A stretch of DNA of 64,000 nt, taken from contig NZ_AAWS01000044.1 of the NCBI RefSeq assembly GCF_000169175.1, positions 1 through 64,000 on the forward strand. Direction: 5' to 3'. The notes beneath the pieces were generated by a model. That model saw nothing but the letters and a program-made list of their open reading frames with translations, was not told the origin of the DNA and searched no databases. Origin of the DNA: Microscilla marina ATCC 23134 (GTDB lineage: Bacteria; Bacteroidota; Bacteroidia; Cytophagales; Microscillaceae). A program made the position numbers and the translations under genes. Each line of letters begins with the position of its first letter. Position 1 is the stretch's first letter. This document shows positions 1 to 64,000 of the stretch, piece by piece.

Positions 1-327
1 ATATTTTAGTGGTTTTTTTTCGTGATTCGGCAAAAGCTCCTTAGCCATAAAAACAAAATGATTCCATTCTCGGAAGAAAGAAGTTTTGTTGGTAGAAATA
101 CTATCAACCATATAGAGTACTTCTTCTTCGCCACCTGGACTCATCACAAAATGTACATATTCCTTAAATGAACTCATTTGTAAAATGAGTAATCTTTTTT
201 GAAGGCGAGCTTCCACCAGCGTTTTTTTATTTATGGGAAGTAGTATACCAAAGTGAGTATAAATAAACTCACTTATGATATTAAATTCTCTTTTCCCCAG
301 ATGATTTGTACTTTGAATAATCCGCAT
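1..327 (-). CDS. cheR: CheR-type chemotaxis methyltransferase, N-terminal part (cut by window edge)
   Basis: The first 109 codons of a minus-strand gene that runs off the left edge. The translation shows the all-alpha N-terminal domain of CheR: a segment with GILLPINKKTLVEARLQKRL, then SFKEYVHFV, then the family signature TNKTSFFREWNHF. CheR uses S-adenosylmethionine to methylate glutamates on chemoreceptors; the SAM-binding domain lies outside the window. The ATG at 325-327 was chosen because an in-frame TGA lies a few codons upstream and AAAGG is well placed before it. It starts about 20 bases after the receptor gene stops, so it is the last visible gene of the che operon. Confidence 0.85.
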   Translation of the reverse strand, partial: MRIIQSTNHLGKREFNIISEFIYTHFGILLPINKKTLVEARLQKRLLILQMSSFKEYVHFVMSPGGEEEVLYMVDSISTNKTSFFREWNHFVFMAKELLPNHEKKPLKY

Positions 328-347
328 CAGTATCAATCAATTAACCT

Positions 348-2117
348 TTAATATCTGGTAAAATCTTCATCGCTTACATCAGAATCACCTAAATTGAGGT
401 TGATTCCTTTTGCTCTATTTTTTACTCTCCCTCTATTTTGTTGAATGTTTGTGGGTACTTGAAAAGGGGAGTTGATTGATGATTCACTTATTTCATGACC
501 GTGTTGTAATTTAAAAAAGCTAATCATGTTTTTGAGTGAATTGGCTTGGCTGGATAACTCTTCTGAGGTAGCAGCTAATTCATCAGAGCCTGTCACGTTT
601 TGTTGCATGACTAGATTTAATTCTTGAATAGCACTGTTGACTTGTGTCGATGCAGAGCTTTGCTCCAAACTTGCTGCATTGATTTCCTGGACCAGTTGGG
701 TAGTTTTCTGAATGTTAGGGACTAACTCATTGAAAAGTTTGCTGGCATTTTCAGCAATGGTCACATTAGATTTAGAAAGGGTATCAATTTCTATCGCAGC
801 ATTCTGACTCCGCTCTGCAAGTTTTCTTACTTCTGCCGCAACCACGGCGAATCCTTTGCCTACTTCACCTGCTCTGGCTGCTTCTACAGCGGCATTTAGG
901 GCAAGTATATCTGTTCGTCTGGCAATCTCATTGATAATCGTTATTTTGTCAGCAATATTTTTCATAGATGATGCCGTCTCAACTACCGCATCTTTTCCTG
1001 TCTCTACTTCTTTGAGGGTATTCATGGCCATTTTCTCGGTCTGTTTTGAGTTTCCAGTATTTTGTTCAATGTTAGCAAGCATTTGCTCCATAGATACTGA
1101 CACCTCCTCAGTAGATGCCGCCTGTGAATTGGCTCCTTCGGCGATATTTTGAGCAGAGCGGCTCATTTCTCTGCTGACAATCGTGATGTTGTCTGCTCCA
1201 GCTCTTATCTCTGAAACAATTTCTTTTAACTTTTTGACCATTGCTTGGACACTGGCATACAAACCAGTAGCATCTTTTTTATCAATATCAATACTTAAAT
1301 CACCATTAGAAATTTTGTTAAGCATTTGTGCCACCTCAGCAGGTTCTCCTCCCAATGTGTTCAGTACGTTACGGGTAATATATAATATGGCAAATGCTCC
1401 AACAATCAACGCTAGTAAAATACTAAATACCACGATGTTTTTTGTGGTATCAGCCATCGATTCTTGCTTTTTTAAACGGGTTGATAACAAGCTTGATTCT
1501 ATATCTTTGAATTCCTTCAGTCTGGCTCGAATTTGATCCATGTACTGTTTACCTTCCTTTTTATCGAATAAGGCATAAAATGCATTCAAATCCTTCATGT
1601 TTTCCAAATCAAGCAAGAGTTGTTGCTTATTGATTTTATCAAGCGTTGAGGAGACTACTACATTTTTTATCGCGTCTAATTTATTTCTATTACTCGACTT
1701 ATTCTCTGTTTTTTTTCCTTCCCTGACAGACCTCCGAATATTGATATAATTCTTGGCAATTTCTCTCCTCCAGGATTGTGCTTGACTCTCAATATTAGCC
1801 AACCGTTGCACTTGCGGAGGATTATCACTTACCGTCGTTTTGAGTTCCGAGATTAGTTTGTCAAAAGAAACTTTACCAGAGTTATAAGGCTCAAGAAACT
1901 CTTCATCTCCACTAATGGCAAAGCCACGCATACCCGTTTCCTGGTCAATCATATAGCGTTCAAGCTGATTGGCCTTCCCAATCACTTTATAGGTATGTTC
2001 TACCCATTTGGTATCATCAAGGAGCTTATCGATGTTAAAATAAACAAGGACACCCACCAGGAGTAGCACCAGCATTGTGACTCCATTTCCTAAAATTAAT
2101 TGGGTTCTAAATTTCAT
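348..2117 (-). CDS. Methyl-accepting chemotaxis protein with CHASE3 sensor domain
   Basis: A 589-residue membrane chemoreceptor. Residues about 9-28 form the first membrane helix; residues about 35-180 resemble a CHASE3 extracytoplasmic sensor (the [20 protein letters not shown] segment is typical). A second membrane helix follows near 226-248, then a HAMP linker ([10 protein letters not shown]) and a long methyl-accepting coiled coil. The hairpin tip that contacts CheA and CheW is recognisable as [20 protein letters not shown], followed by VRKLAERS. It would signal through the CheW, CheA and CheY encoded upstream in the same direction. The ligand cannot be told from sequence. Complete and of normal length. 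Confidence 0.93.
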
Positions 2118-2212
2118 AACTGTGCTAAGTTTTAGTAAAAGTTTATTGAAAATCTTAGTAAGCCCATCAGGGCATTTGCAACCTGCGACTGGGCTCCCGG
2201 ATGGATGATGTA

Positions 2213-2956
2213 CTACAAGTCGGGCTGAATTGTAAGATGCTTTCCAAATTTAAGTGATCTTTCATAAATAATTTGAGCCATTAAAGTGTATCTATTGCCC
2301 TCATTCTGCTCAAAAAAAGCTTCATAGCTTCGGCTATGCACTGTTTTTTTGAATTGTCTGAGAACAATATATTTTCTTGAATTGGCACATCTTATTTTTT
2401 TTAGATCACTTAAGAAACCCAGAAACAATATATCTTGCGTTCTTTTGGAAAATAAACCCGTGTAGTTGACTCCAAAAGCATAGAAAAAATAGATAAGGTT
2501 TTGATTACCAGGTGCAGCGGCTACTTGTAAGAATAGCCCAAGCCCTTGATTGGTTTTTGTATCTTCAGGGAATATTAATTGATCAGTGATAAGATAGTAA
2601 CCTAATAATCCAGTTCGTTCAGGAGCAGCTTCATTTCGAGAGATGGGTTGAAAGTCTCCTATGTAGGTAGCAGTTGGGTTTCCTCCGTGGGCATTGACTC
2701 CGTTCACCAGTAGCTTGCCGTTTTTCCATAGTCCTGCTTTTTTTGTATCCAGGCTTATGATCAGATGCACCCTGCCCATATAATCACTCTCTGTTTGCAG
2801 GCCACTATCAAAATTGTGAAATATGTCACCTTGTATGATAGTAGTAAAATCAAAAGGGCTTTTAGAGCCTGAGGAGCTGGTTATTGAGTTTATATCCCTT
2901 TTCTTAGGCTCTTGAGCATAAATCATTAAGAATATACAAAAGCGATTTGCAATCAT
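2213..2956 (-). pseudogene. Remnant of an OprB-like carbohydrate-selective porin, internally deleted and capped by a MITE
   Basis: The open frame is 247 codons, but only the part encoded by about 2411-2956 resembles OprB-family outer-membrane porins: FDFTTIIQGDIFHNF, LIISLDTKKAGLWKNGKLLV, NAHGGNPTATYIGDF, EAAPERTGLLG, then a late-barrel segment YYLITDQLIFPED and YAFGVNYTGLF. OprB relatives are usually around 400 residues. Here the segment after ERTGL appears to jump straight to late strands, as if about 150 codons were lost. The last 60 codons are not porin at all: they read through the repeat at 2253-2410. The short N-terminus (FCIFLMIYAQ) looks like a damaged signal peptide. It sits inside the che operon between cheW and the receptor gene. 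Probably non-functional. Confidence 0.7.
2253..2410 (-). repeat. MITE-like element, copy A
   Basis: A 158-bp unit bounded by AGTGATCT at 2253-2260 and its inverse AGATCACT at 2403-2410, with TA on both flanks. It is nearly identical, in inverse orientation, to 6210-6370. It carries a small internal hairpin around CATAGC/GCTATG and encodes no transposase, so it fits a non-autonomous element. Here it interrupts the porin frame and supplies the final codons. Confidence 0.75.
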
Positions 2957-3072
2957 TAGGTTGAGTTTTAATTGATTGAAAATTTGAAAACATGATAGAT
3001 TTACATATTCGCTTGGTGTACACTTTTTCGTTTGATGCTATTAATTAAATAATATGTATTAAATCTTTATTT

Positions 3073-3555
3073 TTAAGTCATTTCGGTGAGTGTGTCCATC
3101 TCAGAAGGAGAAAATATTTTGTCTACATTGATAAGCATTACAAACATTTCATCCAGCTTGAGAATGCCTTCTACAAAAACAGCATTTTTGTAATCTTCCA
3201 GGGAAGGTGGTGGTGTGATTTCGTCAGAAGAGTATTGTACCACATCCCAAGCATTGTCCACCACAGCTCCTACTAACAGCGACTCTTTTTGATAGTTTAT
3301 TTCTAGCACAATGATTCTGGTTTTTGGACTATCAATTACTGTTTCGAGGCCAAACCTTAGGCGAGTATCAAAAATCGGAAGGATATTTCCTCTTAAGTTT
3401 AATATCCCCCTTGCAAAAGCAGAAGTCTTTGGGATACGGGTAATGGGTTGCATTTCCAAAACTTCTCGTACTCTTTGAATAGGAGCTGCAAAGTATTCGT
3501 CACCCAAAGTAAATGTCAGATATGATGCTAATGCCTTTTCTGTGTTTTCCGCCAT
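3073..3555 (-). CDS. cheW: Chemotaxis coupling protein CheW
   Basis: A 160-residue CheW-like adaptor, the usual length. It shows the family pattern: LTFTLGDEYFAAPIQRVREVLE near the start, the conserved RIPKTSAFARGILNLRGNILP region (residues about 40-60), and DNAWDVVQ late. CheW joins chemoreceptors to the CheA kinase at the inner membrane. The cheA stop lies only four bases upstream of its start, so the two are co-transcribed and probably translationally coupled. The next frame downstream is the porin remnant. Confidence 0.93.
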   Translation of the reverse strand: MAENTEKALASYLTFTLGDEYFAAPIQRVREVLEMQPITRIPKTSAFARGILNLRGNILPIFDTRLRFGLETVIDSPKTRIIVLEINYQKESLLVGAVVDNAWDVVQYSSDEITPPPSLEDYKNAVFVEGILKLDEMFVMLINVDKIFSPSEMDTLTEMT

Positions 3556-3559
3556 TTGA

Positions 3560-5575
3560 TTAGTTATTTGAATGAAATTGATGAATCAATCTATGAGTAT
3601 CCAGTACCAAAGCAAGTGAGCCATCACCTAATATGGAGCTTCCCAGAATGTATTTTTGGGTGCTGAAGTGTTTTCCAATAGGTTTTATTATGGCCTGAAT
3701 TTCGCCATAAATTTTATCAACTGCTATGCCTTGGCTTTTCTCATTATTTGATAACATAATGACATCCATCTCCTTAATATCAATATTTTCCTGTTGATTG
3801 AACTGAAACTCTTTTCGTAAATTAAGTACTGATATTTGCTGTCCATCTACTTGCACCAGAAAAGAAAAATAATCTTCTCGTTCAATTGATTTCGTCGGGA
3901 GACGATAAATCTGGTCAATACTAAACATAGGTACAATGTATTTTACATTTTCCACATCCACCAGTAACCCATCTATAATAGATAGTGTTAATGGCAAACG
4001 GATCGTAAAGTGGGTTCCCTTTTGAGGAGTAGATGAAATATGCAAATTCCCTTTCAGGCTATCAATATTTTTCTTTACTACATCCATTCCAACTCCCCTT
4101 CCCGAAAGCTCCGTTAACTCATCAGCAGTACTAAAACCAGGATAACAAATCAAGTGATACAATTCTTCATCTGACATAACTTCACTTTGCTCAATGATTC
4201 CTCTTTCAATTGCCTTTGCTCTGACTTTGTCCGCATTGATTCCACGACCATCATCTTTTATTTCTATGATGACATCTGTTCCCGTGTAATAGCCACTCAA
4301 AGTAATTAGTCCAGTTTCTTTTTTTTCTTTTTTTAACCTTTCCTCACTAGGCTCAATCCCGTGATCAATAGAATTCCTTAAAATATGAAGTAATGGATTT
4401 TCTAAAGACTCAATCATATGTTTATCCAGCTCTGTATCTCCTCCCACCATCTCAAACTCTACTTTTTTTCCCTGTTGTTTAGATAAATTTCTTACCATTC
4501 TTTTAAACTGGGTATTGAGGGTACTCAAAGGACGTAAATTTAGGCTAAATACATCCTCTCTAAGGTGATTGATTTCCAGCTCTATCTTTTCAGTAATCAG
4601 GTTTAAATCGTTTAAACTATGTGTGGAAGCAATATTTTTTAAGGACGAATTGAGGGTCATCAACTCACTTACTGCATTAATTAAACGATTTACTTTATAC
4701 TTTGAAATACGAGTACTTCCTGTACGCTCGTTTGCCTTATTTTCGTTGATTGCTGTTGAGTTGTCCTGACTAGCTACCTCAGGCTTGTTTTTTGAAACTT
4801 GTTCTGAAAGGTTTGCGAATATTTTTTTGGTATCTTCTAAGGAAGGTAATTCTTTTTTATCCTGGATTTGCTCGTTGAGCTTAGTCTTCATTTGCTCACT
4901 CAAATGAAAGTCTTCTGATGAACCCAATTCTTGGATGGAGATCTCAAAGTCATCCTCCACAAACAAAAACAAAGCCTCTAGCTCGTCTTTTTCACTGACT
5001 TGATCTACAATGATGAACCAAAACAAAATCTCTTCCTCATGCGCTATCCTTTTAAGAAAGTAATTTTCATAAGTGCTTTTTAACTCCTTTATAACAAAAA
5101 TGATGGGATGTTCCGTATCTGTTTTTAGGGGGGATATTGGTTTGATTGTCATTCCATAAACATAATTCATTTTAGGAACTATATTTTCCAGGTTTTGGTC
5201 TTGATTCTGTAATTGTTTGAGAACAGCGATCAAATTTTGTTGATTTTCTTTCAGAAAATGATCTGTAAGATTGGGATCTTTTAAAACCTTTTTGATGTGA
5301 TCAACTGCCTGAAAGCTTAGGCTAAGAATTTGATCATCTATTTTTTTTGCTCCATCTCTCAACAGGGCAAAGATGGCCTCAATCTCGTGAATAAAACTCC
5401 CTAAATGATCAAGACCTATCATAAGTGCTCCACCTTTGATGGTATGTAAATACCTGAATATATTATTCAAATACTCTTCGTTTGACAAGTCTTTTTCCAG
5501 TTCTATTAAGTCACTCTCAAGATCAGTCAACATATCCTGAGACTCTTGAATAAACTTTTCACTGAATTGGCTCAT
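3560..5575 (-). CDS. cheA: Chemotaxis histidine kinase CheA
   Basis: A 671-residue hybrid kinase. The N-terminal phosphotransfer (P1) domain carries the phospho-accepting histidine in YLHTIKGGALMIG (His44). A variable middle of about 200 residues follows, then the dimerisation helices (RISKYKVNRLINAVSELMTL), the ATP-binding domain with an N-box (HILRNSIDHGIEPSEERL) and glycine-rich loops (DDGRGI, GRGVGMDVVK), and a C-terminal CheW-like domain from about residue 535. It autophosphorylates in response to receptors and passes phosphate to CheY. It lies between cheY and cheW in one operon. Confidence 0.95.
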   Translation of the reverse strand: MSQFSEKFIQESQDMLTDLESDLIELEKDLSNEEYLNNIFRYLHTIKGGALMIGLDHLGSFIHEIEAIFALLRDGAKKIDDQILSLSFQAVDHIKKVLKDPNLTDHFLKENQQNLIAVLKQLQNQDQNLENIVPKMNYVYGMTIKPISPLKTDTEHPIIFVIKELKSTYENYFLKRIAHEEEILFWFIIVDQVSEKDELEALFLFVEDDFEISIQELGSSEDFHLSEQMKTKLNEQIQDKKELPSLEDTKKIFANLSEQVSKNKPEVASQDNSTAINENKANERTGSTRISKYKVNRLINAVSELMTLNSSLKNIASTHSLNDLNLITEKIELEINHLREDVFSLNLRPLSTLNTQFKRMVRNLSKQQGKKVEFEMVGGDTELDKHMIESLENPLLHILRNSIDHGIEPSEERLKKEKKETGLITLSGYYTGTDVIIEIKDDGRGINADKVRAKAIERGIIEQSEVMSDEELYHLICYPGFSTADELTELSGRGVGMDVVKKNIDSLKGNLHISSTPQKGTHFTIRLPLTLSIIDGLLVDVENVKYIVPMFSIDQIYRLPTKSIEREDYFSFLVQVDGQQISVLNLRKEFQFNQQENIDIKEMDVIMLSNNEKSQGIAVDKIYGEIQAIIKPIGKHFSTQKYILGSSILGDGSLALVLDTHRLIHQFHSNN

Positions 5576-5657
5576 TTAATTAATTGGTTGACAGGTTGTT
5601 TATTTTGAATAGTCACTTTTGTGAACATCATTAAACAAAGGAAAAATAATGATTAGC

Positions 5658-6041
5658 TTACTTTTCAGATTTGCTTAACGCATGTCTAATCTTTCCTTTA
5701 AAAACCTTATAATCATATGGCTTTTCAATCCAATCAGTGAGTCCAGCATCTTTTGCTTTCTTCTTTTTCTTAATATCACTTTCAGTAGTTAGCATAATGA
5801 ACGGAATATTGGCAATGTCAGCGTTTGTATGTTCTCTAATCTTGGTAAGTAATTTCATTCCGCTCATGTTAGGCATATTATAATCGCTTAAAATCAAGTC
5901 AATGCTTGAGGGTGATTCGTCCAAGATTTTTAATGCCTCTAAACCGTAACTTGCGGTTACAATTTCATACTCATTAAGAGCATTGGCAACCACATTACGC
6001 ACTGCTTGCATGTCTTCTACAATTAAAATTTTCTTTTTCAT
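5658..6041 (-). CDS. cheY: CheY-like single-domain response regulator
   Basis: A 127-residue receiver domain with no output domain. The acidic pair is in LIVEDMQ near the N-terminus, the phospho-acceptor is Asp53 in LILSDYNMPNMSG, the conserved Thr is in FIMLTTES, and the Lys is in IEKPYDYK. It would receive phosphate from CheA and act on the motility machinery; Microscilla-like bacteria glide rather than swim, so its target is unknown. It is the first gene of the operon, 82 bases before cheA. Confidence 0.93.
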   Translation of the reverse strand: MKKKILIVEDMQAVRNVVANALNEYEIVTASYGLEALKILDESPSSIDLILSDYNMPNMSGMKLLTKIREHTNADIANIPFIMLTTESDIKKKKKAKDAGLTDWIEKPYDYKVFKGKIRHALSKSEK

Positions 6042-7020
6042 AGTTTAGTGAATTGTTAATACCATAATAAAATGAGTTCAGGTTATCAATGAATTCAGGT
6101 GAAATCCTCATTCAATTTGTATCACTATTCTCTTAATTGTTAGCTGATTCTTTGTGTTTTTTTATTCCTGTTTATATACCTGTGTAAATAATGCCTCTAA
6201 AACTGTATAAGTGATCTGGAAAAAATAAGATGTGCCAATTTAAGAAAATATATTGTTCTCAGACAATTCAAAAAAAACGGTGCATAGCCAAAGCTATGAG
6301 GCTTTTTTTTTGAGAAGAATGAGGGCAATAGATACACTTTAATGGCTTAAATTATTTATGAAAGATCACTAAAGAAATTCGATTTTATAATTTTATCTCA
6401 AAAAGGTTTTCAATACAATATACATAATTAGTGTTAAGGATGTTCAGTTTATGATAAAATAAGAGTTGGTTTCAGAATAAAAAACAGTGTGAAAACAGCC
6501 TAATAATAACTGAGTTTTTGGAGAAGAGAATTGTTTTGTGGGATGAAATATACTGCTCCCCAAAAACTGGACATTGAAAATTGATAAATAGAGTTGTATG
6601 AAGTTTTGTTAATTAGTGATATACAGGCAGTTAACTATGCGTTAAGTACATAAATGTAGGAGTAAGTCCTTGTGGTAGACCTTTCAAAGAGCAAACATAA
6701 ATGCATAAAATGCCTTTTAAAGGAAAATGCCCTTATTTGTACTCGTTGTAACCTTGTAAGGTGTTTATTACCAGGTAACTACAAAGCTTTGTACACTCCT
6801 AATTGATAAATTTAAAATACTGGCTTAAAATGTCTAATTTTAGCTCATGGCAAAGTACAAAAAGCATTCAGCTTCCTTGAAGGCAAAAGTTGCGTTGTAA
6901 TGTTTTTATTGGAAGACTTTCCTAGCGATCTTTTGATGATTTTACTAACCTAAACAGACACTTTTTTTACACTATATTTACACCAAGCAATTGGTAGGTG
7001 AAGACAGAGAGGAAACAAAA
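6042..7020. other. Long gene-free stretch upstream of the che operon
   Basis: About 1 kb with no credible reading frame. It holds the promoter region of cheY, the MITE-like copy B at 6210-6370, and near 6551-6573 a motif (CTCCCCAAAAACTGGACA) that resembles the end of IS3-family elements but has no partner or transposase nearby. The rest is AT-rich sequence in which nothing else is recognised. Confidence 0.6.
6210..6370 (+). repeat. MITE-like element, copy B
   Basis: A 161-bp unit bounded by AGTGATCT (6210-6217) and AGATCACT (6363-6370), inverse in orientation and about 90 percent identical by eye to copy A at 2253-2410. Small indels in homopolymers break the open frame that copy A retains. 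The two copies bracket cheW, cheA and cheY. Confidence 0.75.
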
Positions 7021-7025
7021 AAAAA

Positions 7026-7053
7026 CCGTCATCAGAAATTTTTCCGATGACGG
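7026..7053 (-). terminator. Intrinsic terminator downstream of the tRNA pair
   Basis: An 8-bp stem, CCGTCATC (7026-7033) with GATGACGG (7046-7053), loop of 12, flanked on the minus strand by a run of T and on the plus strand by TTTTTT. It lies just past the 3' end of the minus-strand tRNA at 7062 and may work in both directions. Confidence 0.85.
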
Positions 7054-7061
7054 TTTTTTAG

Positions 7062-7135
7062 TGGACCCACCTGGGCTCGAACCAGGGACCACCTGATTAT
7101 GAGTCAGGTGCTCTAACCAACTGAGCTATAGGTCC
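7062..7135 (-). tRNA. tRNA with CAU anticodon (tRNA-Met or tRNA-Ile2), copy 2
   Basis: A 74-nt cloverleaf on the minus strand starting GGACCTATAGCTCAGTTGG. The anticodon loop is CTCATAA, giving anticodon CAU; the T-arm reads GGTTCGAGCC; the discriminator base is A; no CCA is encoded. The CAU anticodon is shared by elongator Met and by lysidine-modified Ile2. The GGACC/GGTCC acceptor ends recall Ile2, but isotype cannot be settled by eye. Identical to the copy at 7226-7299. Confidence 0.95.
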
Positions 7136-7225
7136 GTTGATTTTTTATAAAGTTACAGCTTTTTTTGTAAAAAAGCATCTAAAGTCTGCAAAAGCAGTAA
7201 ATCACTCCTTTTGAATGATTTTTAG

Positions 7226-7299
7226 TGGACCCACCTGGGCTCGAACCAGGGACCACCTGATTATGAGTCAGGTGCTCTAACCAACTGAGCTATAGGTCC
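7226..7299 (-). tRNA. tRNA with CAU anticodon (tRNA-Met or tRNA-Ile2), copy 1
   Basis: Base-for-base the same 74-nt tRNA as 7062-7135, 90 bases upstream in the same direction. The spacer between the two shares only a few bases next to the 3' end, so this is a gene duplication of the tRNA itself. Both copies probably share one transcript ending at the hairpin at 7026-7053. Confidence 0.95.
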
Positions 7300-7397
7300 T
7301 TACATTCAGCTTTTGAAAATTTAATTCCGAATTCTTGCTAAATGAGGGTGCAATTTTACATCTTTGCATTTACATTCGCAAACAAAAAATAAAAAAA

Positions 7398-8072
7398 TTG
7401 AAAAATTTCACTGAATACCAAGTTTCCCATAATCGTATCAAAAATATTATCTTCGATTTAGGGGGGGTAGTTATCAATATAGACTGGCAGTTGACGATTG
7501 ACGCTTTTCAGCAATTGGCCGACCCTGCCTACCGCGATCAAAACGAAGACCTGATTCAGAAGGGGACTTACAAAGCACAGTTTTTTGAAGATTATGAAGT
7601 AGGTAAAATCAGTGACACCGTTTTTTTTCAACACCTCCGCGAAACCTTTCACCTACAGGCAACCGATGACCAAATTGCCCATGCCTGGAATGCTTTACTG
7701 CAAAACATACCCCAAGAACGCATAGCATTGATAAAGAAACTAGGCGAAACCCACCGCACCTTTATATTGAGTAACACCAATGCGGTACATATTGCCGAGG
7801 CCACCCACATTTTGCAGCGCGAAAATGGCATTGCCGGCTTTGACCATTTGGTAGAAAAAGCCTACTACTCGCATACCATGCACAAGCGCAAACCTTGGGC
7901 AAGCATCTACGAGCAAGTAGTCGATGAAAATAACCTAAAACCGGAAGAAACCTTGTTTATTGACGATGGGCTGGCTAATATAGAAGCCGCAAACGGCGTA
8001 GGGTTGCAAGGTTTGCACGTAGTGGCTAATCTTGATGGCTGGCTTCAGTTTTTTCAAACAACCTTGGTTTAG
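7398..8072 (+). CDS. HAD-superfamily phosphatase (subfamily IA)
   Basis: A predicted cytosolic phosphatase of the haloacid dehalogenase superfamily. Motif I is IIFDLGGVV, motif II FILSNTN, motif III a lysine in HKRKPWASIYEQV, and motif IV LFIDDGLANIEAA. The DLGG form of motif I is typical of YihX-like sugar-phosphate phosphatases, but the substrate is not predictable. There is no ATG before the core: the frame is open from 7335 (TTG), but the in-frame TTG at 7398 fits the domain start and follows an A-rich leader, giving 224 residues. The start is therefore uncertain. The next gene starts 37 bases after the stop. Confidence 0.82.
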   Translation: MKNFTEYQVSHNRIKNIIFDLGGVVINIDWQLTIDAFQQLADPAYRDQNEDLIQKGTYKAQFFEDYEVGKISDTVFFQHLRETFHLQATDDQIAHAWNALLQNIPQERIALIKKLGETHRTFILSNTNAVHIAEATHILQRENGIAGFDHLVEKAYYSHTMHKRKPWASIYEQVVDENNLKPEETLFIDDGLANIEAANGVGLQGLHVVANLDGWLQFFQTTLV

Positions 8073-8109
8073 ACTTCCCCATATATTTTTCAAACATTCC
8101 TTAATTTTC

Positions 8110-9285
8110 ATGCGCAACAAAATAAAGGTTTATAGTATACACCTGATACTATTTATCATCACCCTGATTACCACCACTCTGGCAGGGGCTGAGTGGACTT
8201 ATGGCAGGTTGGTGTTTGACGACAAAGAGGCGATTGATTGGCTTACCCAAGAGAAATTTTTGCAGGGCTTTGCCTTTTCCCTGCCCTTTTTAGGCTTTCT
8301 CACTGTACATGAGTTTGGACATTACCTCACCGCACGCTGGCACAAGGTAAAAGTAAGTTTACCCTTTTATATCCCTATGTGGTTGGGTTTTTCGTTTAGC
8401 ATTGGCACCATGGGGGCTTTTATCAAAATAAAGGAAGACCTTCAGTCGCGTAAATTGTTTTTTGACATAGGCATAGCAGGACCTTTGGCGGGTTTTATAG
8501 TAGCTTTAGGAGTACTTATTTATGGTTTTACCCATTTGCCGCCGCCCGAATACCTTCAGGCCATTTTGGCACAACAACCCCAAATGCCCCAAGGTCAAAA
8601 TACTGAATATCTGGTAGTGGGTTCCAACCTTTTGTTTACTTTATTGGAGGTTACCCTGGCAGACCCCAATTTGGTACCCAGCCACTACAACATGATTCAT
8701 TATCCATTGTTGATGGCAGGTTTTTTTGGTTTGTTTTTCACCGCATTGAACCTTTTACCAATCGGGCAGCTCGACGGAGGTCATGTGTTATATGCACTGA
8801 TTGGTTATAAAAACCATCAACGAGCCGCCTTGGTATTTTTTCTTGGCTTTGTGTTTTATGCCGGGCTGGGCTTTTTCTCACCCCACCAACCACTTAGTTG
8901 GCTTGCCTGGTCTCCTGCCTATCTCTTGTTTTTATACATTGTATTCTCTAAAGCCACCCACGGCTTCCGCAACATTTTACTGCTGGCGATGTCGGTATTT
9001 ACTGCCCAATTTTTGTTTGCCTTCTTTTTTCCCGAAGTCAAAGGCTACCTGGGTTGGTTGGTGTTTTCTTTTTTGTTGGGGCGTGTGTTGGGCATTTATC
9101 ACCCCCCTGCCCTCGAAGACCGCCCCTTGAATTTGCCCCGCCGTGTTTTAGGTTGGTTTACTTTGCTTATATTTGTACTTTGTTTTAGCCCTCAACCGCT
9201 ACAGGTCGAGCGCAAACCTGAAGGGGCAAAGCCTACGCCTCTTGAGAAAAAAATCCAGCAAAACCAGTTGCTGAAGAAGCCGTGA
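8110..9285 (+). CDS. Site-2 protease family (M50) membrane metallopeptidase
   Basis: A 391-residue polytopic membrane protein. Zinc ligands are in TVHEFGHYLTARW (His67, Glu68, His71) inside an early membrane helix, and the third ligand is in NLLPIGQLDGGH. About eight hydrophobic segments are visible and no PDZ domain is seen, unlike RseP; the layout recalls the EGY/SpoIVFB-like branch. Such enzymes cut membrane-embedded substrates such as anti-sigma factors. The frame is open from 8032, but the ATG at 8110 gives a normal N-terminus and avoids overlap with the HAD gene. Confidence 0.87.
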   Translation: MRNKIKVYSIHLILFIITLITTTLAGAEWTYGRLVFDDKEAIDWLTQEKFLQGFAFSLPFLGFLTVHEFGHYLTARWHKVKVSLPFYIPMWLGFSFSIGTMGAFIKIKEDLQSRKLFFDIGIAGPLAGFIVALGVLIYGFTHLPPPEYLQAILAQQPQMPQGQNTEYLVVGSNLLFTLLEVTLADPNLVPSHYNMIHYPLLMAGFFGLFFTALNLLPIGQLDGGHVLYALIGYKNHQRAALVFFLGFVFYAGLGFFSPHQPLSWLAWSPAYLLFLYIVFSKATHGFRNILLLAMSVFTAQFLFAFFFPEVKGYLGWLVFSFLLGRVLGIYHPPALEDRPLNLPRRVLGWFTLLIFVLCFSPQPLQVERKPEGAKPTPLEKKIQQNQLLKKP

Positions 9286-9644
9286 AGTTGGTAGCCCATA
9301 CAAGGTGCTAGCGACTAGGTGCAAGATTCTAGGTACACCCTTAACTAAGTTGGGTTCATCACAGCAAGCTGCCCTGATGAATCAGGATTTAGAAACAGAT
9401 TCGGTTCATAGGCAACTAATAAATTCATAGTGCTTTTACTTTCAGTAGATGATGGATTTGTTAGCTAAAAGCCCTGACAAGGGCAAGTCCTTAGATTCCG
9501 ATGTAAGGTACAAGCAACAAGTTGCAAGCAGTTAGCGGTTTACAGTGCTAACTGTAGGACTTTAATAAAATAGCGTTTTATGCCTGCCAGGTTTTCAAAA
9601 CCTGGCGGGTATAAGTAATATAAGCCTGTTTAAACGCCTGAGAA
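9286..9644. other. Intergenic stretch with dispersed repeats
   Basis: No coding frame is seen. It contains fragments of the dispersed intergenic repeats found elsewhere in the window (GGGCAAGTCCTTAGATTCCG, AAGCAACAAGTTGCAAGC) and the palindrome at 9583-9609. Confidence 0.6.
9583..9609. repeat. REP-like palindrome, copy 1
   Basis: CCTGCCAGGTTTT (9583-9595) and AAAACCTGGCGGG (9597-9609) form a near-perfect 13-bp inverted repeat. A close relative built on the same GCCAGG/CCTGGC core lies at 23414-23440. Both are intergenic. Confidence 0.7.
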
Positions 9645-10949
9645 ATGTTTGAAAATACTTTAGAAAAAGCCGATCTGGTCTTCGACCAACAACACATCTG
9701 GCATCCTTACACCTCTATGGCCAATCCCTTGCCGGTTTTTCCGGTGGCTTCCGCCAAAGGGGTATACATTCACCTTGAAGACGGTACCGCCTTGATAGAC
9801 GGAATGAGTTCGTGGTGGTGTGCAATACACGGTTACAACCATCCACGCCTCAACGAAGCCATCCAACGCCAAGTGCAACAAATGTCGCATATCATGTTTG
9901 GCGGCCTTACCCATACACCAGCCATAGAGCTTTGCCGCAAATTGGTAGAGATTACCCCCGAAAGCCTGCAAAAAGTATTTCTTTGCGACAGTGGTTCGGT
10001 ATCGGTAGAGGTAGCCATCAAAATGGCTATTCAATATTGGCACGCCAAGGGCACCCCCGAAAAATCTAAACTAATGACGGTACGAAAAGGCTACCACGGC
10101 GATACTTTTGGGGCTATGTCGGTATGCGACCCAGTCAATGGTATGCACCAGATATTTAATAAGGTATTGGCTCCCCAAATTTTTATTGATGAACCCACCC
10201 CTGGTTTCGCCCAACCCCTACAGGCGCAAGATGCGGCAAATTTAGAAACTGCCTTTGAGGAAAACCACCAACAAGTTGCAGCTTTTATCCTGGAACCTAT
10301 AGTACAAGGGGCAGGAGGGATGCGCATATATTCTCCGGCATTTTTAGAAAAACTATCGGCGCTCTGTACCCAATATGGTGTCTTGTTGATTTTTGATGAG
10401 ATAGCTACTGGTTTTGGCAGAACCGGAAAAATGTTTGCCACTGAGCACACTGCTATCACCCCCGATATTTTGTGCATAGGCAAGGCACTTACAGGTGGAA
10501 TGATGACCCTGGCAGCCACCTTGTGTACCGAAGATGTTGCCTTGACCATTAGCCAGGGCGAAGCAGGGGTATTTATGCATGGACCCACTTTCATGGCCAA
10601 CCCATTGGCGTGCAGCGTAGCATTGGCGAGCATTCGGTTGTTGCAAGACTCAAACTGGCAAGCCTTGGTACAAAATATCGAAACTCAGCTCAAAGAAAAG
10701 CTCCAGCCACTACAAATGCACCCCAGAGTAAAAGAAGTGCGGGTAATGGGAGCCATTGGGGTAGTAGAGTGTTATCACACGGTAAATGTGGCGGCTATTC
10801 AACGGTTTTTTATTCGGCAAGGCGTCTGGATTCGTCCTTTTAGAAACCTGATTTATATTATGCCTCCTTTTATCATTCAACCAGATGAGCTACACACGGT
10901 GTGTCAGGCAATAGGAGCCAGTTTGTATAATGAAGGGCATTTTGATTAG
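9645..10949 (+). CDS. bioA: Adenosylmethionine-8-amino-7-oxononanoate aminotransferase
   Basis: A 434-residue class-III PLP aminotransferase of biotin synthesis: it transfers the amino group of S-adenosylmethionine to KAPA, making DAPA. Family hallmarks are HIWHPYTSM at the N-terminus, DGMSSWWCAIHGYNHP, CDSGSVSVEVAIKMA, LIFDEIATGFGRTGKMFA, and the PLP lysine in IGKALTGGMMTLAA. Length is normal. No other bio genes are in the window, so it stands alone, with its own start ATG at 9645. Confidence 0.93.
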   Translation: MFENTLEKADLVFDQQHIWHPYTSMANPLPVFPVASAKGVYIHLEDGTALIDGMSSWWCAIHGYNHPRLNEAIQRQVQQMSHIMFGGLTHTPAIELCRKLVEITPESLQKVFLCDSGSVSVEVAIKMAIQYWHAKGTPEKSKLMTVRKGYHGDTFGAMSVCDPVNGMHQIFNKVLAPQIFIDEPTPGFAQPLQAQDAANLETAFEENHQQVAAFILEPIVQGAGGMRIYSPAFLEKLSALCTQYGVLLIFDEIATGFGRTGKMFATEHTAITPDILCIGKALTGGMMTLAATLCTEDVALTISQGEAGVFMHGPTFMANPLACSVALASIRLLQDSNWQALVQNIETQLKEKLQPLQMHPRVKEVRVMGAIGVVECYHTVNVAAIQRFFIRQGVWIRPFRNLIYIMPPFIIQPDELHTVCQAIGASLYNEGHFD

Positions 10950-11355
10950 CCACAAGCTATTAGCGCCAAGCCACACGTTTTTTGTAGGCAATTTTAGTGG
11001 GTATTTATGTCTTTTTGCTTAATGCTTAAAAACACAAAAAACATTACATAAAATAGCAGATGCCAAACTTTTAGATAAAATGCTGGTTAAGAATGCTAAA
11101 ACGAGCAATGAAATAGCAACGCTGTGGGTAAGAATGAGTAAGTTTTGTGTAAGCTAATGAGGTGACAGTGAAGAGTTTGTGAAGAAACATGCGTTTTTAA
11201 ATAAAAAGTTGCAGCCCCTAAACCTTTTTTCAAAATATATCTTACTTTTGCTCACTTTTTTTTGAAGCTTCAAATAATGAATAACATTTCTGTCAATTAT
11301 TTGAACCATTGACTGGAATTGTGATCATCTAATTTAACTTTTTTATGACTTAAAA
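10950..11355. other. Intergenic stretch before the polyamine operon
   Basis: About 400 bases, AT-rich, with no credible frame and no clear hairpin. It must hold the promoter of the polyamine operon, but no convincing pair of Bacteroidetes promoter boxes was found by eye. Confidence 0.4.
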
Positions 11356-11952
11356 ATGAATATAGTGAATTTTAGTGATTTGCCTGCTGTAGGACAAGCA
11401 GTAGCTAATAATCTATCGGGGATTATTATTGGAAACCGTATTCCAAGAAGCTACTTTATCACTAGTGGTGCAGGCGAAAGTGACATTACCATCCATGCCG
11501 GCTCTTATCATTTAGCACTACGAGACGCAGGCATCGAAATGGCAAATATTATGACCTACTCTTCTATATTGCCTGGCATAGCCATCGAAACCCCCAAGCC
11601 CAACCGCAAGCAAATTGTTCATGGATCGGTGATGGAATCTATTATGGCAGTAAGCCATGTAGAGAAAGGCGAGCAAGCCAATGCGGGTATTATATTTGGC
11701 TGGTTGCACGACCGCAAAACCGATGAAAGGTACGGAGGGTTGGTTTGCGAGCATGATGGTAGCTATGGCGAAGAACAGCTTCACAAAAACTTAAACGACA
11801 GCCTCGAAGAGTTGTATGTAAATGGGTTTGAGGAGGAATTTTATCTGAAAGACGTCTACACGGTCACCAAAAGCTTTGTGCCCAAAAAGAAGCATGGCAC
11901 CGCGCTGGTTTCTTTGTGTTTTACAGATTACATTTATCCGGTAATAGGCTAA
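11356..11952 (+). CDS. Pyruvoyl-dependent arginine decarboxylase
   Basis: A 198-residue proenzyme that would convert arginine to agmatine. Typical features are the N-terminal PRSYFITSGAGESD, the NIMTYSSILPGIA segment with the Ser69-Ser70 self-cleavage site that generates the pyruvoyl group, and later GIIFGWLHDR. It belongs to the archaeal/chlamydial type of arginine decarboxylase, not the large PLP-dependent SpeA. Its stop overlaps the next start (TAATG), and the neighbour is agmatinase, which consumes its product, so the assignment is well supported by context. Confidence 0.9.
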   Translation: MNIVNFSDLPAVGQAVANNLSGIIIGNRIPRSYFITSGAGESDITIHAGSYHLALRDAGIEMANIMTYSSILPGIAIETPKPNRKQIVHGSVMESIMAVSHVEKGEQANAGIIFGWLHDRKTDERYGGLVCEHDGSYGEEQLHKNLNDSLEELYVNGFEEEFYLKDVYTVTKSFVPKKKHGTALVSLCFTDYIYPVIG

Positions 11953-12833
11953 TGAATGACATGATTCCGGAGAACAAAATTACCCAATACGGGGATTTTG
12001 AACAAGCGTATACTACCCTCGAAAACGCGCAAATAGTAATATTGCCTATACCTTACGACAAAACCAGTACTTGGATAAAAGGTGCTGATAAAGGGCCGCA
12101 AGCCATATTGGAAGCCTCTTATAACATGGAGTTTTATGACATAGAGACTCAAACCGAGGTATACAAACGAGGCATTTATACTGCGCCACCTGTGACCGAA
12201 AACGCCAGCCCTGAGCAAATGGTCACTGCCGTAAAAACAGCCACTACCCAATACCTTGAGCAAGGCAAGTTTGTGGTGCCCATTGGAGGCGAACATTCGG
12301 TAAGCATTGGAGCTATTCAGGCTTTTGCCCAAAAGTTTGACAATTTAACCGTGCTGCAGATTGATGCTCATACCGACTTGCGCCCTACTTATTTGGGGTC
12401 GGCCAACAACCACGCTTGTGTAATGGCACGGGCGCGCGAAGTAGCCAACATAGTGCAGGTGGGTATTCGTAGTATGGACAGCTCTGAGCTACCTTATGTA
12501 GAAGCTCACCGTATTTTTTATGCCCACGACATTGTCCGTAGCCGAGGCAAGAGTGCTCAGTGGCAGTATGAGGTGGTAGATCAGCTGACTGACAATGTGT
12601 ATGTCACCATTGACCTGGATGGTTTCGACCCATCCGTTGTGCCTTCTACAGGTACTCCCGAACCAGGCGGCTTGTGGTATTATGAAGTACTTGATTTGTT
12701 GAAGAAGGTCAACGAAAACGCAAACATTGTAGGGTTTGATGTGGTAGAGCTTTGCCCCAATCCTCATAGTAAAGCGTCGGACTTTCTTGCTGCCAAGCTC
12801 ATTTACCAATTACTCAGTTATAAGTTTCATTAA
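11952..12833 (+). CDS. speB: Agmatinase (ureohydrolase)
   Basis: A 293-residue binuclear-manganese ureohydrolase that splits agmatine into putrescine and urea. Metal ligands are in GGEHSVSIG, LQIDAHTDLR and DLDGFDPSVVPSTGTPEPGG. The frame is open 12 codons further upstream, but ATG at 11952, overlapping the decarboxylase stop, gives a standard N-terminus and indicates translational coupling. It sits between the agmatine-forming enzyme and the spermidine-forming pair. Confidence 0.93.
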   Translation: MNDMIPENKITQYGDFEQAYTTLENAQIVILPIPYDKTSTWIKGADKGPQAILEASYNMEFYDIETQTEVYKRGIYTAPPVTENASPEQMVTAVKTATTQYLEQGKFVVPIGGEHSVSIGAIQAFAQKFDNLTVLQIDAHTDLRPTYLGSANNHACVMARAREVANIVQVGIRSMDSSELPYVEAHRIFYAHDIVRSRGKSAQWQYEVVDQLTDNVYVTIDLDGFDPSVVPSTGTPEPGGLWYYEVLDLLKKVNENANIVGFDVVELCPNPHSKASDFLAAKLIYQLLSYKFH

Positions 12834-12873
12834 CAATCCTACAGATTACATAACATTTTTATACTTCAAAATA

Positions 12874-13278
12874 TTGAAAGCATTAGGACAACACGTGTTG
12901 GTTGAGTTTTATGGCTGTCCTGAAGAAGTCATGAAAGACAATCATTTGATTGAAAAAGTAATGAATGAGGCTGCCAAAGCCAGTGGAGCTACTATAGTAG
13001 GGAGTCATTTCCACACTTTTAACCCTTACGGAGTAAGTGGGGTGATTGTAATTGCCGAATCTCACTTTACGGTGCATACCTGGCCAGAGTACGGCTATGC
13101 CGCCATTGATATTTTTACTTGTGGCGAAACCATAGATAATTTGCTGGCATTTGATTATATGAAACGGCACCTCAAACCTCAAAATACTTCGACCATTGAA
13201 ATGAAGCGGGGGCAGTTGCAAAACATGTTTAATAAAAACCCTCAAGGGCAGGCTAAAGTTACAAGCGTGCCATCATAA
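12874..13278 (+). CDS. speD: S-adenosylmethionine decarboxylase proenzyme
   Basis: A 134-residue bacterial-type (SpeH-like) proenzyme that supplies decarboxylated AdoMet, the aminopropyl donor. The processing site is in IVIAESHFTVHTWPEYGYAA, where cleavage before Ser yields the pyruvoyl cofactor; the catalytic Cys is in DIFTCGE. The open frame runs from 12787 but would overlap agmatinase. The TTG at 12874 places the first residues KALGQHVLVEFYGC exactly where the family starts, so TTG is the probable start. Six bases separate it from spermidine synthase. Confidence 0.88.
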   Translation: MKALGQHVLVEFYGCPEEVMKDNHLIEKVMNEAAKASGATIVGSHFHTFNPYGVSGVIVIAESHFTVHTWPEYGYAAIDIFTCGETIDNLLAFDYMKRHLKPQNTSTIEMKRGQLQNMFNKNPQGQAKVTSVPS

Positions 13279-13283
13279 CTGTA

Positions 13284-14138
13284 ATGAATATGTGGTATAA
13301 CGAAGACCAAGACGAACACATCATAAGCATAGGGGCACGCACCTCTATCAGGGTAACCAAAAAACTCTACGAAAAGCAGAGTAATTTTCAGAAAATAGAA
13401 ATATATCAGACCGATGCCTTTGGCAAAATGATGGTGCTGGACAATTGTATTATGTTGACTGATGCCAACGAGTTTGCTTACCATGAAATGATTGCCCATG
13501 TGCCTTTGTTTGCGCACCCCAACCCTGAGCGAGTGTTGATTATTGGAGGGGGAGACGGCGGCACTGCGCGCGAGGTATTGCGTCACCCACAGGTAAAAGA
13601 ATGTGTAATGGTAGAGATAGACGAAGAGGTAGTGAATGTATCACGGGAGTATTTTCCGGCTATAGCTGCTGAGTTAGACAACCCCCGGCTTGACTTGCGT
13701 ATAGAAGATGGCATGGCGTATATTCGCAACAATGAGAATGCCTTTGATGTAATTTTGATTGATTCTACCGACCCGGTAGGCATTGCCGAAAATCTGATTA
13801 CAGTCAAGTTTTATGAAGAAACCCATCGATCGCTCAAAAAAGGGGGCATTATGGTAGCGCAGGCCGAAAGCCCATTTTATTTTGCCGATATTCAGAGGAA
13901 GCTTTTTCAGAACATTAAAGGAGCTTTTCCGGCGGTGTCTATGTATTTATCGCAGATACCTTTTTACCCCAGTGGTACCTGGTCGTTTGCCTTTGCTACC
14001 CAAGAAGCAGGCTTTGACCGCACCAACTACAGGGTGGCCGATTTGAAAGCAATGGAGCACCAATTGCAATACTTCAACGAGGCTTTGTTTACAGGTTGTT
14101 TTGCAATACCTACGTTTGCAAAAAAAATGATTGAATAA
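13284..14138 (+). CDS. speE: Spermidine synthase
   Basis: A 284-residue aminopropyltransferase joining putrescine and decarboxylated AdoMet into spermidine. It shows MLTDANEFAYHEMIAHVPL, the nucleotide-binding IIGGGDGGTAREVLRHP, EIDEEVV, the substrate gate IDSTDPVG and AQAESPF. It is the last gene of the four-gene polyamine operon and is followed at once by an intrinsic terminator. ATG at 13284 is used; a second in-frame ATG lies two codons later. Confidence 0.95.
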   Translation: MNMWYNEDQDEHIISIGARTSIRVTKKLYEKQSNFQKIEIYQTDAFGKMMVLDNCIMLTDANEFAYHEMIAHVPLFAHPNPERVLIIGGGDGGTAREVLRHPQVKECVMVEIDEEVVNVSREYFPAIAAELDNPRLDLRIEDGMAYIRNNENAFDVILIDSTDPVGIAENLITVKFYEETHRSLKKGGIMVAQAESPFYFADIQRKLFQNIKGAFPAVSMYLSQIPFYPSGTWSFAFATQEAGFDRTNYRVADLKAMEHQLQYFNEALFTGCFAIPTFAKKMIE

Positions 14139-14143
14139 AAAGT

Positions 14144-14164
14144 GCCCTCAATGAGGGCTTTCTT
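14144..14164 (+). terminator. Intrinsic terminator of the polyamine operon
   Basis: GCCCTC (14144-14149), loop AAT, GAGGGC (14153-14158), then TTTCTT. It begins six bases after the speE stop codon. Confidence 0.75.
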
Positions 14165-14576
14165 ATAAGAGCCTGTTTGAAAATGAAGCCTAACCTGACC
14201 TGAAAAATAACTTTGCGACCCTTGGCAATGCAGTCGGTATTTTTTTAATATGCTACCTCTTTTACCCATTGCATAAGAAATCACTGTGTAAGCAACCTGC
14301 CCATTTCTTTCAAATTCCTGCACGCTTTTCACCTTGCTTCAAAATAGCATTTATTTATGATTTTACCTGAAGCTTGTGATGAAACAGCGCACAACCCAAC
14401 CTGTAAATTCACCTAGTCTTTATTTGTTGCCACCATACCAGCCAGCTTACTTAGTGCATAATTCCCAATAAGAATCATTATATTTGTAGTTAAAATACCC
14501 GAAAATCTTGGTAAACTTTCATACTTTGTACCATAAAACCTATTAAACTTGCGGTGAGGGGACTATATCTTAGCCT
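14165..14576. other. Intergenic stretch after the polyamine operon
   Basis: About 410 bases with no credible plus-strand frame. A minus-strand frame overlapping the end of speE is present but looks accidental. No repeat or RNA recognised. Confidence 0.4.
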
Positions 14577-15410
14577 ATGAATCAAAATGAAATAAAAGCA
14601 CTGGTATCTTTGCTAGATGATGATGACTATGAGGTGATTAATCATATCAAAGAAAAAATTATATCAATGGGGGACGTCTTGATTCCCTTTTTAGAAACTG
14701 CATGGGAAAACAACTTTAGTCCGGTGGTTCAGCGACGCATCGAAGAACTGATACACACTTTACAGTTACAATCGTTGCAAGAGCGTTTCCGCGATTGGAA
14801 AGACAACGAACAAGAAGACCTTTTGAAGGGAATATGGTTAGTGGCTTGCTTTCAGTACCCCGACCTTGACCTACGCAAGGTAACCAAAGAACTGGATAAG
14901 ATTTACCACGAAGTTTGGCTGAGCCACCGTGCTTACGCAAGCCCGCACGACAAGGTAAAAAACCTGAATAATATTTTATTTACCAAACTGGGCTTTAGCT
15001 CCAACACCCAAAACTTTCACTCGCCGGGCAACTCTATGATCAACATAGTGCTTGAGTCGCGCAAGGGCAACCCCATATCGTTGTGCATCGTATATATGTT
15101 GATCGCACAAAAACTCAAAATGCCTATTTATGGGATCAACCTGCCCAATATATTTGTGTTGACTTATAAAAGTGAAGAAACGCAGTTTTATATCAATGCC
15201 TTTAACCGCGGATTGATTTTTTCCAGGTCAGAAATAGACAACTATATAGCACAACTCAATATTCCCACAACCAACCGGTTTTATTACCCTTGCTCTAATC
15301 TTGAAATTATTCAACGCATCATGCGAAACCTGGTGGTGGCTTTTGAAAAGCTCAACGAAGACGAAAAAGCCAGGGAACTGAAAGAGTTATTGCAAGTGTT
15401 GGATGCCTGA
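14577..15410 (+). CDS. SirB1-family transglutaminase-like protein
   Basis: A 277-residue cytosolic protein. The N-terminal 80 residues look like short alpha-helical (HEAT-like) repeats; from about residue 95 it matches the SirB1/YchA family, a transglutaminase-like fold, with the signature INIVLESRKGNPISLCIVYMLIA and GINLPNIFVL. In most relatives the second motif has a His after PGH; here it reads LPNIF, so the catalytic triad may be incomplete. The role of the family is poorly known. It stands alone, with no operon partner. Confidence 0.75.
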   Translation: MNQNEIKALVSLLDDDDYEVINHIKEKIISMGDVLIPFLETAWENNFSPVVQRRIEELIHTLQLQSLQERFRDWKDNEQEDLLKGIWLVACFQYPDLDLRKVTKELDKIYHEVWLSHRAYASPHDKVKNLNNILFTKLGFSSNTQNFHSPGNSMINIVLESRKGNPISLCIVYMLIAQKLKMPIYGINLPNIFVLTYKSEETQFYINAFNRGLIFSRSEIDNYIAQLNIPTTNRFYYPCSNLEIIQRIMRNLVVAFEKLNEDEKARELKELLQVLDA

Positions 15411-15568
15411 AATAAGTGGATGAATGCGTCCTAAAGCGATAAAAAGCACTGTAACTCATCAACTGATTTTGTCGTGCAGTGCTGGGCGTAACAAGTGGTT
15501 TGTACGCACAAAAGCCAACCCAAACCCAGAGATGTCGTACATCATAAATAAGAATAGTAGAAAAACTG

Positions 15569-16504
15569 ATGACCGAAGCCTTAGTAATTAGTAAAATTAA
15601 AGAACGCCTGAATATATCCTCTAAAGATCTTTTTTATATCGCCATCATATTAGGGTTGATGATTGCATTGTTGTACAAAATCACTCAAACAAGCTTTATG
15701 AAAAAGGAAACGGCGTTGTTAGAGGAAAAAAACAATGTATTGGATGCTTATTTGCATAAGTTAGACAATGACATTAAAAACCGTCAAATACAGATAACCA
15801 ACCTGGATAGTACCAATCAAGATCAAAAAGATGATTTAATGAAACAGCTTGACTTTTTGAAGCAAAAAAGAAAAGAAATTGTCAAGCTTAGAAAAGAAAA
15901 AAATGTAAGCTATCAGAAAATACTGGTGTTAACTTCTGCCATCGCCCAGCAACACGCTACCTATGGAAAAATAAGTAAACTCAAAAATGAGCTTCATTTG
16001 CTGCAAGACAGCCTAAGCAAACTGGTAAACAATGACAGCCACCTGGAAACACCCTCTTGGCAATACAAGTTTCAGAGTTTACAAAATAGTTATCAACAGG
16101 TAGCCCAAGAAAACAAAACGCTTAAAACCAAACTTTCCACCCTGAGCGGAAAAGTGTTTGCCACCAATATACACAGCCAGCCAGGTGAAATATTGCGGGG
16201 AAAATTTGATCGGTCTACCCGTGCCCGTCGTACCTCTATTATTCAGCTTAACTTTAAACTCACCCGTTTGCTTCAGCAACAAGAGCAGTTAATTATTCGC
16301 TTATTTGACGAAAACGAGCAGGAGTTTGCCCTTAAAACCGATTATCTACAGGAACTATTGGGGCAAGCATCTACCAATAAAACTATTTATCTGAAGCCTG
16401 CCCAAGCCAAGCGGTTTAGCCGGGGCAAAAGCACTGTGAAGCTATTTTTGACTTGTAATGGCAAAACCAAACCTATAGGCATCCATTCGGTATACTTACG
16501 TTAA
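15569..16504 (+). CDS. Membrane-anchored coiled-coil protein of unknown function
   Basis: No family is recognised. The 311-residue protein has one hydrophobic segment near residues 18-37 (LFYIAIILGLMIALLYKI), then a long, charged, heptad-like coiled coil to about residue 205 (rich in K, E, Q and L), and a C-terminal domain of about 100 residues with beta-like character (IIQLNFKLTRLLQQQEQLIIRL onward). This resembles periplasm-facing or cytosolic scaffolds of Bacteroidetes. It lies convergent to the anti-sigma gene, 29 bases between stops. Confidence 0.6.
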   Translation: MTEALVISKIKERLNISSKDLFYIAIILGLMIALLYKITQTSFMKKETALLEEKNNVLDAYLHKLDNDIKNRQIQITNLDSTNQDQKDDLMKQLDFLKQKRKEIVKLRKEKNVSYQKILVLTSAIAQQHATYGKISKLKNELHLLQDSLSKLVNNDSHLETPSWQYKFQSLQNSYQQVAQENKTLKTKLSTLSGKVFATNIHSQPGEILRGKFDRSTRARRTSIIQLNFKLTRLLQQQEQLIIRLFDENEQEFALKTDYLQELLGQASTNKTIYLKPAQAKRFSRGKSTVKLFLTCNGKTKPIGIHSVYLR

Positions 16505-16533
16505 TGTTTGGTTTTGTAAAACAAATAAAAAAT

Positions 16534-18033
16534 TTAGTAACGCACCTTTACCTGCTCTTTAGCTTTCATTATCTTTTGTACCCTGCCTAGTTTCCTACTC
16601 TGCTTTTTCACTTCTTTGGCGGTTTTTTTTACGATGGTTTTCCAGTGTACTTTTTTCTTATGAAGCAACAGCTCATTTTGTAAGCTTTTTAGCAAAGCCT
16701 GAGTAAGTACTCCTTGGTAAGCATTGCGCCCTGGTTGGCGACTGTATAAAGTAATAATACCTGAGTTGCCCAAAAATAATTGTCGGTACCCTTGGGTGTT
16801 GCCCACTACAGCAGGGGCATTCAAGTGGTTGCCTACAGCCACATTGTATTTCTGGGCTTGGCGGCTTGGTTTGCCTTGGTCAATCATCACTATTTTAAAG
16901 TCAGCTTTAGTATTTTCGAGCGTATTATTCAGGCGGTTTGTCAATACTTGTACACTTGCCAACGACTGGTTATCTCGTTTTGTAGCCTGGTTTGTGGTGC
17001 CCAAATAGTGTACCCATACCACATCATCGAAGCCAGGCTTGGCTTGTTGGAGCCACTGCTGCCATTGCATCGTATAAAACTGTCCTGTGGGAGCCTTTTT
17101 TAACGCCAAATGTAAGCCGGTAGCCTGAGCTATTTGATTGCCCACAGCAATTAATTGTTGGTAAGTAGTTTGTTCTTGATCAGCAAAAACCCATAAATGA
17201 AGTTTGCCAGGTTTGCGGTATACGCCAGCAAAGTTACTTTCCCCTTCATTGTAATTTGTTTGACGTTTCAGTGAATAGTCGTGGCTGTCCTTGTGTTTTC
17301 TCGCGGTTTTTTTTGAGTTTTTGCCCCTCGTATTGCTTGAAATGTGGATTTCTTCTGTACCAGGTTTTCCCTGGAGGGCAACCTTGGTTTTGTTTCCAGG
17401 CTTGTCTGCCAATGCTGTAGTAGTATTGACAGGGGAACCAGAGGCAAGCATTTGTCGGGTATTTGGTTTGATCACAGCCGTAGGCTTCTTTCGTTTGTTT
17501 ACCACGTGCTGGTCTGGAGTTATAGTAGCGGTTTGTGCTGTTGCCTCCTTCAAGAGTGTTTTTTTCCTGTGAACTGTCTTGGGCATTGGGTGAGCTGCTG
17601 GGTTTTCTGTACTTTGCTGCTTGAGGCTTTGGTCAGTACCTGCGTGGGTGTTTTGAGCATGTTGTACTTTGTCAAACAGACGTGGCAAGCTCACTATCAT
17701 AAAAAGAGCCACTGCTGCTGCCACGGCCACGCCCCATAAACTTTGCTTTTTACGATGACTTATTTTTGCCGATATAGTTTGAGAGTGCTCTATTGCTCCT
17801 TTAATAGCGTTTTCACTTTCCTGAAATAAACCCTCAAGGTACAGGCGGTCTTTGTGTTCTTTTAGATAAAACCCTCGAATACCATTTACTGCCAGCTGAA
17901 AGTCTCCGTCTTGTTGCATTTGTTGTTCAAACAACGCCTGATCCTTTGCCGACAATTTACCATCAATATAGTCTAATATAATAGCCTCGCTAAAATAGCC
18001 TGTTTGTTCGTAAGCGTCAGTATTTTTCATCAT
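16534..18033 (-). CDS. Anti-sigma-factor-like membrane protein with degenerate caspase-like C-terminus
   Basis: A 499-residue protein. Residues 1-60 look like an anti-sigma N-terminal domain without a zinc site (ILDYIDGKLSAKDQALFEQQM). One membrane helix lies near 98-117 (LWGVAVAAAVALFMIVSLP). A low-complexity Lys/Thr/Asn region follows to about 280, then a folded domain to about 470 that is laid out like a caspase/peptidase C14 domain: LHLWVFADQEQTTYQQL, VVWVHYLGTTNQ where active enzymes have YYSGHG, and FKIVMIDQGKPS where they have DACHSG. Both the catalytic His-Gly and Cys contexts are lost, so it is probably not a protease. It follows the sigma-like gene. Confidence 0.55.
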   Translation of the reverse strand: MMKNTDAYEQTGYFSEAIILDYIDGKLSAKDQALFEQQMQQDGDFQLAVNGIRGFYLKEHKDRLYLEGLFQESENAIKGAIEHSQTISAKISHRKKQSLWGVAVAAAVALFMIVSLPRLFDKVQHAQNTHAGTDQSLKQQSTENPAAHPMPKTVHRKKTLLKEATAQTATITPDQHVVNKRKKPTAVIKPNTRQMLASGSPVNTTTALADKPGNKTKVALQGKPGTEEIHISSNTRGKNSKKTARKHKDSHDYSLKRQTNYNEGESNFAGVYRKPGKLHLWVFADQEQTTYQQLIAVGNQIAQATGLHLALKKAPTGQFYTMQWQQWLQQAKPGFDDVVWVHYLGTTNQATKRDNQSLASVQVLTNRLNNTLENTKADFKIVMIDQGKPSRQAQKYNVAVGNHLNAPAVVGNTQGYRQLFLGNSGIITLYSRQPGRNAYQGVLTQALLKSLQNELLLHKKKVHWKTIVKKTAKEVKKQSRKLGRVQKIMKAKEQVKVRY

Positions 18034-18090
18034 TCCACAGTGTTATCGAATTTAGTGTTCTTGTTGTGTTTTTCAATATTGAGCCAGCGT

Positions 18091-18405
18091 CTATGCTGCC
18101 TGTATTTTTTGTTGAGCAAGTTGCTGCATCATCTGTTTGCTCAAGTCTTGAGTCATTCCGATCAAAGCTTTTTTTATATTTTTCAATGCTTCTTTAGCTA
18201 CACTTTTTTGGTGCAGTTGTACAAATACCTGCCGCAAAACTTCTTGTGCAGTATTTTCTTGTTTTGTCATAGCGTAAGCCATTCCGAATAGTTGAATCCG
18301 GTAGCGTTCCATGAGCCAAAAGAGTGCTTCCTGCTTGCCTTCACAGCACTTTTGCCAGCACTGCTGGTCTGACAGTTCTCTGTTTGTATGCTTGTGTACC
18401 GACAT
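18091..18405 (-). CDS. Truncated sigma-70 (ECF-like) region-2 protein
   Basis: A 104-residue protein that resembles only the first half of an extracytoplasmic-function sigma factor: CWQKCCEGKQEALFWLMERY, IQLFGMAYAMTKQENTAQEV and VFVQLHQKS match the region-2 helices that bind the core polymerase and the -10 element. Region 4, about 80 residues, is missing; the last 40 residues are a Gln/Lys-rich helix. The usual sigma to anti-sigma order is kept, with 57 bases between. It could be a decayed sigma factor or a small regulator that binds polymerase or the anti-sigma factor. Confidence 0.55.
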   Translation of the reverse strand: MSVHKHTNRELSDQQCWQKCCEGKQEALFWLMERYRIQLFGMAYAMTKQENTAQEVLRQVFVQLHQKSVAKEALKNIKKALIGMTQDLSKQMMQQLAQQKIQAA

Positions 18406-18941
18406 GGGTAATGTTGTTTGTGTATTAGATTGCCTGGGTTTATATAGGTAGGACAGGCTAAATACTAAAAAGGAGTAGAGTTTTTGCGAAGCGGGGTTTT
18501 AATTGAGCGTAAGTTATCCTGGGCTGGGTGGTGCATGACTTCCTGATGAATACTGAGTTGTTGTATAGGGGCAATGAGCAAACAGAACAGCAGCACAAAT
18601 ATTTTTGAATTGAAAATGAAGCAAGTAATTAAAAACTTTCTCCATTATTGTTGAGCAGCGAAGTATAAGTACCAAGGCAGCATTAAACATACCTAATGAG
18701 TAGGTGTAACTACTATAATATGAGCAAGTGGTCCTTACTTGTAGCACCAATATACATCGGTATCTAAGAACTTATAGCTCATTACTTGCTGCTACTTATG
18801 ACTCCATAAAGCCACAATTGTTTGTTGAAATAAGATGCTTGCATTGTTTTTTTATTTTTATTTTGTGTTTTTGCAACTAATTATGTGGTGGGTTCATCCT
18901 TTAATTCTATAAAAACTCCTCATAAACTTGATATACTACCC
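18406..18941. other. Divergent intergenic region
   Basis: About 535 bases between the minus-strand sigma-like gene and the plus-strand efflux operon, so it must hold both promoters. It contains a diverged copy (18741-18772, GTAGCACCAATATACATCGG then TATCTAAGAACTT) of the dispersed repeat described at 30466-30620. A 78-codon minus frame here looks accidental. Confidence 0.5.
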
Positions 18942-20432
18942 ATGAAAAAGAAAGTTATACTGCCCGTGATTATACTCGGAGTGCTTGCTGCAGGATATAT
19001 GTTTTTTACAAAAAAAAGCAGTAAATCTGAAGATATTTTTGTCAAGGTAAAAAAAAGTGACTTTACCGTTTCGGTGACTTCTTCGGGTGAGTTGTACGCC
19101 AAAAACTCCACCAAAATAAATGGGCCTACTGGCTTACGACAAGCGCGGTTATGGCAAGTAAAAATCAGTCGTATTATACCCGAAGGTACCAAAGTAAAAG
19201 AAGGTGAATTTATTGCTTCTCTCGATCGGTCAGAGCTTGCCGACAAGCTCAAAAACGAGCAAACCGAGCTCGATAAAGCCAGTTCGCAGTTTACCCAGGC
19301 AAAACTGGACACCACCCTTGAGTTGCGCGAAGCCCGTGACAAACTCATTAACCTGCGTTATGCCCAACGCGAAAAAGGACTAGTGCTCGAACAGTCTAAA
19401 TATGAGCCCCCCGCCACCATCAAACAAGCTCAAATAGACCTCGAAAAAGCCAAACGAGCTTTGATACAGTCAACTCAAAACTACTTGATAAAAAAAGACA
19501 AGGCTATAGCCAAAATGCAGGAAGCAGGCGCCAACCTGTCAAAGGTAGAGTCCAAAGTAGAGTTTTTGCAAAAGCTCATGAAAGAATTTAACATTACCGC
19601 CCCCAAGTCTGGTATGATGATATATGCCCGCACCTGGGATGGCAAGAAAAAACGTGAAGGATCCACCATTAGTGCCTGGAACTCCACCGTAGCAACCTTG
19701 CCCGATTTGTCGGTGATGGTGTCGCGCACCTACATCAACGAGGTAGACATTAAGAAGATTAAAAATGGGCAAAAAGTAAAAATTGGACTGGATGCTTTCC
19801 CTAAGAAACAACTCACCGGTAAGGTGATCAATATAGCCAACGTAGGTGAGCAAAAGCCCAACTCAGACGCCAAGGTATTTGAGGTAAATATTGAGATTCA
19901 CGAGCAGGATTCTTTATTGCTGCCTTCTATGACCACCAGCAATAATATCATTGCCAAAACAGTAAAAAATGTGTTGTCGGTTCCTCTGGAAGCCATTCAT
20001 AACCAAGGTGATAGTCTTACGTATGTATTTCGCAAAGACGGAGGCTCGCTTAAGCGCACCGAAGTAATGGTGGGCGAAACCAACGAAAACGAAGCCGTGG
20101 TGTTGGCTGGGCTTACCAAAGAGGACATGGTGACTCTGTCGCGCCCCAAAGATGGCGAGAAAATGGACTTACATTTACTGGATAAAGCACTCAAGGCCAA
20201 AGTGATAAAGGAGCAGGCCGCCAAGCTAAAAGAAGAGCAGCGTAAAGCACAGGAAGCCCGCAAAAAAGCAGAAGAGTTGCGCAAAAAGAAAATGGAGGAG
20301 ATGACGAAAAAAATGCAGGACGGCAAAAAGAAAGAGGGCAAAGAGAAAGACGACCAAAAGAAAAAGAATAAAAAGAGCGCAAAGAAAAAAGTGGCTCAGG
20401 TTATCACTGCTTTCAACTCGTTGAAGGCATAA
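18942..20432 (+). CDS. HlyD/MacA-family efflux periplasmic adaptor
   Basis: A 496-residue membrane-fusion protein bridging an inner-membrane pump and an outer-membrane channel. An N-terminal signal anchor (VILPVIILGVLAAGYMFF) is followed by a lipoyl/barrel-sandwich region (VTSSGELYAKNSTKING), a helical hairpin of about 110 residues, and beta-barrel and membrane-proximal domains (PLEAIHNQGDSLTYVF). The last 75 residues are an unusual tail of Lys/Glu repeats, long and highly charged, not part of the family core. ATG at 18942 is used because it starts the signal anchor; the frame is open from 18885. First gene of a three-gene export operon. Confidence 0.9.
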   Translation: MKKKVILPVIILGVLAAGYMFFTKKSSKSEDIFVKVKKSDFTVSVTSSGELYAKNSTKINGPTGLRQARLWQVKISRIIPEGTKVKEGEFIASLDRSELADKLKNEQTELDKASSQFTQAKLDTTLELREARDKLINLRYAQREKGLVLEQSKYEPPATIKQAQIDLEKAKRALIQSTQNYLIKKDKAIAKMQEAGANLSKVESKVEFLQKLMKEFNITAPKSGMMIYARTWDGKKKREGSTISAWNSTVATLPDLSVMVSRTYINEVDIKKIKNGQKVKIGLDAFPKKQLTGKVINIANVGEQKPNSDAKVFEVNIEIHEQDSLLLPSMTTSNNIIAKTVKNVLSVPLEAIHNQGDSLTYVFRKDGGSLKRTEVMVGETNENEAVVLAGLTKEDMVTLSRPKDGEKMDLHLLDKALKAKVIKEQAAKLKEEQRKAQEARKKAEELRKKKMEEMTKKMQDGKKKEGKEKDDQKKKNKKSAKKKVAQVITAFNSLKA

Positions 20433-20445
20433 ATTCAGGCAAGCC

Positions 20446-21801
20446 ATGTATCGTAGATATTTAGTAAATTTTGTGGTAGCCTGGGATGCCATTCTGGCAA
20501 ATAAGCTCAGGGCTACCCTCACCGCACTCGGAATTATTTTTGGGGTGTCGGCAGTGATTGCTATGCTGGCTATAGGCAATGGAGCACAGCAAGAAATATT
20601 AGAACAAATAAAGCTGGTGGGAGTCAATAATATTGTGATAAAACCAGTGCTCGAACAAGAAGAAAAAGAAGTAGGGCAAAACCTGAATAACGGAGGAAAG
20701 AAAAAAGAAAAGTTTTCGCCAGGTTTGACCATGCGCGATGTAGAAAGCATCAGACAGTTACCCATGGTAAGCAAAGTGAGCCCCGAAATACTGCTGGAAA
20801 CCTACATTATTAAAAATGGTATTCAGCGTTCGGCCAAACTGGTGGGCGTAGAACCAGCGTATTTCAAACTTACCAGTTTTAAGCTGGAAGAAGGGCAGAT
20901 GTTTACCCAACAAAACCTGGAGTACGGCGATCAAGTGTGTATTATTGGACGAGGCATTAAAACCAAGTTTTTTAGTAAAGAAAATCCCATTGGCAAACGC
21001 CTGAAATGTGGCAGACACTGGCTAAAAGTAATAGGAGTGCTTGAGCCAAGACTGGTGTCAAGCGGAAGCCTGTCTAAGTTGGGCATTCGCGATTACAATA
21101 TGGACATTTATACACCTACCAAAACCATGTTGGTAAGGTATACCAACCGCTCGGTGCTTACCAAAGCAATGCTTACCAAGGCAAACAACCGCCGAAACAA
21201 TAACAACAACAATAATAATCAAAGCAACGAGAAGGCAGCGCCCAAAAATTACCATCAAATAGATCGTTTGGTAGTACAGGTAGACGAAACCGGTTATTTG
21301 AGCAAGACTGCCGACATTGTAGCCCGCATGCTGGAACGGCGCCACTACAAAGTAGTAGACTATGAGGTGAGCATACCCGAACTCTTGCTCAAGCAACAGC
21401 AACGCACCAAAGACATTTTTAACATTGTATTAGGGGTGATTGCAGGCATATCGTTGTTGGTGGGGGGCATTGGTATCATGAATATTATGCTTGCCTCAGT
21501 ATTAGAACGGATCAAAGAAATAGGTTTACGACTGTCGATAGGTGCCAAAAAAAGCGACATCATTACTCAGTTTATGTTCGAGTCGGTGCTCATCAGTGTA
21601 TCAGGGGGAATTATTGGGGTAATCCTGGGCGTCAGTATGTCTTATTTTATTGCCGAACTTGCCAATATACCTACAATTGTGTCATTCTCATCTATTATTA
21701 TTTCCTTTGTGGTATCGGCTTCGGTAGGGTTGATATTTGGCATTACTCCTGCACGCAGGGCAGCCGAGCAAGACCCTATCACATCGCTCAGATACGAATA
21801 A
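20446..21801 (+). CDS. MacB-like ABC transporter permease
   Basis: A 451-residue MacB-type permease: N-terminal membrane helix with LRATLTALGIIFGVSAVIAMLAIG, a large periplasmic core domain, then three C-terminal helices with IVLGVIAGISLLVGGIGIMN, VLERIKEIGLRLSIGAKKSDI and SASVGLIFGITPARRAAEQDPI. There is no Walker motif, so the ATPase must be a separate protein, and none is encoded nearby. An Asn-rich run (about residues 247-261, codons near 21184-21228) sits in the periplasmic loop. Starts 13 bases after the adaptor gene. Confidence 0.92.
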   Translation: MYRRYLVNFVVAWDAILANKLRATLTALGIIFGVSAVIAMLAIGNGAQQEILEQIKLVGVNNIVIKPVLEQEEKEVGQNLNNGGKKKEKFSPGLTMRDVESIRQLPMVSKVSPEILLETYIIKNGIQRSAKLVGVEPAYFKLTSFKLEEGQMFTQQNLEYGDQVCIIGRGIKTKFFSKENPIGKRLKCGRHWLKVIGVLEPRLVSSGSLSKLGIRDYNMDIYTPTKTMLVRYTNRSVLTKAMLTKANNRRNNNNNNNNQSNEKAAPKNYHQIDRLVVQVDETGYLSKTADIVARMLERRHYKVVDYEVSIPELLLKQQQRTKDIFNIVLGVIAGISLLVGGIGIMNIMLASVLERIKEIGLRLSIGAKKSDIITQFMFESVLISVSGGIIGVILGVSMSYFIAELANIPTIVSFSSIIISFVVSASVGLIFGITPARRAAEQDPITSLRYE

Positions 21802-21883
21802 AATTGTTTGAAACATTAAACGCAGGTCTGAGGTAGTGCATAACCAAGCACTGCCCCAAACCTCTATATACCATTATATCAAT

Positions 21884-23365
21884 ATGAAAAAATACCTGGT
21901 ACCATACACACTGTGTTGCTTGCTGTTGAGCAGTGTGGTTTACGGTCAAACCGAAAAAAAACAAAAATATAGCCTGCAGGAAATCATTACTATTTCAAAA
22001 AAACAATCGCCTATTTCGTTGCAGGCAATCAACCGAAAAGAAAACTTTTATTGGCGTTATCGTACTTTTTTATCCGACTACAAGCCCCAGCTTTCTTTGA
22101 GTGGCAATCTGCCCAACTACAACAAGTCCATCGAACGAATTACCCTAGATGATGGTAGTGATGTGTTTATAGATCGAGGGTTGGTAAATACCGATGTTAA
22201 CTTGTCGTTGCGGCAAAAAATAGGGTTTACTGGAGGTGAGGTGTTTTTGAGTTCCGAACTTGCCCGTATCGACCTTTTGGGCAATAATAATGGTACCTCG
22301 TTTTTGTCTACACCAGTAAGCATTGGTTTTTCTCAACCTTTGTTTGGGTACAACGAACTGAAATGGAACAAAAAAATAGAACCACTCAGGTATAGTGAAT
22401 CGCAAAAAGCCTACTCAGAAGAAATGGAGGGCATAGCAGTGCAAACTACCGACCTGTTTTTTGATTTGTTGGTAGCACAAATTACCCTGAAAATATCAGA
22501 GTTGAATCAGGCCAATAATGACACAATTTATAAAATTGGACAGGGGCGCTACAATGTGGGCAAGATAGCCGAAAACGAGTTGTTACAATTACAATTGGCG
22601 TCTATGGAGTCTGACCAAAGGGTAACCCAGGCAAAAATGGACATAGAAACCAGTGAGTTGAGGCTGAAAATATTTTTGGGAAACAACGAGGGGCTCAAAA
22701 ACATAGAACTCATTGAGCCTTTGAACGTGCCAGAGATTGAAATTGACGAAGAAACCGCTTTGGCAGAAGCCAAAAAAAACCGGGCAAAATTTGTTCAGTT
22801 TAAGCGCCAAAAACTGGAAGCCGAACGTGATGTAGCACAGGCAAGGGGCAACAGTGGTTTAAATGTAAACATCACCGGATCTTATGGCTTTACCCGCAAC
22901 GCGCCAGACTTTACCAATGTATACCAAAACCCTCAAAATCAACAACGTTTGCGCATTGGTTTTCAGATTCCTATCCTTGACTGGGGGCGCCAAAAGGCAA
23001 TGATTCAGACCTCAGTGGCCAATAATAAATTGGTGCAGTCTACCGTATCACAAGAAGAGCTTAACTTTGAGCAAGAAATTATTCTGAAAGTAAAGCAGTT
23101 TAAAATCTTTCGGAGCCGTTTAATTCTTGCCCGTCGTGCCGATGAAATCGCCCAGCGAAGGTATACCGTAGCGCAAAAGCGTTATTTGATTTCTAAAATC
23201 AACATTACCGACCTAAACATTGCCTTACAAGATAAAGACCGCGCCAAGCGTGATTACCTGGAGGCATTGCGTGGTTTTTGGAAAAACTACCATGAAATCC
23301 GCCAGCTTACCCTTTATGATTTTGAGCGCAAAGAAGTGATTTATTATGGCGATGTTAAAAATTAA
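21884..23365 (+). CDS. TolC-family outer-membrane efflux protein
   Basis: A 493-residue protein with a signal peptide (LVPYTLCCLLLSSVVYGQ) and the repeated long-helix/short-barrel pattern of outer-membrane efflux channels, including LVAQITLKISELNQANNDTI, AENELLQLQLASMES and the second-half equivalent RRADEIAQRRYTVAQKRY, with FQIPILDWG at the second barrel entry. It would complete the tripartite exporter encoded just upstream. The frame is open from 21836, but ATG at 21884 begins the signal peptide. Confidence 0.9.
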   Translation: MKKYLVPYTLCCLLLSSVVYGQTEKKQKYSLQEIITISKKQSPISLQAINRKENFYWRYRTFLSDYKPQLSLSGNLPNYNKSIERITLDDGSDVFIDRGLVNTDVNLSLRQKIGFTGGEVFLSSELARIDLLGNNNGTSFLSTPVSIGFSQPLFGYNELKWNKKIEPLRYSESQKAYSEEMEGIAVQTTDLFFDLLVAQITLKISELNQANNDTIYKIGQGRYNVGKIAENELLQLQLASMESDQRVTQAKMDIETSELRLKIFLGNNEGLKNIELIEPLNVPEIEIDEETALAEAKKNRAKFVQFKRQKLEAERDVAQARGNSGLNVNITGSYGFTRNAPDFTNVYQNPQNQQRLRIGFQIPILDWGRQKAMIQTSVANNKLVQSTVSQEELNFEQEIILKVKQFKIFRSRLILARRADEIAQRRYTVAQKRYLISKINITDLNIALQDKDRAKRDYLEALRGFWKNYHEIRQLTLYDFERKEVIYYGDVKN

Positions 23366-23413
23366 TTTAAAGCAAGACAGTAGTTTACATCAAAAATAGT
23401 AAAACTTTTTACT

Positions 23414-23440
23414 CTTGCCAGGTTTCAAAAGCCTGGCAAG
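23414..23440. repeat. REP-like palindrome, copy 2
   Basis: CTTGCCAGG (23414-23422) and CCTGGCAAG (23432-23440) around a TTTCAAAAG centre. It has the same GCCAGG core as 9583-9609 and lies between two convergent genes, where it might also help stop transcription. Confidence 0.65.
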
Positions 23441-23522
23441 TATAGTTATAAGGTGAGAGGCTTTTTCCAGTAAGAAAAAAGCCATTGCCAATACCTGTGG
23501 TTGTGTTGGCGTTCAACTATAA

Positions 23523-24953
23523 CTACTCCCACTTATAAATCAACCTGTCTGGAAAAATCAGTTTTTTTATTTCCTGGGCTTGTTTGGGAGTGGCAAGCAC
23601 TGGACGACGATCGTTTGAAATCCAGGTGTACACTGGCACCGATTGTACCACTTGACCATTGTAAATATAGTGGTGTAAGAAATAACCTCTACGCACCCCT
23701 ACTCGATGGATTTGGTCAAATAAGAAGTTACCCAACCCGTGAAAAAGTGGTTTACCTTTATAAAACTCTATCTGTTGTACTTGGTGTGCCTGAGAACCAT
23801 ACACTACGTCGGCTCCAAAGTTGTGTAAGTCATAACTAATGGCAATTTGTTTGGCGTGGGGAGCATAAGAGTCTACCTCGTTGAACTGCACCGAAGCAAA
23901 CACAAGGTCTATTTTCTTGTTCTTCTTAAGGTCGGTAATCACCTTACGGGCTTTTTCGCGGTTGTAGCGGTTCGCCCCCGAATACTTTGTTCCATAAGCA
24001 CATTCACCCACCGGGCAACTCTGGTTAAACCCGATAAAGGCCATTTTTTTCCCATCTTTCAAGTCAATAATTAGCGGAGTATTGGCTTGACTAGCATTGA
24101 GCCCCCCACCAAACGTTTTCATGCCTTGTTTTTTGTACCAGTCATAAGTAAGTTTATAAGGCTTGGCACCAAAGTCTTTGTTATGGTTTCCGGTAAGCTC
24201 TACAATGTTGGTGTTGAGGTCAACCAGGTTTTTAAAATCACGTTCTTTGCTGCAAAACTTATAATGAGGGTCATACTTGATATACACACAGTTGGGGTCA
24301 AAGCTTACCTCATTGCTGATATGAACAAAATCAGAGTTTTGAAAGTGGTGTTTTACCTTTTCAATCAAAAAATCGGGTCCTTTTGCATCGGCAGCCAAGC
24401 CTGTATTGCGGGTAATGGCTGTTACCCCGGTAAGGGTAAACTTGGTCACTTTATTTTTGTAGTCAAAAGCTTGTGCTCCTTCGGGTTGGTGTTGAAAAGC
24501 GTACTGGGCAGCATTGTCAAAAAAGCTGACTTTATCTATATTTAAGGCCTTGTACTGGGCTATCAAGTGGTGGATGTCGGTAATCAATAAATGGTTTTTG
24601 GCAAGTTTGGCAAAAGCTTTTAGGTGGGGTAGGGTGCGAGCGTTTTTGCAACCCAATACCTCATTAGCCAAGGCTTTAGTGGCTTCCAACACGTATACTT
24701 TGCCATTGCAATACAGGTTTTTGAGACTATCTAACGAAATGTTTTGCAATTCGCGACTGTAGCCAGTCACTACAAATAGGGGAATGGTGTTTTTTGCGGG
24801 GGCAATGTGTGCATGTGTAGCTGAGTTTTGCTTGCCTTGTTTGCTTTCGCCTTGCGACGGTTGGCAGGCGTTGAGCAATATACCCAGTCCTAATAGACGT
24901 AAGTATAATTGGTTGATTTTTAGCAAGTTGATTCTTTTAAAAGATAAGTTCAT
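23523..24953 (-). CDS. CapA-family (poly-gamma-glutamate synthesis-like) lipoprotein
   Basis: A 476-residue predicted lipoprotein of the CapA/PgsA metallophosphatase-like family. The N-terminus has a hydrophobic stretch ending in a lipobox, GILLNACQPS. Family motifs include FVHISNEVSFD, VELTGNHNKDFG, SQANTPLIIDL, and the late GSQAHQVQQIEFYKGKPL followed by HGLGNFLFDQ. CapA proteins take part in polyglutamate capsule anchoring, but many homologues lack a known role and no other cap genes are here. The ATG at 24951-24953 is preferred over the open frame from 25046 because it places the lipobox near the N-terminus. Confidence 0.82.
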   Translation of the reverse strand: MNLSFKRINLLKINQLYLRLLGLGILLNACQPSQGESKQGKQNSATHAHIAPAKNTIPLFVVTGYSRELQNISLDSLKNLYCNGKVYVLEATKALANEVLGCKNARTLPHLKAFAKLAKNHLLITDIHHLIAQYKALNIDKVSFFDNAAQYAFQHQPEGAQAFDYKNKVTKFTLTGVTAITRNTGLAADAKGPDFLIEKVKHHFQNSDFVHISNEVSFDPNCVYIKYDPHYKFCSKERDFKNLVDLNTNIVELTGNHNKDFGAKPYKLTYDWYKKQGMKTFGGGLNASQANTPLIIDLKDGKKMAFIGFNQSCPVGECAYGTKYSGANRYNREKARKVITDLKKNKKIDLVFASVQFNEVDSYAPHAKQIAISYDLHNFGADVVYGSQAHQVQQIEFYKGKPLFHGLGNFLFDQIHRVGVRRGYFLHHYIYNGQVVQSVPVYTWISNDRRPVLATPKQAQEIKKLIFPDRLIYKWE

Positions 24954-25145
24954 ACAATAAATGCTTGGTTTACAGTCGGACTTATGAGTTCTTTGTTTAA
25001 AACAAGGGCTCATTACAAAACCGCCAAAAATACAAATTAGTAACAATTAAGCAGGTGAATAAGCAGAAAAATGCATCCTTTAATAATCACAGGGTTGCAG
25101 CGTCTTATCGCTTAAGGCTATCCACACCATTATTAGATTCTAATT

Positions 25146-26546
25146 ATGAGTAAGACACGATTCATACCATTATTCATTATTTGCCTGACGACTTGTTGGG
25201 TGATTGATGGCTTTGCGCAAAAAAAAACAGTGCCCCAACCCCTGAGCAACACGGATAAACTGTATGGTTTGTCGTTGTTTTGGCAAGAAGTGAACTATAA
25301 CTTTGCGTTTTTTCATCAAGTACCCCAACTCGACTGGGACAAAACCTATCGCCAGTATATACCCAAAGCACTTGCTGCCAAAAGTACCAAAGCTTATTAT
25401 GACGTGCTCAAGCAGTTTTGTGCCTTGTTGCAAGACGGGCACACCAATGTGTATTACCCCCCACCAATACGCAAGCAACTTGCTTATCCTAAGCTAAAAC
25501 TAGTAGCTATAGGCAAGCGTGCTTTTGTGCGGAATGTAGACAAGTCGTTGGCAACTAAAATTCCTGTAGGGTCAGAAATACTTGCAGTAAATACGCAGCC
25601 CGTAAAAATGTATGTACAACAACATAAGTTGCCCTATATTGCCAGCTCTACCCAATATGTACGTTGGGACAGGGGCATTCGCACTATGTTGCAGGGCAAG
25701 AAAGGCGATCGGGTGCACCTGAAGGTCAAACAGCCTTCTGGCAAAATATTGAAGATAAAATTGCCACGTGACAGAACCGGAGTACAATGGGTCAAGCCAA
25801 TTAAGCGCCCAGCTTTGCTAGAGTTTAAGTGGCTTGAGGGGCAAATAGCCTACCTTGCCATCAATAGTTTTAGCAACAACCGCATACAAAAAGAGTTTCC
25901 AGTACTTTTGCCAAAGCTGTACCAAGCCAAAGGGGTGATCATAGATGTGAGAAAAAATGGGGGAGGAAACAGCAACAATGCCTCGTTTATTGTCAAACAT
26001 TTTACTGAGCAAAAAATACTGTTGGGGGCACGTTGGCAAACCCGTGAGCATCGGGCAGCCTACAAAGCCTGGGGCAAGTTTGTAAACGAAGCTATGCAAA
26101 AAAAGCCCCATTACCAACTCAGTGAGTGGGAAGCCAATGCCCTGAAGTATTACCAAAAAAAGGTGTGGCATATAGGCGATACCAGTCGCACTAGTAATGA
26201 TATAACCGCAAAAAAAGTAAAAGTGCCCTTGGTGGTGCTCACCAGTTACCATACCGGCTCAGCTGCCGAAGATTTTCTGATCTATCTCGACAATATCAAA
26301 CGTGCCACCAGAGTAGGGCAAAAAACTTATGGTAGCACCGGGCAACCCTTGATGTTTGACCTGCCTGGAGGAGGTAAGGCAAGGGTTTGCACCAAAAATG
26401 ATACTTATCCCAACGGGAAAGAGTTTGTAGGCTATGGAATTATTCCTCATACAGAAATAGCCCCCACTGTGCAAAATTATATCAATAACGAAGATGTAGT
26501 ATTGCGTAAAAGCATAGAAGTATTGAAAGCAAAAATGAAAAAGTGA
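25146..26546 (+). CDS. S41-family (C-terminal processing peptidase-like) secreted peptidase
   Basis: A 466-residue exported protein with a signal peptide ending near DGFAQ. An N-terminal helical domain (SLFWQEVNYNFAFF) typical of tricorn-related S41 peptidases is followed by a PDZ-like region (VGSEILAVNTQPV, KGDRVHLKV) and the peptidase domain: AYLAINSF, VIDVRKNGGGNSN, and TSYHTGSAAEDFLIY with the nucleophilic Ser, then VGQKTYGSTGQP. The substrate is unknown. It is divergent from the CapA gene, with 192 bases between them for two promoters. Confidence 0.88.
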   Translation: MSKTRFIPLFIICLTTCWVIDGFAQKKTVPQPLSNTDKLYGLSLFWQEVNYNFAFFHQVPQLDWDKTYRQYIPKALAAKSTKAYYDVLKQFCALLQDGHTNVYYPPPIRKQLAYPKLKLVAIGKRAFVRNVDKSLATKIPVGSEILAVNTQPVKMYVQQHKLPYIASSTQYVRWDRGIRTMLQGKKGDRVHLKVKQPSGKILKIKLPRDRTGVQWVKPIKRPALLEFKWLEGQIAYLAINSFSNNRIQKEFPVLLPKLYQAKGVIIDVRKNGGGNSNNASFIVKHFTEQKILLGARWQTREHRAAYKAWGKFVNEAMQKKPHYQLSEWEANALKYYQKKVWHIGDTSRTSNDITAKKVKVPLVVLTSYHTGSAAEDFLIYLDNIKRATRVGQKTYGSTGQPLMFDLPGGGKARVCTKNDTYPNGKEFVGYGIIPHTEIAPTVQNYINNEDVVLRKSIEVLKAKMKK

Positions 26547-26694
26547 CAACAAAGAAGCGACAAATCGCAATTTTTATTTTTTTAAACTTGCCTTTTGTCG
26601 CTCAAAGTATTAAAGACGCTAATAACTAATATATTTATAAGTTATTGAAAATAATTGCTTTACAAGCTTATTAGCTCCCTGTGGAATAGGGAAT

Positions 26695-26726
26695 AGCACC
26701 GATATTCATCGGCATCTAGGGACTTG
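26695..26726 (+). repeat. Dispersed intergenic repeat, short copy
   Basis: AGCACCGATATTCATCGG followed by CATCTAGGGACTTG. One of at least six copies in this window built around the near-palindrome CCGATATTCATCGG. Confidence 0.6.
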
Positions 26727-26738
26727 CCCCTGTTGGGG

Positions 26739-27119
26739 CTAATAACTAAACTCGTCTTTTTCAGAAGGCTTTTCGTCTTCATACACACCCAACTTTATAC
26801 CATCGGTGGTTTTTTCTAACTTATGAGTAAGCAATGGGCGAGCATTTTTACCACTTTTCTCTTCCCCTGTTTTTAGGCAAAACCTATAGTCGTGCCAAGG
26901 GCAAATCACCTCATTAAAATCATTGAGCCGCCCTGCAGTGAGCGAAGCCCGCATGTGAGTACATTCATTGTCTACCACAAAGAAGCCTTCTTTGGTATGT
27001 GCCAAACATATTGTTTTGCTCCCAATACGTACTTTTTTAAGACTGTTGAGTGGGACTTGTTTTTTTGCCTCTTCCCAATTTTCAAAAAGTTTATACCACT
27101 TGAGTTTTTTCTGAGCCAT
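26739..27119 (-). CDS. Rieske-type 2Fe-2S protein
   Basis: A 126-residue single-domain Rieske protein. Cluster ligands are in NECTHMRASL (Cys-x-His) and VICPWHDYRFCLKTGE (Cys-x-x-His), the spacing seen in soluble Rieske ferredoxins such as the NirD/BphF type. No membrane anchor or oxygenase domain is present, so it may be an electron carrier or a small redox subunit. Its partner is not in the neighbourhood. ATG at 27117-27119 is used; the frame extends to 27197 but without family similarity. Confidence 0.85.
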   Translation of the reverse strand: MAQKKLKWYKLFENWEEAKKQVPLNSLKKVRIGSKTICLAHTKEGFFVVDNECTHMRASLTAGRLNDFNEVICPWHDYRFCLKTGEEKSGKNARPLLTHKLEKTTDGIKLGVYEDEKPSEKDEFSY

Positions 27120-27515
27120 TGTTTTATCTATCAAAAGTTGAACATTTGAACCATATACAGTAGTGGCAAAATATAAATAAAGCCTGATCTTAAACAAACA
27201 TCCTACAGTATTTTATCTGAGGTAGTTGATAGCCTATTGCTACCGATGATGGTTATGTGTTGTAAAGCTTTAACAAAAAGCTTTGATTTTACTGCTTCAA
27301 ATGAGTGTTATAACCCGTAATATTTTTATCAAAACCTATTCTTTAAATTTGTAATAAGTTATTTGATCAACAAAGCAGTTGTTAGCCACACGCTGATTCA
27401 ATTGCTCCTCTGTAATAGAGGGTAAACGAGGCACAGCCTTTACCAATAATCAATCAGGCGTTCTGCTTTTTTTTATCAGGCAGAACTATTCTTTAACACT
27501 TAAATATATACAATC
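27120..27515. other. Leader region before the 42-aa gene
   Basis: About 395 bases. On the plus strand a -7-like box TAAATTTG lies at 27344-27351, followed by a leader with a hairpin-forming GTTCTGC/GCAGAAC pair near 27460-27486. No other gene is seen. Confidence 0.4.
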
Positions 27516-27644
27516 ATGGGATTACTTATTTCAGATGTAGACACACCTAAAATCATTGTTAACCAACAAGCCCAATCGGTGAAAAATACCAAGCCGCTTT
27601 TTGCTCAATTGCTTGAAAAAAAGAAAGTGGCAAAACATAAGTAA
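27516..27644 (+). CDS. Small basic protein of 42 residues
   Basis: An ATG frame of 42 codons: it starts MGLLISDVDTPKIIVNQQAQ and ends with the basic ELKKKVAKHK-like tail (LLEKKKVAKHK). No family is recognised. It is supported as a real gene by a preceding leader with a possible promoter box and by a strong intrinsic terminator 30 bases after the stop. It is transcribed toward the convergent 7TM phosphatase gene. Confidence 0.5.
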   Translation: MGLLISDVDTPKIIVNQQAQSVKNTKPLFAQLLEKKKVAKHK

Positions 27645-27673
27645 AAATGTGTGCAAGTAAAATGTGTGATAGA

Positions 27674-27697
27674 AAGGGCAGGTAACTGCCCTTTTTT
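27674..27697 (+). terminator. Intrinsic terminator after the 42-aa gene
   Basis: AAGGGCAG (27674-27681), loop GTAA, CTGCCCTT (27686-27693), then TTTT. It overlaps the stop codon of the convergent gene at 27696. Confidence 0.85.
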
Positions 27698-29960
27698 AGT
27701 GTGAAGGTAACTTTGAGCCATGCGGTGTTTCCAGCCGAGCACCTATCAACAACATATCATCTATTTGGTGTAGGTCTCCTTGCCATTGATCAACGGCTTG
27801 TGCCAATTGCTGCTTTTGCTCATCTATGGGTAAAGCATGTAGTTCCATTAGGAGGTTACGCAAGCGTTTAGAAGAAAATTTTTTGCCTTGTTCGCCGCCA
27901 AATTGATCTTGTATCCCGTCCGAAAACATATAAATCATGGTAGGAGTGCTAATATCTATAGTATGCAAAGCAAACTGGATGCGTTCGCCTCCCTTGCGGT
28001 GTCCGTTGATACCATAGCGTGTGCCCTTGATCACGGTCATTTCATTGTCTTGAATGTACAACAAAGGATTCATTGCCCCCGCATAACACAGTAGTCGGGC
28101 TTGAGGGTCAATCACACACAGCACGATGTCCATGCCGTCGCGTACTGACGTTTGATTGGTTTTGAGTATTTTGGGCAACAATTGATCTAGAGCATTGAGT
28201 ACCCTTTCGGGCGAATAAACTCCCCTACGCATAATAATATCGTTGAGTGCTTGGGTACATAGCATGGTCATAAATGCACCTGGTATGCCGTGCCCCGTGC
28301 AGTCAGCTGCCACCAAAAACTGCTGTTGGCGTACCTCTTCAAACCAATAAAAATCGCCTGAGACTACATCGCGAGGTCTGAAAAAAACAAAATGTTTGGG
28401 CAAAGCTTTGCGCATGCGTTCTTCGAAGGGCAATACCGCTTTTTGGATCCGCAACCCTGATTGTATGCTGGCTTGTATACTTTTGTAAGCTTTGTTTAAT
28501 AAATCGTGGGTGCGCGAGATCAGGTCGTGGTTTTCTACCAACTGATTGTTTTTTTCTTCTATTTGTGCCTGTTTTTCTTGCAAAGCCTTATTCTTATTGC
28601 TGATTTCCAGCGTTCTTTCTTTTACCTTATATTCCAGCGTTTTATTTTGATCTTTGAGCAAACGAGCGTTTTTTTCTTGGGCAATTCGTTTGTCTTGTTC
28701 ATTTTTGCGTTCGCGGTAGCCCAAGCCCACCGAAAACAACGCCAACTCAAGAAACAATCCTGCTTGAGAGAAATAATTTTCATTGAAATTTACTTGAATT
28801 ACTTTGAAAAAGCTTACGAGACTTAACCCCCACCCCAACATCAGAAAAAATGAGCCAATGATAAAATAACGGGCTAAAGTATTTTTACTTTTAAATAGTA
28901 AGTAAAGGGAGATCGCCATTAAAAGTAGGTCTGTAAATATCATCAATAATAATACTAACTCCATCTTATAAATATTTGCTGTAAAGTATAGGTAAGTAAT
29001 GGCAGATACTACCACAACCACTTTGCCTATGAGCCAAGCCTGAATAACTTTTGTCCAGCGAGGCATCAATGCCTGAGCATTAACAAAACGTTGCATAAAC
29101 AAAAAGTAACTTATGAAGGTAATAGGTAAACTAACAGCACTTATATATATCTGAAGGTACGATTGTTTCGCAAAAAAATCGTAATAAGCCAGGTAGTAAA
29201 CCGAGTAAGTCAAGATATAGGCAGTGTAATAGAGGTAAGTGCGGTCTTTGACTATAGCAAACAAAATCAGGTTATAAATGATCATAATCCACAAAGCCCC
29301 CTGAAAAAAGCTTTGGATCAATTGCAACCATGACTTTTTGTGGAGATGTGTGGCAGGTGTTTCTAGCTTGAGGGCAAATCTTGGTGGGTACAATTTGCCT
29401 TTTAGTTTCAAATATAGGGTGTGTGTAGAGTTTTGGGGGAGTAAAACATTAAACTTATAGTTAGAGCCTACAATATGGCTACCAATATCTCGCTTTGACT
29501 TAGGCACCAAACGTCCGTTCGACTTTTGTTGGTAGCGTTTGCCCTTATCTTGTGTATACAATGTGATGTATGCCCCCGAGCCAGCATACAGCACCCAATG
29601 GCTACGTGTGGTGTGGTTTCTGAAGGCGATTTTTGCCCAGTAAGTCTTGTTTTTTTGTAGCTTAGGGCTATTTTTTTTGAATGTCTGGTAAGGTATAAAG
29701 TGGGCTTGGAATGCTTTGGAACTTATTTGGTCAAAAGTAAAGGTGTTGGTGGCATCGGTCAGTACTTGTGCACTTGCATTTAGTCCTTCAATCTGTGTAG
29801 TATTATCATTGCTAATGTATACTATTGGTTGCTGGGTAGCAGGTTGTGCTTGTACCCAATCACAAAGGTGGGTGCAAGTATACAGGGCGCAAAATAGCCA
29901 CCACCTGTTAGGTAGTTTTGCTAAATACACTGACAGAGGGGGATGGTCACGATTAGACAA
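27696..29960 (-). CDS. 7TM-DISM sensor with SpoIIE-type PP2C phosphatase output
   Basis: A 754-residue signalling protein. Residues about 45-200 form a beta-rich extracytoplasmic sensor (7TMR-DISM extracellular 2 type; KNKTYWAKIAFRNHT), then seven membrane helices to about 415 (IMIIYNLILFAI, YTAYILTYSVYYLAYYDFF and others), a coiled coil to about 490, and a SpoIIE/PP2C phosphatase domain with RPRDVVSGDFYWF, ADCTGHGIPGAFMTML, LCYAGAMNPLL and MYMFSDGIQDQFGG, the last carrying a metal-binding Asp. It would dephosphorylate a phosphoserine partner such as an anti-anti-sigma factor in response to an outside signal. Complete; N-terminal signal anchor near residues 18-38. Confidence 0.9.
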   Translation of the reverse strand: MSNRDHPPLSVYLAKLPNRWWLFCALYTCTHLCDWVQAQPATQQPIVYISNDNTTQIEGLNASAQVLTDATNTFTFDQISSKAFQAHFIPYQTFKKNSPKLQKNKTYWAKIAFRNHTTRSHWVLYAGSGAYITLYTQDKGKRYQQKSNGRLVPKSKRDIGSHIVGSNYKFNVLLPQNSTHTLYLKLKGKLYPPRFALKLETPATHLHKKSWLQLIQSFFQGALWIMIIYNLILFAIVKDRTYLYYTAYILTYSVYYLAYYDFFAKQSYLQIYISAVSLPITFISYFLFMQRFVNAQALMPRWTKVIQAWLIGKVVVVVSAITYLYFTANIYKMELVLLLMIFTDLLLMAISLYLLFKSKNTLARYFIIGSFFLMLGWGLSLVSFFKVIQVNFNENYFSQAGLFLELALFSVGLGYRERKNEQDKRIAQEKNARLLKDQNKTLEYKVKERTLEISNKNKALQEKQAQIEEKNNQLVENHDLISRTHDLLNKAYKSIQASIQSGLRIQKAVLPFEERMRKALPKHFVFFRPRDVVSGDFYWFEEVRQQQFLVAADCTGHGIPGAFMTMLCTQALNDIIMRRGVYSPERVLNALDQLLPKILKTNQTSVRDGMDIVLCVIDPQARLLCYAGAMNPLLYIQDNEMTVIKGTRYGINGHRKGGERIQFALHTIDISTPTMIYMFSDGIQDQFGGEQGKKFSSKRLRNLLMELHALPIDEQKQQLAQAVDQWQGDLHQIDDMLLIGARLETPHGSKLPSH

Positions 29961-30784
29961 GTTTACACGGCTTATGTTGGATAAATGTTTTTAGGCAGCT
30001 GGTTAGGATTTGTTATGCCTAAATATAGCAAATGTAAAGATTGAAAACAAGGCAGATGAAAGCCTACAGTATTACCTCACTTCTGTTAGAAGGCTAAAGC
30101 CCAAAATGTTATACCAGTGCTTTCAAAAAAGATGTAAAATTTTAACATACAGGTGCAACACTTTTCCTATAAAAAAACACAGGAAAGGTTTTTTACCCCC
30201 CTTTTTGAAGTAAACTTTGTCTTGCCATACTGCAATATTAGTTCTGTTAACTACCTTTTTATCTGCACCTAAAGAGGCAAACCCCTTGCCCTAAACCCTT
30301 TATTTGTTAAATTGAGCAGTATCTCGAAAAAGACGATTGTTTTATACGCATTGTATTACACATAATCATACACAGCAAATAGTTTGATACTTTTCAGTTG
30401 ATTGAGTTTAGCATAACAAAGGGCTATTAGACTTGTATACGCAGGCTTTCAGCCATTAACTTTTATCTACCGATTTTATAAACCGCTAAAAATCAACGCC
30501 CTATAAAATCGCTAAGTTGCTTGTAGAGCAGCGTCAAACTTGAAGCACCGATATGCATCGGTATCTAAGGACTTGTCGCTAAAAGCATCTATATGCATCG
30601 GCATCTAAGGACTTGAGGCTGTAGAAACTATCGACTATTATACTATCTTCTATTATCAATCACTACGTGTCTGTAGGGCACAAAAAGGGGTAAAGATGAG
30701 CCAATCGCGTGGCGTTGCAACAAAACTTGCGACTTGTGGCGAAAAGCTGAGCGTTAAAATGCCCACTTATAATAAACTTATACT
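29961..30784. other. Long intergenic region with two dispersed-repeat copies
   Basis: About 820 bases without a credible gene. From about 30466 to 30620 lies a composite of the repeats found elsewhere: CCGATTTTATA and TATAAAATCG arms (also at 40588 and 47821), then two successive copies of the ATATGCATCGG-TATCTAAGGACTTG unit. The promoter of pyruvate carboxylase must lie near its right end. Confidence 0.6.
30466..30620 (+). repeat. Composite dispersed intergenic repeat
   Basis: Begins ATCTACCGATTTTATAAACC, continues through CTATAAAATCGCTAAGTTGC and TTGTAGAGCAGC, and ends in two tandem GCATCGG-TATCTAAGGACTTG units (30544-30575 and 30585-30616). Related composites lie at about 40588-40700 and 47815-47925, and shorter pieces at 18741, 26695, 42061 and 49118. 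Confidence 0.7.
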
Positions 30785-33700
30785 ATGACAACAGAACTAC
30801 GACCAATTAAAAAATTAATGGTTGCCAATCGAGGCGAAATTGCTATCCGTGTATTGCGGGCTGCCTCAGAACTTAAAATTACTACCGTGGCTATTTTCAC
30901 TTACGAAGATCGCTACTCACTCCACCGTTACAAAGCCGACGAATCATACAAAATAGGGGCAAACAATGACCCCCTGAAGCCTTATCTAAACATAGAGGAA
31001 ATAATCAATGTAGCCAAGCGGCATAATGTAGACGCTATCCACCCTGGCTATGGTTTCTTGTCCGAAAACGTAAACTTTGCCCGTCGTTGCCGTGAAGAAG
31101 GGATTATTTTTGTAGGACCAACGCCTGAGGTAATGGAAAACCTGGGCGATAAAGTGTCGGCAAAGTTGATTGCCAAAAAAGCCAATGTGCCCGTGATCAA
31201 CGACAGTCAGCAAAAACTTACCTCAGTAGACATTGCTTTGTCAGAAGCCCAACACATTGGTTATCCGATTATGGTAAAAGCCTCTGCTGGAGGGGGAGGA
31301 CGTGGAATGCGCGTGGTAAAAAACGATGCAGAACTGACCAAAGCCTACAAAGAAGCCCGCAGTGAAGCCCTCAAAGCTTTTGGTGATGATACAGTGTTTT
31401 TGGAAAAGTACGTAGAAAACCCCAAACACATCGAGGTGCAGATCATGGCAGACAACCACGGCAACATGGTGCATTTGTTCGAGCGTGATTGCTCGGTGCA
31501 GCGCCGTTTCCAAAAGGTAGTAGAAATAGCGCCTTGTATTACCCTCTCGCAGGCTGCCAAAGACAAGTTGTATCAATACGCCCTCAGTATTTGCCAAAGC
31601 GTAAACTACAACAATGTGGGTACGGTAGAGTTTCTGGTAGATTCCGACGAGAACATTTATTTTATTGAGGTAAATCCTCGTATTCAGGTAGAACACACCA
31701 TTACCGAAGAAGTCACCGGAATAGACATTGTACGTTCGCAAGTTTTGATTGCCGAGGGGCACCCGCTTTCCGACCAAAAACTACGTTTGAGCTCGCAAGC
31801 CGATGTAGAGTGTCATGGGCACGCCATTCAGTGTCGTATTACTACCGAAGACCCCGAAAACAACTTTCAGCCCGACTATGGCACCATCAATACCTACCGC
31901 AGCGGTTCTGGCTTTGGTATTCGCCTCGATGCCGGAAACGCTTATGCCGGGTCTTCTATTTCGCCATTTTTCGATTCTTTGTTGGTAAAAGTCTCTGCCT
32001 GGGGGCGTACCCTCAAAGGTGCCAGCGAACGCCTGACCCGTGCCTTGGAAGAGTTTAGGGTAAGAGGGGTAAAAACCAATGTGGGATTCTTACTCAATGT
32101 AATTACCAACGAGGAGTTTACTTCGGGCAAAGCCACCGTAAAGTTTATCGACAATAACCCTTCCTTGTTTAATGTACCACAACGCCTCAATCGTGCTACC
32201 CGCATCCTCAACTATTTGGCAGATGTAGTAGTAAACGGCAACCCTGATGTGCGTTATGTAGACAAAACCAAGTACTTTGATATTGTAAAAGTGCCTGATT
32301 TTACCAAGTATACCAAACCACCCGAAGGCACTAAAGACAAGTTGACCCAGTTGGGGCGTGATGGGTTTGTACAGTGGCTCAAAGACGAAAAGAAAATTCA
32401 TTATACCGATACTACCTTCCGCGACGCACACCAATCATTGCTTGCCACCCGCATGCGTGGGTTAGACATTGTACGGGTAGCCGAGAGCTACGCCAAGGCT
32501 CATTCCGATGTGTTCTCGATGGAAGTATGGGGAGGAGCTACTTTTGATGTAGCCATGCGTTTTTTGAAAGAAAGCCCCTGGCAACGCCTACGGGAAATTC
32601 GCAAACGTGTGCCCAATATTTTGTTGCAAATGCTTTTGCGGGGTTCTAATGCTGTGGGTTACAAGGCGTACCCTGACAATCTGATTGAGAAGTTTATTGA
32701 AAAATCGGCCGAAAATGGCATTGATATTTTCCGTATTTTTGACTCGCTCAACTGGATAGAAAATATGAAGGTGAGCATTCGTGCCGTGCGCGAATATACC
32801 AACTCATTGGCAGAAGCCTGTATTTGTTACACCGGCGATATAATGGATCCTGACAACCAAAAATATACACTGGACTATTATGTAGAACTTGCCAAACAGT
32901 TGGAAGACGAAGGCGCTCACTTATTGGCGATCAAAGACATGGCGGGTTTGCTAAAACCTTATGCTGCCGAAAAACTGATTACCGAATTGCGTAAAAACAT
33001 CAGTTTGCCCATCCATTTGCACACCCACGATACCTCTTCTATTCAGTCGGCTACTTATCTCAAAGCCATCGAGGCCGGAGTAGATGTGGTAGATGTGGCA
33101 CTTAGTTCTATGTCGGGGCTTACCTCGCAACCCAATTTCAATTCTTTGGTAGCGGCTATGCAAGGGCACGAGCGCGATAACCCCATCAACCTTGCTTCAC
33201 TCAACGAATATGCCCATTATTGGGAACAAATTCGGGAGTACTACTACCCGTTTGAGTCGGGGCTCAAGGCTGGCACCGCCGAAGTATATGGGCACGAAAT
33301 ACCCGGAGGGCAATACTCTAACTTGCGCCCCCAGGCAAACGCGTTGGGCTTAGGCGATAAGTTTGAGCAAATCAAGAAAAATTATGCCATTGCCAACGAT
33401 TTGTTCGGCGATATTGTCAAAGTAACCCCAAGCTCAAAAGTGGTGGGTGACTTTGCTATGTTTATGACTTCTAACGACCTAACCAAAGAAGACATCTTGG
33501 CTAAAGGAAATACCTTGTCTTTTCCTGAGTCAGTGATCAATTTCTTTAAAGGAGATTTGGGGCAACCCAAAGGAGGTTTTCCGGCAGAAATGCTCAAGAT
33601 TGTACTCAAAGGTAACCAACCTATCACTGGACGAGCCAATGAGCACATGAGCCCCATCGATTTTGATCAGGAGTGGGCCGCATTTGACAAAAAATACAAC

Positions 33701-34255
33701 GCCGACAATTACAATAAACCCTATACTTTTGAAGACTTACTGTCTTATTTGTTGTACCCCAAAGTATTTGAAGATTACCACAACTTTTGTCAGCAGTTTG
33801 GCAACTTGGTGTACTTGCCTTCTTATGCTTTCTTTTATGGTTTGCATATCAACGAAGAAATTCTGGTACGTTTAGACGAGGGTAAAACCTTGATGATCAA
33901 ACTATTGTTTGTGAGCCAAGCAGTCGATGATGAGGGCTATCGTGAAGTGTCATTCTCATTGAATGGACAAGTAAGGGTGATCAAGGTAAGGGATATAAAC
34001 CAAGAAGTGAAAAAAGCCAGTAATCGCAAGCGTGACCAAGGCAACGACAAAGAAGTGGGTGCCCCTTTGCAGGGAAAACTTGCCAATGTATTGGTAAAAG
34101 GAGGTGACGAAGTAAAAGAAAACACTCCATTGTTTGTGATTGAAGCCATGAAAATGGAAACGACCATTACCGCTACTCAGCCGGGTAAAGTAAAGCAAAT
34201 TATTTTAGAACAAGGAATGGTACAACAAGACGACCTGGTAGTAATACTGGAGTAA
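30785..34255 (+). CDS. pyc: Pyruvate carboxylase
   Basis: A full-length 1156-residue biotin enzyme that carboxylates pyruvate to oxaloacetate with ATP and bicarbonate. The biotin carboxylase domain spans about 8-465 (KLMVANRGEIAIRVLRAA, KASAGGGGRGMRVV, YFIEVNPRIQVEHT). The carboxyltransferase domain follows from about 540 (TDTTFRDAHQSLLATRMRG, GGATFDVAMRFL, HTHDTSS). The C-terminal biotinyl domain has EAMKMETTITA with biotinylated Lys1123 (codon at 34151). All parts are on one chain, as in the alpha4 type. A single gene with its own terminator. Confidence 0.97.
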   Translation: MTTELRPIKKLMVANRGEIAIRVLRAASELKITTVAIFTYEDRYSLHRYKADESYKIGANNDPLKPYLNIEEIINVAKRHNVDAIHPGYGFLSENVNFARRCREEGIIFVGPTPEVMENLGDKVSAKLIAKKANVPVINDSQQKLTSVDIALSEAQHIGYPIMVKASAGGGGRGMRVVKNDAELTKAYKEARSEALKAFGDDTVFLEKYVENPKHIEVQIMADNHGNMVHLFERDCSVQRRFQKVVEIAPCITLSQAAKDKLYQYALSICQSVNYNNVGTVEFLVDSDENIYFIEVNPRIQVEHTITEEVTGIDIVRSQVLIAEGHPLSDQKLRLSSQADVECHGHAIQCRITTEDPENNFQPDYGTINTYRSGSGFGIRLDAGNAYAGSSISPFFDSLLVKVSAWGRTLKGASERLTRALEEFRVRGVKTNVGFLLNVITNEEFTSGKATVKFIDNNPSLFNVPQRLNRATRILNYLADVVVNGNPDVRYVDKTKYFDIVKVPDFTKYTKPPEGTKDKLTQLGRDGFVQWLKDEKKIHYTDTTFRDAHQSLLATRMRGLDIVRVAESYAKAHSDVFSMEVWGGATFDVAMRFLKESPWQRLREIRKRVPNILLQMLLRGSNAVGYKAYPDNLIEKFIEKSAENGIDIFRIFDSLNWIENMKVSIRAVREYTNSLAEACICYTGDIMDPDNQKYTLDYYVELAKQLEDEGAHLLAIKDMAGLLKPYAAEKLITELRKNISLPIHLHTHDTSSIQSATYLKAIEAGVDVVDVALSSMSGLTSQPNFNSLVAAMQGHERDNPINLASLNEYAHYWEQIREYYYPFESGLKAGTAEVYGHEIPGGQYSNLRPQANALGLGDKFEQIKKNYAIANDLFGDIVKVTPSSKVVGDFAMFMTSNDLTKEDILAKGNTLSFPESVINFFKGDLGQPKGGFPAEMLKIVLKGNQPITGRANEHMSPIDFDQEWAAFDKKYNADNYNKPYTFEDLLSYLLYPKVFEDYHNFCQQFGNLVYLPSYAFFYGLHINEEILVRLDEGKTLMIKLLFVSQAVDDEGYREVSFSLNGQVRVIKVRDINQEVKKASNRKRDQGNDKEVGAPLQGKLANVLVKGGDEVKENTPLFVIEAMKMETTITATQPGKVKQIILEQGMVQQDDLVVILE

Positions 34256-34276
34256 GTGCTTGTGAGACAAAGTTGG

Positions 34277-34307
34277 TAGCCCGGTGTTTGTCATCGGGCT
34301 ATTTTTT
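34277..34307 (+). terminator. Intrinsic terminator of pyruvate carboxylase
   Basis: TAGCCCG (34277-34283) and CGGGCTA (34295-34301) with an 11-base loop, followed by TTTTTT. Confidence 0.85.
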
Positions 34308-34896
34308 CTTTAGGCAGTATTTTGTGAGTGATGGAGGGGTTTTATTAAACACAAAAGGGGTTGGCAAAAGCAATGGAGTTACACAGCAAAATATTTTAGA
34401 CATAAAGGTTAGCCATACGGCTAGAAAGCCTGTCTTGTAAAGATCGAAGACTTCTTTTTATGTGTAGTTTCAAGCGACCCTTCGGAACACTTAAAACAGC
34501 AGGGGGATGCCAGCAAAATATTTTAGGCATTGAAGTTAGCTCTTGTAGTTTTTCACGGAAATTTTAACCTTGCAAAAGTGCATAATAAGGCTAAAGAATG
34601 TGTAAATTATTTCCTTTAGCTTAATTGTTACAAAGTACTCTACCCAGCATTTAACTTTATTGAGCTCAGCGCAGTGAAACTGCGGCTGAGATTTTTCAAA
34701 AGTACCGTCACAGTCTTTTGTCGAGTTTTTTCGAAAATTGAAAAATACTGTTTACAGGCGCTTCAATTGGGCGATTTAGCTTTACTGAACTCGTAAACTC
34801 AGTTGTGGAGCCACAAACTGAGGCGAAGACTGCTTAAAATTGCAAGAACGGGATGTTTTTAAATGATATTTCATATCCTTTAACTTAAAAAAACAA
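34308..34896. other. Leader of the foreign module, with two hairpins
   Basis: About 590 bases without a gene. Two inverted repeats stand out: CTCAGCGCAG (34665-34674) with CTGCGGCTGAG (34680-34690) followed by ATTTTTC, which looks like a terminator, and CTCAGTTGTGG (34798-34808) with CCACAAACTGAG (34811-34822). Both share CTCAG/CTGAG outer ends. They could insulate or regulate the ATPase-nuclease gene that follows. Confidence 0.5.
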
Positions 34897-36594
34897 ATGG
34901 AAAAATTCGAAATAAAACCTTCAGTAGATGAAACTCAAGAATTTATTGAGATTGCTAATGATTTTTCTAACCCTTTGGATATAGTAAGGGAGGCAGTCAG
35001 TAATGCCTTTGATGCTAGAGCAAAGAATGTATACATATCTTTTGAAGTTGTCAAAAGGTATGGAGAAAAGGTGTTAAAGATAGTCATGAAAGATGACGGT
35101 TTAGGCATGGATAAGCAAGGGTTACAATCATTTTTTGATTTAGGAAACTCATTAAGCCGAGGTAAAGAGGAGAATATAGGTGAAAAAGGACATGGTACTA
35201 AAGTTTATTTTAACAGTTCTAAGATAGAAGTTATTACTCAAAAATCGGGCTCGCCTTGTTATAGAGCTATTATGGATGAACCAATCAAAAAACTGTTTGA
35301 TAGAAATATTCCTATTGTTGATGTTTTACAAATTGATGATTTAGAGTATTCTGGGACGGAGATTATTATATACGGTTATAATAATAATAGACGTGATAAG
35401 TTTACCCATGAAAACTTAAAAGATTATATTTTATGGTTTACTAAGTTTGGGTCTTTTGAATTGAAGCATGGCATATCGGTTCATCAAGATTCCAAGTTTT
35501 TTTTAAAAGGTTTTGGTAAAGATAAATATGAGGAATTGAAGTTTGGACATGTTTTTCCAGAGAAAAGCCCTTCTGTACAAAAGCTTTTTGAAAAGTATAT
35601 GGTTTCAGCACCAGACTATTATTGTAAACAAATAATAAAGGAAGGTCATTTAAAAAATCATCCTGAAATATCATATCAGGCAACTTTTTCAATAGAGGGT
35701 AATAAAGTTAAACAATGGGTCAACCCTATGTTGAGAAGGTCTGGCAAACCTAGAAAAATGGGTGATTATACTGTTCAAGAGCGGTATGGGATATGGTTGT
35801 GTAAAGATTTTATACCAATTCAAAGAAAGAATGAGTGGATAACAAAGAAAGGGAGTGAATATGTGAAGTTTCATGCATTTTTTAATTGCCAAGATTTGAG
35901 ACTTACGGCTAATAGAGGATCTGTTGATAATACACCTTCTGAAATACTAGATGATATAAGAGATGAGGCTAGGAGCATTTATAATCAAATCATTGAAAGT
36001 AATGATTGGACTGAGATGGAGTGGCTTGAGTCAGAAGCTACTGCATACAAAACGATTGAAAAAGAGCAGAAAGAATTTAAATGGAGAGAAAAGAAAATAT
36101 TAAATTCAAAAATTTGCGAGTATAAAAGTATAGTATTAGTTGAGCCTAGCAGAGAAAGTGGGGTGTTTGCTTTAGTGTTACAGTTATCTGTATTAGAAAA
36201 AGACATTTTCCCTTTTAAAATGTTGGATTATGATACACATTCAGGGTTAGATGTAATTGCTAAGGGTGATTCAACAACACCAGTAACATCTGCTAAGTTA
36301 TATTATGTTGAGTTTAAGTTTTTTCTTACAAAAGATTTTAATCATTCTTTTCAAAACCTGTATTCGATAGTTTGTTGGGATACGACTATTAAACATGATG
36401 AGATAGTTAAGGATTTAAAAGGAGAGGAGAGAAAGATGCAAATTATTGCTCCTGCATCAGAAGGAGATTATACAAAGTTTTTTCTTGATAACCCTAGAAG
36501 TATACATAAAATAGAAGTATTTGTCCTTAAACATTTTTTGAAAGAAAAATTGGGAATTGATTTTAGACCAAGAACCAGTGAAGATTCTTTATAG
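34897..36594 (+). CDS. GHKL (MORC/Hsp90-like) ATPase fused to a PD-(D/E)XK-like nuclease domain
   Basis: A 565-residue protein. Residues about 25-130 carry all GHKL ATP-binding motifs: N-box IVREAVSNAFDARAK, then KDDGLGMD (66-72) and GEKGHGTKVYF (95-105). A MutL/MORC-like second domain with PRKMGDYTVQERYGIW and RLTANRGSVDN follows to about 390. The C-terminal part has GLDVIAKGD (Asp452) and KLYYVEFKF (Glu472, Lys474), the D-(19)-E-x-K pattern of restriction-endonuclease folds. Base composition is clearly more AT-rich than the flanking genes, suggesting transfer. Followed 18 bases later by an XRE regulator. Function is inferred as nucleic-acid defence; the nuclease call is by motif only. Confidence 0.72.
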   Translation: MEKFEIKPSVDETQEFIEIANDFSNPLDIVREAVSNAFDARAKNVYISFEVVKRYGEKVLKIVMKDDGLGMDKQGLQSFFDLGNSLSRGKEENIGEKGHGTKVYFNSSKIEVITQKSGSPCYRAIMDEPIKKLFDRNIPIVDVLQIDDLEYSGTEIIIYGYNNNRRDKFTHENLKDYILWFTKFGSFELKHGISVHQDSKFFLKGFGKDKYEELKFGHVFPEKSPSVQKLFEKYMVSAPDYYCKQIIKEGHLKNHPEISYQATFSIEGNKVKQWVNPMLRRSGKPRKMGDYTVQERYGIWLCKDFIPIQRKNEWITKKGSEYVKFHAFFNCQDLRLTANRGSVDNTPSEILDDIRDEARSIYNQIIESNDWTEMEWLESEATAYKTIEKEQKEFKWREKKILNSKICEYKSIVLVEPSRESGVFALVLQLSVLEKDIFPFKMLDYDTHSGLDVIAKGDSTTPVTSAKLYYVEFKFFLTKDFNHSFQNLYSIVCWDTTIKHDEIVKDLKGEERKMQIIAPASEGDYTKFFLDNPRSIHKIEVFVLKHFLKEKLGIDFRPRTSEDSL

Positions 36595-36612
36595 GAATAA
36601 ACCAATTAACCT

Positions 36613-37083
36613 ATGAGCATTGAACGCATAAAGAAGAAATTAAAAGAAAACTCAAAAAAAGATATTACTTGGATAGAAAAGGCAAAATATAGGGCTGAAA
36701 ATGAAGCTTGGCTAGATGTGTCTTTTGCTATTGCTACCAAGATTTTACTTGTTTTGAGAAGCAATAAAGAAAATAACATTGCTCCAAAAACACAAAAAGA
36801 GTTGGCAGAAGTAATGGGTGTTACACCACAGTATGTAAACAAAGTTGTTAAAGGAAAAGAAAATTTACAACTAGAAAACATTGTCAAGTTTGAAAAAGCG
36901 TTGGGTATTAAGTTGATAGAAGTACCTCAACAAACTTCTACACTAAATATAGAACAATTTTTTGAATCTATTATAGCACCAAAGACAACCAAAAAAAGTG
37001 AAAGTTTTACATTGGTTGATGATGGATTGGAGGAAACGCAAACATATAACCCAAATAATAATTATAACCTTAGAGTAGCATAA
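36613..37083 (+). CDS. XRE-family helix-turn-helix regulator
   Basis: A 156-residue protein. Residues about 55-100 are a Cro/CI-type helix-turn-helix: [20 protein letters not shown] then [19 protein letters not shown]. The first 50 residues ([19 protein letters not shown]) are a charged helical extension, and the last 45 are flexible. It is AT-rich like its neighbours. Its stop codon overlaps the next start as TAATG, so it is translationally coupled to the SecB-like gene. It may act as repressor or antitoxin of the module. Confidence 0.82.
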
Positions 37084-37510
37084 TGTCAGAAACAAAAGTA
37101 TTGGTTTTGCTTTAAGAGATATTTCAATAGAGTAGTTTGCTATAGTTGAAGCATCTTTTAATGAAGGAGAAAAAGTAGGCTTGAAGGCAGACGTAAAGTT
37201 TGGGTTGGATGATGAAAATAAAATAGTTTCTGCCTTATTTAATGTAAAATTTCTTCAAAAAGACATTCCATTTTTGATTTTAGCCATTGAATGCTTTTTT
37301 AATATTACAGAAAGTACTTGGGAAACTTTTATTGACAACAATATCATAGTTATTCCACAAGGGTTTGCAGCTCATCTGGCAATGCTTACAGTAGGAACAG
37401 CCAGAGGGGTTTTATATGCTAAAACAGAAAAGACAGAATTTAGAAAGTTTTTGTTGCCCACAATCAATGTTGATGAGTTGATAGGGCAAGACATAGTTTT
37501 TGAGCTTTAA
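37083..37510 (+). pseudogene. SecB-like chaperone gene, broken by a frameshift and an amber codon
   Basis: From ATG at 37083 the frame reads MSETK and then ends after a few codons. Adding one A to the AAAA run near 37096 restores MSETKSIGFALRDISIE, then a TAG near 37132 where Gln would fit, then FAIVEASFNEGEKVGLKADV and an open frame to 37510. The C-terminal half shows the SecB-fold pattern: FLILAIECFFNI, IPQGFAAHLAMLTVGTARGV and LLPTINVDELI. A TTG at 37181 could start a shortened 109-residue protein. Position after an XRE gene matches SecB-like chaperones of toxin-antitoxin-chaperone operons. Confidence 0.6.
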
Positions 37511-37563
37511 AGGCACAGCAGCAAAAAACTATCGTCTACCGACTACCTGCTATCGACTCTTTT

Positions 37564-37599
37564 AAAAAAGACCCCACCCGAAAGCCAGGCGAGGTCTTT
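37564..37599 (-). terminator. Intrinsic terminator of cysN
   Basis: On the minus strand AAAGACC pairs with GGTCTTT, the inner arms CGCC and GGTGG extending the stem, followed by TTTTTT. It begins about ten bases after the cysN stop. Confidence 0.75.
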
Positions 37600-37609
37600 G
37601 AACATTTAA

Positions 37610-38860
37610 CTAACTTACAGCCACCACCATTCCGGCAGCTACAGTATTATGGCTATGTTCATCAACCAAAATAAAGCTACCGTTGGCAGGGTTTTCTTTA
37701 TAATTATCTATCAATATCTCTTGAGCAGTTTTTAACTGGACTTGCCCCAAGTCGTTTAATTCAAACTTGTCAGCACCCGTCGTTTCCTGCAAAGTTTCTA
37801 TGTCTATTTTGTGCACAAAATCGCTGATTTTCACCCGGGTAGTGTTGCTGTTGTGGCGCAACAAATAAAACTGGTTAGGTTCCAGCGGTTGGGTATCCAT
37901 CCAGCAAATAGAGGCAGTGATTTGGCGGGTAGGAGAGAGGCTCGCCTGGCTCGGTACAATCATATCGCCCCGGCTAATGTCTATGTCATCTTCGAGGTGC
38001 AATACCACCGACATAGGAGCAAAAGCTTCTTCTATTTCTTCTTGGTTAATTTCCAGCGCTTTTATCTTAGAGCGTGTACCCGAAGGCAATACCGTTACCT
38101 CATCGCCTTTACGGTATACCCCGCTTAGCACCTTGCCCGCGTATCCCCTATAGTCAGGATGGTCAGCCGTTTGGGGGCGAATGACCCACTGTACTTGAAA
38201 GCGATTGCTGCTCAATTGCGGTTTTTTGTCTATATCTACTTCCTCCAAAAACCTAAGCAAAGGTTTACCCTCGTACCAAGCCATTTTCTCCGATGGCTCT
38301 ACCACATTATCCCCGTCAAGGGCACTTACTGGGATAAAAGTAAGGTTAGGAATATCCAGTCCTTTGGTTACTTCTTTGTAGTCTGCTACAATCTTGTCAA
38401 ACTGCGCCTGGCTATACTCTACCAAGTCCATTTTGTTGATACAAACCACAAAATGTCTGATTCCCAATAAGTTGCAAATAAAAGAGTGGCGGCGGGTTTG
38501 CTCAATCACCCCGTTGCGTCCGTCAATCAAAATAATGGCAAGGTCAGAGTTAGACGCGCCCGTTACCATGTTGCGGGTATATTGCACATGTCCTGGGCTA
38601 TCGGCAATGATAAATTTGCGTTTGCTTGTATTAAAATATTTGTAGGCAACATCTATAGTAATGCCTTGTTCGCGCTCCGAGCGCAACCCATCGGTGAGTA
38701 AGGCAAGGTCAATTTCGCCATTCTGCTTGTTTTTACTGGCACGGCTGATCGCCTCCAGCTGGTCGTCCAAAATAGATTGGCTATCGTATAATAAACGCCC
38801 AATTAAAGTACTCTTGCCATCGTCAACACTCCCGGCAGTGATAAATCTTAATATGTCCAT
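37610..38860 (-). CDS. cysN: Sulfate adenylyltransferase subunit 1 (GTPase)
   Basis: A 416-residue elongation-factor-like GTPase that drives sulfate activation to APS together with CysD. G motifs are GSVDDGKSTLIGRLLYDS (residues 9-26), DSPGHVQYTRNMVTGAS and VVCINKMDLVEY. It ends after the EF-Tu-like beta domains, so there is no fused APS kinase (CysC) domain. It is the last gene of the sulfur cluster and has its own terminator. The 523-base gap to cysD is filled with dispersed repeats. Confidence 0.94.
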   Translation of the reverse strand: MDILRFITAGSVDDGKSTLIGRLLYDSQSILDDQLEAISRASKNKQNGEIDLALLTDGLRSEREQGITIDVAYKYFNTSKRKFIIADSPGHVQYTRNMVTGASNSDLAIILIDGRNGVIEQTRRHSFICNLLGIRHFVVCINKMDLVEYSQAQFDKIVADYKEVTKGLDIPNLTFIPVSALDGDNVVEPSEKMAWYEGKPLLRFLEEVDIDKKPQLSSNRFQVQWVIRPQTADHPDYRGYAGKVLSGVYRKGDEVTVLPSGTRSKIKALEINQEEIEEAFAPMSVVLHLEDDIDISRGDMIVPSQASLSPTRQITASICWMDTQPLEPNQFYLLRHNSNTTRVKISDFVHKIDIETLQETTGADKFELNDLGQVQLKTAQEILIDNYKENPANGSFILVDEHSHNTVAAGMVVAVS

Positions 38861-39383
38861 AATGATAATGACTTTCTCGTTTTTAGTTAAATGTTATTTA
38901 GTTTTTTAGTCCATAGACCATAGTCGGTAGTCCATAGCGCCAACAAGGTTCTAGGTGCTAGGTGCAAGGTACACCCTGTTCCCTAAGCAACTACACTTTT
39001 TCTATCACGTTGATTTTTAGCAACTTATAAAAAGCGTAGTTAAAAATTGGGAGCTTCTATAGCCTTAAGCTTTTAGCGACAAGTCTTTAGCCCCGCTAAA
39101 TCTCTGGATTCCCAATTCTAGACTGATATTCTTAAATTTGCAAAAATGATATTTTAGTCAGTAGACCATAGTTGATAGCCCTGCAAGGTTCTAGTACTCT
39201 AGCTTCTGAGTAGGTAAAGTAACAATTTGGTTAGATTAACTACGCTGAGCTCGTGAAAAGCTCGGTATTGTTCTTTGACGATCTTAGACTCCGAATAATG
39301 TGGTAGGAATTTAGTTTCCAGTGCACTAGTAGCTTACAACTCTAAAGGCTACCAACTCCTGACTCTCGACTATTGACTGTCCA
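38861..39383. other. Repeat-filled gap between cysD and cysN
   Basis: No gene. It contains GGTGCAAGGTACACCCTGTTCC then AACTACACTTTTTCTATCACG and GCGTAGTTAAAA, the same unit that is tandemly repeated at 54983-55255, and pieces such as CATAGTTGATAGCCC typical of the other dispersed repeats. Confidence 0.6.
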
Positions 39384-40289
39384 CTAAAAATACCCCACTT
39401 TCTTTCTATCCTCCATCGCTGCTTCCGACTGTTGGTCGTCAATGCGCAAGCCACGCTCGGTAATGCGTGAAGCCTTGATTTCTTCTATTACCTCATCTAT
39501 AGTGCTTGCCTTAGACGAAACCGCCGCAGTACAAGTAATGTCGCCTACCGTACGAAAACGTACTGTTTGTTTGGTAAAAGCATCGTTGGCGTCTAAGTTG
39601 ATATGAGGCGAATTGGCCATCAACTGCCCATCTCTTTCGATGCACTCGCGCTCGTGGGCGTAATAAATAGAAGGAATATCAATGCCTTCGCGCTTGATGT
39701 AATTCCACACATCCAACTCAGTCCAGTTACTAATCGGGAACACCCTCACGTTTTCGCCTTTGTTTATTTTACCATTGTAAATGTTCCAAAGCTCAGGGCG
39801 CTGTTTCTTAGGCTGCCACTGACCAAAATCATCTCTTACCGAAAAAATTCGCTCTTTGGCTCTAGCCTTTTCTTCATCGCGACGAGCCCCACCAATACAA
39901 GCGTCAAACTCGTGTTTTTCTATAGTTTCCAGTAGCGTATAAGTCTGCAACGAGTTGCGGCTGGCATATTTTCCACTTTGTTCTTTTACCTTTTTGCTAT
40001 CAATCGCATCTTGTACATAGCCCACTACCAGCTCCTCGCCCAGGCTCTCCACCAATTGATCTCGAAACTGAATAGTTTCCTCAAAGTTGTGCCCAGTGTC
40101 AATATGTACTAAAGGAAAAGGAAACTTACCTGGACGAAAAGCCTTTTGCGCCAAACGCACCAACGTAATAGAGTCTTTTCCGCCTGAGAACAACAGCGCA
40201 GGGCGTTCAAACTGTCCGGCCACTTCTCTTAAAATATGAATGGCTTCTGCCTCCAATTGATCCAGGTAATCTAAAGTATATTGTTTCAT
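39384..40289 (-). CDS. cysD: Sulfate adenylyltransferase subunit 2
   Basis: A 301-residue ATP-pyrophosphatase-type enzyme that forms APS from ATP and sulfate. The PP-loop is PALLFSGGKDSITLVRLA; other family marks are LVHIDTGHNFEET, GGARRDEEKARAKERIFS, FPISNWTELDVWNYI and the C-terminal RKKVGYF. Length is normal. It lies between cysH and cysN in the same direction, with long repeat-filled gaps on both sides, so co-transcription is likely but not certain. Confidence 0.95.
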   Translation of the reverse strand: MKQYTLDYLDQLEAEAIHILREVAGQFERPALLFSGGKDSITLVRLAQKAFRPGKFPFPLVHIDTGHNFEETIQFRDQLVESLGEELVVGYVQDAIDSKKVKEQSGKYASRNSLQTYTLLETIEKHEFDACIGGARRDEEKARAKERIFSVRDDFGQWQPKKQRPELWNIYNGKINKGENVRVFPISNWTELDVWNYIKREGIDIPSIYYAHERECIERDGQLMANSPHINLDANDAFTKQTVRFRTVGDITCTAAVSSKASTIDEVIEEIKASRITERGLRIDDQQSEAAMEDRKKVGYF

Positions 40290-40711
40290 AAGTGTTTTTT
40301 TATAGCAGCTGTAAGTTAAGTACTGCTTATTGCGTTGTTAAATGTTTCAAAGTTTAGCCAGGAGCAATGAGCCCCAGTGGCAAGCATTAAATAAATAAAA
40401 ATGAGCCCTATTTATGGGCTAAGGCAAGTACAGGCAAATTGCCTGTATTTGCGCCATCACTTAGTTTAAAAACTGAACCCTGTCTATGGGTCAAATACTA
40501 CGACAAAATTTTTTTTAGTCGGGAGTCAGGAGTCAGGAGCCTCAAGCTACAAGTTTAGCGTAGCCACTGTTGACTAAAGAACTTCCATCTACCAATTTTA
40601 TCAACAGTTAAAAATCAAGGCTTTATAAAATTGGCAAGTTGCTTGTAAAGCAGCCTCAAGCTAAAGGCTAAAAGCTTGAGGCTGTAGAGGCTCCCGACTG
40701 TGGACTCCCAA
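40290..40711. other. Repeat-filled gap between cysH and cysD
   Basis: No gene. It includes a perfect inverted repeat TACAGGCAA (40429-40437) and TTGCCTGTA (40439-40447) without a T tract, the small hairpin AGCCC/GGGCT near 40404-40420, and a composite dispersed repeat from about 40588 to 40700. Confidence 0.6.
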
Positions 40712-41410
40712 CTATTTATGCAATCCACATTCTTTCTTAGTAGGGTTTTCCCACCACCAGCGTCCGGCGCGAAGCGCTTCGCCCACCTTTACGGCACGGG
40801 TACAAGGCTCGCAGCCAATGCTGGGGTAACCATGGTCATACAGTTTGTTATAGGGTACGTTGTTGTCTAAAATATATTTTTCGGTTTGGTCGAGCGACCA
40901 GGCAAATAGCGGGTGAGCCTTTACAATGCCCCGTCCTTCGTCCCATTCTAACACATCCATATTGCTTTGGCGGTTGTTCGATTGTCCACCTCTAATGCCT
41001 GTAATCCAGCACTCAACCCCCTGAAGGGCACGGTTCAAAGGCACTACCTTACGGATAAAGCAACATTCTTTGCGGTTTTCTACCGAATCATAAAAACTAT
41101 AATTTCCTTTATTGCTTACCAGGGTCTGTAGCTCTTGGCTCTCTGGAAAAAACACCTCAATCTTTTGATTGTACTGTTTGTTGGTTTCTTCCAATACCTG
41201 GTGTGTTTCTTTAAACAACCTGCCTGTGTCAAGGGTAAATACCCTAATGGGAATCTGATAACTAAAAATCATATCAGTAATTACCTGATCTTCAAGACTA
41301 AAGCTAGTCGAGAAAGCAATCTTTCCGGCAAACTCTTTAGCCAGGTTTCTGAGCGTCTTTACCGGATTTTGCGCATCGGCAAGCGTGTTGATATTGGCTA
41401 ATTCTTTCAT
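40712..41410 (-). CDS. cysH: Adenylylsulfate (APS/PAPS) reductase
   Basis: A 232-residue reductase turning activated sulfate into sulfite. The PP-loop-like region is AFSTSFSLEDQVITD, and the C-terminal catalytic Cys is in KECGLHK. It also has the Cys pair in RKECCFIRKV and CEPCTRAV, ligands of a 4Fe-4S cluster found in APS-type enzymes; this fits the absence of an APS kinase in the cluster. It is downstream of the DUF3592 gene in the same direction. Confidence 0.93.
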   Translation of the reverse strand: MKELANINTLADAQNPVKTLRNLAKEFAGKIAFSTSFSLEDQVITDMIFSYQIPIRVFTLDTGRLFKETHQVLEETNKQYNQKIEVFFPESQELQTLVSNKGNYSFYDSVENRKECCFIRKVVPLNRALQGVECWITGIRGGQSNNRQSNMDVLEWDEGRGIVKAHPLFAWSLDQTEKYILDNNVPYNKLYDHGYPSIGCEPCTRAVKVGEALRAGRWWWENPTKKECGLHK

Positions 41411-41565
41411 ATTTTTATTGTTAGTTGGTAGTCCAGTCAGGTTCTAGCTGCTAGGTTAATCTACTGTGAACTATCCATTGTTAGTTAAATGCTTTATTAG
41501 TTAGTGGTCGGTAGTTGGTAGCGCTCATATTTGCAACTTCTCCCAACCATTGACTCTCGATTATA

Positions 41566-42012
41566 TTAAAAGACTAAATAATATACCCCCGCCAAGGCCA
41601 TTGTCAGGCTACTAATACCCAGTGCTACTGGCAACCAGTATACGGGTTTCAGTCCTGTTTCTATGACTGCTTCCCGGTGGTTTTTAGGGTTGTAATACAC
41701 TGGCACAAAGTTTTCACTTTGTAGTTGTTGGGCAGCTTGAGCCTGTTTTTTCCAGTTTTCGTATAAATTTACCTTTCGGCAATGATAGATTTGTCCATCT
41801 ACCCGGTAGGCAACCTTTAAAGGAGCTACTGCACTAAAGTCTACCTCATCGGCAGTACTCTCTATACTCGCGGTAAGCACTCCATTGGTTTTTTGCCAGC
41901 TTTTGCTTTGCAGTGCACGACTAATCACCAGATAGCCCACACTGGTTTGCCAAATTCCTACAATAAGACAAGGCACAACGCCCACTAAAAAGATGATTAA
42001 TAACTCGTTCAT
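41566..42012 (-). CDS. DUF3592 membrane protein
   Basis: A 148-residue protein with membrane helices at both ends (LLIIFLVGVVPCLIVGIW and LPVALGISSLTMALAGVYYLV) and a soluble loop between them carrying YRVDGQIYHCRKV and VPVYYNPKNHREAVIETG, the pattern of DUF3592 proteins. The function of the family is unknown. Its place inside the sulfur cluster suggests co-expression, but no direct link to sulfur metabolism can be shown. Confidence 0.75.
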   Translation of the reverse strand: MNELLIIFLVGVVPCLIVGIWQTSVGYLVISRALQSKSWQKTNGVLTASIESTADEVDFSAVAPLKVAYRVDGQIYHCRKVNLYENWKKQAQAAQQLQSENFVPVYYNPKNHREAVIETGLKPVYWLPVALGISSLTMALAGVYYLVF

Positions 42013-42060
42013 TTTTTATGTATGTTAGTTAAATAGTCAATAGTCGGGAGTTGGGAGTTG

Positions 42061-42108
42061 GGAGCCTCTACAGCCGCAAGTCCTCAGATGCCGATGCATA
42101 TCGGTGCC
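42061..42108 (-). repeat. Dispersed intergenic repeat, inverse copy
   Basis: Contains AGTCCTCAGATGCCGATGCA followed by TATCGGTGCC, the reverse complement of the ATGCATCGG-CATCTAAGGACTTG unit. It lies in the gap between the TauE and DUF3592 genes. Confidence 0.6.
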
Positions 42109-42190
42109 CCTGGTAGATAGAAGTCCATGGCTGGTAGTTTTTGAGCTTCGCTTCGCGAACCATAAAACAATAGAGCCATCTATAAAACGA

Positions 42191-43093
42191 TCAAGTAATA
42201 GAGGCATAAAAAACGCTTCCTACCATATAGCTACTCAATAAAATGATTGTCACCCCTACAATTCGCATCAGCATTTTAGACTGAAGCCTGGCGGCTAAAA
42301 AAGCCGAAAAGTAAGACGCTGGCACCCCGCCAATCAACAAACCTGCAATCAACATCCAGTCTTTTGGGGTAAGGTGTACCAGGCTCAAAAATGCTCCGGT
42401 AGAAATTACCGCAATAAAAAACTTCACGGTGTTTACTGTGCCAATCGTATAGCGTGGAGTGCGCCCTTTGCTTATGAGCGTAGAAGTAATCAAGGCGCTC
42501 CATCCACCGCCACCTACCCCGTCGAGAAACCCTCCCACCAAAGCAAGCGGTGTAATGTTTCGAGTCTTTTGTTTGCGTACTTTCTTTTTGAGCGAACGCG
42601 AAAAAACCACGATGCCCATGCCCAACATGTACACTGCTACAAAAGGTTTAATCAGATGACCGTTGATGCTGGTGAGCAACAATGTACCCAGCAATACCCC
42701 CACAATGCCCGGAATGAGCAAATGCCAAAAAAGTTTCTTGTTGATGTTACCCATGCGGTAGTGTGCCCAGCCCGACGTACCATTGGTAAATACTGCGGTG
42801 GCGTGTACACTACTACTCACCAAAATAGGCGGCAAGCCCAGGCTCAGCAATATGGTAGAAGTAATGAGCCCATAAGCCACCCCAATGGTTTGTACTACAA
42901 AACCAATGGCAATATAGCCCACAAAACTCCAGGAGAGGTGAGGGGTGATTTGTTGAATTGCCTTGCTCAGCGCCGGAGGTTGGTTAACAAGAAACACGAT
43001 GACCAGACTCACCAAAAAAAGACTTGCTGCAGTGTATACCACCCGGCGAATATGCCATGTAAAAGCCTTTTGTACCTTCTCTAAATTTATCAC
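42191..43093 (-). CDS. TauE/SafE-family sulfite or sulfonate exporter-like permease
   Basis: A 300-residue protein with about eight membrane helices and the family's duplicated pattern, including SSSVHATAVFTNGTSGWAHY in the first half and VGGFLDGVGGGGWSALITS in the second. TauE/SafE proteins are thought to move sulfite, sulfonates or related anions across the inner membrane. The position inside the sulfate reduction cluster supports sulfite or sulfate as substrate. The start overlaps the stop of the siroheme gene by one base. Confidence 0.87.
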   Translation of the reverse strand: MINLEKVQKAFTWHIRRVVYTAASLFLVSLVIVFLVNQPPALSKAIQQITPHLSWSFVGYIAIGFVVQTIGVAYGLITSTILLSLGLPPILVSSSVHATAVFTNGTSGWAHYRMGNINKKLFWHLLIPGIVGVLLGTLLLTSINGHLIKPFVAVYMLGMGIVVFSRSLKKKVRKQKTRNITPLALVGGFLDGVGGGGWSALITSTLISKGRTPRYTIGTVNTVKFFIAVISTGAFLSLVHLTPKDWMLIAGLLIGGVPASYFSAFLAARLQSKMLMRIVGVTIILLSSYMVGSVFYASIT

Positions 43094-43761
43094 TATGCGT
43101 TGTGCGACTTTTCAGCCTGCTTTTGTTGTTTTTGTTTTCCTTCTGTTGAGGTATTTGCCTCGTTTGCCACCATATTTTCGGTAAGCGCATTGAGGGTCTC
43201 CAGCTTGTGCTGAAAGTCACCCTTAAGGCGGTTTCTAAACTGGTGTAAATTGTTCAGCAGATTTTGAATATTATCGGGCAAAGTAGCCTCAAAATACTGG
43301 CGCATGCGTTTTGCCAGCGTGGGCGACTTACCATTGGTAGAAATGGCTATTTTTAAATCTCCTTTTTTTACCACCGACCCCAAATAAAAATCGCACAAGT
43401 CGGGAGTATCTGCCACGTTGATAATGGTTTTTTGCCCACGCGCCTGTTGGCGAATGCTTTGGTGCAATGGTTGATTGTCAGTGGCGCAAATCACCAAGTC
43501 GCGGTCTTTCAAGTCGTGGGTTTCATATTGGCGCTCAAGCAAACTTACTGTAGGGTGTTGCCCAATCAAAGCACGGGTTTCGGGCAGTACCATATCTGCC
43601 ACCACGGTTACATTAGCCTCAGGGCTGTTTTTGAGCAGCGCCGAAAGTTTTTCGAGCCCTACATTGCCTGCCCCCACCAGCAAAATGTCTAATTGGTGCA
43701 GTTTCAAGAAAATAGGAAACAAATTGTTGCCTGTGTTTTCGGTTAGAGTATTAGTTGCCAT
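43093..43761 (-). CDS. Precorrin-2 dehydrogenase / sirohydrochlorin ferrochelatase-like (siroheme synthase N-domain)
   Basis: A 222-residue NAD-dependent enzyme like SirC, Met8 or the N-terminal half of CysG. Signs are PIFLKLHQLDILLVGAGNVG with the NAD-binding loop, LVICATDNQPLHQSI, INVADTPDLCDFYLGSVVKK and IAISTNGKSPTLAKRMR. It oxidises precorrin-2 to sirohydrochlorin and may insert iron, giving the siroheme needed by sulfite reductase upstream. It overlaps cobA by 11 bases. Confidence 0.9.
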   Translation of the reverse strand: MATNTLTENTGNNLFPIFLKLHQLDILLVGAGNVGLEKLSALLKNSPEANVTVVADMVLPETRALIGQHPTVSLLERQYETHDLKDRDLVICATDNQPLHQSIRQQARGQKTIINVADTPDLCDFYLGSVVKKGDLKIAISTNGKSPTLAKRMRQYFEATLPDNIQNLLNNLHQFRNRLKGDFQHKLETLNALTENMVANEANTSTEGKQKQQKQAEKSHNA

Positions 43762-44596
43762 AGTTGCCCGTGTTGATCTGTTGGTTTACCAAATTTTTAA
43801 ATTCAGCCGGAGCCGAAGTTGCCAGCCTTACCACCTCGCCAATCACAATGACTGCCGGAGCGCCTAAGCCTTTTTGCTCCGCTATAGCGGCAATGTTATG
43901 TACTTCGCCAAAGCCAGTTTTTTCGTTGGCACAACTTCCATTCTGAATGATTGCCACGGGCGTATTTTGTTTGCCATATTGGCTAAATATGGCGGCGATT
44001 TCTTTGAGTTTGCGCATTCCCATCAGAATAATGACCGTAGCCGATGATTGTGCCGCTAAAGGCATATCTTGAGATATTTCCTGTTTTTTGGTAGTACCCG
44101 TAATCACCCAAAAACTTTCGTTGATGCCACGCTTGGTCAAAGGAATTTGCTTAAGCGCAGGCACGGCAAGCGAGCTGCTGATGCCAGGCACTACTTCGGT
44201 GTCCATGTCAAACGATTGGGCAAAAGCCAACTCTTCATGTCCGCGACCAAACACAAAAGGATCTCCTCCCTTAAGGCGCACTACGTGCCCGTGTTGAAAA
44301 GCCTCCTCTACAATCAATTGATTGATCTGATCTTGTGACAAATATTTTTTACCTCCGCGTTTGCCTACATATTTTTTGAGGGCATTTTTGGGAGCATACT
44401 CCAGCAAAGCCGGATTTGCCAAGGCATCGTATAGTACCACATCGGCGTTTGCCAAAGCCCTGATAGCCTTCAGGGTAATGAGTTCGGGGTCGCCAGGACC
44501 TGCGCCCACTAGTGTAAGCTTGGGCTTGAGGGTGCGTCGTTGGCTCAAAGCCCCCTGGTATAATGTAGTGTTTGTATTGTTTAAAAAAGCGTTCAT
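43751..44596 (-). CDS. cobA: Uroporphyrinogen-III C-methyltransferase
   Basis: A 281-residue SAM-dependent methylase that makes precorrin-2 from uroporphyrinogen III, the first step to siroheme. Typical motifs are LVGAGPGDPELITLKAIRAL, VLYDALANPALL, VVRLKGGDPFVFGRGHEE and EVVPGISSSLAVPAL. ATG at 44594-44596 is preferred; the frame extends 14 codons further without similarity. Together with the next gene it replaces the fused CysG of enterobacteria. Confidence 0.93.
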   Translation of the reverse strand: MNAFLNNTNTTLYQGALSQRRTLKPKLTLVGAGPGDPELITLKAIRALANADVVLYDALANPALLEYAPKNALKKYVGKRGGKKYLSQDQINQLIVEEAFQHGHVVRLKGGDPFVFGRGHEELAFAQSFDMDTEVVPGISSSLAVPALKQIPLTKRGINESFWVITGTTKKQEISQDMPLAAQSSATVIILMGMRKLKEIAAIFSQYGKQNTPVAIIQNGSCANEKTGFGEVHNIAAIAEQKGLGAPAVIVIGEVVRLATSAPAEFKNLVNQQINTGNYGN

Positions 44597-44685
44597 AGTG
44601 TTGTCTTTGAGTGGCAAGCATTTAGCAACAAGCCACAAGTATATTTGCAGTGGTAACTTGTCGCTTGTTGCTCTAAGCTTGTTAT

Positions 44686-46815
44686 TTATAAGGTTGTTTC
44701 CGCTATTTGCTTGCCACGATAAGCTTTAATTTTATTTAAGAAATCTCCCGCCTGCTCAATGTACTCTTTGGCAAACTCAGCGGTGGGTTCGTGTTGGTTC
44801 ATGCGTAATACATGTGCTTTAAAACCACCTTCAAAGGTAAATTCAGCCTGATTGCCCAAATGCTCTTCAAACTTTTTCATCACTGTAATCTGAGCGTTGG
44901 TTTTTACATCTTCGCCCAGTAGCAAAGCCTTGGCGCCATTGATAAAAGTATTGTAAGCGTGGTAAATGGCATCGGCGTAAGCCCCTTCGTTAAACGTTTG
45001 CTGAGCAGTTTGGTATTTTTCTTCGGTTTCGTATACCAGTGTAGCCACCAGGTCAATGATTACCCCTGCACATTCGCCTACTGCCTTGATCACCTCAAAA
45101 GGATCGTTGTGTCCCCAGTCAAGAAAATCGTCTTGTTCCAGGTTGTCGAGGTTTGCCAAAGGCTTGAGTAGGGTGTAAAAATATTTTTTGCCCAAACGAC
45201 GGTAATAATCAGTATAATACTCACCTTCTAATTGGTTGGCGTCATAGTCGGCAAGTAGTACACGCAGCACTTCTACGCCACGTTTACTGGGTACTTTTAT
45301 CACCTTATCCGCTACCAAGCCGTCACCGTTGCCACTTACACCACCCCCTAACAATACCTGTAGAGCTGGCAACACCAGGGCGCCTTTTTTGATAGAGCTT
45401 CCGTGAAAACCAATCGTGGCAAGCGTGTGCTGTCCACAAGAGTTGGGGCAACCGCTAATTTTGATCTTAATTTGTTGGTTATGAATCAAGTCAGGATATT
45501 CAGCGTGGATTACCTCTTCAAGAGCACGGGTAATGCCAGTGCTGCTCGATATGCCCAGGTTACAAGTGTCGGTGCCAGGGCAAGCCGTAATATCAGCCAC
45601 ACTGTCGTAACCTGGTTGGGCAAGGTTGAGCGCGTCGAGCGCCTGAAACAAGGCTGGCAACGACTCTTTGCGCACGTACTTTAGCAAGTAGTTTTGGCTA
45701 ATGGTAATTCTAATATCATCGGCAGCGTAAGTTTGCACAATTTGCGCAAGCTCACGTGCCGTTTTAGTGTTCATATTGCCTAAAGACAGTTTAATAAAGA
45801 CACCGTAAAATCCGGCTTGCTTTTGTTCAAATACATTGGTAGCAAGCCAACGGTCGTATTGTTGTTGGTTATTTATTTGTATTCCGGCAAGAGCCCCGTT
45901 TAGTGGTGCCGGAGGACTTACTTCTGGTAAAATATCGCGGTTGATCGGGTAGGTTTTGTAAGGCAAAGCTTTGCGCTCAGCTTCGGCAAGCTCCAGTACT
46001 TTTTCGAGCCCTAATTCCTTTACCAAAAACTTAAGCCTGGCCTTTTGGCGACGGCTACGCTCTCCGTAGCGATCAAACACCCTGAGAATAGATTCGCTGA
46101 AAGGGATCAGTTCGTCTTCGGGTAAAAATTCTACCCCGGTTTTAGCCAAGTGAGGGATAGCACCTAAGCCACCACCCAACATTACTTTAAAACCGCGTTC
46201 TTCTTCGCCTTGGGCGTTGGTGCGCACTTTGGGTATAAACCCTAAATCGTGAATAAAAGTAAAGGCGGTATCGGCTTCGCTTGATGAGAAAGCAATTTTA
46301 AATTTACGCCCCATTTCCTGGCAAACCGGATTGCGTAAAAAGTATTCGAACACCACTTGGGCATAAGGCGATACATCAAAGGGTTCGTTGGGGTCAATAC
46401 CTGCTCTTGCCGAAGCAGTTACATTACGCACAGTATTACCACAGGCTTCACGCAAAGTAATTTGGTCTTTTTCGAGCTGTGCCCATAGCTCAGGGGTGCG
46501 GTCAAGGCTCACATAGTGAATCTGAATGTCTTGGCGGGTAGTGGCGTGCAAGTTGCCGTCAGAGTATTCGTCGGCAACGTCGGCAATGCGTACCAATTGT
46601 TGGGTAGTGAGGCGTCCAAAAGGTATTTTGATTCGGATCATTTGCACCCCCGGCTGACGCTGTCCGTAGACTCCTCGCGCCAAACGTAAGCTGCGAAACT
46701 TTTCATCGTCAATTTTCCCTTCATGGAATAATTGAATTTTATTGCCCAGTTCGATGATGTCTTTCTCAACGATTGGGTTGTTCAAATCCTCTAATTCGGT
46801 TCTAAAACTTTGCAT
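44686..46815 (-). CDS. Siroheme sulfite reductase with C-terminal HEPN domain
   Basis: A 709-residue member of the ferredoxin-type nitrite/sulfite reductase family. It shows the duplicated half-domains (GVQMIRIKIPFGRLTTQQL; GFYGVFIKLSLGNMNTK) and the 4Fe-4S/siroheme cysteines in ACPGTDTCNLGIS and ISGCPNSCGQH. About 130 extra C-terminal residues look like a HEPN helical domain (YADAIYHAYNTFINGAKALL) without the RxxxxH ribonuclease motif. Sulfite rather than nitrite is inferred from the cysD, cysN, cysH and siroheme genes downstream. It is the first structural gene after the cysteine-rich leader. Confidence 0.9.
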   Translation of the reverse strand: MQSFRTELEDLNNPIVEKDIIELGNKIQLFHEGKIDDEKFRSLRLARGVYGQRQPGVQMIRIKIPFGRLTTQQLVRIADVADEYSDGNLHATTRQDIQIHYVSLDRTPELWAQLEKDQITLREACGNTVRNVTASARAGIDPNEPFDVSPYAQVVFEYFLRNPVCQEMGRKFKIAFSSSEADTAFTFIHDLGFIPKVRTNAQGEEERGFKVMLGGGLGAIPHLAKTGVEFLPEDELIPFSESILRVFDRYGERSRRQKARLKFLVKELGLEKVLELAEAERKALPYKTYPINRDILPEVSPPAPLNGALAGIQINNQQQYDRWLATNVFEQKQAGFYGVFIKLSLGNMNTKTARELAQIVQTYAADDIRITISQNYLLKYVRKESLPALFQALDALNLAQPGYDSVADITACPGTDTCNLGISSSTGITRALEEVIHAEYPDLIHNQQIKIKISGCPNSCGQHTLATIGFHGSSIKKGALVLPALQVLLGGGVSGNGDGLVADKVIKVPSKRGVEVLRVLLADYDANQLEGEYYTDYYRRLGKKYFYTLLKPLANLDNLEQDDFLDWGHNDPFEVIKAVGECAGVIIDLVATLVYETEEKYQTAQQTFNEGAYADAIYHAYNTFINGAKALLLGEDVKTNAQITVMKKFEEHLGNQAEFTFEGGFKAHVLRMNQHEPTAEFAKEYIEQAGDFLNKIKAYRGKQIAETTL

Positions 46816-46913
46816 TGTGTCGTAGTGTCTTACTTGGTTTATTTGAATATTTAAGTGCTCTTCTTGGCTTCCCCTAGGGCAGTTTCGGAAAGGGCTCTGA
46901 GACCTACGGCAAC

Positions 46914-46950
46914 AAAAAAGCCTTTCCTGAATTGCAACAGAAAAGGCTTT
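46914..46950 (-). terminator. Second leader terminator of the sulfur operon
   Basis: RNA arm AAAGCCUUUUCUG (46950 to 46938), 8-base loop, CAGGAAAGGCUUU (46929 to 46917) forming 13 pairs with one wobble, then a U run to 46914. It lies about 100 bases before the sulfite reductase start, so transcripts must read through it. Confidence 0.85.
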
Positions 46951-47004
46951 ACGCTTTATTTTTTCTTACAAAGTTTCGTATGTTATGAAACGGTGCTATC
47001 GAAT

Positions 47005-47037
47005 AAAAAAGCCCTCCCTGTGGATAAGGGAAGGCTT
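47005..47037 (-). terminator. First leader terminator (attenuator hairpin) of the sulfur operon
   Basis: RNA arm AAGCCUUCCCU (47037 to 47027), 7-base loop, AGGGAGGGCUU (47019 to 47009), then a U run to 47005. Its CCUUCCC (47034 to 47028) can instead pair with GGGAAGG at 47082-47076 at the end of the leader ORF, which would prevent the terminator. Confidence 0.85.
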
Positions 47038-47072
47038 GAGATTATATTTTTGGTATTTTTATATAATACAAT

Positions 47073-47174
47073 TCACCTTCCCATTCGACACATACAACAC
47101 CAAAACCAGCAAGCGCAACGCTTGGAGGCGGCGATTTTATCGTTGAATAGAAATTGGTGAATGTTTAAGTTCAT
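47073..47174 (-). CDS. Cysteine-rich leader peptide (33 residues) of the sulfate assimilation operon
   Basis: A short ATG frame (start 47174, TGA at 47075-47073) upstream of sulfite reductase. The first half is ordinary (MNLNIHQFLFNDKIAASKR); residues 20-29 read CACWFWCCMC, five Cys, two Trp and one Met in ten codons. It starts about 27 bases after a good promoter -7 box and is followed by two intrinsic terminators. This is the layout of an amino-acid attenuator: a ribosome waiting at Cys codons when Cys-tRNA is scarce would leave GGGAAGG (47082-47076) free to sequester the first terminator. A ribosome that reaches the stop would cover it. Peptide function itself is not expected. Confidence 0.72.
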   Translation of the reverse strand: MNLNIHQFLFNDKIAASKRCACWFWCCMCRMGR

Positions 47175-47200
47175 TGCTCTTTTATCAGTTAAATGTTGCA

Positions 47201-47233
47201 CAAACGTATTGCATTAAAAATTAGATTCCAAAA
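47201..47233 (-). promoter_or_regulatory. Promoter of the sulfate assimilation operon
   Basis: On the minus strand TTTTG (47233 to 47229), a 20-base spacer, and TACGTTTG (47208 to 47201) match the Bacteroidetes -33 TTTG and -7 TAnnTTTG consensus. The expected transcription start near 47195 is about 20 bases before the leader ORF start. Confidence 0.7.
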
Positions 47234-47381
47234 CTATTTCTGAAAAAATGCCTAAAAACGTTAAATTTTAACTTTCTGGTAACATTGGATATAGGAAAAG
47301 TGCAATTCAGAGTCAAGTTTAGGTAATTGGGTATTAGCCGCAAAAATGTAGCAACCCTATCAGATTACTCAGTTTTCAGTT

Positions 47382-47798
47382 TCAATGTTGTTGAAAAAAC
47401 TTCCATATTTCATTAAATAAGAGGTTGTCTACTTCTTGATTTCCAAAACCATGGCCAGTAGCAAGGGCAATCATGTACCTTACTTCATGGTTGGTGTCAC
47501 AGTTTGTATAACTGTACGACTTTACTTGGGTGGTTTTCCAGGTTAAATCTGTTTGGACGGCAGTAGTACTACAATTAAAGGTTTTTGCCCAGTTTAAAGC
47601 ACTATTTTCAGCCGACAAAAACTCTCCTACCTTAGAAGTACCTCCATTGACAGGTACCAGGTTATCAACGTCGCCATTTACTTGAAACACAGAAAGGGTT
47701 TTGGCAGGGGTAAGGTTGCCAGTGCTTATAATTTGTTGACTAAAAAGAGGAGCAATTGCCCTAAAGTGGTCGCTTGACTTTCCTACCAAATTTACCAT
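47382..47798 (-). pseudogene. C-terminal fragment of a polyhydroxybutyrate-depolymerase-like esterase
   Basis: A 138-codon frame that matches only the second half of secreted alpha/beta-hydrolase esterases (PHB depolymerase/feruloyl esterase type): SSDHFRAIAPLFS, SVFQVNGDVDNLVPVNGG with the acid residue, and ATGHGFGN with the catalytic His. The N-terminal half, signal peptide and the nucleophilic Ser elbow are missing. The frame begins right where a dispersed repeat (CTTCCGTCTACCGATTTTAT, near 47815) replaces the coding sequence. Probably inactive. Confidence 0.65.
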
Positions 47799-47814
47799 CC
47801 CGTAGTCACAATAG

Positions 47815-47925
47815 ACTTCCGTCTACCGATTTTATAAACCATTAAAAATCAGTAGCATACTTGCAAACCAGCCTAAAGCTAATGGCTAAAGGCTAATAGC
47901 TTTAGGCTGTAGAAGCTATCGACTA
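47815..47925 (+). repeat. Composite dispersed intergenic repeat
   Basis: GTCTACCGATTTTATAAACC, AAAAATCAGTAG and the tail CTAATAGCTTTAGGCTGTAG with AAGCTATCGAC. It matches the composite at 30466-30620 and 40588-40700, and abuts the broken esterase gene. Confidence 0.65.
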
Positions 47926-48049
47926 AAGTACCCACTTTCAGCAAACCAAGGCTCAAGAAAGCAGCATTGTAGCCACAATGGACTATCTTACCGCAGGGCG
48001 ACCTAAGCAATGCCGTTCGAAACCTTGTAAATGACTTAGGTCAGTAGGT

Positions 48050-48406
48050 TTAATATTCCTGTATCAATACACTGGTGGGAATACTTAAACTCTTGTGAAT
48101 TGATCTAATCATCTCTAAAGTAAGCTTTCGTTTATAATTCATTACTTCACTTACCCTGCTTTTAAAGCCAATGATTTCGACCAAATCTTTTTGTTGAAGC
48201 CCTAATTGTTCCATTCTAAACTTGATGGCTTCTATAGGGTTAGGCAAGTCAATTGCATGATGTTCGCTTTCATATTTATCTATCAAAATAGATAGTACCT
48301 CCAGCTCATCACCTTCAGCAGTTCCAGGTTTAGCATCAAAAATTTCTTCTAATCTTTCTAATGCTTGGTTATATTCTGTTTCGGTTTTTATTACTTTAAG
48401 ATTCAT
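48050..48406 (-). CDS. higA: HigA-like antitoxin (XRE helix-turn-helix)
   Basis: A 118-residue antitoxin. The N-terminal half (ALERLEEIFDAKPGTAEGDE) is the toxin-binding helical part seen in HigA-type antitoxins; residues about 60-110 are an XRE helix-turn-helix (IKFRMEQLGLQQKDLVEIIG, SRVSEVMNYKRKL). It would neutralise HigB and repress the operon. It is downstream of higB, the reversed order usual for higBA, but an odd 297-base gap separates the two. Confidence 0.85.
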   Translation of the reverse strand: MNLKVIKTETEYNQALERLEEIFDAKPGTAEGDELEVLSILIDKYESEHHAIDLPNPIEAIKFRMEQLGLQQKDLVEIIGFKSRVSEVMNYKRKLTLEMIRSIHKSLSIPTSVLIQEY

Positions 48407-48417
48407 ATTGATTTAAC

Positions 48418-48626
48418 GTTTCAATCCTTGTTTTAATGGATTTATATCTTGTAGGTTTTTGTACAAGTTTAATATCTTTTTTAGCAATGTCTTACTCCTT
48501 GTTGTAAAGGGATATTAGGTTTCGGGGAAAATACAGCGTGTCACATATCAGCAGTATTTTACTAGTACAAATAGTGACCTAAGTTTAAGTTTCAATCCTT
48601 GTTTTAGTGGATGTGTGCTGCACAGG
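48418..48626 (+). repeat. CRISPR-repeat-like degenerate copies between higB and higA
   Basis: GTTTCAATCCTTGTTTTA followed by ATGGAT at 48418-48441 and by GTGGAT at 48589-48612, sharing 23 of 24 bases, with a diverged third copy (CTCCTTGTTGTAAAGGGAT) near 48495-48513. Copy 1 to the middle copy is 71 bases, a normal CRISPR period; middle to copy 3 is about 100. The GTTTCAATCC opening is typical of many CRISPR repeats. No cas genes are in the window. It may be a decayed array or an unrelated repeat. Confidence 0.4.
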
Positions 48627-48703
48627 TTATTTGTATTAGGTTTTGGGGTGTAAACTCCTTATGATAAAAGACTATGCATATTTAGTGATGTTGATATTCA
48701 CAA

Positions 48704-48997
48704 TTAAACCGTATCTGCATTTACTTTGTCATATTCAGCATGAGTACCAATAAAACGAATCCAAATTATTTTAACTTCAAAGTTAATCCGCACAATCAGC
48801 CTATAATGATTACCTTTAATATTAAATACAAAGCGATTATCTACTAGGATACTAGCACTGGGATACTCCCGTTTGATATCGTTAGGGGTTTCCCAATTAG
48901 CTTTTTCTGCTTCGTGATACCACGATTTAAGTGCTTCTTCACTATCTGCGTGGCTTTCCCAGAACTCCCTTAATGTTCTTCTTGCAATAACTCTCAC
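48704..48997 (-). CDS. higB: HigB-like mRNA interferase toxin
   Basis: A 97-residue toxin of the HigB/RelE fold. Hallmarks are RRTLREFWESHADSEEALKS, WYHEAEKANW, NRFVFNIKGNHYRLIVRINF and WIRFIGTHAEYDKV, as in the HigB_toxin family that cuts translated mRNA. It starts with GTG at 48995-48997. A -7 box and a large palindrome lie directly upstream. Its partner HigA follows in the same direction. Confidence 0.9.
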   Translation of the reverse strand: MRVIARRTLREFWESHADSEEALKSWYHEAEKANWETPNDIKREYPSASILVDNRFVFNIKGNHYRLIVRINFEVKIIWIRFIGTHAEYDKVNADTV

Positions 48998-49023
48998 TGT
49001 TGTTATAATTATGATTGATTACA

Positions 49024-49031
49024 CAAATATA
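49024..49031 (-). promoter_or_regulatory. Promoter -7 box of higBA
   Basis: TATATTTG on the minus strand matches the Bacteroidetes TAnnTTTG box, 26 bases before the GTG start of higB. The -33 region falls inside the palindrome at 49032-49062. Confidence 0.6.
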
Positions 49032-49062
49032 TTAAAAAGTTACCATTATGGTAACTTTTTAA
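49032..49062. promoter_or_regulatory. 31-bp perfect palindrome, likely HigA operator
   Basis: TTAAAAAGTTACCAT, one central T, ATGGTAACTTTTTAA: fifteen perfect pairs around a single base, directly abutting the higB -7 box. Antitoxins of this type autorepress by binding such inverted repeats, so this is the expected operator. Confidence 0.7.
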
Positions 49063-49117
49063 GGTGAAATTACCCACAAGGGTTAACAGCACGATTCAAA
49101 AACTAACGCTAAAGGCT

Positions 49118-49172
49118 AATAGCACCGATATTCATCGGCATCTAAGGACTTGAGGCTGTAGAAGCCATCGAC
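49118..49172 (+). repeat. Dispersed intergenic repeat
   Basis: AATAGCACCGATATTCATCGG then CATCTAAGGACTTGAGG and CTGTAGAAGCCATCGACC: the same unit as at 26695 and 30585, with the CTGTAGAAGC tail shared with 40680 and 47900. Confidence 0.6.
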
Positions 49173-49260
49173 CATCGACTAACAAACCATAAATAAACCT
49201 CCCCAACATTTGGGGTACAGCGTACATTGATACTATTTTGCCAGAAAAATAACCAACCTT

Positions 49261-49737
49261 ATGATGACAAAAGTATTATTTGTATGCTTGGGCAATATAT
49301 GCCGATCACCGATGGCAGAAGGTGTTTTTATTGATCTGCTAAAACAACATGACCTCAGCGACCAAATTTATTGTGAGTCGGCAGGCACAGCGGCTTATCA
49401 CACAGGTGAGTTGCCCGATTCGCGCATGCGTGACACTGCCCGCAAACACGGCATAGAACTTACCAGTAGGGCGCGCCAGGTAGAAGCACAAGATTTGCAC
49501 GAGTTTGATTATGTGCTGGCAATGGACCAATCGAATTACAGAAATATTATGCAGTTGACTCAAGAGCCCGAAAGTATCAAGGCGAAGGTGATGCTCATGC
49601 GCGACTTTGATGAGCAAGAGAAGGGGGGAGAGGTGCCCGATCCTTATTATGGAGGCATTGATGGTTTCGAGAACGTGTACCAGGTTTTGAAGCGGTCGAA
49701 CCAAGCTTTTTTGGCCTTTATTCAGCAAGAAGCGTAA
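49261..49737 (+). CDS. Low-molecular-weight protein tyrosine phosphatase
   Basis: A 158-residue LMW-PTP. The P-loop VCLGNICRSPMAEG gives nucleophile Cys9 and Arg15; the general acid is in VPDPYYGGIDGFENVY. Length is standard. Such enzymes act on tyrosine-phosphorylated proteins or other small phosphomonoesters. The stop overlaps the start of the fructosamine-kinase gene (TAATGA), a pairing also seen in other bacteria and suggestive of joint action in deglycation, though this is inference. Confidence 0.94.
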   Translation: MMTKVLFVCLGNICRSPMAEGVFIDLLKQHDLSDQIYCESAGTAAYHTGELPDSRMRDTARKHGIELTSRARQVEAQDLHEFDYVLAMDQSNYRNIMQLTQEPESIKAKVMLMRDFDEQEKGGEVPDPYYGGIDGFENVYQVLKRSNQAFLAFIQQEA

Positions 49738-50603
49738 TGACTAATCAATCAACTATTTTTTTTGAACAAGTCCTCTCGCAGAGCCTGAGCAAATCTTTAA
49801 AGGTTAATAATTACCAAACGTTGAGTGGGGGTAGTATCAATCAGGCGGTGGCATTGCACACAGTAGAAGGTAGTTTTTTTCTGAAATACAATGCCCAAAC
49901 CCCCGCCGATATGTTTGCCAAAGAAGCCCAGGGGCTGGAGCTTTTGCGTAAAACCGAGGCGATTGCCCTGCCCAAAGTGTTGGGCATTGGGCAAGATTTT
50001 TTATTACTGGAATTGATTGATGCACGTCAACGTATTCCTGATTTTTGGGCAGACTTTGGGCGTTCACTGGCAGCTTTGCATCGGCACTCGGCACCACAAT
50101 TTGGACTTAACCACGACAACTATATAGGCAAATTGCCTCAGCCTAATACATTGACCAAAAATGGCGTGGAGTTTTTTATAGAGCATAGGCTCAGGCAACA
50201 AACCAAGCTGGCGTATGATACCAGGCAAATTGATCAGGCATTGTGTAGCCAGTTAGACAGGCTTTATGACAAATTACCTAAGCTATTGCCCCACGAGGCA
50301 CCCGCCCTTTTGCACGGCGATTTGTGGTCGGGCAATGTAATGAACAATGCCGAAGGGGTGGTGACTTTGATAGACCCCGCAGTGTATTATGGTTTGCGCG
50401 AAGCAGAGCTTGCTTTTACTGAGATGTTTGGGCGATTTGACTCAAGTTTTTATGAAGCATACCATCAGACTTTCCCCTTGGAGCCTGGCTATAGCCAAAG
50501 GGTAGATTTGTATAATTTGTATCCTACCTTGGTGCATGTCAACTTATTTGGACAAGGCTATGTAGGGGCGGTAAAGTTGGTAGTGAGGAGGTTTGTGGGG
50601 TAG
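49737..50603 (+). CDS. Fructosamine/ketosamine-3-kinase family protein
   Basis: A 288-residue protein-kinase-like small-molecule kinase. It shows LSGGSINQAVALHT near the N-terminus, the invariant Lys in SFFLKYN, LLLELIDA, the catalytic LLHGDLWSGNVM and the metal-binding LIDPAVYYGLREAELAFTEM. This family phosphorylates ketosamines formed by glycation so that proteins are repaired. It is translationally coupled to the LMW-PTP gene. Confidence 0.92.
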   Translation: MTNQSTIFFEQVLSQSLSKSLKVNNYQTLSGGSINQAVALHTVEGSFFLKYNAQTPADMFAKEAQGLELLRKTEAIALPKVLGIGQDFLLLELIDARQRIPDFWADFGRSLAALHRHSAPQFGLNHDNYIGKLPQPNTLTKNGVEFFIEHRLRQQTKLAYDTRQIDQALCSQLDRLYDKLPKLLPHEAPALLHGDLWSGNVMNNAEGVVTLIDPAVYYGLREAELAFTEMFGRFDSSFYEAYHQTFPLEPGYSQRVDLYNLYPTLVHVNLFGQGYVGAVKLVVRRFVG

Positions 50604-50708
50604 GTATTTGACCATAGCCAAAAAACACGTGGTATCTTTTGCTGATCATCTAAAAAGCACTATCTTAATAGAAGAAAAATTAGAAATATTCTACTATTAC
50701 TACAAGTA

Positions 50709-51743
50709 ATGATGTTAACACCCAATCAGCAAAACCTAAAGAAAGAGTTAGAATGGCTGGAGGAAGTAATTCAAGTCCAGCGGGATTTTCAAAATAATCT
50801 TTCTTCTAAAATAATAAATGTGCCTTCTATTCAATTTGGGGTTATTGCTAATAAAGATAAGCAGTCAATTTATCCAGAACAAGGGCTTACATTGGCTGAA
50901 AATAAAGATGGGCAAACTGCTTGGTATATTACTTTATGTGAACAACCAGATACAGTAAGTTTTGTCTTGGAGCAAGGCCATTTATGTGCCATTAAAGAAG
51001 GTACGCTGTTAGGTAAATTGCTAGAGGCACAAAAAGACTGGGTGTTGGTAGATATGCCTTGTAGAGTGATAAAACCCAATAACAAAGTAGCAGTTTATCA
51101 AAGTCAGGTAAAGGGTTGGTTACCTCGTTGTTTTACTGATATTCCAGAGGGTTTTAACCCTGAGATGAACCTAGAGTCCCTTAAGAACTTAGTAAGTCAA
51201 TTACCTCAAAATCAAGCCAAAAATATTCAAGACTATATAGATACTGTTGAACGTAATTTATATTGGAAGAACTTTTACGAAGTCCGAGATATTACTCAAT
51301 TACCCTCCCCCCAGCTTTTGCCAAATGACTCTTCTTATGCCCAGTTTGTGTATAAAAATAAACTGAGTTTCTACGACCGTTTATTATTGATAATGAGCCT
51401 GACTGCACATATTGAGCCTGACTTTTTTGAGTCAAAACTGGGAAAGTATTATGATGATTTATCTACTAATCACGGTTTAATCAAGGGAGGTCATTATGAT
51501 GGTGTTTTTCCGTCAGGAACTACTTTTCTGTTCTTGAGTGGGGTGCATAATCTTTCTACTCGGCTTGCCCATTTGCGCTGGATGAAACAAGAAAGTGTGC
51601 TATTCACAAATGAAGTGGTTGCCCTGTCAGCAGTAGCCCCCTATGAACCTATGTGGGCAGGTGGGTTAGTAATAGCCATGGACTATTTTATGTTTTTGGT
51701 CGAAGTTGATTCGTCAGAGGAAGTTTTTTTACAATTATCTTAA
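50709..51743 (+). CDS. Unknown protein; C-terminal part resembles the winged-helix domain of contractile-injection-system ATPases
   Basis: A 344-residue protein, not firmly assigned. Residues 1-200 are unrecognised. Residues about 220-340 (YDRLLLIMSLTAHIEPDFFE, GGHYDGVFPSGTTFLFLSG, then VVALSAVAPYEPMWAGGLVIA) recall the N-terminal winged-helix domain preceding the AAA+ module in ATPases of extracellular contractile injection systems. No AAA+ domain follows here. It heads a run of tightly spaced small genes. The similarity is from memory of the family pattern and needs a profile search. Confidence 0.45.
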   Translation: MMLTPNQQNLKKELEWLEEVIQVQRDFQNNLSSKIINVPSIQFGVIANKDKQSIYPEQGLTLAENKDGQTAWYITLCEQPDTVSFVLEQGHLCAIKEGTLLGKLLEAQKDWVLVDMPCRVIKPNNKVAVYQSQVKGWLPRCFTDIPEGFNPEMNLESLKNLVSQLPQNQAKNIQDYIDTVERNLYWKNFYEVRDITQLPSPQLLPNDSSYAQFVYKNKLSFYDRLLLIMSLTAHIEPDFFESKLGKYYDDLSTNHGLIKGGHYDGVFPSGTTFLFLSGVHNLSTRLAHLRWMKQESVLFTNEVVALSAVAPYEPMWAGGLVIAMDYFMFLVEVDSSEEVFLQLS

Positions 51744-51761
51744 CACTATACTATAAAGAAT

Positions 51762-51932
51762 ATGTATACTCGTTTAAATTCTAAGGAAAACGATTATTTG
51801 GCACAACAGACGGTTGTACAAAGAAGGCAAGCTCTAAATACTACAAAAAAGAAGAAACCAAAGGCTCCAGTGCTCATGGGTGATGAACGTAGTATGTTCT
51901 TACAACGTGAAGAAGAGGAAATGATTAGGTGA
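51762..51932 (+). CDS. Small basic protein of 56 residues
   Basis: ATG frame 18 bases after the previous stop. The N-terminus MYTRLNSKENDYLAQQ and VVQRRQAL, then a Lys/Pro stretch (TTKKKKPKAPVLMG) and an acidic end. No family is recognised; the short leader followed by VVQRR recalls the starts of injection-system cargo proteins, but that is weak. Likely co-transcribed with its neighbours. Confidence 0.45.
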   Translation: MYTRLNSKENDYLAQQTVVQRRQALNTTKKKKPKAPVLMGDERSMFLQREEEEMIR

Positions 51933-51936
51933 TGGG

Positions 51937-52722
51937 TTGAAAAGGAAACAGAGAAAGCTTTTACGACAGCTGAAAAAAAAATATGATCGACAAAAAAGGC
52001 GAGTGATGAAAAAGTTTAAATTACCTGCTGACCAAGCAAGAGAGCTTAGTTTTATTAAAAAGGCTTATTATGGTGAAGTTAATTATATTAATTAATTGTT
52101 TGCAAAAAAAGATAAAGAAGGATATGATGTTGTTATAAGAAGCCTTAAGAAAGCTGGCTATTTGGCTAAAAGTTCTAACGAAGGGGCAAGACAGGTAGCG
52201 AAAAATAAGGGGCAGGGTAAACCTGAAAATGATAAAAAATCGATGACTACAGGGCGGCCTTATAATAATACGGTGACGCATACCAAACCTTTTCTTAAAC
52301 CATATGAAGAAAAGGTATTTTTAGATAGAATTGATGATAGTGTAATTACGGCAGTAAAAAACGCAACCATTAGGGGGGTAGGAACAAGTATTGAAGCAAA
52401 AATAAAGGTTGCAGTAGGAAGTGATCCTATACGTGTAAGCTTGAGATCTGGACGATTTGATGCTGACTCTAATACCAACGGAATTAAAGACTTACTGTTT
52501 GATGGCAGTGGTAACAATTATGTGGTGGCACTGCCAGGACAGGAGAGTACTTTTAAGGTAAATTCAGCAGATTTAGACGGTGTACAGGATTTGTCAATTT
52601 ATACTCAAAGTCATACAAACCCTGGTGGTGGTAATAATAAGTTTACTGGACATTTAATTATAAAATCCAAGATATTGGTAGGTTCGAATCAAATTAGGCT
52701 AAATGTTAGAATTAAAAAATGA
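51937..52722 (+). pseudogene. Possible single gene split by an in-frame TAA
   Basis: One reading frame runs from a TTG at 51937 (or ATG at 52006) to TAA at 52093-52095 and continues without another stop from TTG at 52096 to 52722. The first part is strongly basic (KRKQRKLLRQLKKKYDRQKR, then FKLPADQARELSFIKKAYYG); the second, 208 codons, has a helical start (YDVVIRSLKKAGYLAK) and a beta-rich end (KVFLDRIDDSVITAVKNATI onward). Either the TAA broke one gene of about 261 codons or two coupled genes (52 and 208 codons) exist. No family recognised. Confidence 0.4.
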
Positions 52723-54178
52723 TAACAAAATATACTTATTTATTTTTCTGTTGATAAATTGTTTTTATAGCCTTTCTTCTTCTGCCCAAGCAAAAGTCAC
52801 CCAAAAAAGGGATACTTTAGTGAAAGGCGAAATGGAGGCAAATTTTGGGGTGTATATTGAGGAGTATTTTTATAAAGATGTCCTTTTTCAAGTAAAACAG
52901 TATAAGTTTACGAAGAGAGGTGAAAAGTATCTAGCAGCTATAGCTCCTATAAAAAACAACAAGTATCATGGCAGGGCAGTTCTTTACGATGAAAAGGGAA
53001 AACCTGCCAATATTATATGGGAGTGGGAACACGGTGATTTGAAAGCCATTTATAAGTATTATGCCAATGGGCGGCTTAAGAGGCGTTATGGGTATTGGGT
53101 AGAAATTTCAATACGTCATGGGAAATTTGCTTATTATTACCCAAATGGGCAGGTGTCAATACAAGGAAGGTTTGACAAAAATAGCCTGGAAGGGAAGTAT
53201 CAAGAGTGGGACAAAAAGGGAAGGCTGAAGCTCAAGGCGCAGTTAAAAAATGGAATAGAGCAAGATACCACTAAAATATATAAACGAGGTAGGCTTAAAG
53301 TTGCCTATTTGCCTAATCGTGATGGTTTGTACAAGCAAAAAATCACCTATCGTACCGATGGTAGTCTTAAAAAAATAAAGCCTTTGAGTTTTGACGACAA
53401 AGAGCATATACCTAACTCTACGGCTTATTGTGCGAATACTCCAGTAGGTATGGTATCATCTACTACACACAACCAATACAATGACCAAGGCAAGCGTCAT
53501 GGAGATTGGCTGGCAACAAACACTACTTGGAATCGCTATGAGTTAGTACATTACGAAAACGGTGTATTGCAAGGTCCTTGTTATTTTTATTCGATGGATG
53601 AAGTGACCACGCTTTTTCGGGGTATGATGAAAAACGGCAAACTAAAGGGGCTCGCCAAGGGCTATAAGGGTTTGCAAGACGATGTAGTAGACTCGCTTTA
53701 TTTTAAAAATAATATATTGGAGCGTATGAAACTGCATTACCCTAAAGTAGATATACGATTTAAGAAAGGTTTGCAAGAAGGGAGCTATTGGCAAAATTAT
53801 CCTTTTAAAAAACTCAAGGCACGAGTACCAGTAAGCAAAGGCAAAATACAAGGTAAGTTACAATTGTTTAACCTCAAAAAACAATTGGTGTTTGAGGGGC
53901 AAGTAAAAGACAATAGGTGGACGCAAGACACTTTGAGACTATACAACACTGAGGGGTGTTGTGTCAAAGGGTATATTTATAAAGACAAGCTCACTTTTCG
54001 AGAGTTTATTTACCAACCCGATGGCAGTGTAAAAGACAATGGAGAACAAATGCTATCGATGGATAATATTTATGACTTTGCCTTTATTCGCTATGATTTG
54101 GTAAAAAACAAACTGCCTTTGTTCTACAATGTTTATACACTGTATCAACCCGTTAGCTTTTGGTATGAAGAGAATTGA
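52703..54178 (+). CDS. Secreted MORN-like repeat protein
   Basis: A 491-residue exported protein with a signal peptide (IYLFIFLLINCFYSLSSSAQA). The body holds YwqK/MORN-type repeats of about 20-25 residues with the YxNGxxxxxGxY pattern, for example YKYYANGRLKRRYGYW, FAYYYPNGQVSIQGRF and YQEWDKKGRLKLKAQL. Such repeats form beta-hairpin solenoids; their role in Bacteroidetes is unclear. It overlaps the end of the previous gene by 20 bases, so it is part of the same small operon. Confidence 0.75.
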   Translation: MLELKNDNKIYLFIFLLINCFYSLSSSAQAKVTQKRDTLVKGEMEANFGVYIEEYFYKDVLFQVKQYKFTKRGEKYLAAIAPIKNNKYHGRAVLYDEKGKPANIIWEWEHGDLKAIYKYYANGRLKRRYGYWVEISIRHGKFAYYYPNGQVSIQGRFDKNSLEGKYQEWDKKGRLKLKAQLKNGIEQDTTKIYKRGRLKVAYLPNRDGLYKQKITYRTDGSLKKIKPLSFDDKEHIPNSTAYCANTPVGMVSSTTHNQYNDQGKRHGDWLATNTTWNRYELVHYENGVLQGPCYFYSMDEVTTLFRGMMKNGKLKGLAKGYKGLQDDVVDSLYFKNNILERMKLHYPKVDIRFKKGLQEGSYWQNYPFKKLKARVPVSKGKIQGKLQLFNLKKQLVFEGQVKDNRWTQDTLRLYNTEGCCVKGYIYKDKLTFREFIYQPDGSVKDNGEQMLSMDNIYDFAFIRYDLVKNKLPLFYNVYTLYQPVSFWYEEN

Positions 54179-54226
54179 TTGGTTTTTGTGTGAATTTCTT
54201 TCATATTGTAGCCGAAACTAAAACCT

Positions 54227-54808
54227 ATGAAAGAAATCTGGTTGGTGCGACACACCACTCCCAAAATAGCCAAAGGCATTGCTTATGGGCAAGCCGATTT
54301 GGATGTAATTGACGCTTATCCCAGCGAAAGAAATCGAATCAAAGGTTTTTTGCAAGGGCAATACAACGCGCAAACCCCTGTATATACCAGCCCGCTTAAG
54401 CGTTGTCACCTACTTGCCACCGATTTGGCAGCAACTTTGGGCAATGAGCTGAAGGTAGACGATAGATTGATGGAAATGAATTTTGGGGTGTGGGAACAAA
54501 CTGCCTGGAACGATATACCTCAAGAAACGCTTGCCCCGTGGATGAATGATTTTGTAAATTATAGGGTGCCCGAAGGCGAATGTTTTTTGGATGTGCATAC
54601 CAGAGTAGTGAGCTTTTGGGACGATTTGCTACAAACCAATGCCGAAAAGGTGATTGTGAGCACCCATAGCGGGGTTATTCGTACCTTGCTTTGCCATGTG
54701 TTAGACATTCCCCTAAAAAACGCCTTTAGGTTAGATTTGCACTACGGCACCATCTCTAAGCTCACTCATCATAAGGATTTATCTAAAGTGGTGTATTTTA
54801 ATCATTGA
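54227..54808 (+). CDS. Histidine phosphatase family protein (CobC/phosphoglycerate-mutase-like)
   Basis: A 193-residue enzyme of the phosphoglycerate-mutase-like superfamily. The phospho-accepting His is in IWLVRHTTP (RHT instead of the usual RHG, common in the alpha-ribazole phosphatase branch), followed by GIAYGQADLDV, the acid in LMEMNFGVWEQ and the second His in VIVSTHSGVIRTLL. In cobalamin-making bacteria such proteins finish the lower-ligand pathway, but no cob genes for that are nearby, so the substrate is open. Confidence 0.85.
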   Translation: MKEIWLVRHTTPKIAKGIAYGQADLDVIDAYPSERNRIKGFLQGQYNAQTPVYTSPLKRCHLLATDLAATLGNELKVDDRLMEMNFGVWEQTAWNDIPQETLAPWMNDFVNYRVPEGECFLDVHTRVVSFWDDLLQTNAEKVIVSTHSGVIRTLLCHVLDIPLKNAFRLDLHYGTISKLTHHKDLSKVVYFNH

Positions 54809-55321
54809 AGGTAGTTAATAGTTTAAGCATCGCTTTGCGAACATTAGTAATTACGAATTTGAGAATTACGAATTACGAATTACGAATTGGGCGAAGCCAT
54901 TCGCTATTCGGTGCTACACCATGTTCCATAGACAACTAACAAACCCATAGTATACTTGTTTTCAGTGTGTTATAAATTTATTAGTTAAAAGCCCCGACAG
55001 GGGGCAAGCTTCAAGCGACAAGTCGCAAGCTAGACCCTGTTCCACAGGTAACTACACTTTTGTATCACGTTGATTTTCAGTATCTTACAAAAAGTGTAGT
55101 TAAAAGCCCCGACAGGGGGCAAGCTTCAAGCGACAAGTCGCAAGCTAGACCCTGTTCCACAGGTAACTACACTTTTGTATCACGTTGATTTTCAGCAGCT
55201 TACAAAAAGCGTAGTTAAAAGCCCCGACAGGTTTGCCTGTTCCCCAGGCAACTACCTAAGGATTCGTATAGCCAAGACAAGTAGCTTATTAAGTTGCAGT
55301 ATTATTTGATTACTTCAAATA
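54809..55321. other. Repeat-rich intergenic stretch left of the IS110 element
   Basis: No gene. It includes a short AATTACG heptamer array near 54858-54890 (a similar ATTCGTAATT cluster lies at 57005-57070) and the 115-bp tandem repeat at 54983-55255. Confidence 0.6.
54983..55255 (+). repeat. 115-bp tandem repeat, 2.4 copies
   Basis: Copies start at 54983, 55098 and 55213 with AGTTAAAAGCCCCGACAGG. Copies 1 and 2 are almost identical over 115 bases, through AAGCTTCAAGCGACAAGTCG, CTGTTCCACAGGTAACTACAC and TATCACGTTGATTTTCAG; copy 3 is partial. A single diverged unit lies near 38960-39035. Confidence 0.85.
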
Positions 55322-55340
55322 GTATAGATATTTGTAAAGA

Positions 55341-55502
55341 AGAGGGTTTGTCAGACACCGTTAGTGCAGTGATGCTTTAAAGCTCGCTTAAAAGCTTGGT
55401 GCAAATAGGTTCAATGATTCCCCTAATGGTGGAAAGTCTTGACAGAGACTTTACCCCGCTTAAAAGAATATTACATGTATATAACCTATTGTCAAACCCT
55501 CT
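55341..55502 (+). ncRNA. Candidate bridge RNA of the IS110 element
   Basis: The non-coding left end folds into nested stems: AGAGGGTTTGTC (55341-55352) with GTCAAACCCTCT (55491-55502), one mismatch; AATAGGTT (55404-55411) with AACCTATT (55483-55490); and hairpin AAAGTCT (55433-55439), loop TGACAG, AGACTTT (55446-55452). IS110-group elements encode in this place a bridge RNA whose loops specify target and donor. Which loop does which cannot be assigned by eye. Confidence 0.6.
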
Positions 55503-55539
55503 TTTTACTCAATAAAGGTTCAATTTAGTGCATTAATCT

Positions 55540-56918
55540 GTGATGAAAAAATCGGAGACTAAAATAAAAAGTAGCAAAGCCTCTAAAAAGGTGAATTTGT
55601 CTGATGAGCTAACCAAGGTTAGGTTAAAAGTGGCCGGGGTAGATATTGCAAACAATATACATTATACAGCTGTTTCACCACACCTGACAAAAGATAACAT
55701 CAGAAACTTTGGTGCTTTTACCGCAGACTTGCATCGCATGGCAGATTGGTTTAGTGAACTGGGGATAGAAAGTGTGGCAATGGAAGCCACAGGTATATAT
55801 TGGCAAAGTTTATATGAAATTCTTGAGGACAGAGGTTTTGATGTGGTCTTAGTAAACGCTCGTTATCCTAAAAATGTAAGTGGACGCAAAAGTGATGTTT
55901 CTGATTGTAGTTGGATACATACATTACATAGTTATGGATTATTGCCTGCTTCTTTTATTCCTACACAGGATGTCAGAGAGTTTCGCACCTATGTACGCCA
56001 GCGGCAACAATTGACCAAGCAAAAAGTGCAACACATGCAACATGTAGGTAAAGCCTTGCAGCTGATGAATGTCAAAATACAGAATGTGATTTCAGATATT
56101 GAAGGTAAACTAGGAATGAAGGTTATTCGTGCTATTGCAGCAGGAGAGCACTCCAGTGTAGAACTGGCAAAACTTCATAATAAAACACTCAAAGCCACCA
56201 AAGAAGAGTTTACTTTATCACTTGAAGGGAACTTTCGTAAAGCGCACTTATTTTCTCTCCAACAAGCGCTTAGTGCCTATGATTTTGTCCTGAAACAAAT
56301 CAATGAATGTGAGACAGAAATAGAGCAAATACTCCATAAATGGGATACAGGAGAAATTGTGGCAAAGGAAGATTGGCAAAGCCGAGTAAAAAAAAAACAA
56401 AGAGGAAGAATGAATATTCATTTGATTCTGCTTCTTATCTCAAAGATATTACTGGGGTCGATTTAACAGAAGTAGATGGTTTTTCAGAAAATACGATTAT
56501 CAACATTTTAGCAGAAACAGGAATTGATATGAGTCATTGGAAAAATGCTAAACATTTCACGAGTTGGGCAGGGCTTGCACCCAGAAGAAAAATATCAGGA
56601 GATAAACTCTTGGGGCATTTTAAAAATATGAATAACAGTCGGATACATCAAGCATTTAAATTAGCTGCTTGGGGGCTCAATAATAGCAAATGTCACTTGG
56701 GAGCCTTATATCGGAACCTAAGTCTTAGAAAAGGTTCAGGGATTGCTGTTCAGGCAGTTGCCCGAAAACTAGCTACTATTTTTTACAATATGATGAAATA
56801 CAAAACACCATATCGGGGAAAAACAGCAGAGGAATATCAAGAGCAAAACAGAAAACGAAAACTCAAAGCCTTAGAAAGACAAGCCCGAAAAATGGGCTTG
56901 AAACTAGAAAAAATATAA
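55540..56918 (+). pseudogene. IS110-family transposase, frameshifted at an A10 run
   Basis: The N-terminal part (frame to 56466) holds the RuvC-like DEDD domain: AGVDIANNIHYTAV, SVAMEATGIYWQSLYEIL and GRKSDVSDCSWIHTL. The C-terminal part (in another frame, to 56918) holds the Tnp domain: LTEVDGFSENTIINILAETG, HFTSWAGLAPRRKISGDKLL with the probable catalytic Ser, and a final Lys/Arg-rich helix. The frames join at ten A residues (56388-56397), a -1 shift. Read through, it is about 460 residues. It could be a disabled gene, slippage-expressed, or a sequencing error. Confidence 0.8.
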
Positions 56919-57066
56919 AATTAAAGTGCTGATAAACAGGATACTTATGAAATCGGTAGTTAAAAGTCGGTAGACCATAGTTTTAAGCATCGCCTCGTGC
57001 TCATTCGTAATTGACCCATTCGTAATTCGTAATTAACCAATTCGTAATTGAAAAAACTCGTAATTC

Positions 57067-57984
57067 TCAAGAATCTGCTTGCTGTTTTTTCCAATCAACC
57101 ACCTCGTCACGCATTTGATTATAAGTTTCAAGCGATACATTGGTATGTTTGGCAATGCGCTCATAATCGGCGTTCATATCGTTGATAAAGTCATTGGGAG
57201 AGTATATCAACACACTTTTCTGGTAGCAGTCCCGGATCAGGTGTAGGTGAGCGCCCTGCCAATAAGTATGCCCCAGGTTCATCCAGGCATAACAGTTCAT
57301 ATCATTTTCGGGCTCAGCGTCAATGGCTTGGTTTAATGCCTTGCGTGCCTTGTCAAATTTACCTTCTACCACATAGCACCAACCTATTTTACGCAATGTA
57401 AATGCATTGTTGGGTTCTTGTTGTAGCGACATTTCATAATAGGTAATGGCTTCTTTGTATTGAAGCAGTTTTTGGTGACAAAACCCTATATTTCGTAAAG
57501 TCCAAGAGTCTTTGTTTGCCAGTTGGTAGGCTTTCAGGTGGTGTTCCAGGGCGTTCGCATAATCATCAAACTTTTGGTAGCACCAGCCAATATTATCTAA
57601 AATCCATGAGTCATTGGGTTTGAGTACGGCAGCTTTCTGATAATACTCCATAGACTTTTTAAAATCTGATAATTGACGGTAACAATAGGCAACATCTTGT
57701 ACCTCCCACACATCAAGGGGTTGCTTTTGCTCAGATGCAAGGTAATATTCGAGCGCTTTAGAAAAGTTATCCACCCTTCGGTAGCAATGTGCTATATCTT
57801 TGAGGTTGTCAACAGTTCGTATACCTAACTCCTCTGCCTTTAGCAAGTGCGTGAGTGCTTCTTTGTGTTGGTATAACTCTTTGTAATAGCTTCCCAATGA
57901 CCTGAAAACATAGGGATGGTAAGGAAGTATTTCGGCATACACGAGCAGGGCTTTAATTTCTATTTTATACGTTGCCTTAGACAT
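57067..57984 (-). CDS. Tetratricopeptide-repeat protein, paralogue 3
   Basis: A 305-residue soluble protein made of about seven TPR units of 34 residues, each with the pattern seen in NIGWCYQKFDDYANALEHHL, NIGFCHQKLLQYKEAITYYE and KIGWCYVVEGKFDKARKALN. No signal peptide or catalytic domain is present. The N-terminus (LLVYAEILPYHPYVFRSLGS) is shared with the two TPR genes upstream (58225, 59471), so the three arose by tandem duplication. Probably a protein-interaction scaffold; partners are unknown. Confidence 0.85.
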   Translation of the reverse strand: MSKATYKIEIKALLVYAEILPYHPYVFRSLGSYYKELYQHKEALTHLLKAEELGIRTVDNLKDIAHCYRRVDNFSKALEYYLASEQKQPLDVWEVQDVAYCYRQLSDFKKSMEYYQKAAVLKPNDSWILDNIGWCYQKFDDYANALEHHLKAYQLANKDSWTLRNIGFCHQKLLQYKEAITYYEMSLQQEPNNAFTLRKIGWCYVVEGKFDKARKALNQAIDAEPENDMNCYAWMNLGHTYWQGAHLHLIRDCYQKSVLIYSPNDFINDMNADYERIAKHTNVSLETYNQMRDEVVDWKKQQADS

Positions 57985-58224
57985 TGATGCGTTTGATTTG
58001 AATCGCTAAATTATATCCTTTTTATAAAAATCCCATCAATAACCGTTTTGAAATTGAATGATTAAACTAATTAATTGCTTTATGGTGGTAATATGGCTGT
58101 TTATCCGGGTAACTTTTAGGCAATAAAACACACCAAATGGCTTGGTGAGCTTGTATTCAAGCTTCGTTCCAGTATTTTAAACTAAAGAATGTTTCGAAAA
58201 GTTGGCGTTTTTTAGCGCCATATT

Positions 58225-59124
58225 CTACATCGTGGTTATTTTTTCTTTTAGGGCATCAAATTCCTTGGTGGGTAGTTGTATATACTGCAAAAGCATTGGG
58301 TAGTCATTGTCCATATCAGCAAAAAAACGTTCTTTATTTTCAAAAGCTTCAAAGCTACGTCTATAATATTCTCTTGCTTGTTTTTTTTGCCCACTACAAT
58401 AGTATACATGCCCGGTGTTCATAAGAGATTGAGGGCTTGCTTTTCGGTCAACTTTATAAGATTTGCGATAAGCATTTAATGCATTTTTGAGGTTGCCACA
58501 CACAAAGTGTACCCAACCTATTTGTCTGATTGTCCAGGCATTGCTTGAGTCTACTGCCAGTGACTGGGCATAAAATGTCATCGCTTTTTTGTAACTTTTG
58601 ATGCTCATATAACAATACCCAATGTTGTCAAGGTTCCACGGATCTTTGTTGTCTACCTTATATACATTCAGGTGATACTTCAGTGCCGATGTGTAATCGT
58701 TGAGTTGTTGGTAGTTCCAGCCTATGCTATCCAGCACATAGGTATCGTTGGGCTTGAGCTGGTCAAGTTTAATAAAATAAGCAATAGATTTTTTGTATTG
58801 TCGGGCACCTTGGTAAGCCATTGCCATACGGCGGATCAGCCAACTGTCTTCAGGGTATTCAGGTTCTACCTTTCTAAAGCAATCAATGGCTTTTTTGTGT
58901 TGTTTTATTTGTTGATAGGCATAGCCTAACTTCTTGAAATCCAGTTTTTTGTCGTGAGCAGTTTTTTCAGCTTTTTTAAAGTAAGTAATGGCCTTGCGGT
59001 AGTCATAACGGTGATAGTAACAAACCCCAATCGTGTGCAATAGCTCAAAGTGAGAGGGAAGCAGTTCCTCATAAGGGAGCAATTGAGAAAGTTCTTGTTT
59101 AAACTGCACGGTAGACATGGGCAA
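58225..59124 (-). CDS. Tetratricopeptide-repeat protein, paralogue 2
   Basis: A 299-residue TPR protein closely related to its neighbours: LLPYEELLPSHFELLHTIGV at the start, then repeats such as KLGYAYQQIKQHKKAIDCFR, SIGWNYQQLNDYTSALKYHL and NIGYCYMSIKSYKKAMTFYA. Entirely helical, with no membrane segment. Either of two ATGs (codons 1 and 3) could be the start. The 240-base gaps between the three genes suggest separate promoters. Confidence 0.85.
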   Translation of the reverse strand: MPMSTVQFKQELSQLLPYEELLPSHFELLHTIGVCYYHRYDYRKAITYFKKAEKTAHDKKLDFKKLGYAYQQIKQHKKAIDCFRKVEPEYPEDSWLIRRMAMAYQGARQYKKSIAYFIKLDQLKPNDTYVLDSIGWNYQQLNDYTSALKYHLNVYKVDNKDPWNLDNIGYCYMSIKSYKKAMTFYAQSLAVDSSNAWTIRQIGWVHFVCGNLKNALNAYRKSYKVDRKASPQSLMNTGHVYYCSGQKKQAREYYRRSFEAFENKERFFADMDNDYPMLLQYIQLPTKEFDALKEKITTM

Positions 59125-59470
59125 AATTGTTTGTTAAAATGAACGATTTCTGGTTAACCAAAAGAACCTGTGAGGCTTGTTTTGATAAAAAAATAATAAT
59201 GCAAAAATACAACAGGATATATCTGAAAAAAAACGTCATTTGATGAGTTCTTTACATCAAGTAGTTTTTCTTAAATCCGAGTATTTTTTTACTTTTTTGC
59301 CTGATTTCTGTAAATAAAACTATAAAGAAAGGTCTTTAGTTTAGGAATAACGTGCCTTGTTGGAGTAGTAGATTTATATAGTGTTTTGAGATAGTATGAA
59401 GTATGTAAGACCCTCACTATAAATTCACGATAATTTACGCTGGTTTGTTGGGTTTTATACCAAGAAATTT
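59125..59470. other. Gap between two TPR genes
   Basis: About 345 AT-rich bases; presumably the promoter of the downstream minus-strand TPR gene. Nothing else is seen. Confidence 0.4.
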
Positions 59471-60271
59471 TTAATTGTTTTGCTCGTAATGCTTAATCAT
59501 TTGACTGTTCACTTTTTCTATGGCTTCTTCGTCAAGGCGGTATTGGGTAAGATAAGGCAAATCTTCGCGCATCAGTTGAACGAACTCCTCTTTGTTGCTA
59601 AACCCTAAGATACTTTCCTTATAATAATGGTGTGCTTTGTCAGGCTGTTGTTTAATCATACAAATATGCCCCAGGTTCATCAATGTATGGGCATCATAAG
59701 GAGCAAGTTGGTGGGCTTTTTTGATATATGTATCAGCCTCTTTCAGGTTGCCCTTCACCAGATTGATCCATCCAATATTCATCAAAACTACATCTTCATT
59801 TGGGTTGAGTTTTTCAGCTATTTTATAGTATTCCATTGCTTGGTCAAAGTCTTCGAGCCATTGCAGACAGTAACCAATATGCCCCAGGTTCCACACATCT
59901 GTAGGCAATGCCTTAAATGCCCTGAGGTGGTATGTGAGTGCCGCTTTGTAGTTGTTGGTGTCTTGGTAGCAATACCCGGCAAACGCAAGGTGTATGTTGT
60001 TGAGGCACTGGTGCTTATCTGTTACTAAAAAATGTTTGAGTGCCTTCGAAAACTGATTGTTGTGGTAATATGCCAAAGCCATCAGCAGTACATTCTCTAT
60101 ATCGTTGGGGGCAACCTTGGCTACTTTTTTATGGTAATTAACCGCCAGTTTATACATTCCTATATTACTGTAGCAAGCGGCAATCTCTTTGAGTAAAGAT
60201 AAATGATTGGGCAATATCTTTTCATATTTAATCAGAGTGGTTAGGTCTTGATGGTAAATGGCCTGTGACAT
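59471..60271 (-). CDS. Tetratricopeptide-repeat protein, paralogue 1
   Basis: A 266-residue TPR protein. The ATG at 60269-60271 (MSQAIYHQDLTTLIKYEKIL) is chosen because it aligns with the starts of the two paralogues; the frame is open 43 codons further without similarity. Repeats include EIAACYSNIGMYKLAVNYHK, FAGYCYQDTNNYKAALTYHL, HIGYCLQWLEDFDQAMEYYK and NIGWINLVKGNLKEADTYIK. First gene of the three-gene TPR array. Confidence 0.85.
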   Translation of the reverse strand: MSQAIYHQDLTTLIKYEKILPNHLSLLKEIAACYSNIGMYKLAVNYHKKVAKVAPNDIENVLLMALAYYHNNQFSKALKHFLVTDKHQCLNNIHLAFAGYCYQDTNNYKAALTYHLRAFKALPTDVWNLGHIGYCLQWLEDFDQAMEYYKIAEKLNPNEDVVLMNIGWINLVKGNLKEADTYIKKAHQLAPYDAHTLMNLGHICMIKQQPDKAHHYYKESILGFSNKEEFVQLMREDLPYLTQYRLDEEAIEKVNSQMIKHYEQNN

Positions 60272-60548
60272 AAAAGTAAAAGTATGAGGTGAGGAGGTTA
60301 CTTTTGCAAAGATAAAAAGTAATGTAGTTTTTTGGTGATATTTTCCTGAATTTACGCCTGCTTGATGGCAGGAGAGCGTTTTTTGAAGGGGAACTGCCAA
60401 AACATTGGACTTTATAAAGCCACCTTGTGAATTGTAGCAGTACCGTGGGGGATGCCCTCACATTTTCGTTGATTCTATTGTGGTTTCAGGCTTTTCGTTC
60501 TAACTTTCCTCAACCAAATTATTTGTTGAACGATTTAACAAAAACATA

Positions 60549-61886
60549 TTGAAAACTATACTAATAACCAATGCGCTGGTAGTAAACGAAGGGACTACCG
60601 AAGAAAAAGATGTGTTGATAAAAGATGGTTTGATTGACAAAATAGGGAAAGATTTGTCGGGCACTACAGCCGACTTGCACATAGATGCTAAAGGCAAACA
60701 CTTATTACCAGGAGTGATAGACGACCAGGTACATTTTCGTGAGCCAGGGCTTACCCACAAGGCAGACCTCTACCACGAGGCAAAAGCCGCAGTGAGAGGA
60801 GGAACGACTACCTTTATGGAAATGCCCAACACAGTACCCAATACATTGACCCAGGAACTACTGGAGCAAAAATATCAACGGGCTTCAGAGGTGGCACTTG
60901 CCAATTATTCATTTTTTATGGGGGCTTCTAACGATAATATAGAAGAGGTGTTAAAAACCGACCCTAAAAAAGTGTGTGGCATCAAAGTATTTATGGGTTC
61001 TTCTACGGGCAACATGTTGGTAGACAACCGCGAAGTGTTAGAAAAAATATTTAGTCAGGCACCTATATTGGTAGCTACCCATTGTGAAGATGAAGCCACC
61101 ATAAGAGCTAAATCGGCAGTATATAAAGAAAAATACGGCGATGATGTGCCTATGAGTGCCCACCCCGAAATAAGAGATGTAGAAGCTTGTTACAAATCGA
61201 GTAGCCTTGCGGTAGAACTTGCAAAAAAACACAATAGTCGTTTGCATATTTTGCATATTTCTACTGCCAAGGAACTAGAGCTTTTCCGCAACGACATTCC
61301 ATTGGCAGAAAAACGCATTACTTCTGAAGTGTGCGTACACCACTTATGGTTTGAAGCAAGCCAATACGATGCTTTGGGCTCACAGATGAAATGCAATCCA
61401 GCCATTAAAGAAAAAAGCAACCGTGAAGCATTATGGGAAGCATTAAACGATGATCGCCTAGACATTATAGCCACCGACCACGCCCCCCACACCTGGGAAG
61501 AAAAGCAAAACCATTACTGGAAAGCGCCCGCAGGACTGCCACTGGTGCAGTTTTCATTGCAAATGATGCTTGAGATGGCACGCGAAGGCAGGCTAACCCT
61601 GGAGAAAGTAGTAGAAAAAATGGCGCATACTCCTGCCATCTGTTTTGAGGTAGAAAAACGCGGTTACATTCGCGAGGGCTATTGGGCTGACCTGGTGCTG
61701 GTAGACCTGAACAAAACCACTACCGTCAAAAAAGAAGACATTGTATACAAGGCGGGTTGGTCGCCACTTGAAGGGCAAGGGTTCCATTCAGACATTACCC
61801 ATACTATAGTATCAGGGCATTTGGCTTATGCCGAAGGCAAGTTTGACGAATCGAAAAAAGGCGAACGCGTGCTGTTTGACCGTTAA
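60549..61886 (+). CDS. pyrC: Dihydroorotase (class I)
   Basis: A 445-residue amidohydrolase of pyrimidine synthesis that cyclises carbamoyl-aspartate to dihydroorotate. Signs are LLPGVIDDQVHFREPGLTHK, GGTTTFMEMPNT, the carbamylated Lys in GIKVFMGSSTGNM, LVATHCEDE, LHILHISTAKE and IIATDHAPHTWEEK. The first metal motif reads DQVHFREPG, with Gln where many relatives have His, as is usual in the Bacteroidetes branch. The start is TTG at 60549; no ATG is available before the domain begins. Confidence 0.92.
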   Translation: MKTILITNALVVNEGTTEEKDVLIKDGLIDKIGKDLSGTTADLHIDAKGKHLLPGVIDDQVHFREPGLTHKADLYHEAKAAVRGGTTTFMEMPNTVPNTLTQELLEQKYQRASEVALANYSFFMGASNDNIEEVLKTDPKKVCGIKVFMGSSTGNMLVDNREVLEKIFSQAPILVATHCEDEATIRAKSAVYKEKYGDDVPMSAHPEIRDVEACYKSSSLAVELAKKHNSRLHILHISTAKELELFRNDIPLAEKRITSEVCVHHLWFEASQYDALGSQMKCNPAIKEKSNREALWEALNDDRLDIIATDHAPHTWEEKQNHYWKAPAGLPLVQFSLQMMLEMAREGRLTLEKVVEKMAHTPAICFEVEKRGYIREGYWADLVLVDLNKTTTVKKEDIVYKAGWSPLEGQGFHSDITHTIVSGHLAYAEGKFDESKKGERVLFDR

Positions 61887-61891
61887 TACTT

Positions 61892-62054
61892 AGAGTATGT
61901 TTAAAGCGTGTCTTCGGAGTTAAAAATGATGAGTTTTTTGTGCTGGCGAGATATATTTTTAAGCTAATAGCTTTAGCTATTGACGCAAAAATTAACGAAG
62001 TCAGCGCGTAAAAATCACTTTTTTAGCCCAGATTATGATTTTTAAACATACTCT
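61892..62054. repeat. Second MITE-like element with 14-bp terminal inverted repeats
   Basis: AGAGTATGTTTAAA (61892-61905) and its exact inverse TTTAAACATACTCT (62041-62054) bound 163 bases with no coding frame, just after the pyrC stop. Compatible with a non-autonomous transposable element or a long regulatory hairpin; only one copy is present in the window. Confidence 0.55.
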
Positions 62055-62069
62055 TATAGACACCCAATC

Positions 62070-62119
62070 AAAAAACTACCCCTATTGATACTAACTTTAG
62101 ACTATAGGGGTAGTTTTTT
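62070..62119. terminator. Bidirectional intrinsic terminator
   Basis: A 16-bp perfect stem, AAAAAACTACCCCTAT (62070-62085) with ATAGGGGTAGTTTTTT (62104-62119), loop of 18. It separates pyrC (plus) from the convergent minus-strand gene ending at 62122 and has T runs on both strands. Confidence 0.92.
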
Positions 62120-62121
62120 TC

Positions 62122-62946
62122 CTACTTATAAAATACTGCCTTATAAATTATATCGCTTTGGATGTGATATAAGTTGAGCACTTCTTTGACTGTCAATTGC
62201 TCAAGTATGATTTTCTTATACTTTTTATACAAAGCCAAAGGCATTTCACCTTGTTGGATATGAGGCTCATCCTGTGAGGAAAAACTAATGGATACTACTT
62301 TTCTTTTTCGCCAGTCGATACCCAACAACATCTCGTCATTAAAAGGTTCAAAAGCTTGTTTATATTCTTGAGGACTGAAGTATTGTTGACGCAGTTTTTT
62401 GGTATTGATAAATTGCTTTGCTTTCTCCGAAAACCTCACAATAAATCCATCAAACCTACTTCCATAATGAAGGTATTCCTGATTAAGTTTTTCAGAGTGC
62501 CAGTTCAATGTAGGAGAGATAAATGGCTTCAAGGCATTTATAAACTCCTGAGAGGCTATATTAGTATAATGTCCATTGTAGCGTAGCGTAATATATGTCC
62601 CAAGCGAAACAGACGTACCATCGGTGTAAAACACCTGGGCTACTAATTTTGTGATGCCATAAAGAAATCTTTTTTTTGCTTTGATACTATCAGGTACTTG
62701 TTCAATTATTTTTTGAAAAGGTCCAAAATGTTTTTCGTTTACCAGGGTATACTGGGTATGTAGACCAGGTCTTGTTAACTTATCTTCGGTAGGAGCTACC
62801 GAAAATTTATTTAGCTTATTTATTACATAAATATCTATTTTTTTTATTTTTGGGATAGCATAGCCCAAGGTGGGGGCAAGCAATAATAATGAAAGTATAC
62901 TACACAAAGCCAGAAAGTGGCGCAGGGTAAAGTCAATATGTTTCAT
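62122..62946 (-). CDS. Exported protein of unknown function
   Basis: A 274-residue protein with a clear signal peptide (HFLALCSILSLLLLAPTLGYA). No known domain is recognised; the body is mixed alpha/beta with a repeated Lys/Tyr-rich character (YFSPQEYKQAFEPFNDEMLL, ALYKKYKKIILEQLTVKEVL). It begins two bases after the stop of the zinc-peptidase gene, so the two are co-transcribed. It could be an accessory or immunity partner of that protein, but this is only positional inference. Confidence 0.6.
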   Translation of the reverse strand: MKHIDFTLRHFLALCSILSLLLLAPTLGYAIPKIKKIDIYVINKLNKFSVAPTEDKLTRPGLHTQYTLVNEKHFGPFQKIIEQVPDSIKAKKRFLYGITKLVAQVFYTDGTSVSLGTYITLRYNGHYTNIASQEFINALKPFISPTLNWHSEKLNQEYLHYGSRFDGFIVRFSEKAKQFINTKKLRQQYFSPQEYKQAFEPFNDEMLLGIDWRKRKVVSISFSSQDEPHIQQGEMPLALYKKYKKIILEQLTVKEVLNLYHIQSDIIYKAVFYK

Positions 62947-62948
62947 GT

Positions 62949-63875
62949 TTAGTTTTTGTTTGATTCGTATAATTTTTTGTGTGCTTCTTTTCGCTCCTCA
63001 AAAACCTTTATCAACCTTAGGTGCTCATCTCTAGAATGAAGATCTAAGATATGTTTAATTGGGCTATCGGCCGAAGTAGGACCATCTTTCATTAATATAT
63101 GACTAGAGGCTGAATTATAGTATTCCCTTTTGGTTTCTTTGTTATTCTTGTCTGCTTTCTTCAACTCATCAATGACCTGCCATTCCAGGGCTACAATAAA
63201 TTTGTGCTCAGCACTATCGTGTTTGTCTTTATCAACATTTTCTTCTAAAGTCAAGCCATAAGTCTCAAGGTAACCATGCTCAATAGCCGCATGTGTCATT
63301 TCGTGAATGAGTCCTAGGGCTGGCGATTGATAGCCCAGGGTTTTAAGTGTTCTATCAACGCGTTTTTTACTACGGTCTTTAAAACCTTTGGCATCACTTA
63401 CGACCAAGCCTGTATGTGAATACCATCGAATCAAGTTTTCGCCCTGCACTTGTTCTGTTTTTGACAAATCAAACCTAGATGAGTCGCTAGTTTGCACTTT
63501 TGTAATCACCTTTAAGTTTTCCAGGTAGTTAATTACCTTAGTGGCAGTAGGAGATTGCTTTAGATAAGTAATGGCTTTTTTGAATTCTTCAGGTTCGGCA
63601 ACAGCCACTAACCCATGCTTCTTCTTTTTCTCTTGTTTTTTTGAGGTGTTTTTAGATATACGTGGCTTGTTATGTGGGGGCTTGGCATAAGGAAAGGTAC
63701 TTCCTTTGGTATATTTGGCATATATTGCTTGAACAGTTTTGTCACTGACAACAGGCTTAATGTTATGGTTGGGTTGTACAGTATTTAGCGCATTTTTATT
63801 TTTCTGTCTCTCTCTATCGAAAATGCTTCTCTTTTGCGATATTTCATTTTCTTCCCGCTTTACCTTTATTTTCAT
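62949..63875 (-). CDS. Zincin metallopeptidase with effector-like architecture
   Basis: A 308-residue protein without signal peptide. The first 90 residues are basic and disordered (EENEISQKRSIFDRERQKNK, KKQEKKKKHG). The C-terminal domain has a zinc-binding motif in SPALGLIHEMTHAAIEHG (His191, Glu192, His195) and a later Glu candidate in DSAEHKFIVALEWQ. The context recalls NleD-like (M91) toxin peptidases: a helix with EEFKKAITYLKQSPTATKVI, then a beta region, then the HExxH helix. Such domains occur in secreted effectors and contractile-injection cargo. Precise target unknown. Confidence 0.6.
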   Translation of the reverse strand: MKIKVKREENEISQKRSIFDRERQKNKNALNTVQPNHNIKPVVSDKTVQAIYAKYTKGSTFPYAKPPHNKPRISKNTSKKQEKKKKHGLVAVAEPEEFKKAITYLKQSPTATKVINYLENLKVITKVQTSDSSRFDLSKTEQVQGENLIRWYSHTGLVVSDAKGFKDRSKKRVDRTLKTLGYQSPALGLIHEMTHAAIEHGYLETYGLTLEENVDKDKHDSAEHKFIVALEWQVIDELKKADKNNKETKREYYNSASSHILMKDGPTSADSPIKHILDLHSRDEHLRLIKVFEERKEAHKKLYESNKN

Positions 63876-64000
63876 TTTTTATATCTACTTATTTTACAAT
63901 CAATGTAGTTTTTGCCCTTGTGAAGCAATGGTTTTTCTATAAGAACTTGTTCATGATTTGGACTCTACCCTACTATTTTTTCGCCTCGGTTTGTGTCTCC

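Follow-up and report, generated by a model that had tools for sequence, protein, structure and literature searches.

The sulfate-assimilation operon of Microscilla marina ATCC 23134 lies behind a short cysteine-rich ORF and two intrinsic terminators, which raises the question of whether a ribosome reading this ORF reports the cysteine supply to the genes downstream. Judged from sequence and comparison, the leader is very probably a ribosome-mediated, cysteine-responsive transcription attenuator, an interpretation strongly supported at that level. The ORF, its Cys codons, the terminators, the antiterminator complementarity and the gene context are found directly in the sequence and in related loci; from these we infer translation of the leader, stalling, the kinetics of the switch, a relay between the terminators and the response to cysteine.

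The leader and its operon

The window, i.e. the whole stretch of 64,000 nucleotides analysed here, carries leader and operon on the minus strand. The first gene encodes the sulfite reductase SiR (NIR_SIR, 709 residues, 44686..46815) and is followed by genes for a CobA-type uroporphyrinogen-III methyltransferase (43751..44638), a siroheme synthase N-terminal-domain protein (43093..43761), a TauE/SafE sulfite exporter family protein (42191..43093), a DUF3592 protein, CysH (PAPS/APS reductase, 40712..41410), CysD (39384..40289) and CysN (37610..38860). The long gaps between cysH and cysD (40290-40711) and between cysD and cysN (38861-39383) contain brief recurring motifs, among them CTCCTGACTCC and ACTATGGTCTATGGACT; a second leader in either gap was considered and dropped, no Cys ORF being seen there. 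Elsewhere in the window, two similar repeats (48413-48441 and 48584-48612) lie 171 bases apart, the former overlapping a CRISPR-DR7 match (RF01320, 44.6 bits, 48418-48454); they may be solitary repeats or what is left of an array. Tandem tRNA genes with identical scores are located at 7062-7135 and 7226-7299.

The leader ORF (47073..47174) comprises 33 codons, reads MNLNIHQFLFNDKIAASKRCACWFWCCMCRMGR up to its stop codon and clusters codons for the product of the pathway, with Cys at codons 20, 22, 26, 27 and 29. Codons 11-27 (NDKIAASKRCACWFWCC, 47094..47144) form a peptide core that is conserved in a codon alignment of 22 sequences and is discussed below; its 24-base DNA pattern occurs only once in the 9.8 Mb genome. 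Between the ORF and SiR two intrinsic terminators with U tracts are found, terminator 1 at 47005..47037 (seen in sequence and folds) and terminator 2 at 46914..46950 (seen in sequence); the terminators proper span 47037-47009 and 46950-46917. ORF, terminators and the SiR start at 46815 are located exactly where the original prediction had placed them, and the complementarity it had noticed between GGGAAGG at the end of the ORF (47082-47076) and the ascending arm of terminator 1, which contains CCTTCCC, is present in the sequence as well. No Rfam family scores above its gathering threshold in the window leader (the best leader family, Phe_leader, reaches 25.5 vs 55), and the covariance model of the SAM-I riboswitch (RF00162) has no match there.

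Upstream of the ORF, TACGTTTG (47208-47201) and a TTTG 20 nt farther upstream together form the element TTTG-N20-TACGTTTG (47201..47232), a match to the Bacteroidetes promoter consensus. The predicted consensus-like promoter element is thus present, but since a -7-like element within 70 nt upstream is weakly enriched among relatives (17 of 62 leader ORFs selected by the stricter rule of four Cys in eight residues, 9.9 expected), it is a plausible candidate for the promoter rather than an established one.

Computed complementarity and folds provide a competing antiterminator that a stalled ribosome would free. Its 5′ strand, here called segment 2 (GGGAAGGTGAATTGTATT, 47065..47082, from computed pairing and folds), pairs with a 3′ strand at 47028..47048, which in the folds overlaps the ascending arm of terminator 1; the resulting hairpin has a computed energy of -16.4 kcal/mol and terminator 1 alone one of -17.4 kcal/mol. 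When nothing is translated, segment 2 is predicted to pair with segment 1 (47145..47161). This 1:2 pairing is significant in the window (p 0.005) and reaches p<=0.05 at 7 of 36 loci, and segment 1 was consequently rejected as a general part of the element, the hairpin not being conserved.

Folds were calculated for a transcription start at 47195 and a ribosome footprint of 14 nt past the A site. For a polymerase that has just cleared the ascending arm, the antiterminator is part of the minimum-energy structure if the A site is at Cys20, Cys22, Cys26 or Cys27, and missing from it at Cys29 and the stop codon; in these fold states a wait at Cys29 would block segment 2 instead of freeing it. Once completed, terminator 1 is favoured at equilibrium in every ribosome state tried, stalled ones included. 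The fold states are in keeping with an attenuator. Because terminator 1 wins at equilibrium even with a stalled ribosome, the predicted switch must be kinetic. Classical attenuators are likewise kinetic.

In the proposed mechanism, transcription would start near 47195 and a ribosome would trail the RNA polymerase through the ORF. With ample Cys-tRNA the ribosome would reach the stop codon and cover segment 2 (47082-47065), so that terminator 1 folds and transcription ends. With scarce Cys-tRNA it would wait at Cys20-27, leaving segment 2 free to pair with 47048-47028, including the ascending arm of terminator 1, which then could not fold. The descending arm of terminator 1, freed in this way, may in turn base-pair with its ascending counterpart in terminator 2, and a polymerase that has passed both terminators would enter the SiR-cys operon.

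Such a relay between the two terminators is possible because these arms can pair. In the window and in the related locus L003, both with one ORF followed by two terminators, the calculated pairing energies are -14.8 and -13.3 kcal/mol, respectively, compared to -3.6 and -2.8 kcal/mol with a shuffled spacer, a lenient control since the shuffled spacer is A/T-richer than the terminator arm. In the fold of this stretch the relay pairing beats terminator 2 in L003, while terminator 2 wins in the window. The arm pairing could also be a by-product of duplication, as both terminators share a sequence.

Recurrence of the leader in front of sulfite reductase genes

For comparison, 193 SiR upstream regions from related genomes were used, 13 of them collected via the core pattern; the relatives' SiR proteins are mostly 50-67% identical to that of the window. 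A Cys-cluster ORF was scored within 500 nt upstream of SiR by the stricter rule (at least four Cys in eight residues) or by a looser one (three Cys in six). The stricter rule yields such an ORF at 54 of the 193 loci, against 1 on the opposite strand and a mean of 0.6 in dinucleotide shuffles, and at 43 of 180 loci if the 13 pattern-collected ones are left aside. By the looser rule the count rises to 70 of 193 (opposite strand 11, shuffles 9.2). The near-identical pairs L001/L002, L006/L007, L044/L051, L085/L087 and L330/L331 are counted twice in these and in the pairing counts below. L016, L092 (101 bases long) and L276 (same genome as L038) stand outside the 193-locus set, and G110 represents two loci.

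The distribution among families is uneven. Under the stricter rule Cys ORFs are present in the window's own family f1 (6/6), in f4 (1/1), f13 (10/11), f27 (2/4), f18 (3/15, with 0/9 in its genus g41) and f15 (1/13), and at the single locus of each of f45, f46 and f61, families outside the class. In f19 they occur at 27 of 69 loci, 11 of the 27 being pattern-collected, and are absent at 42; f5 has 1/7 by the stricter and 4/7 by the looser rule, f23 0/9 and 2, respectively. None was found by the stricter rule in f11 (0/31), f26 (0/10) and f20 (0/5), nor at the SiR loci of f16, f24 and f36 (0/2 each) and f22, f50 and f64 (0/1 each). The peptides of the looser-rule list differ between lineages in their non-Cys residues, examples being CCCCCCCC, CCCNCCCCC, CCGFCCM and KSCCCPEL. 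Two Cys leader ORFs in series are seen before SiR in L008, in L267 and at f13 loci (e.g. L042, L044, L045, L051, L052 and L057); a separate terminator follows each ORF in L008 and, judged by eye, in L267 too.

Terminators accompany most of these ORFs. At 38 of 55 leader loci (stricter rule; shuffles 0.6), a terminator with a score of 22 or more separates the last clustered Cys codon from SiR. The 17 loci lacking one by the set criteria belong mostly to f13 but include L009, which bears the window's core, and L278, whose terminator is visible otherwise and was missed purely by the loop-length limit. For leaders selected by the looser rule, as in the peptide list, RNA behind the Cys codons pairs with the terminator's ascending arm more strongly than its shuffles do in 36 of 56 ORF-terminator pairs for p<=0.05 (about 3 expected) and in 27 for p<=0.01 (about 0.6 expected); when pattern loci and near copies are set aside, the count at p<=0.05 is 21 of 38. 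No significant antiterminator was obtained for 20 of the 56 ORF-terminator pairs. The mean pairing energy is -13.9 kcal/mol for an ORF with its own terminator and -10.3 kcal/mol for swaps between families, and in the significant pairs the antiterminator segment begins 1-18 nt past the last Cys codon, with 31 nt in one case.

As ORF, Cys cluster, terminator and antiterminator are found again before the SiR genes of relatives, the arrangement in the window is, on comparative grounds, not a product of chance. Other short Cys-rich ORFs do exist in the window, and one could regard the leader as a chance ORF next to the terminator of an upstream gene, devoid of regulation, yet in view of the strand and shuffle controls and of the conservation in distant relatives this is hardly credible. 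Besides the Cys clusters, most leader loci have kept a terminator with a possible antiterminator partner, which supports the originally predicted attenuator at the sequence level. The lack of conservation of ORF and Cys codons that had been named as telling against it is not observed; the clusters are kept while the other residues vary by lineage.

The peptide core and competing readings

In the codon alignment, the core NxKxxA[SA]xR[CR][AE]CW[FYH]WCC is common to 22 leaders with single exceptions at x-flanked positions. Most of them were found by DNA patterns for [AE]CW.WCC or CACW.WCC, the f1 members via SiR, and the WxWCC part is fixed by the search pattern for most rows. Arg(-2) is invariant (22/22) and written with CGT, CGA, CGC, CGG, AGG and AGA; without L137 and L179, whose search pattern also demanded the Arg codon CGN, it is still found in 20 of 20, with five codons. 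Lys(-8) (21/22), Ala(-5) (20/22) and Asn(-10) (17/22) occupy positions outside both search patterns. The middle position is F in 16, Y in 4 and H in 2 leaders and L in none, although L was allowed by the pattern, and flanking positions mostly show 8-22% pairwise identity. Since Arg(-2) is invariant with varied codons and Lys, Ala and Asn are kept while the flanks diverge, selection on the core is, according to this alignment, acting on amino acids, something not expected if codons alone were sensed. That a hairpin inside the core accounts for its conservation was rejected, since both AGA/AGG and CGN codons are used for Arg. The final two Cys codons of the core (47099-47094 in the window) are UGU in 43 of 44 cases; the two Cys positions before them, where UGC is freely used, have UGU in 19 of 40 (p 8.5e-8).

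The core is closely tied to SiR. Within f19, 14 core-motif matches in 148 genomes all precede SiR, and the reversed pattern gives 0; in G078 one of two core copies is located before SiR and the other before a CysH gene. On a tree of 53 SiR proteins the core-bearing leaders group together (3 changes, against a shuffled mean of 15.7), L006, L007, L036 and L037 having been labelled poly-Cys by hand under a looser rule. In place of the core, L020, sister (support 99/95) to the core-bearing L003, carries a plain Cys8 run. A core-pattern match in G364 (L030) is a chance occurrence, out of frame inside another gene. A scan of genome contigs with the extended core gave at least 116 stretches; 11 inspected among the 80 listed comprise 6 leaders and 5 chance-like cases, and many of the remaining matches listed are titled Pseudomonas.

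Conservation of a nascent chain at the amino-acid level, as found in the 22-leader alignment, suggests an arrest peptide, in which nascent NxKxxA[SA]xR[CR][AE]CW[FYH]W would slow the ribosome at the next two UGU codons, the signal being read by peptide and codons and possibly with another ligand. In the arrest peptides TnaC and SecM, conserved residues likewise reside in a leader peptide before the regulated gene. The window's core resembles them in this residue conservation and differs in that codons for the product amino acid are its main feature and that stalling is here a proposal. The residues kept at Arg(-2), Lys(-8), Ala(-5) and Asn(-10) and the nearly uniform UGU codons argue for such an arrest, the WxWCC conservation imposed by the search and the coreless poly-Cys leaders of other lineages, L020 with its Cys8 beside L003 among them, against it. 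It is our preferred reading of the core's role, although a tentative one that falls somewhat short of probable, and it refines rather than excludes the attenuator; sequence comparison thus points to codon sensing as the shared principle and to the core as an addition. The same conservation might mark a functional microprotein, binding for instance a metal or SiR, with terminators that merely end its own short transcript, and the five leader peptides compared with protein families gave no match. However, the N- and C-terminal parts of the peptide diverge freely, relatives carry plain Cys runs in place of the core, and the antiterminator complementarity overlaps or follows the end of the ORF, which makes a microprotein quite improbable.

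Poly-Cys leaders, for their part, may respond to a second sulfur amino acid if Met codons among the Cys codons add a Met-tRNA response. In 37 such leaders Met accounts for 23 of the 172 non-Cys residues that lie in the Cys cluster or immediately behind it, and for 30 of 851 elsewhere (p 2.5e-6); similar peptides were removed from this set, in which some relatives remain, and L106, L063 and the window's class were left out. All 45 poly-Cys leaders before thinning give 30/207 vs 34/1024. Met residues before the cluster, outside the reported test, could be start codons; for those inside or just after it, the ORF as drawn excludes this. In the window's class Met is hardly enriched (10/199 vs 12/409). 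On this evidence, dual sensing is conceivable but rather doubtful. Core conservation, passage of terminator 2, Met codons and the riboswitch composites of the same genome described below all go beyond the original prediction.

SAM-I composites and known systems

In the M. marina genome a pattern for CCCC codons gave 103 matches compared to 75 for the reversed pattern, and one of 30 inspected loci led to a composite with a SAM-I riboswitch. The Cys7 ORF of this genome has such a riboswitch directly in front. Outside the genome, SAM-I precedes the Cys ORF also at 9 of 11 f13 SiR loci and at L020; the other 8 loci of that set and 20 further Cys-ORF loci have none. The three SAM-I riboswitches of the genome lie before the genes for MetY, MetH and a RimK-like ATP-grasp protein. 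The first (G000, C61:3001-3106, L359) is followed by an ORF ending in ACCCC and the third (G000, C5:285662-285775, L361/L304) by one ending in CCCCCCCW, while no Cys ORF is found behind that of MetH. Among 71 SAM-I loci, a Cys ORF follows the riboswitch at 19 of 31 before metY, 0 of 20 before metH, 0 of 1 before metK and 4 of 19 others; controls gave 0 on the opposite strand and 0.6 in all in shuffles. The loci were taken, not at random, from the upper part of lists over 116 genomes, one of which has further entries (72 loci, with L364 skipped at a contig edge), and their gene labels derive from short sequence motifs, HMM-checked solely for L359 (MetY) and L360 (MetH); some rows labelled other resemble MetH starts (L367, L381).

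The composite ORFs mostly start 5-15 nt past the aptamer. The statistics that follow cover 22 of the 23 composites (L380, a near copy of L359, was dropped). Between Cys run and stop these have 0-2 codons, compared to a median of 10.5 in 46 terminator-bearing SiR leaders selected by the stricter rule (p 3e-9), and a terminator score of 22 is reached in 0 of 22. In the first 60 nt past the stop, C exceeds G in 18 of the 22, a mild bias (24.5% vs 17.4%) that is seen in 17 of 43 SiR leaders with terminators and in 13 of 14 f13/L020 ORFs without. SAM-I followed by a poly-Cys ORF is possibly a two-input switch for SAM and cysteine: SAM would decide whether the ORF is translated, and a ribosome held up at the last Cys codons would keep Rho off the C-richer RNA past the stop. 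To our knowledge, a poly-Cys ORF behind SAM-I is not part of the known S-box family; the S-box (SAM-I, RF00162) occurs before poly-Cys ORFs in this genome and its relatives, not in the window leader.

Taken jointly, these observations would allow the reading that the Cytophagales, and in part other Bacteroidota, run their sulfur regulon on Cys-codon leaders of two architectures, i.e. intrinsic-terminator attenuators before SiR and cysH, and SAM-I riboswitches ending about 5-15 nt before a poly-Cys ORF (metY; the SiR operons of f13 and G012), the leader of the window's class having become an arrest peptide; for this joint reading we regard the case for and the case against as evenly balanced.

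The general mechanism is that of the trp/his/leu-type leader-peptide attenuators of Proteobacteria, which share with the window a short ORF with codons for the end product, an antiterminator/terminator pair and a pathway operon. The window differs in the amino acid, cysteine, in belonging to the Bacteroidota, in having two terminators after one ORF, in its amino-acid-conserved core and in a 1:2 hairpin that is not general. Attenuators of this type are surveyed in PMC2965389; as far as their accessible text goes, neither this survey nor PMC7366714 names a Bacteroidota cysteine leader, and that of PMC9723704 reports clues to leader-peptide attenuation before amino-acid operons of Flavobacterium psychrophilum, with cysteine unnamed. 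According to the accessible part of PMC1262725, Cys-run leaders are predicted for mycobacterial and Propionibacterium cys genes and for Bifidobacterium cbs, in the mycobacterial regions the Cys run lies close to the stop codon and conserved terminator hairpins are lacking, and Rho is suggested; PMC13236596, in the part accessible, cites experimental work on mycobacterial Cys leaders (Canestrari 2020). Like them, the window places a short ORF with Cys codons ahead of sulfur/cysteine genes. Unlike them it has two intrinsic terminators, and most of its Cys codons lie some way from the ORF end, the last at codon 29 of 33, whereas the SAM-linked poly-Cys ORFs, with the Cys run near the stop and no terminator, match the actinobacterial type. 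In Rhodobacterales, uORFC-8-2 upstream of cysS combines Cys codons and a terminator (PMC8632094, accessible part). Here the uORF, the Cys codons, the intrinsic terminator and the proposed logic agree with the window; uORFC-8-2, however, is confined to cysS and Rhodobacterales, with two Cys codons usually at 14-15, while the gene next to the window's leader is SiR and the context is sulfate assimilation in Bacteroidota.

A literature search over titles and the beginnings of abstracts, few subscription papers among them, returned no Bacteroidota cysteine attenuator and no composite of a SAM riboswitch with a Cys ORF. Cys leaders are thus known in actinobacteria and Rhodobacterales, with the Bacteroidota version and the SAM composite not found in print. 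Compared with these systems, the leaders described here would extend cysteine attenuation to intrinsic-terminator leaders before sulfate-assimilation genes and offer a concrete answer as to how these Bacteroidota could match sulfate assimilation to the cysteine supply with no regulator protein dedicated to it. A metabolite riboswitch directly before a codon-sensing ORF could allow SAM and cysteine, two end products of the pathway, to be read serially, and the leaders together constitute a natural set of relatives for studying at what point a codon counter becomes an arrest peptide.
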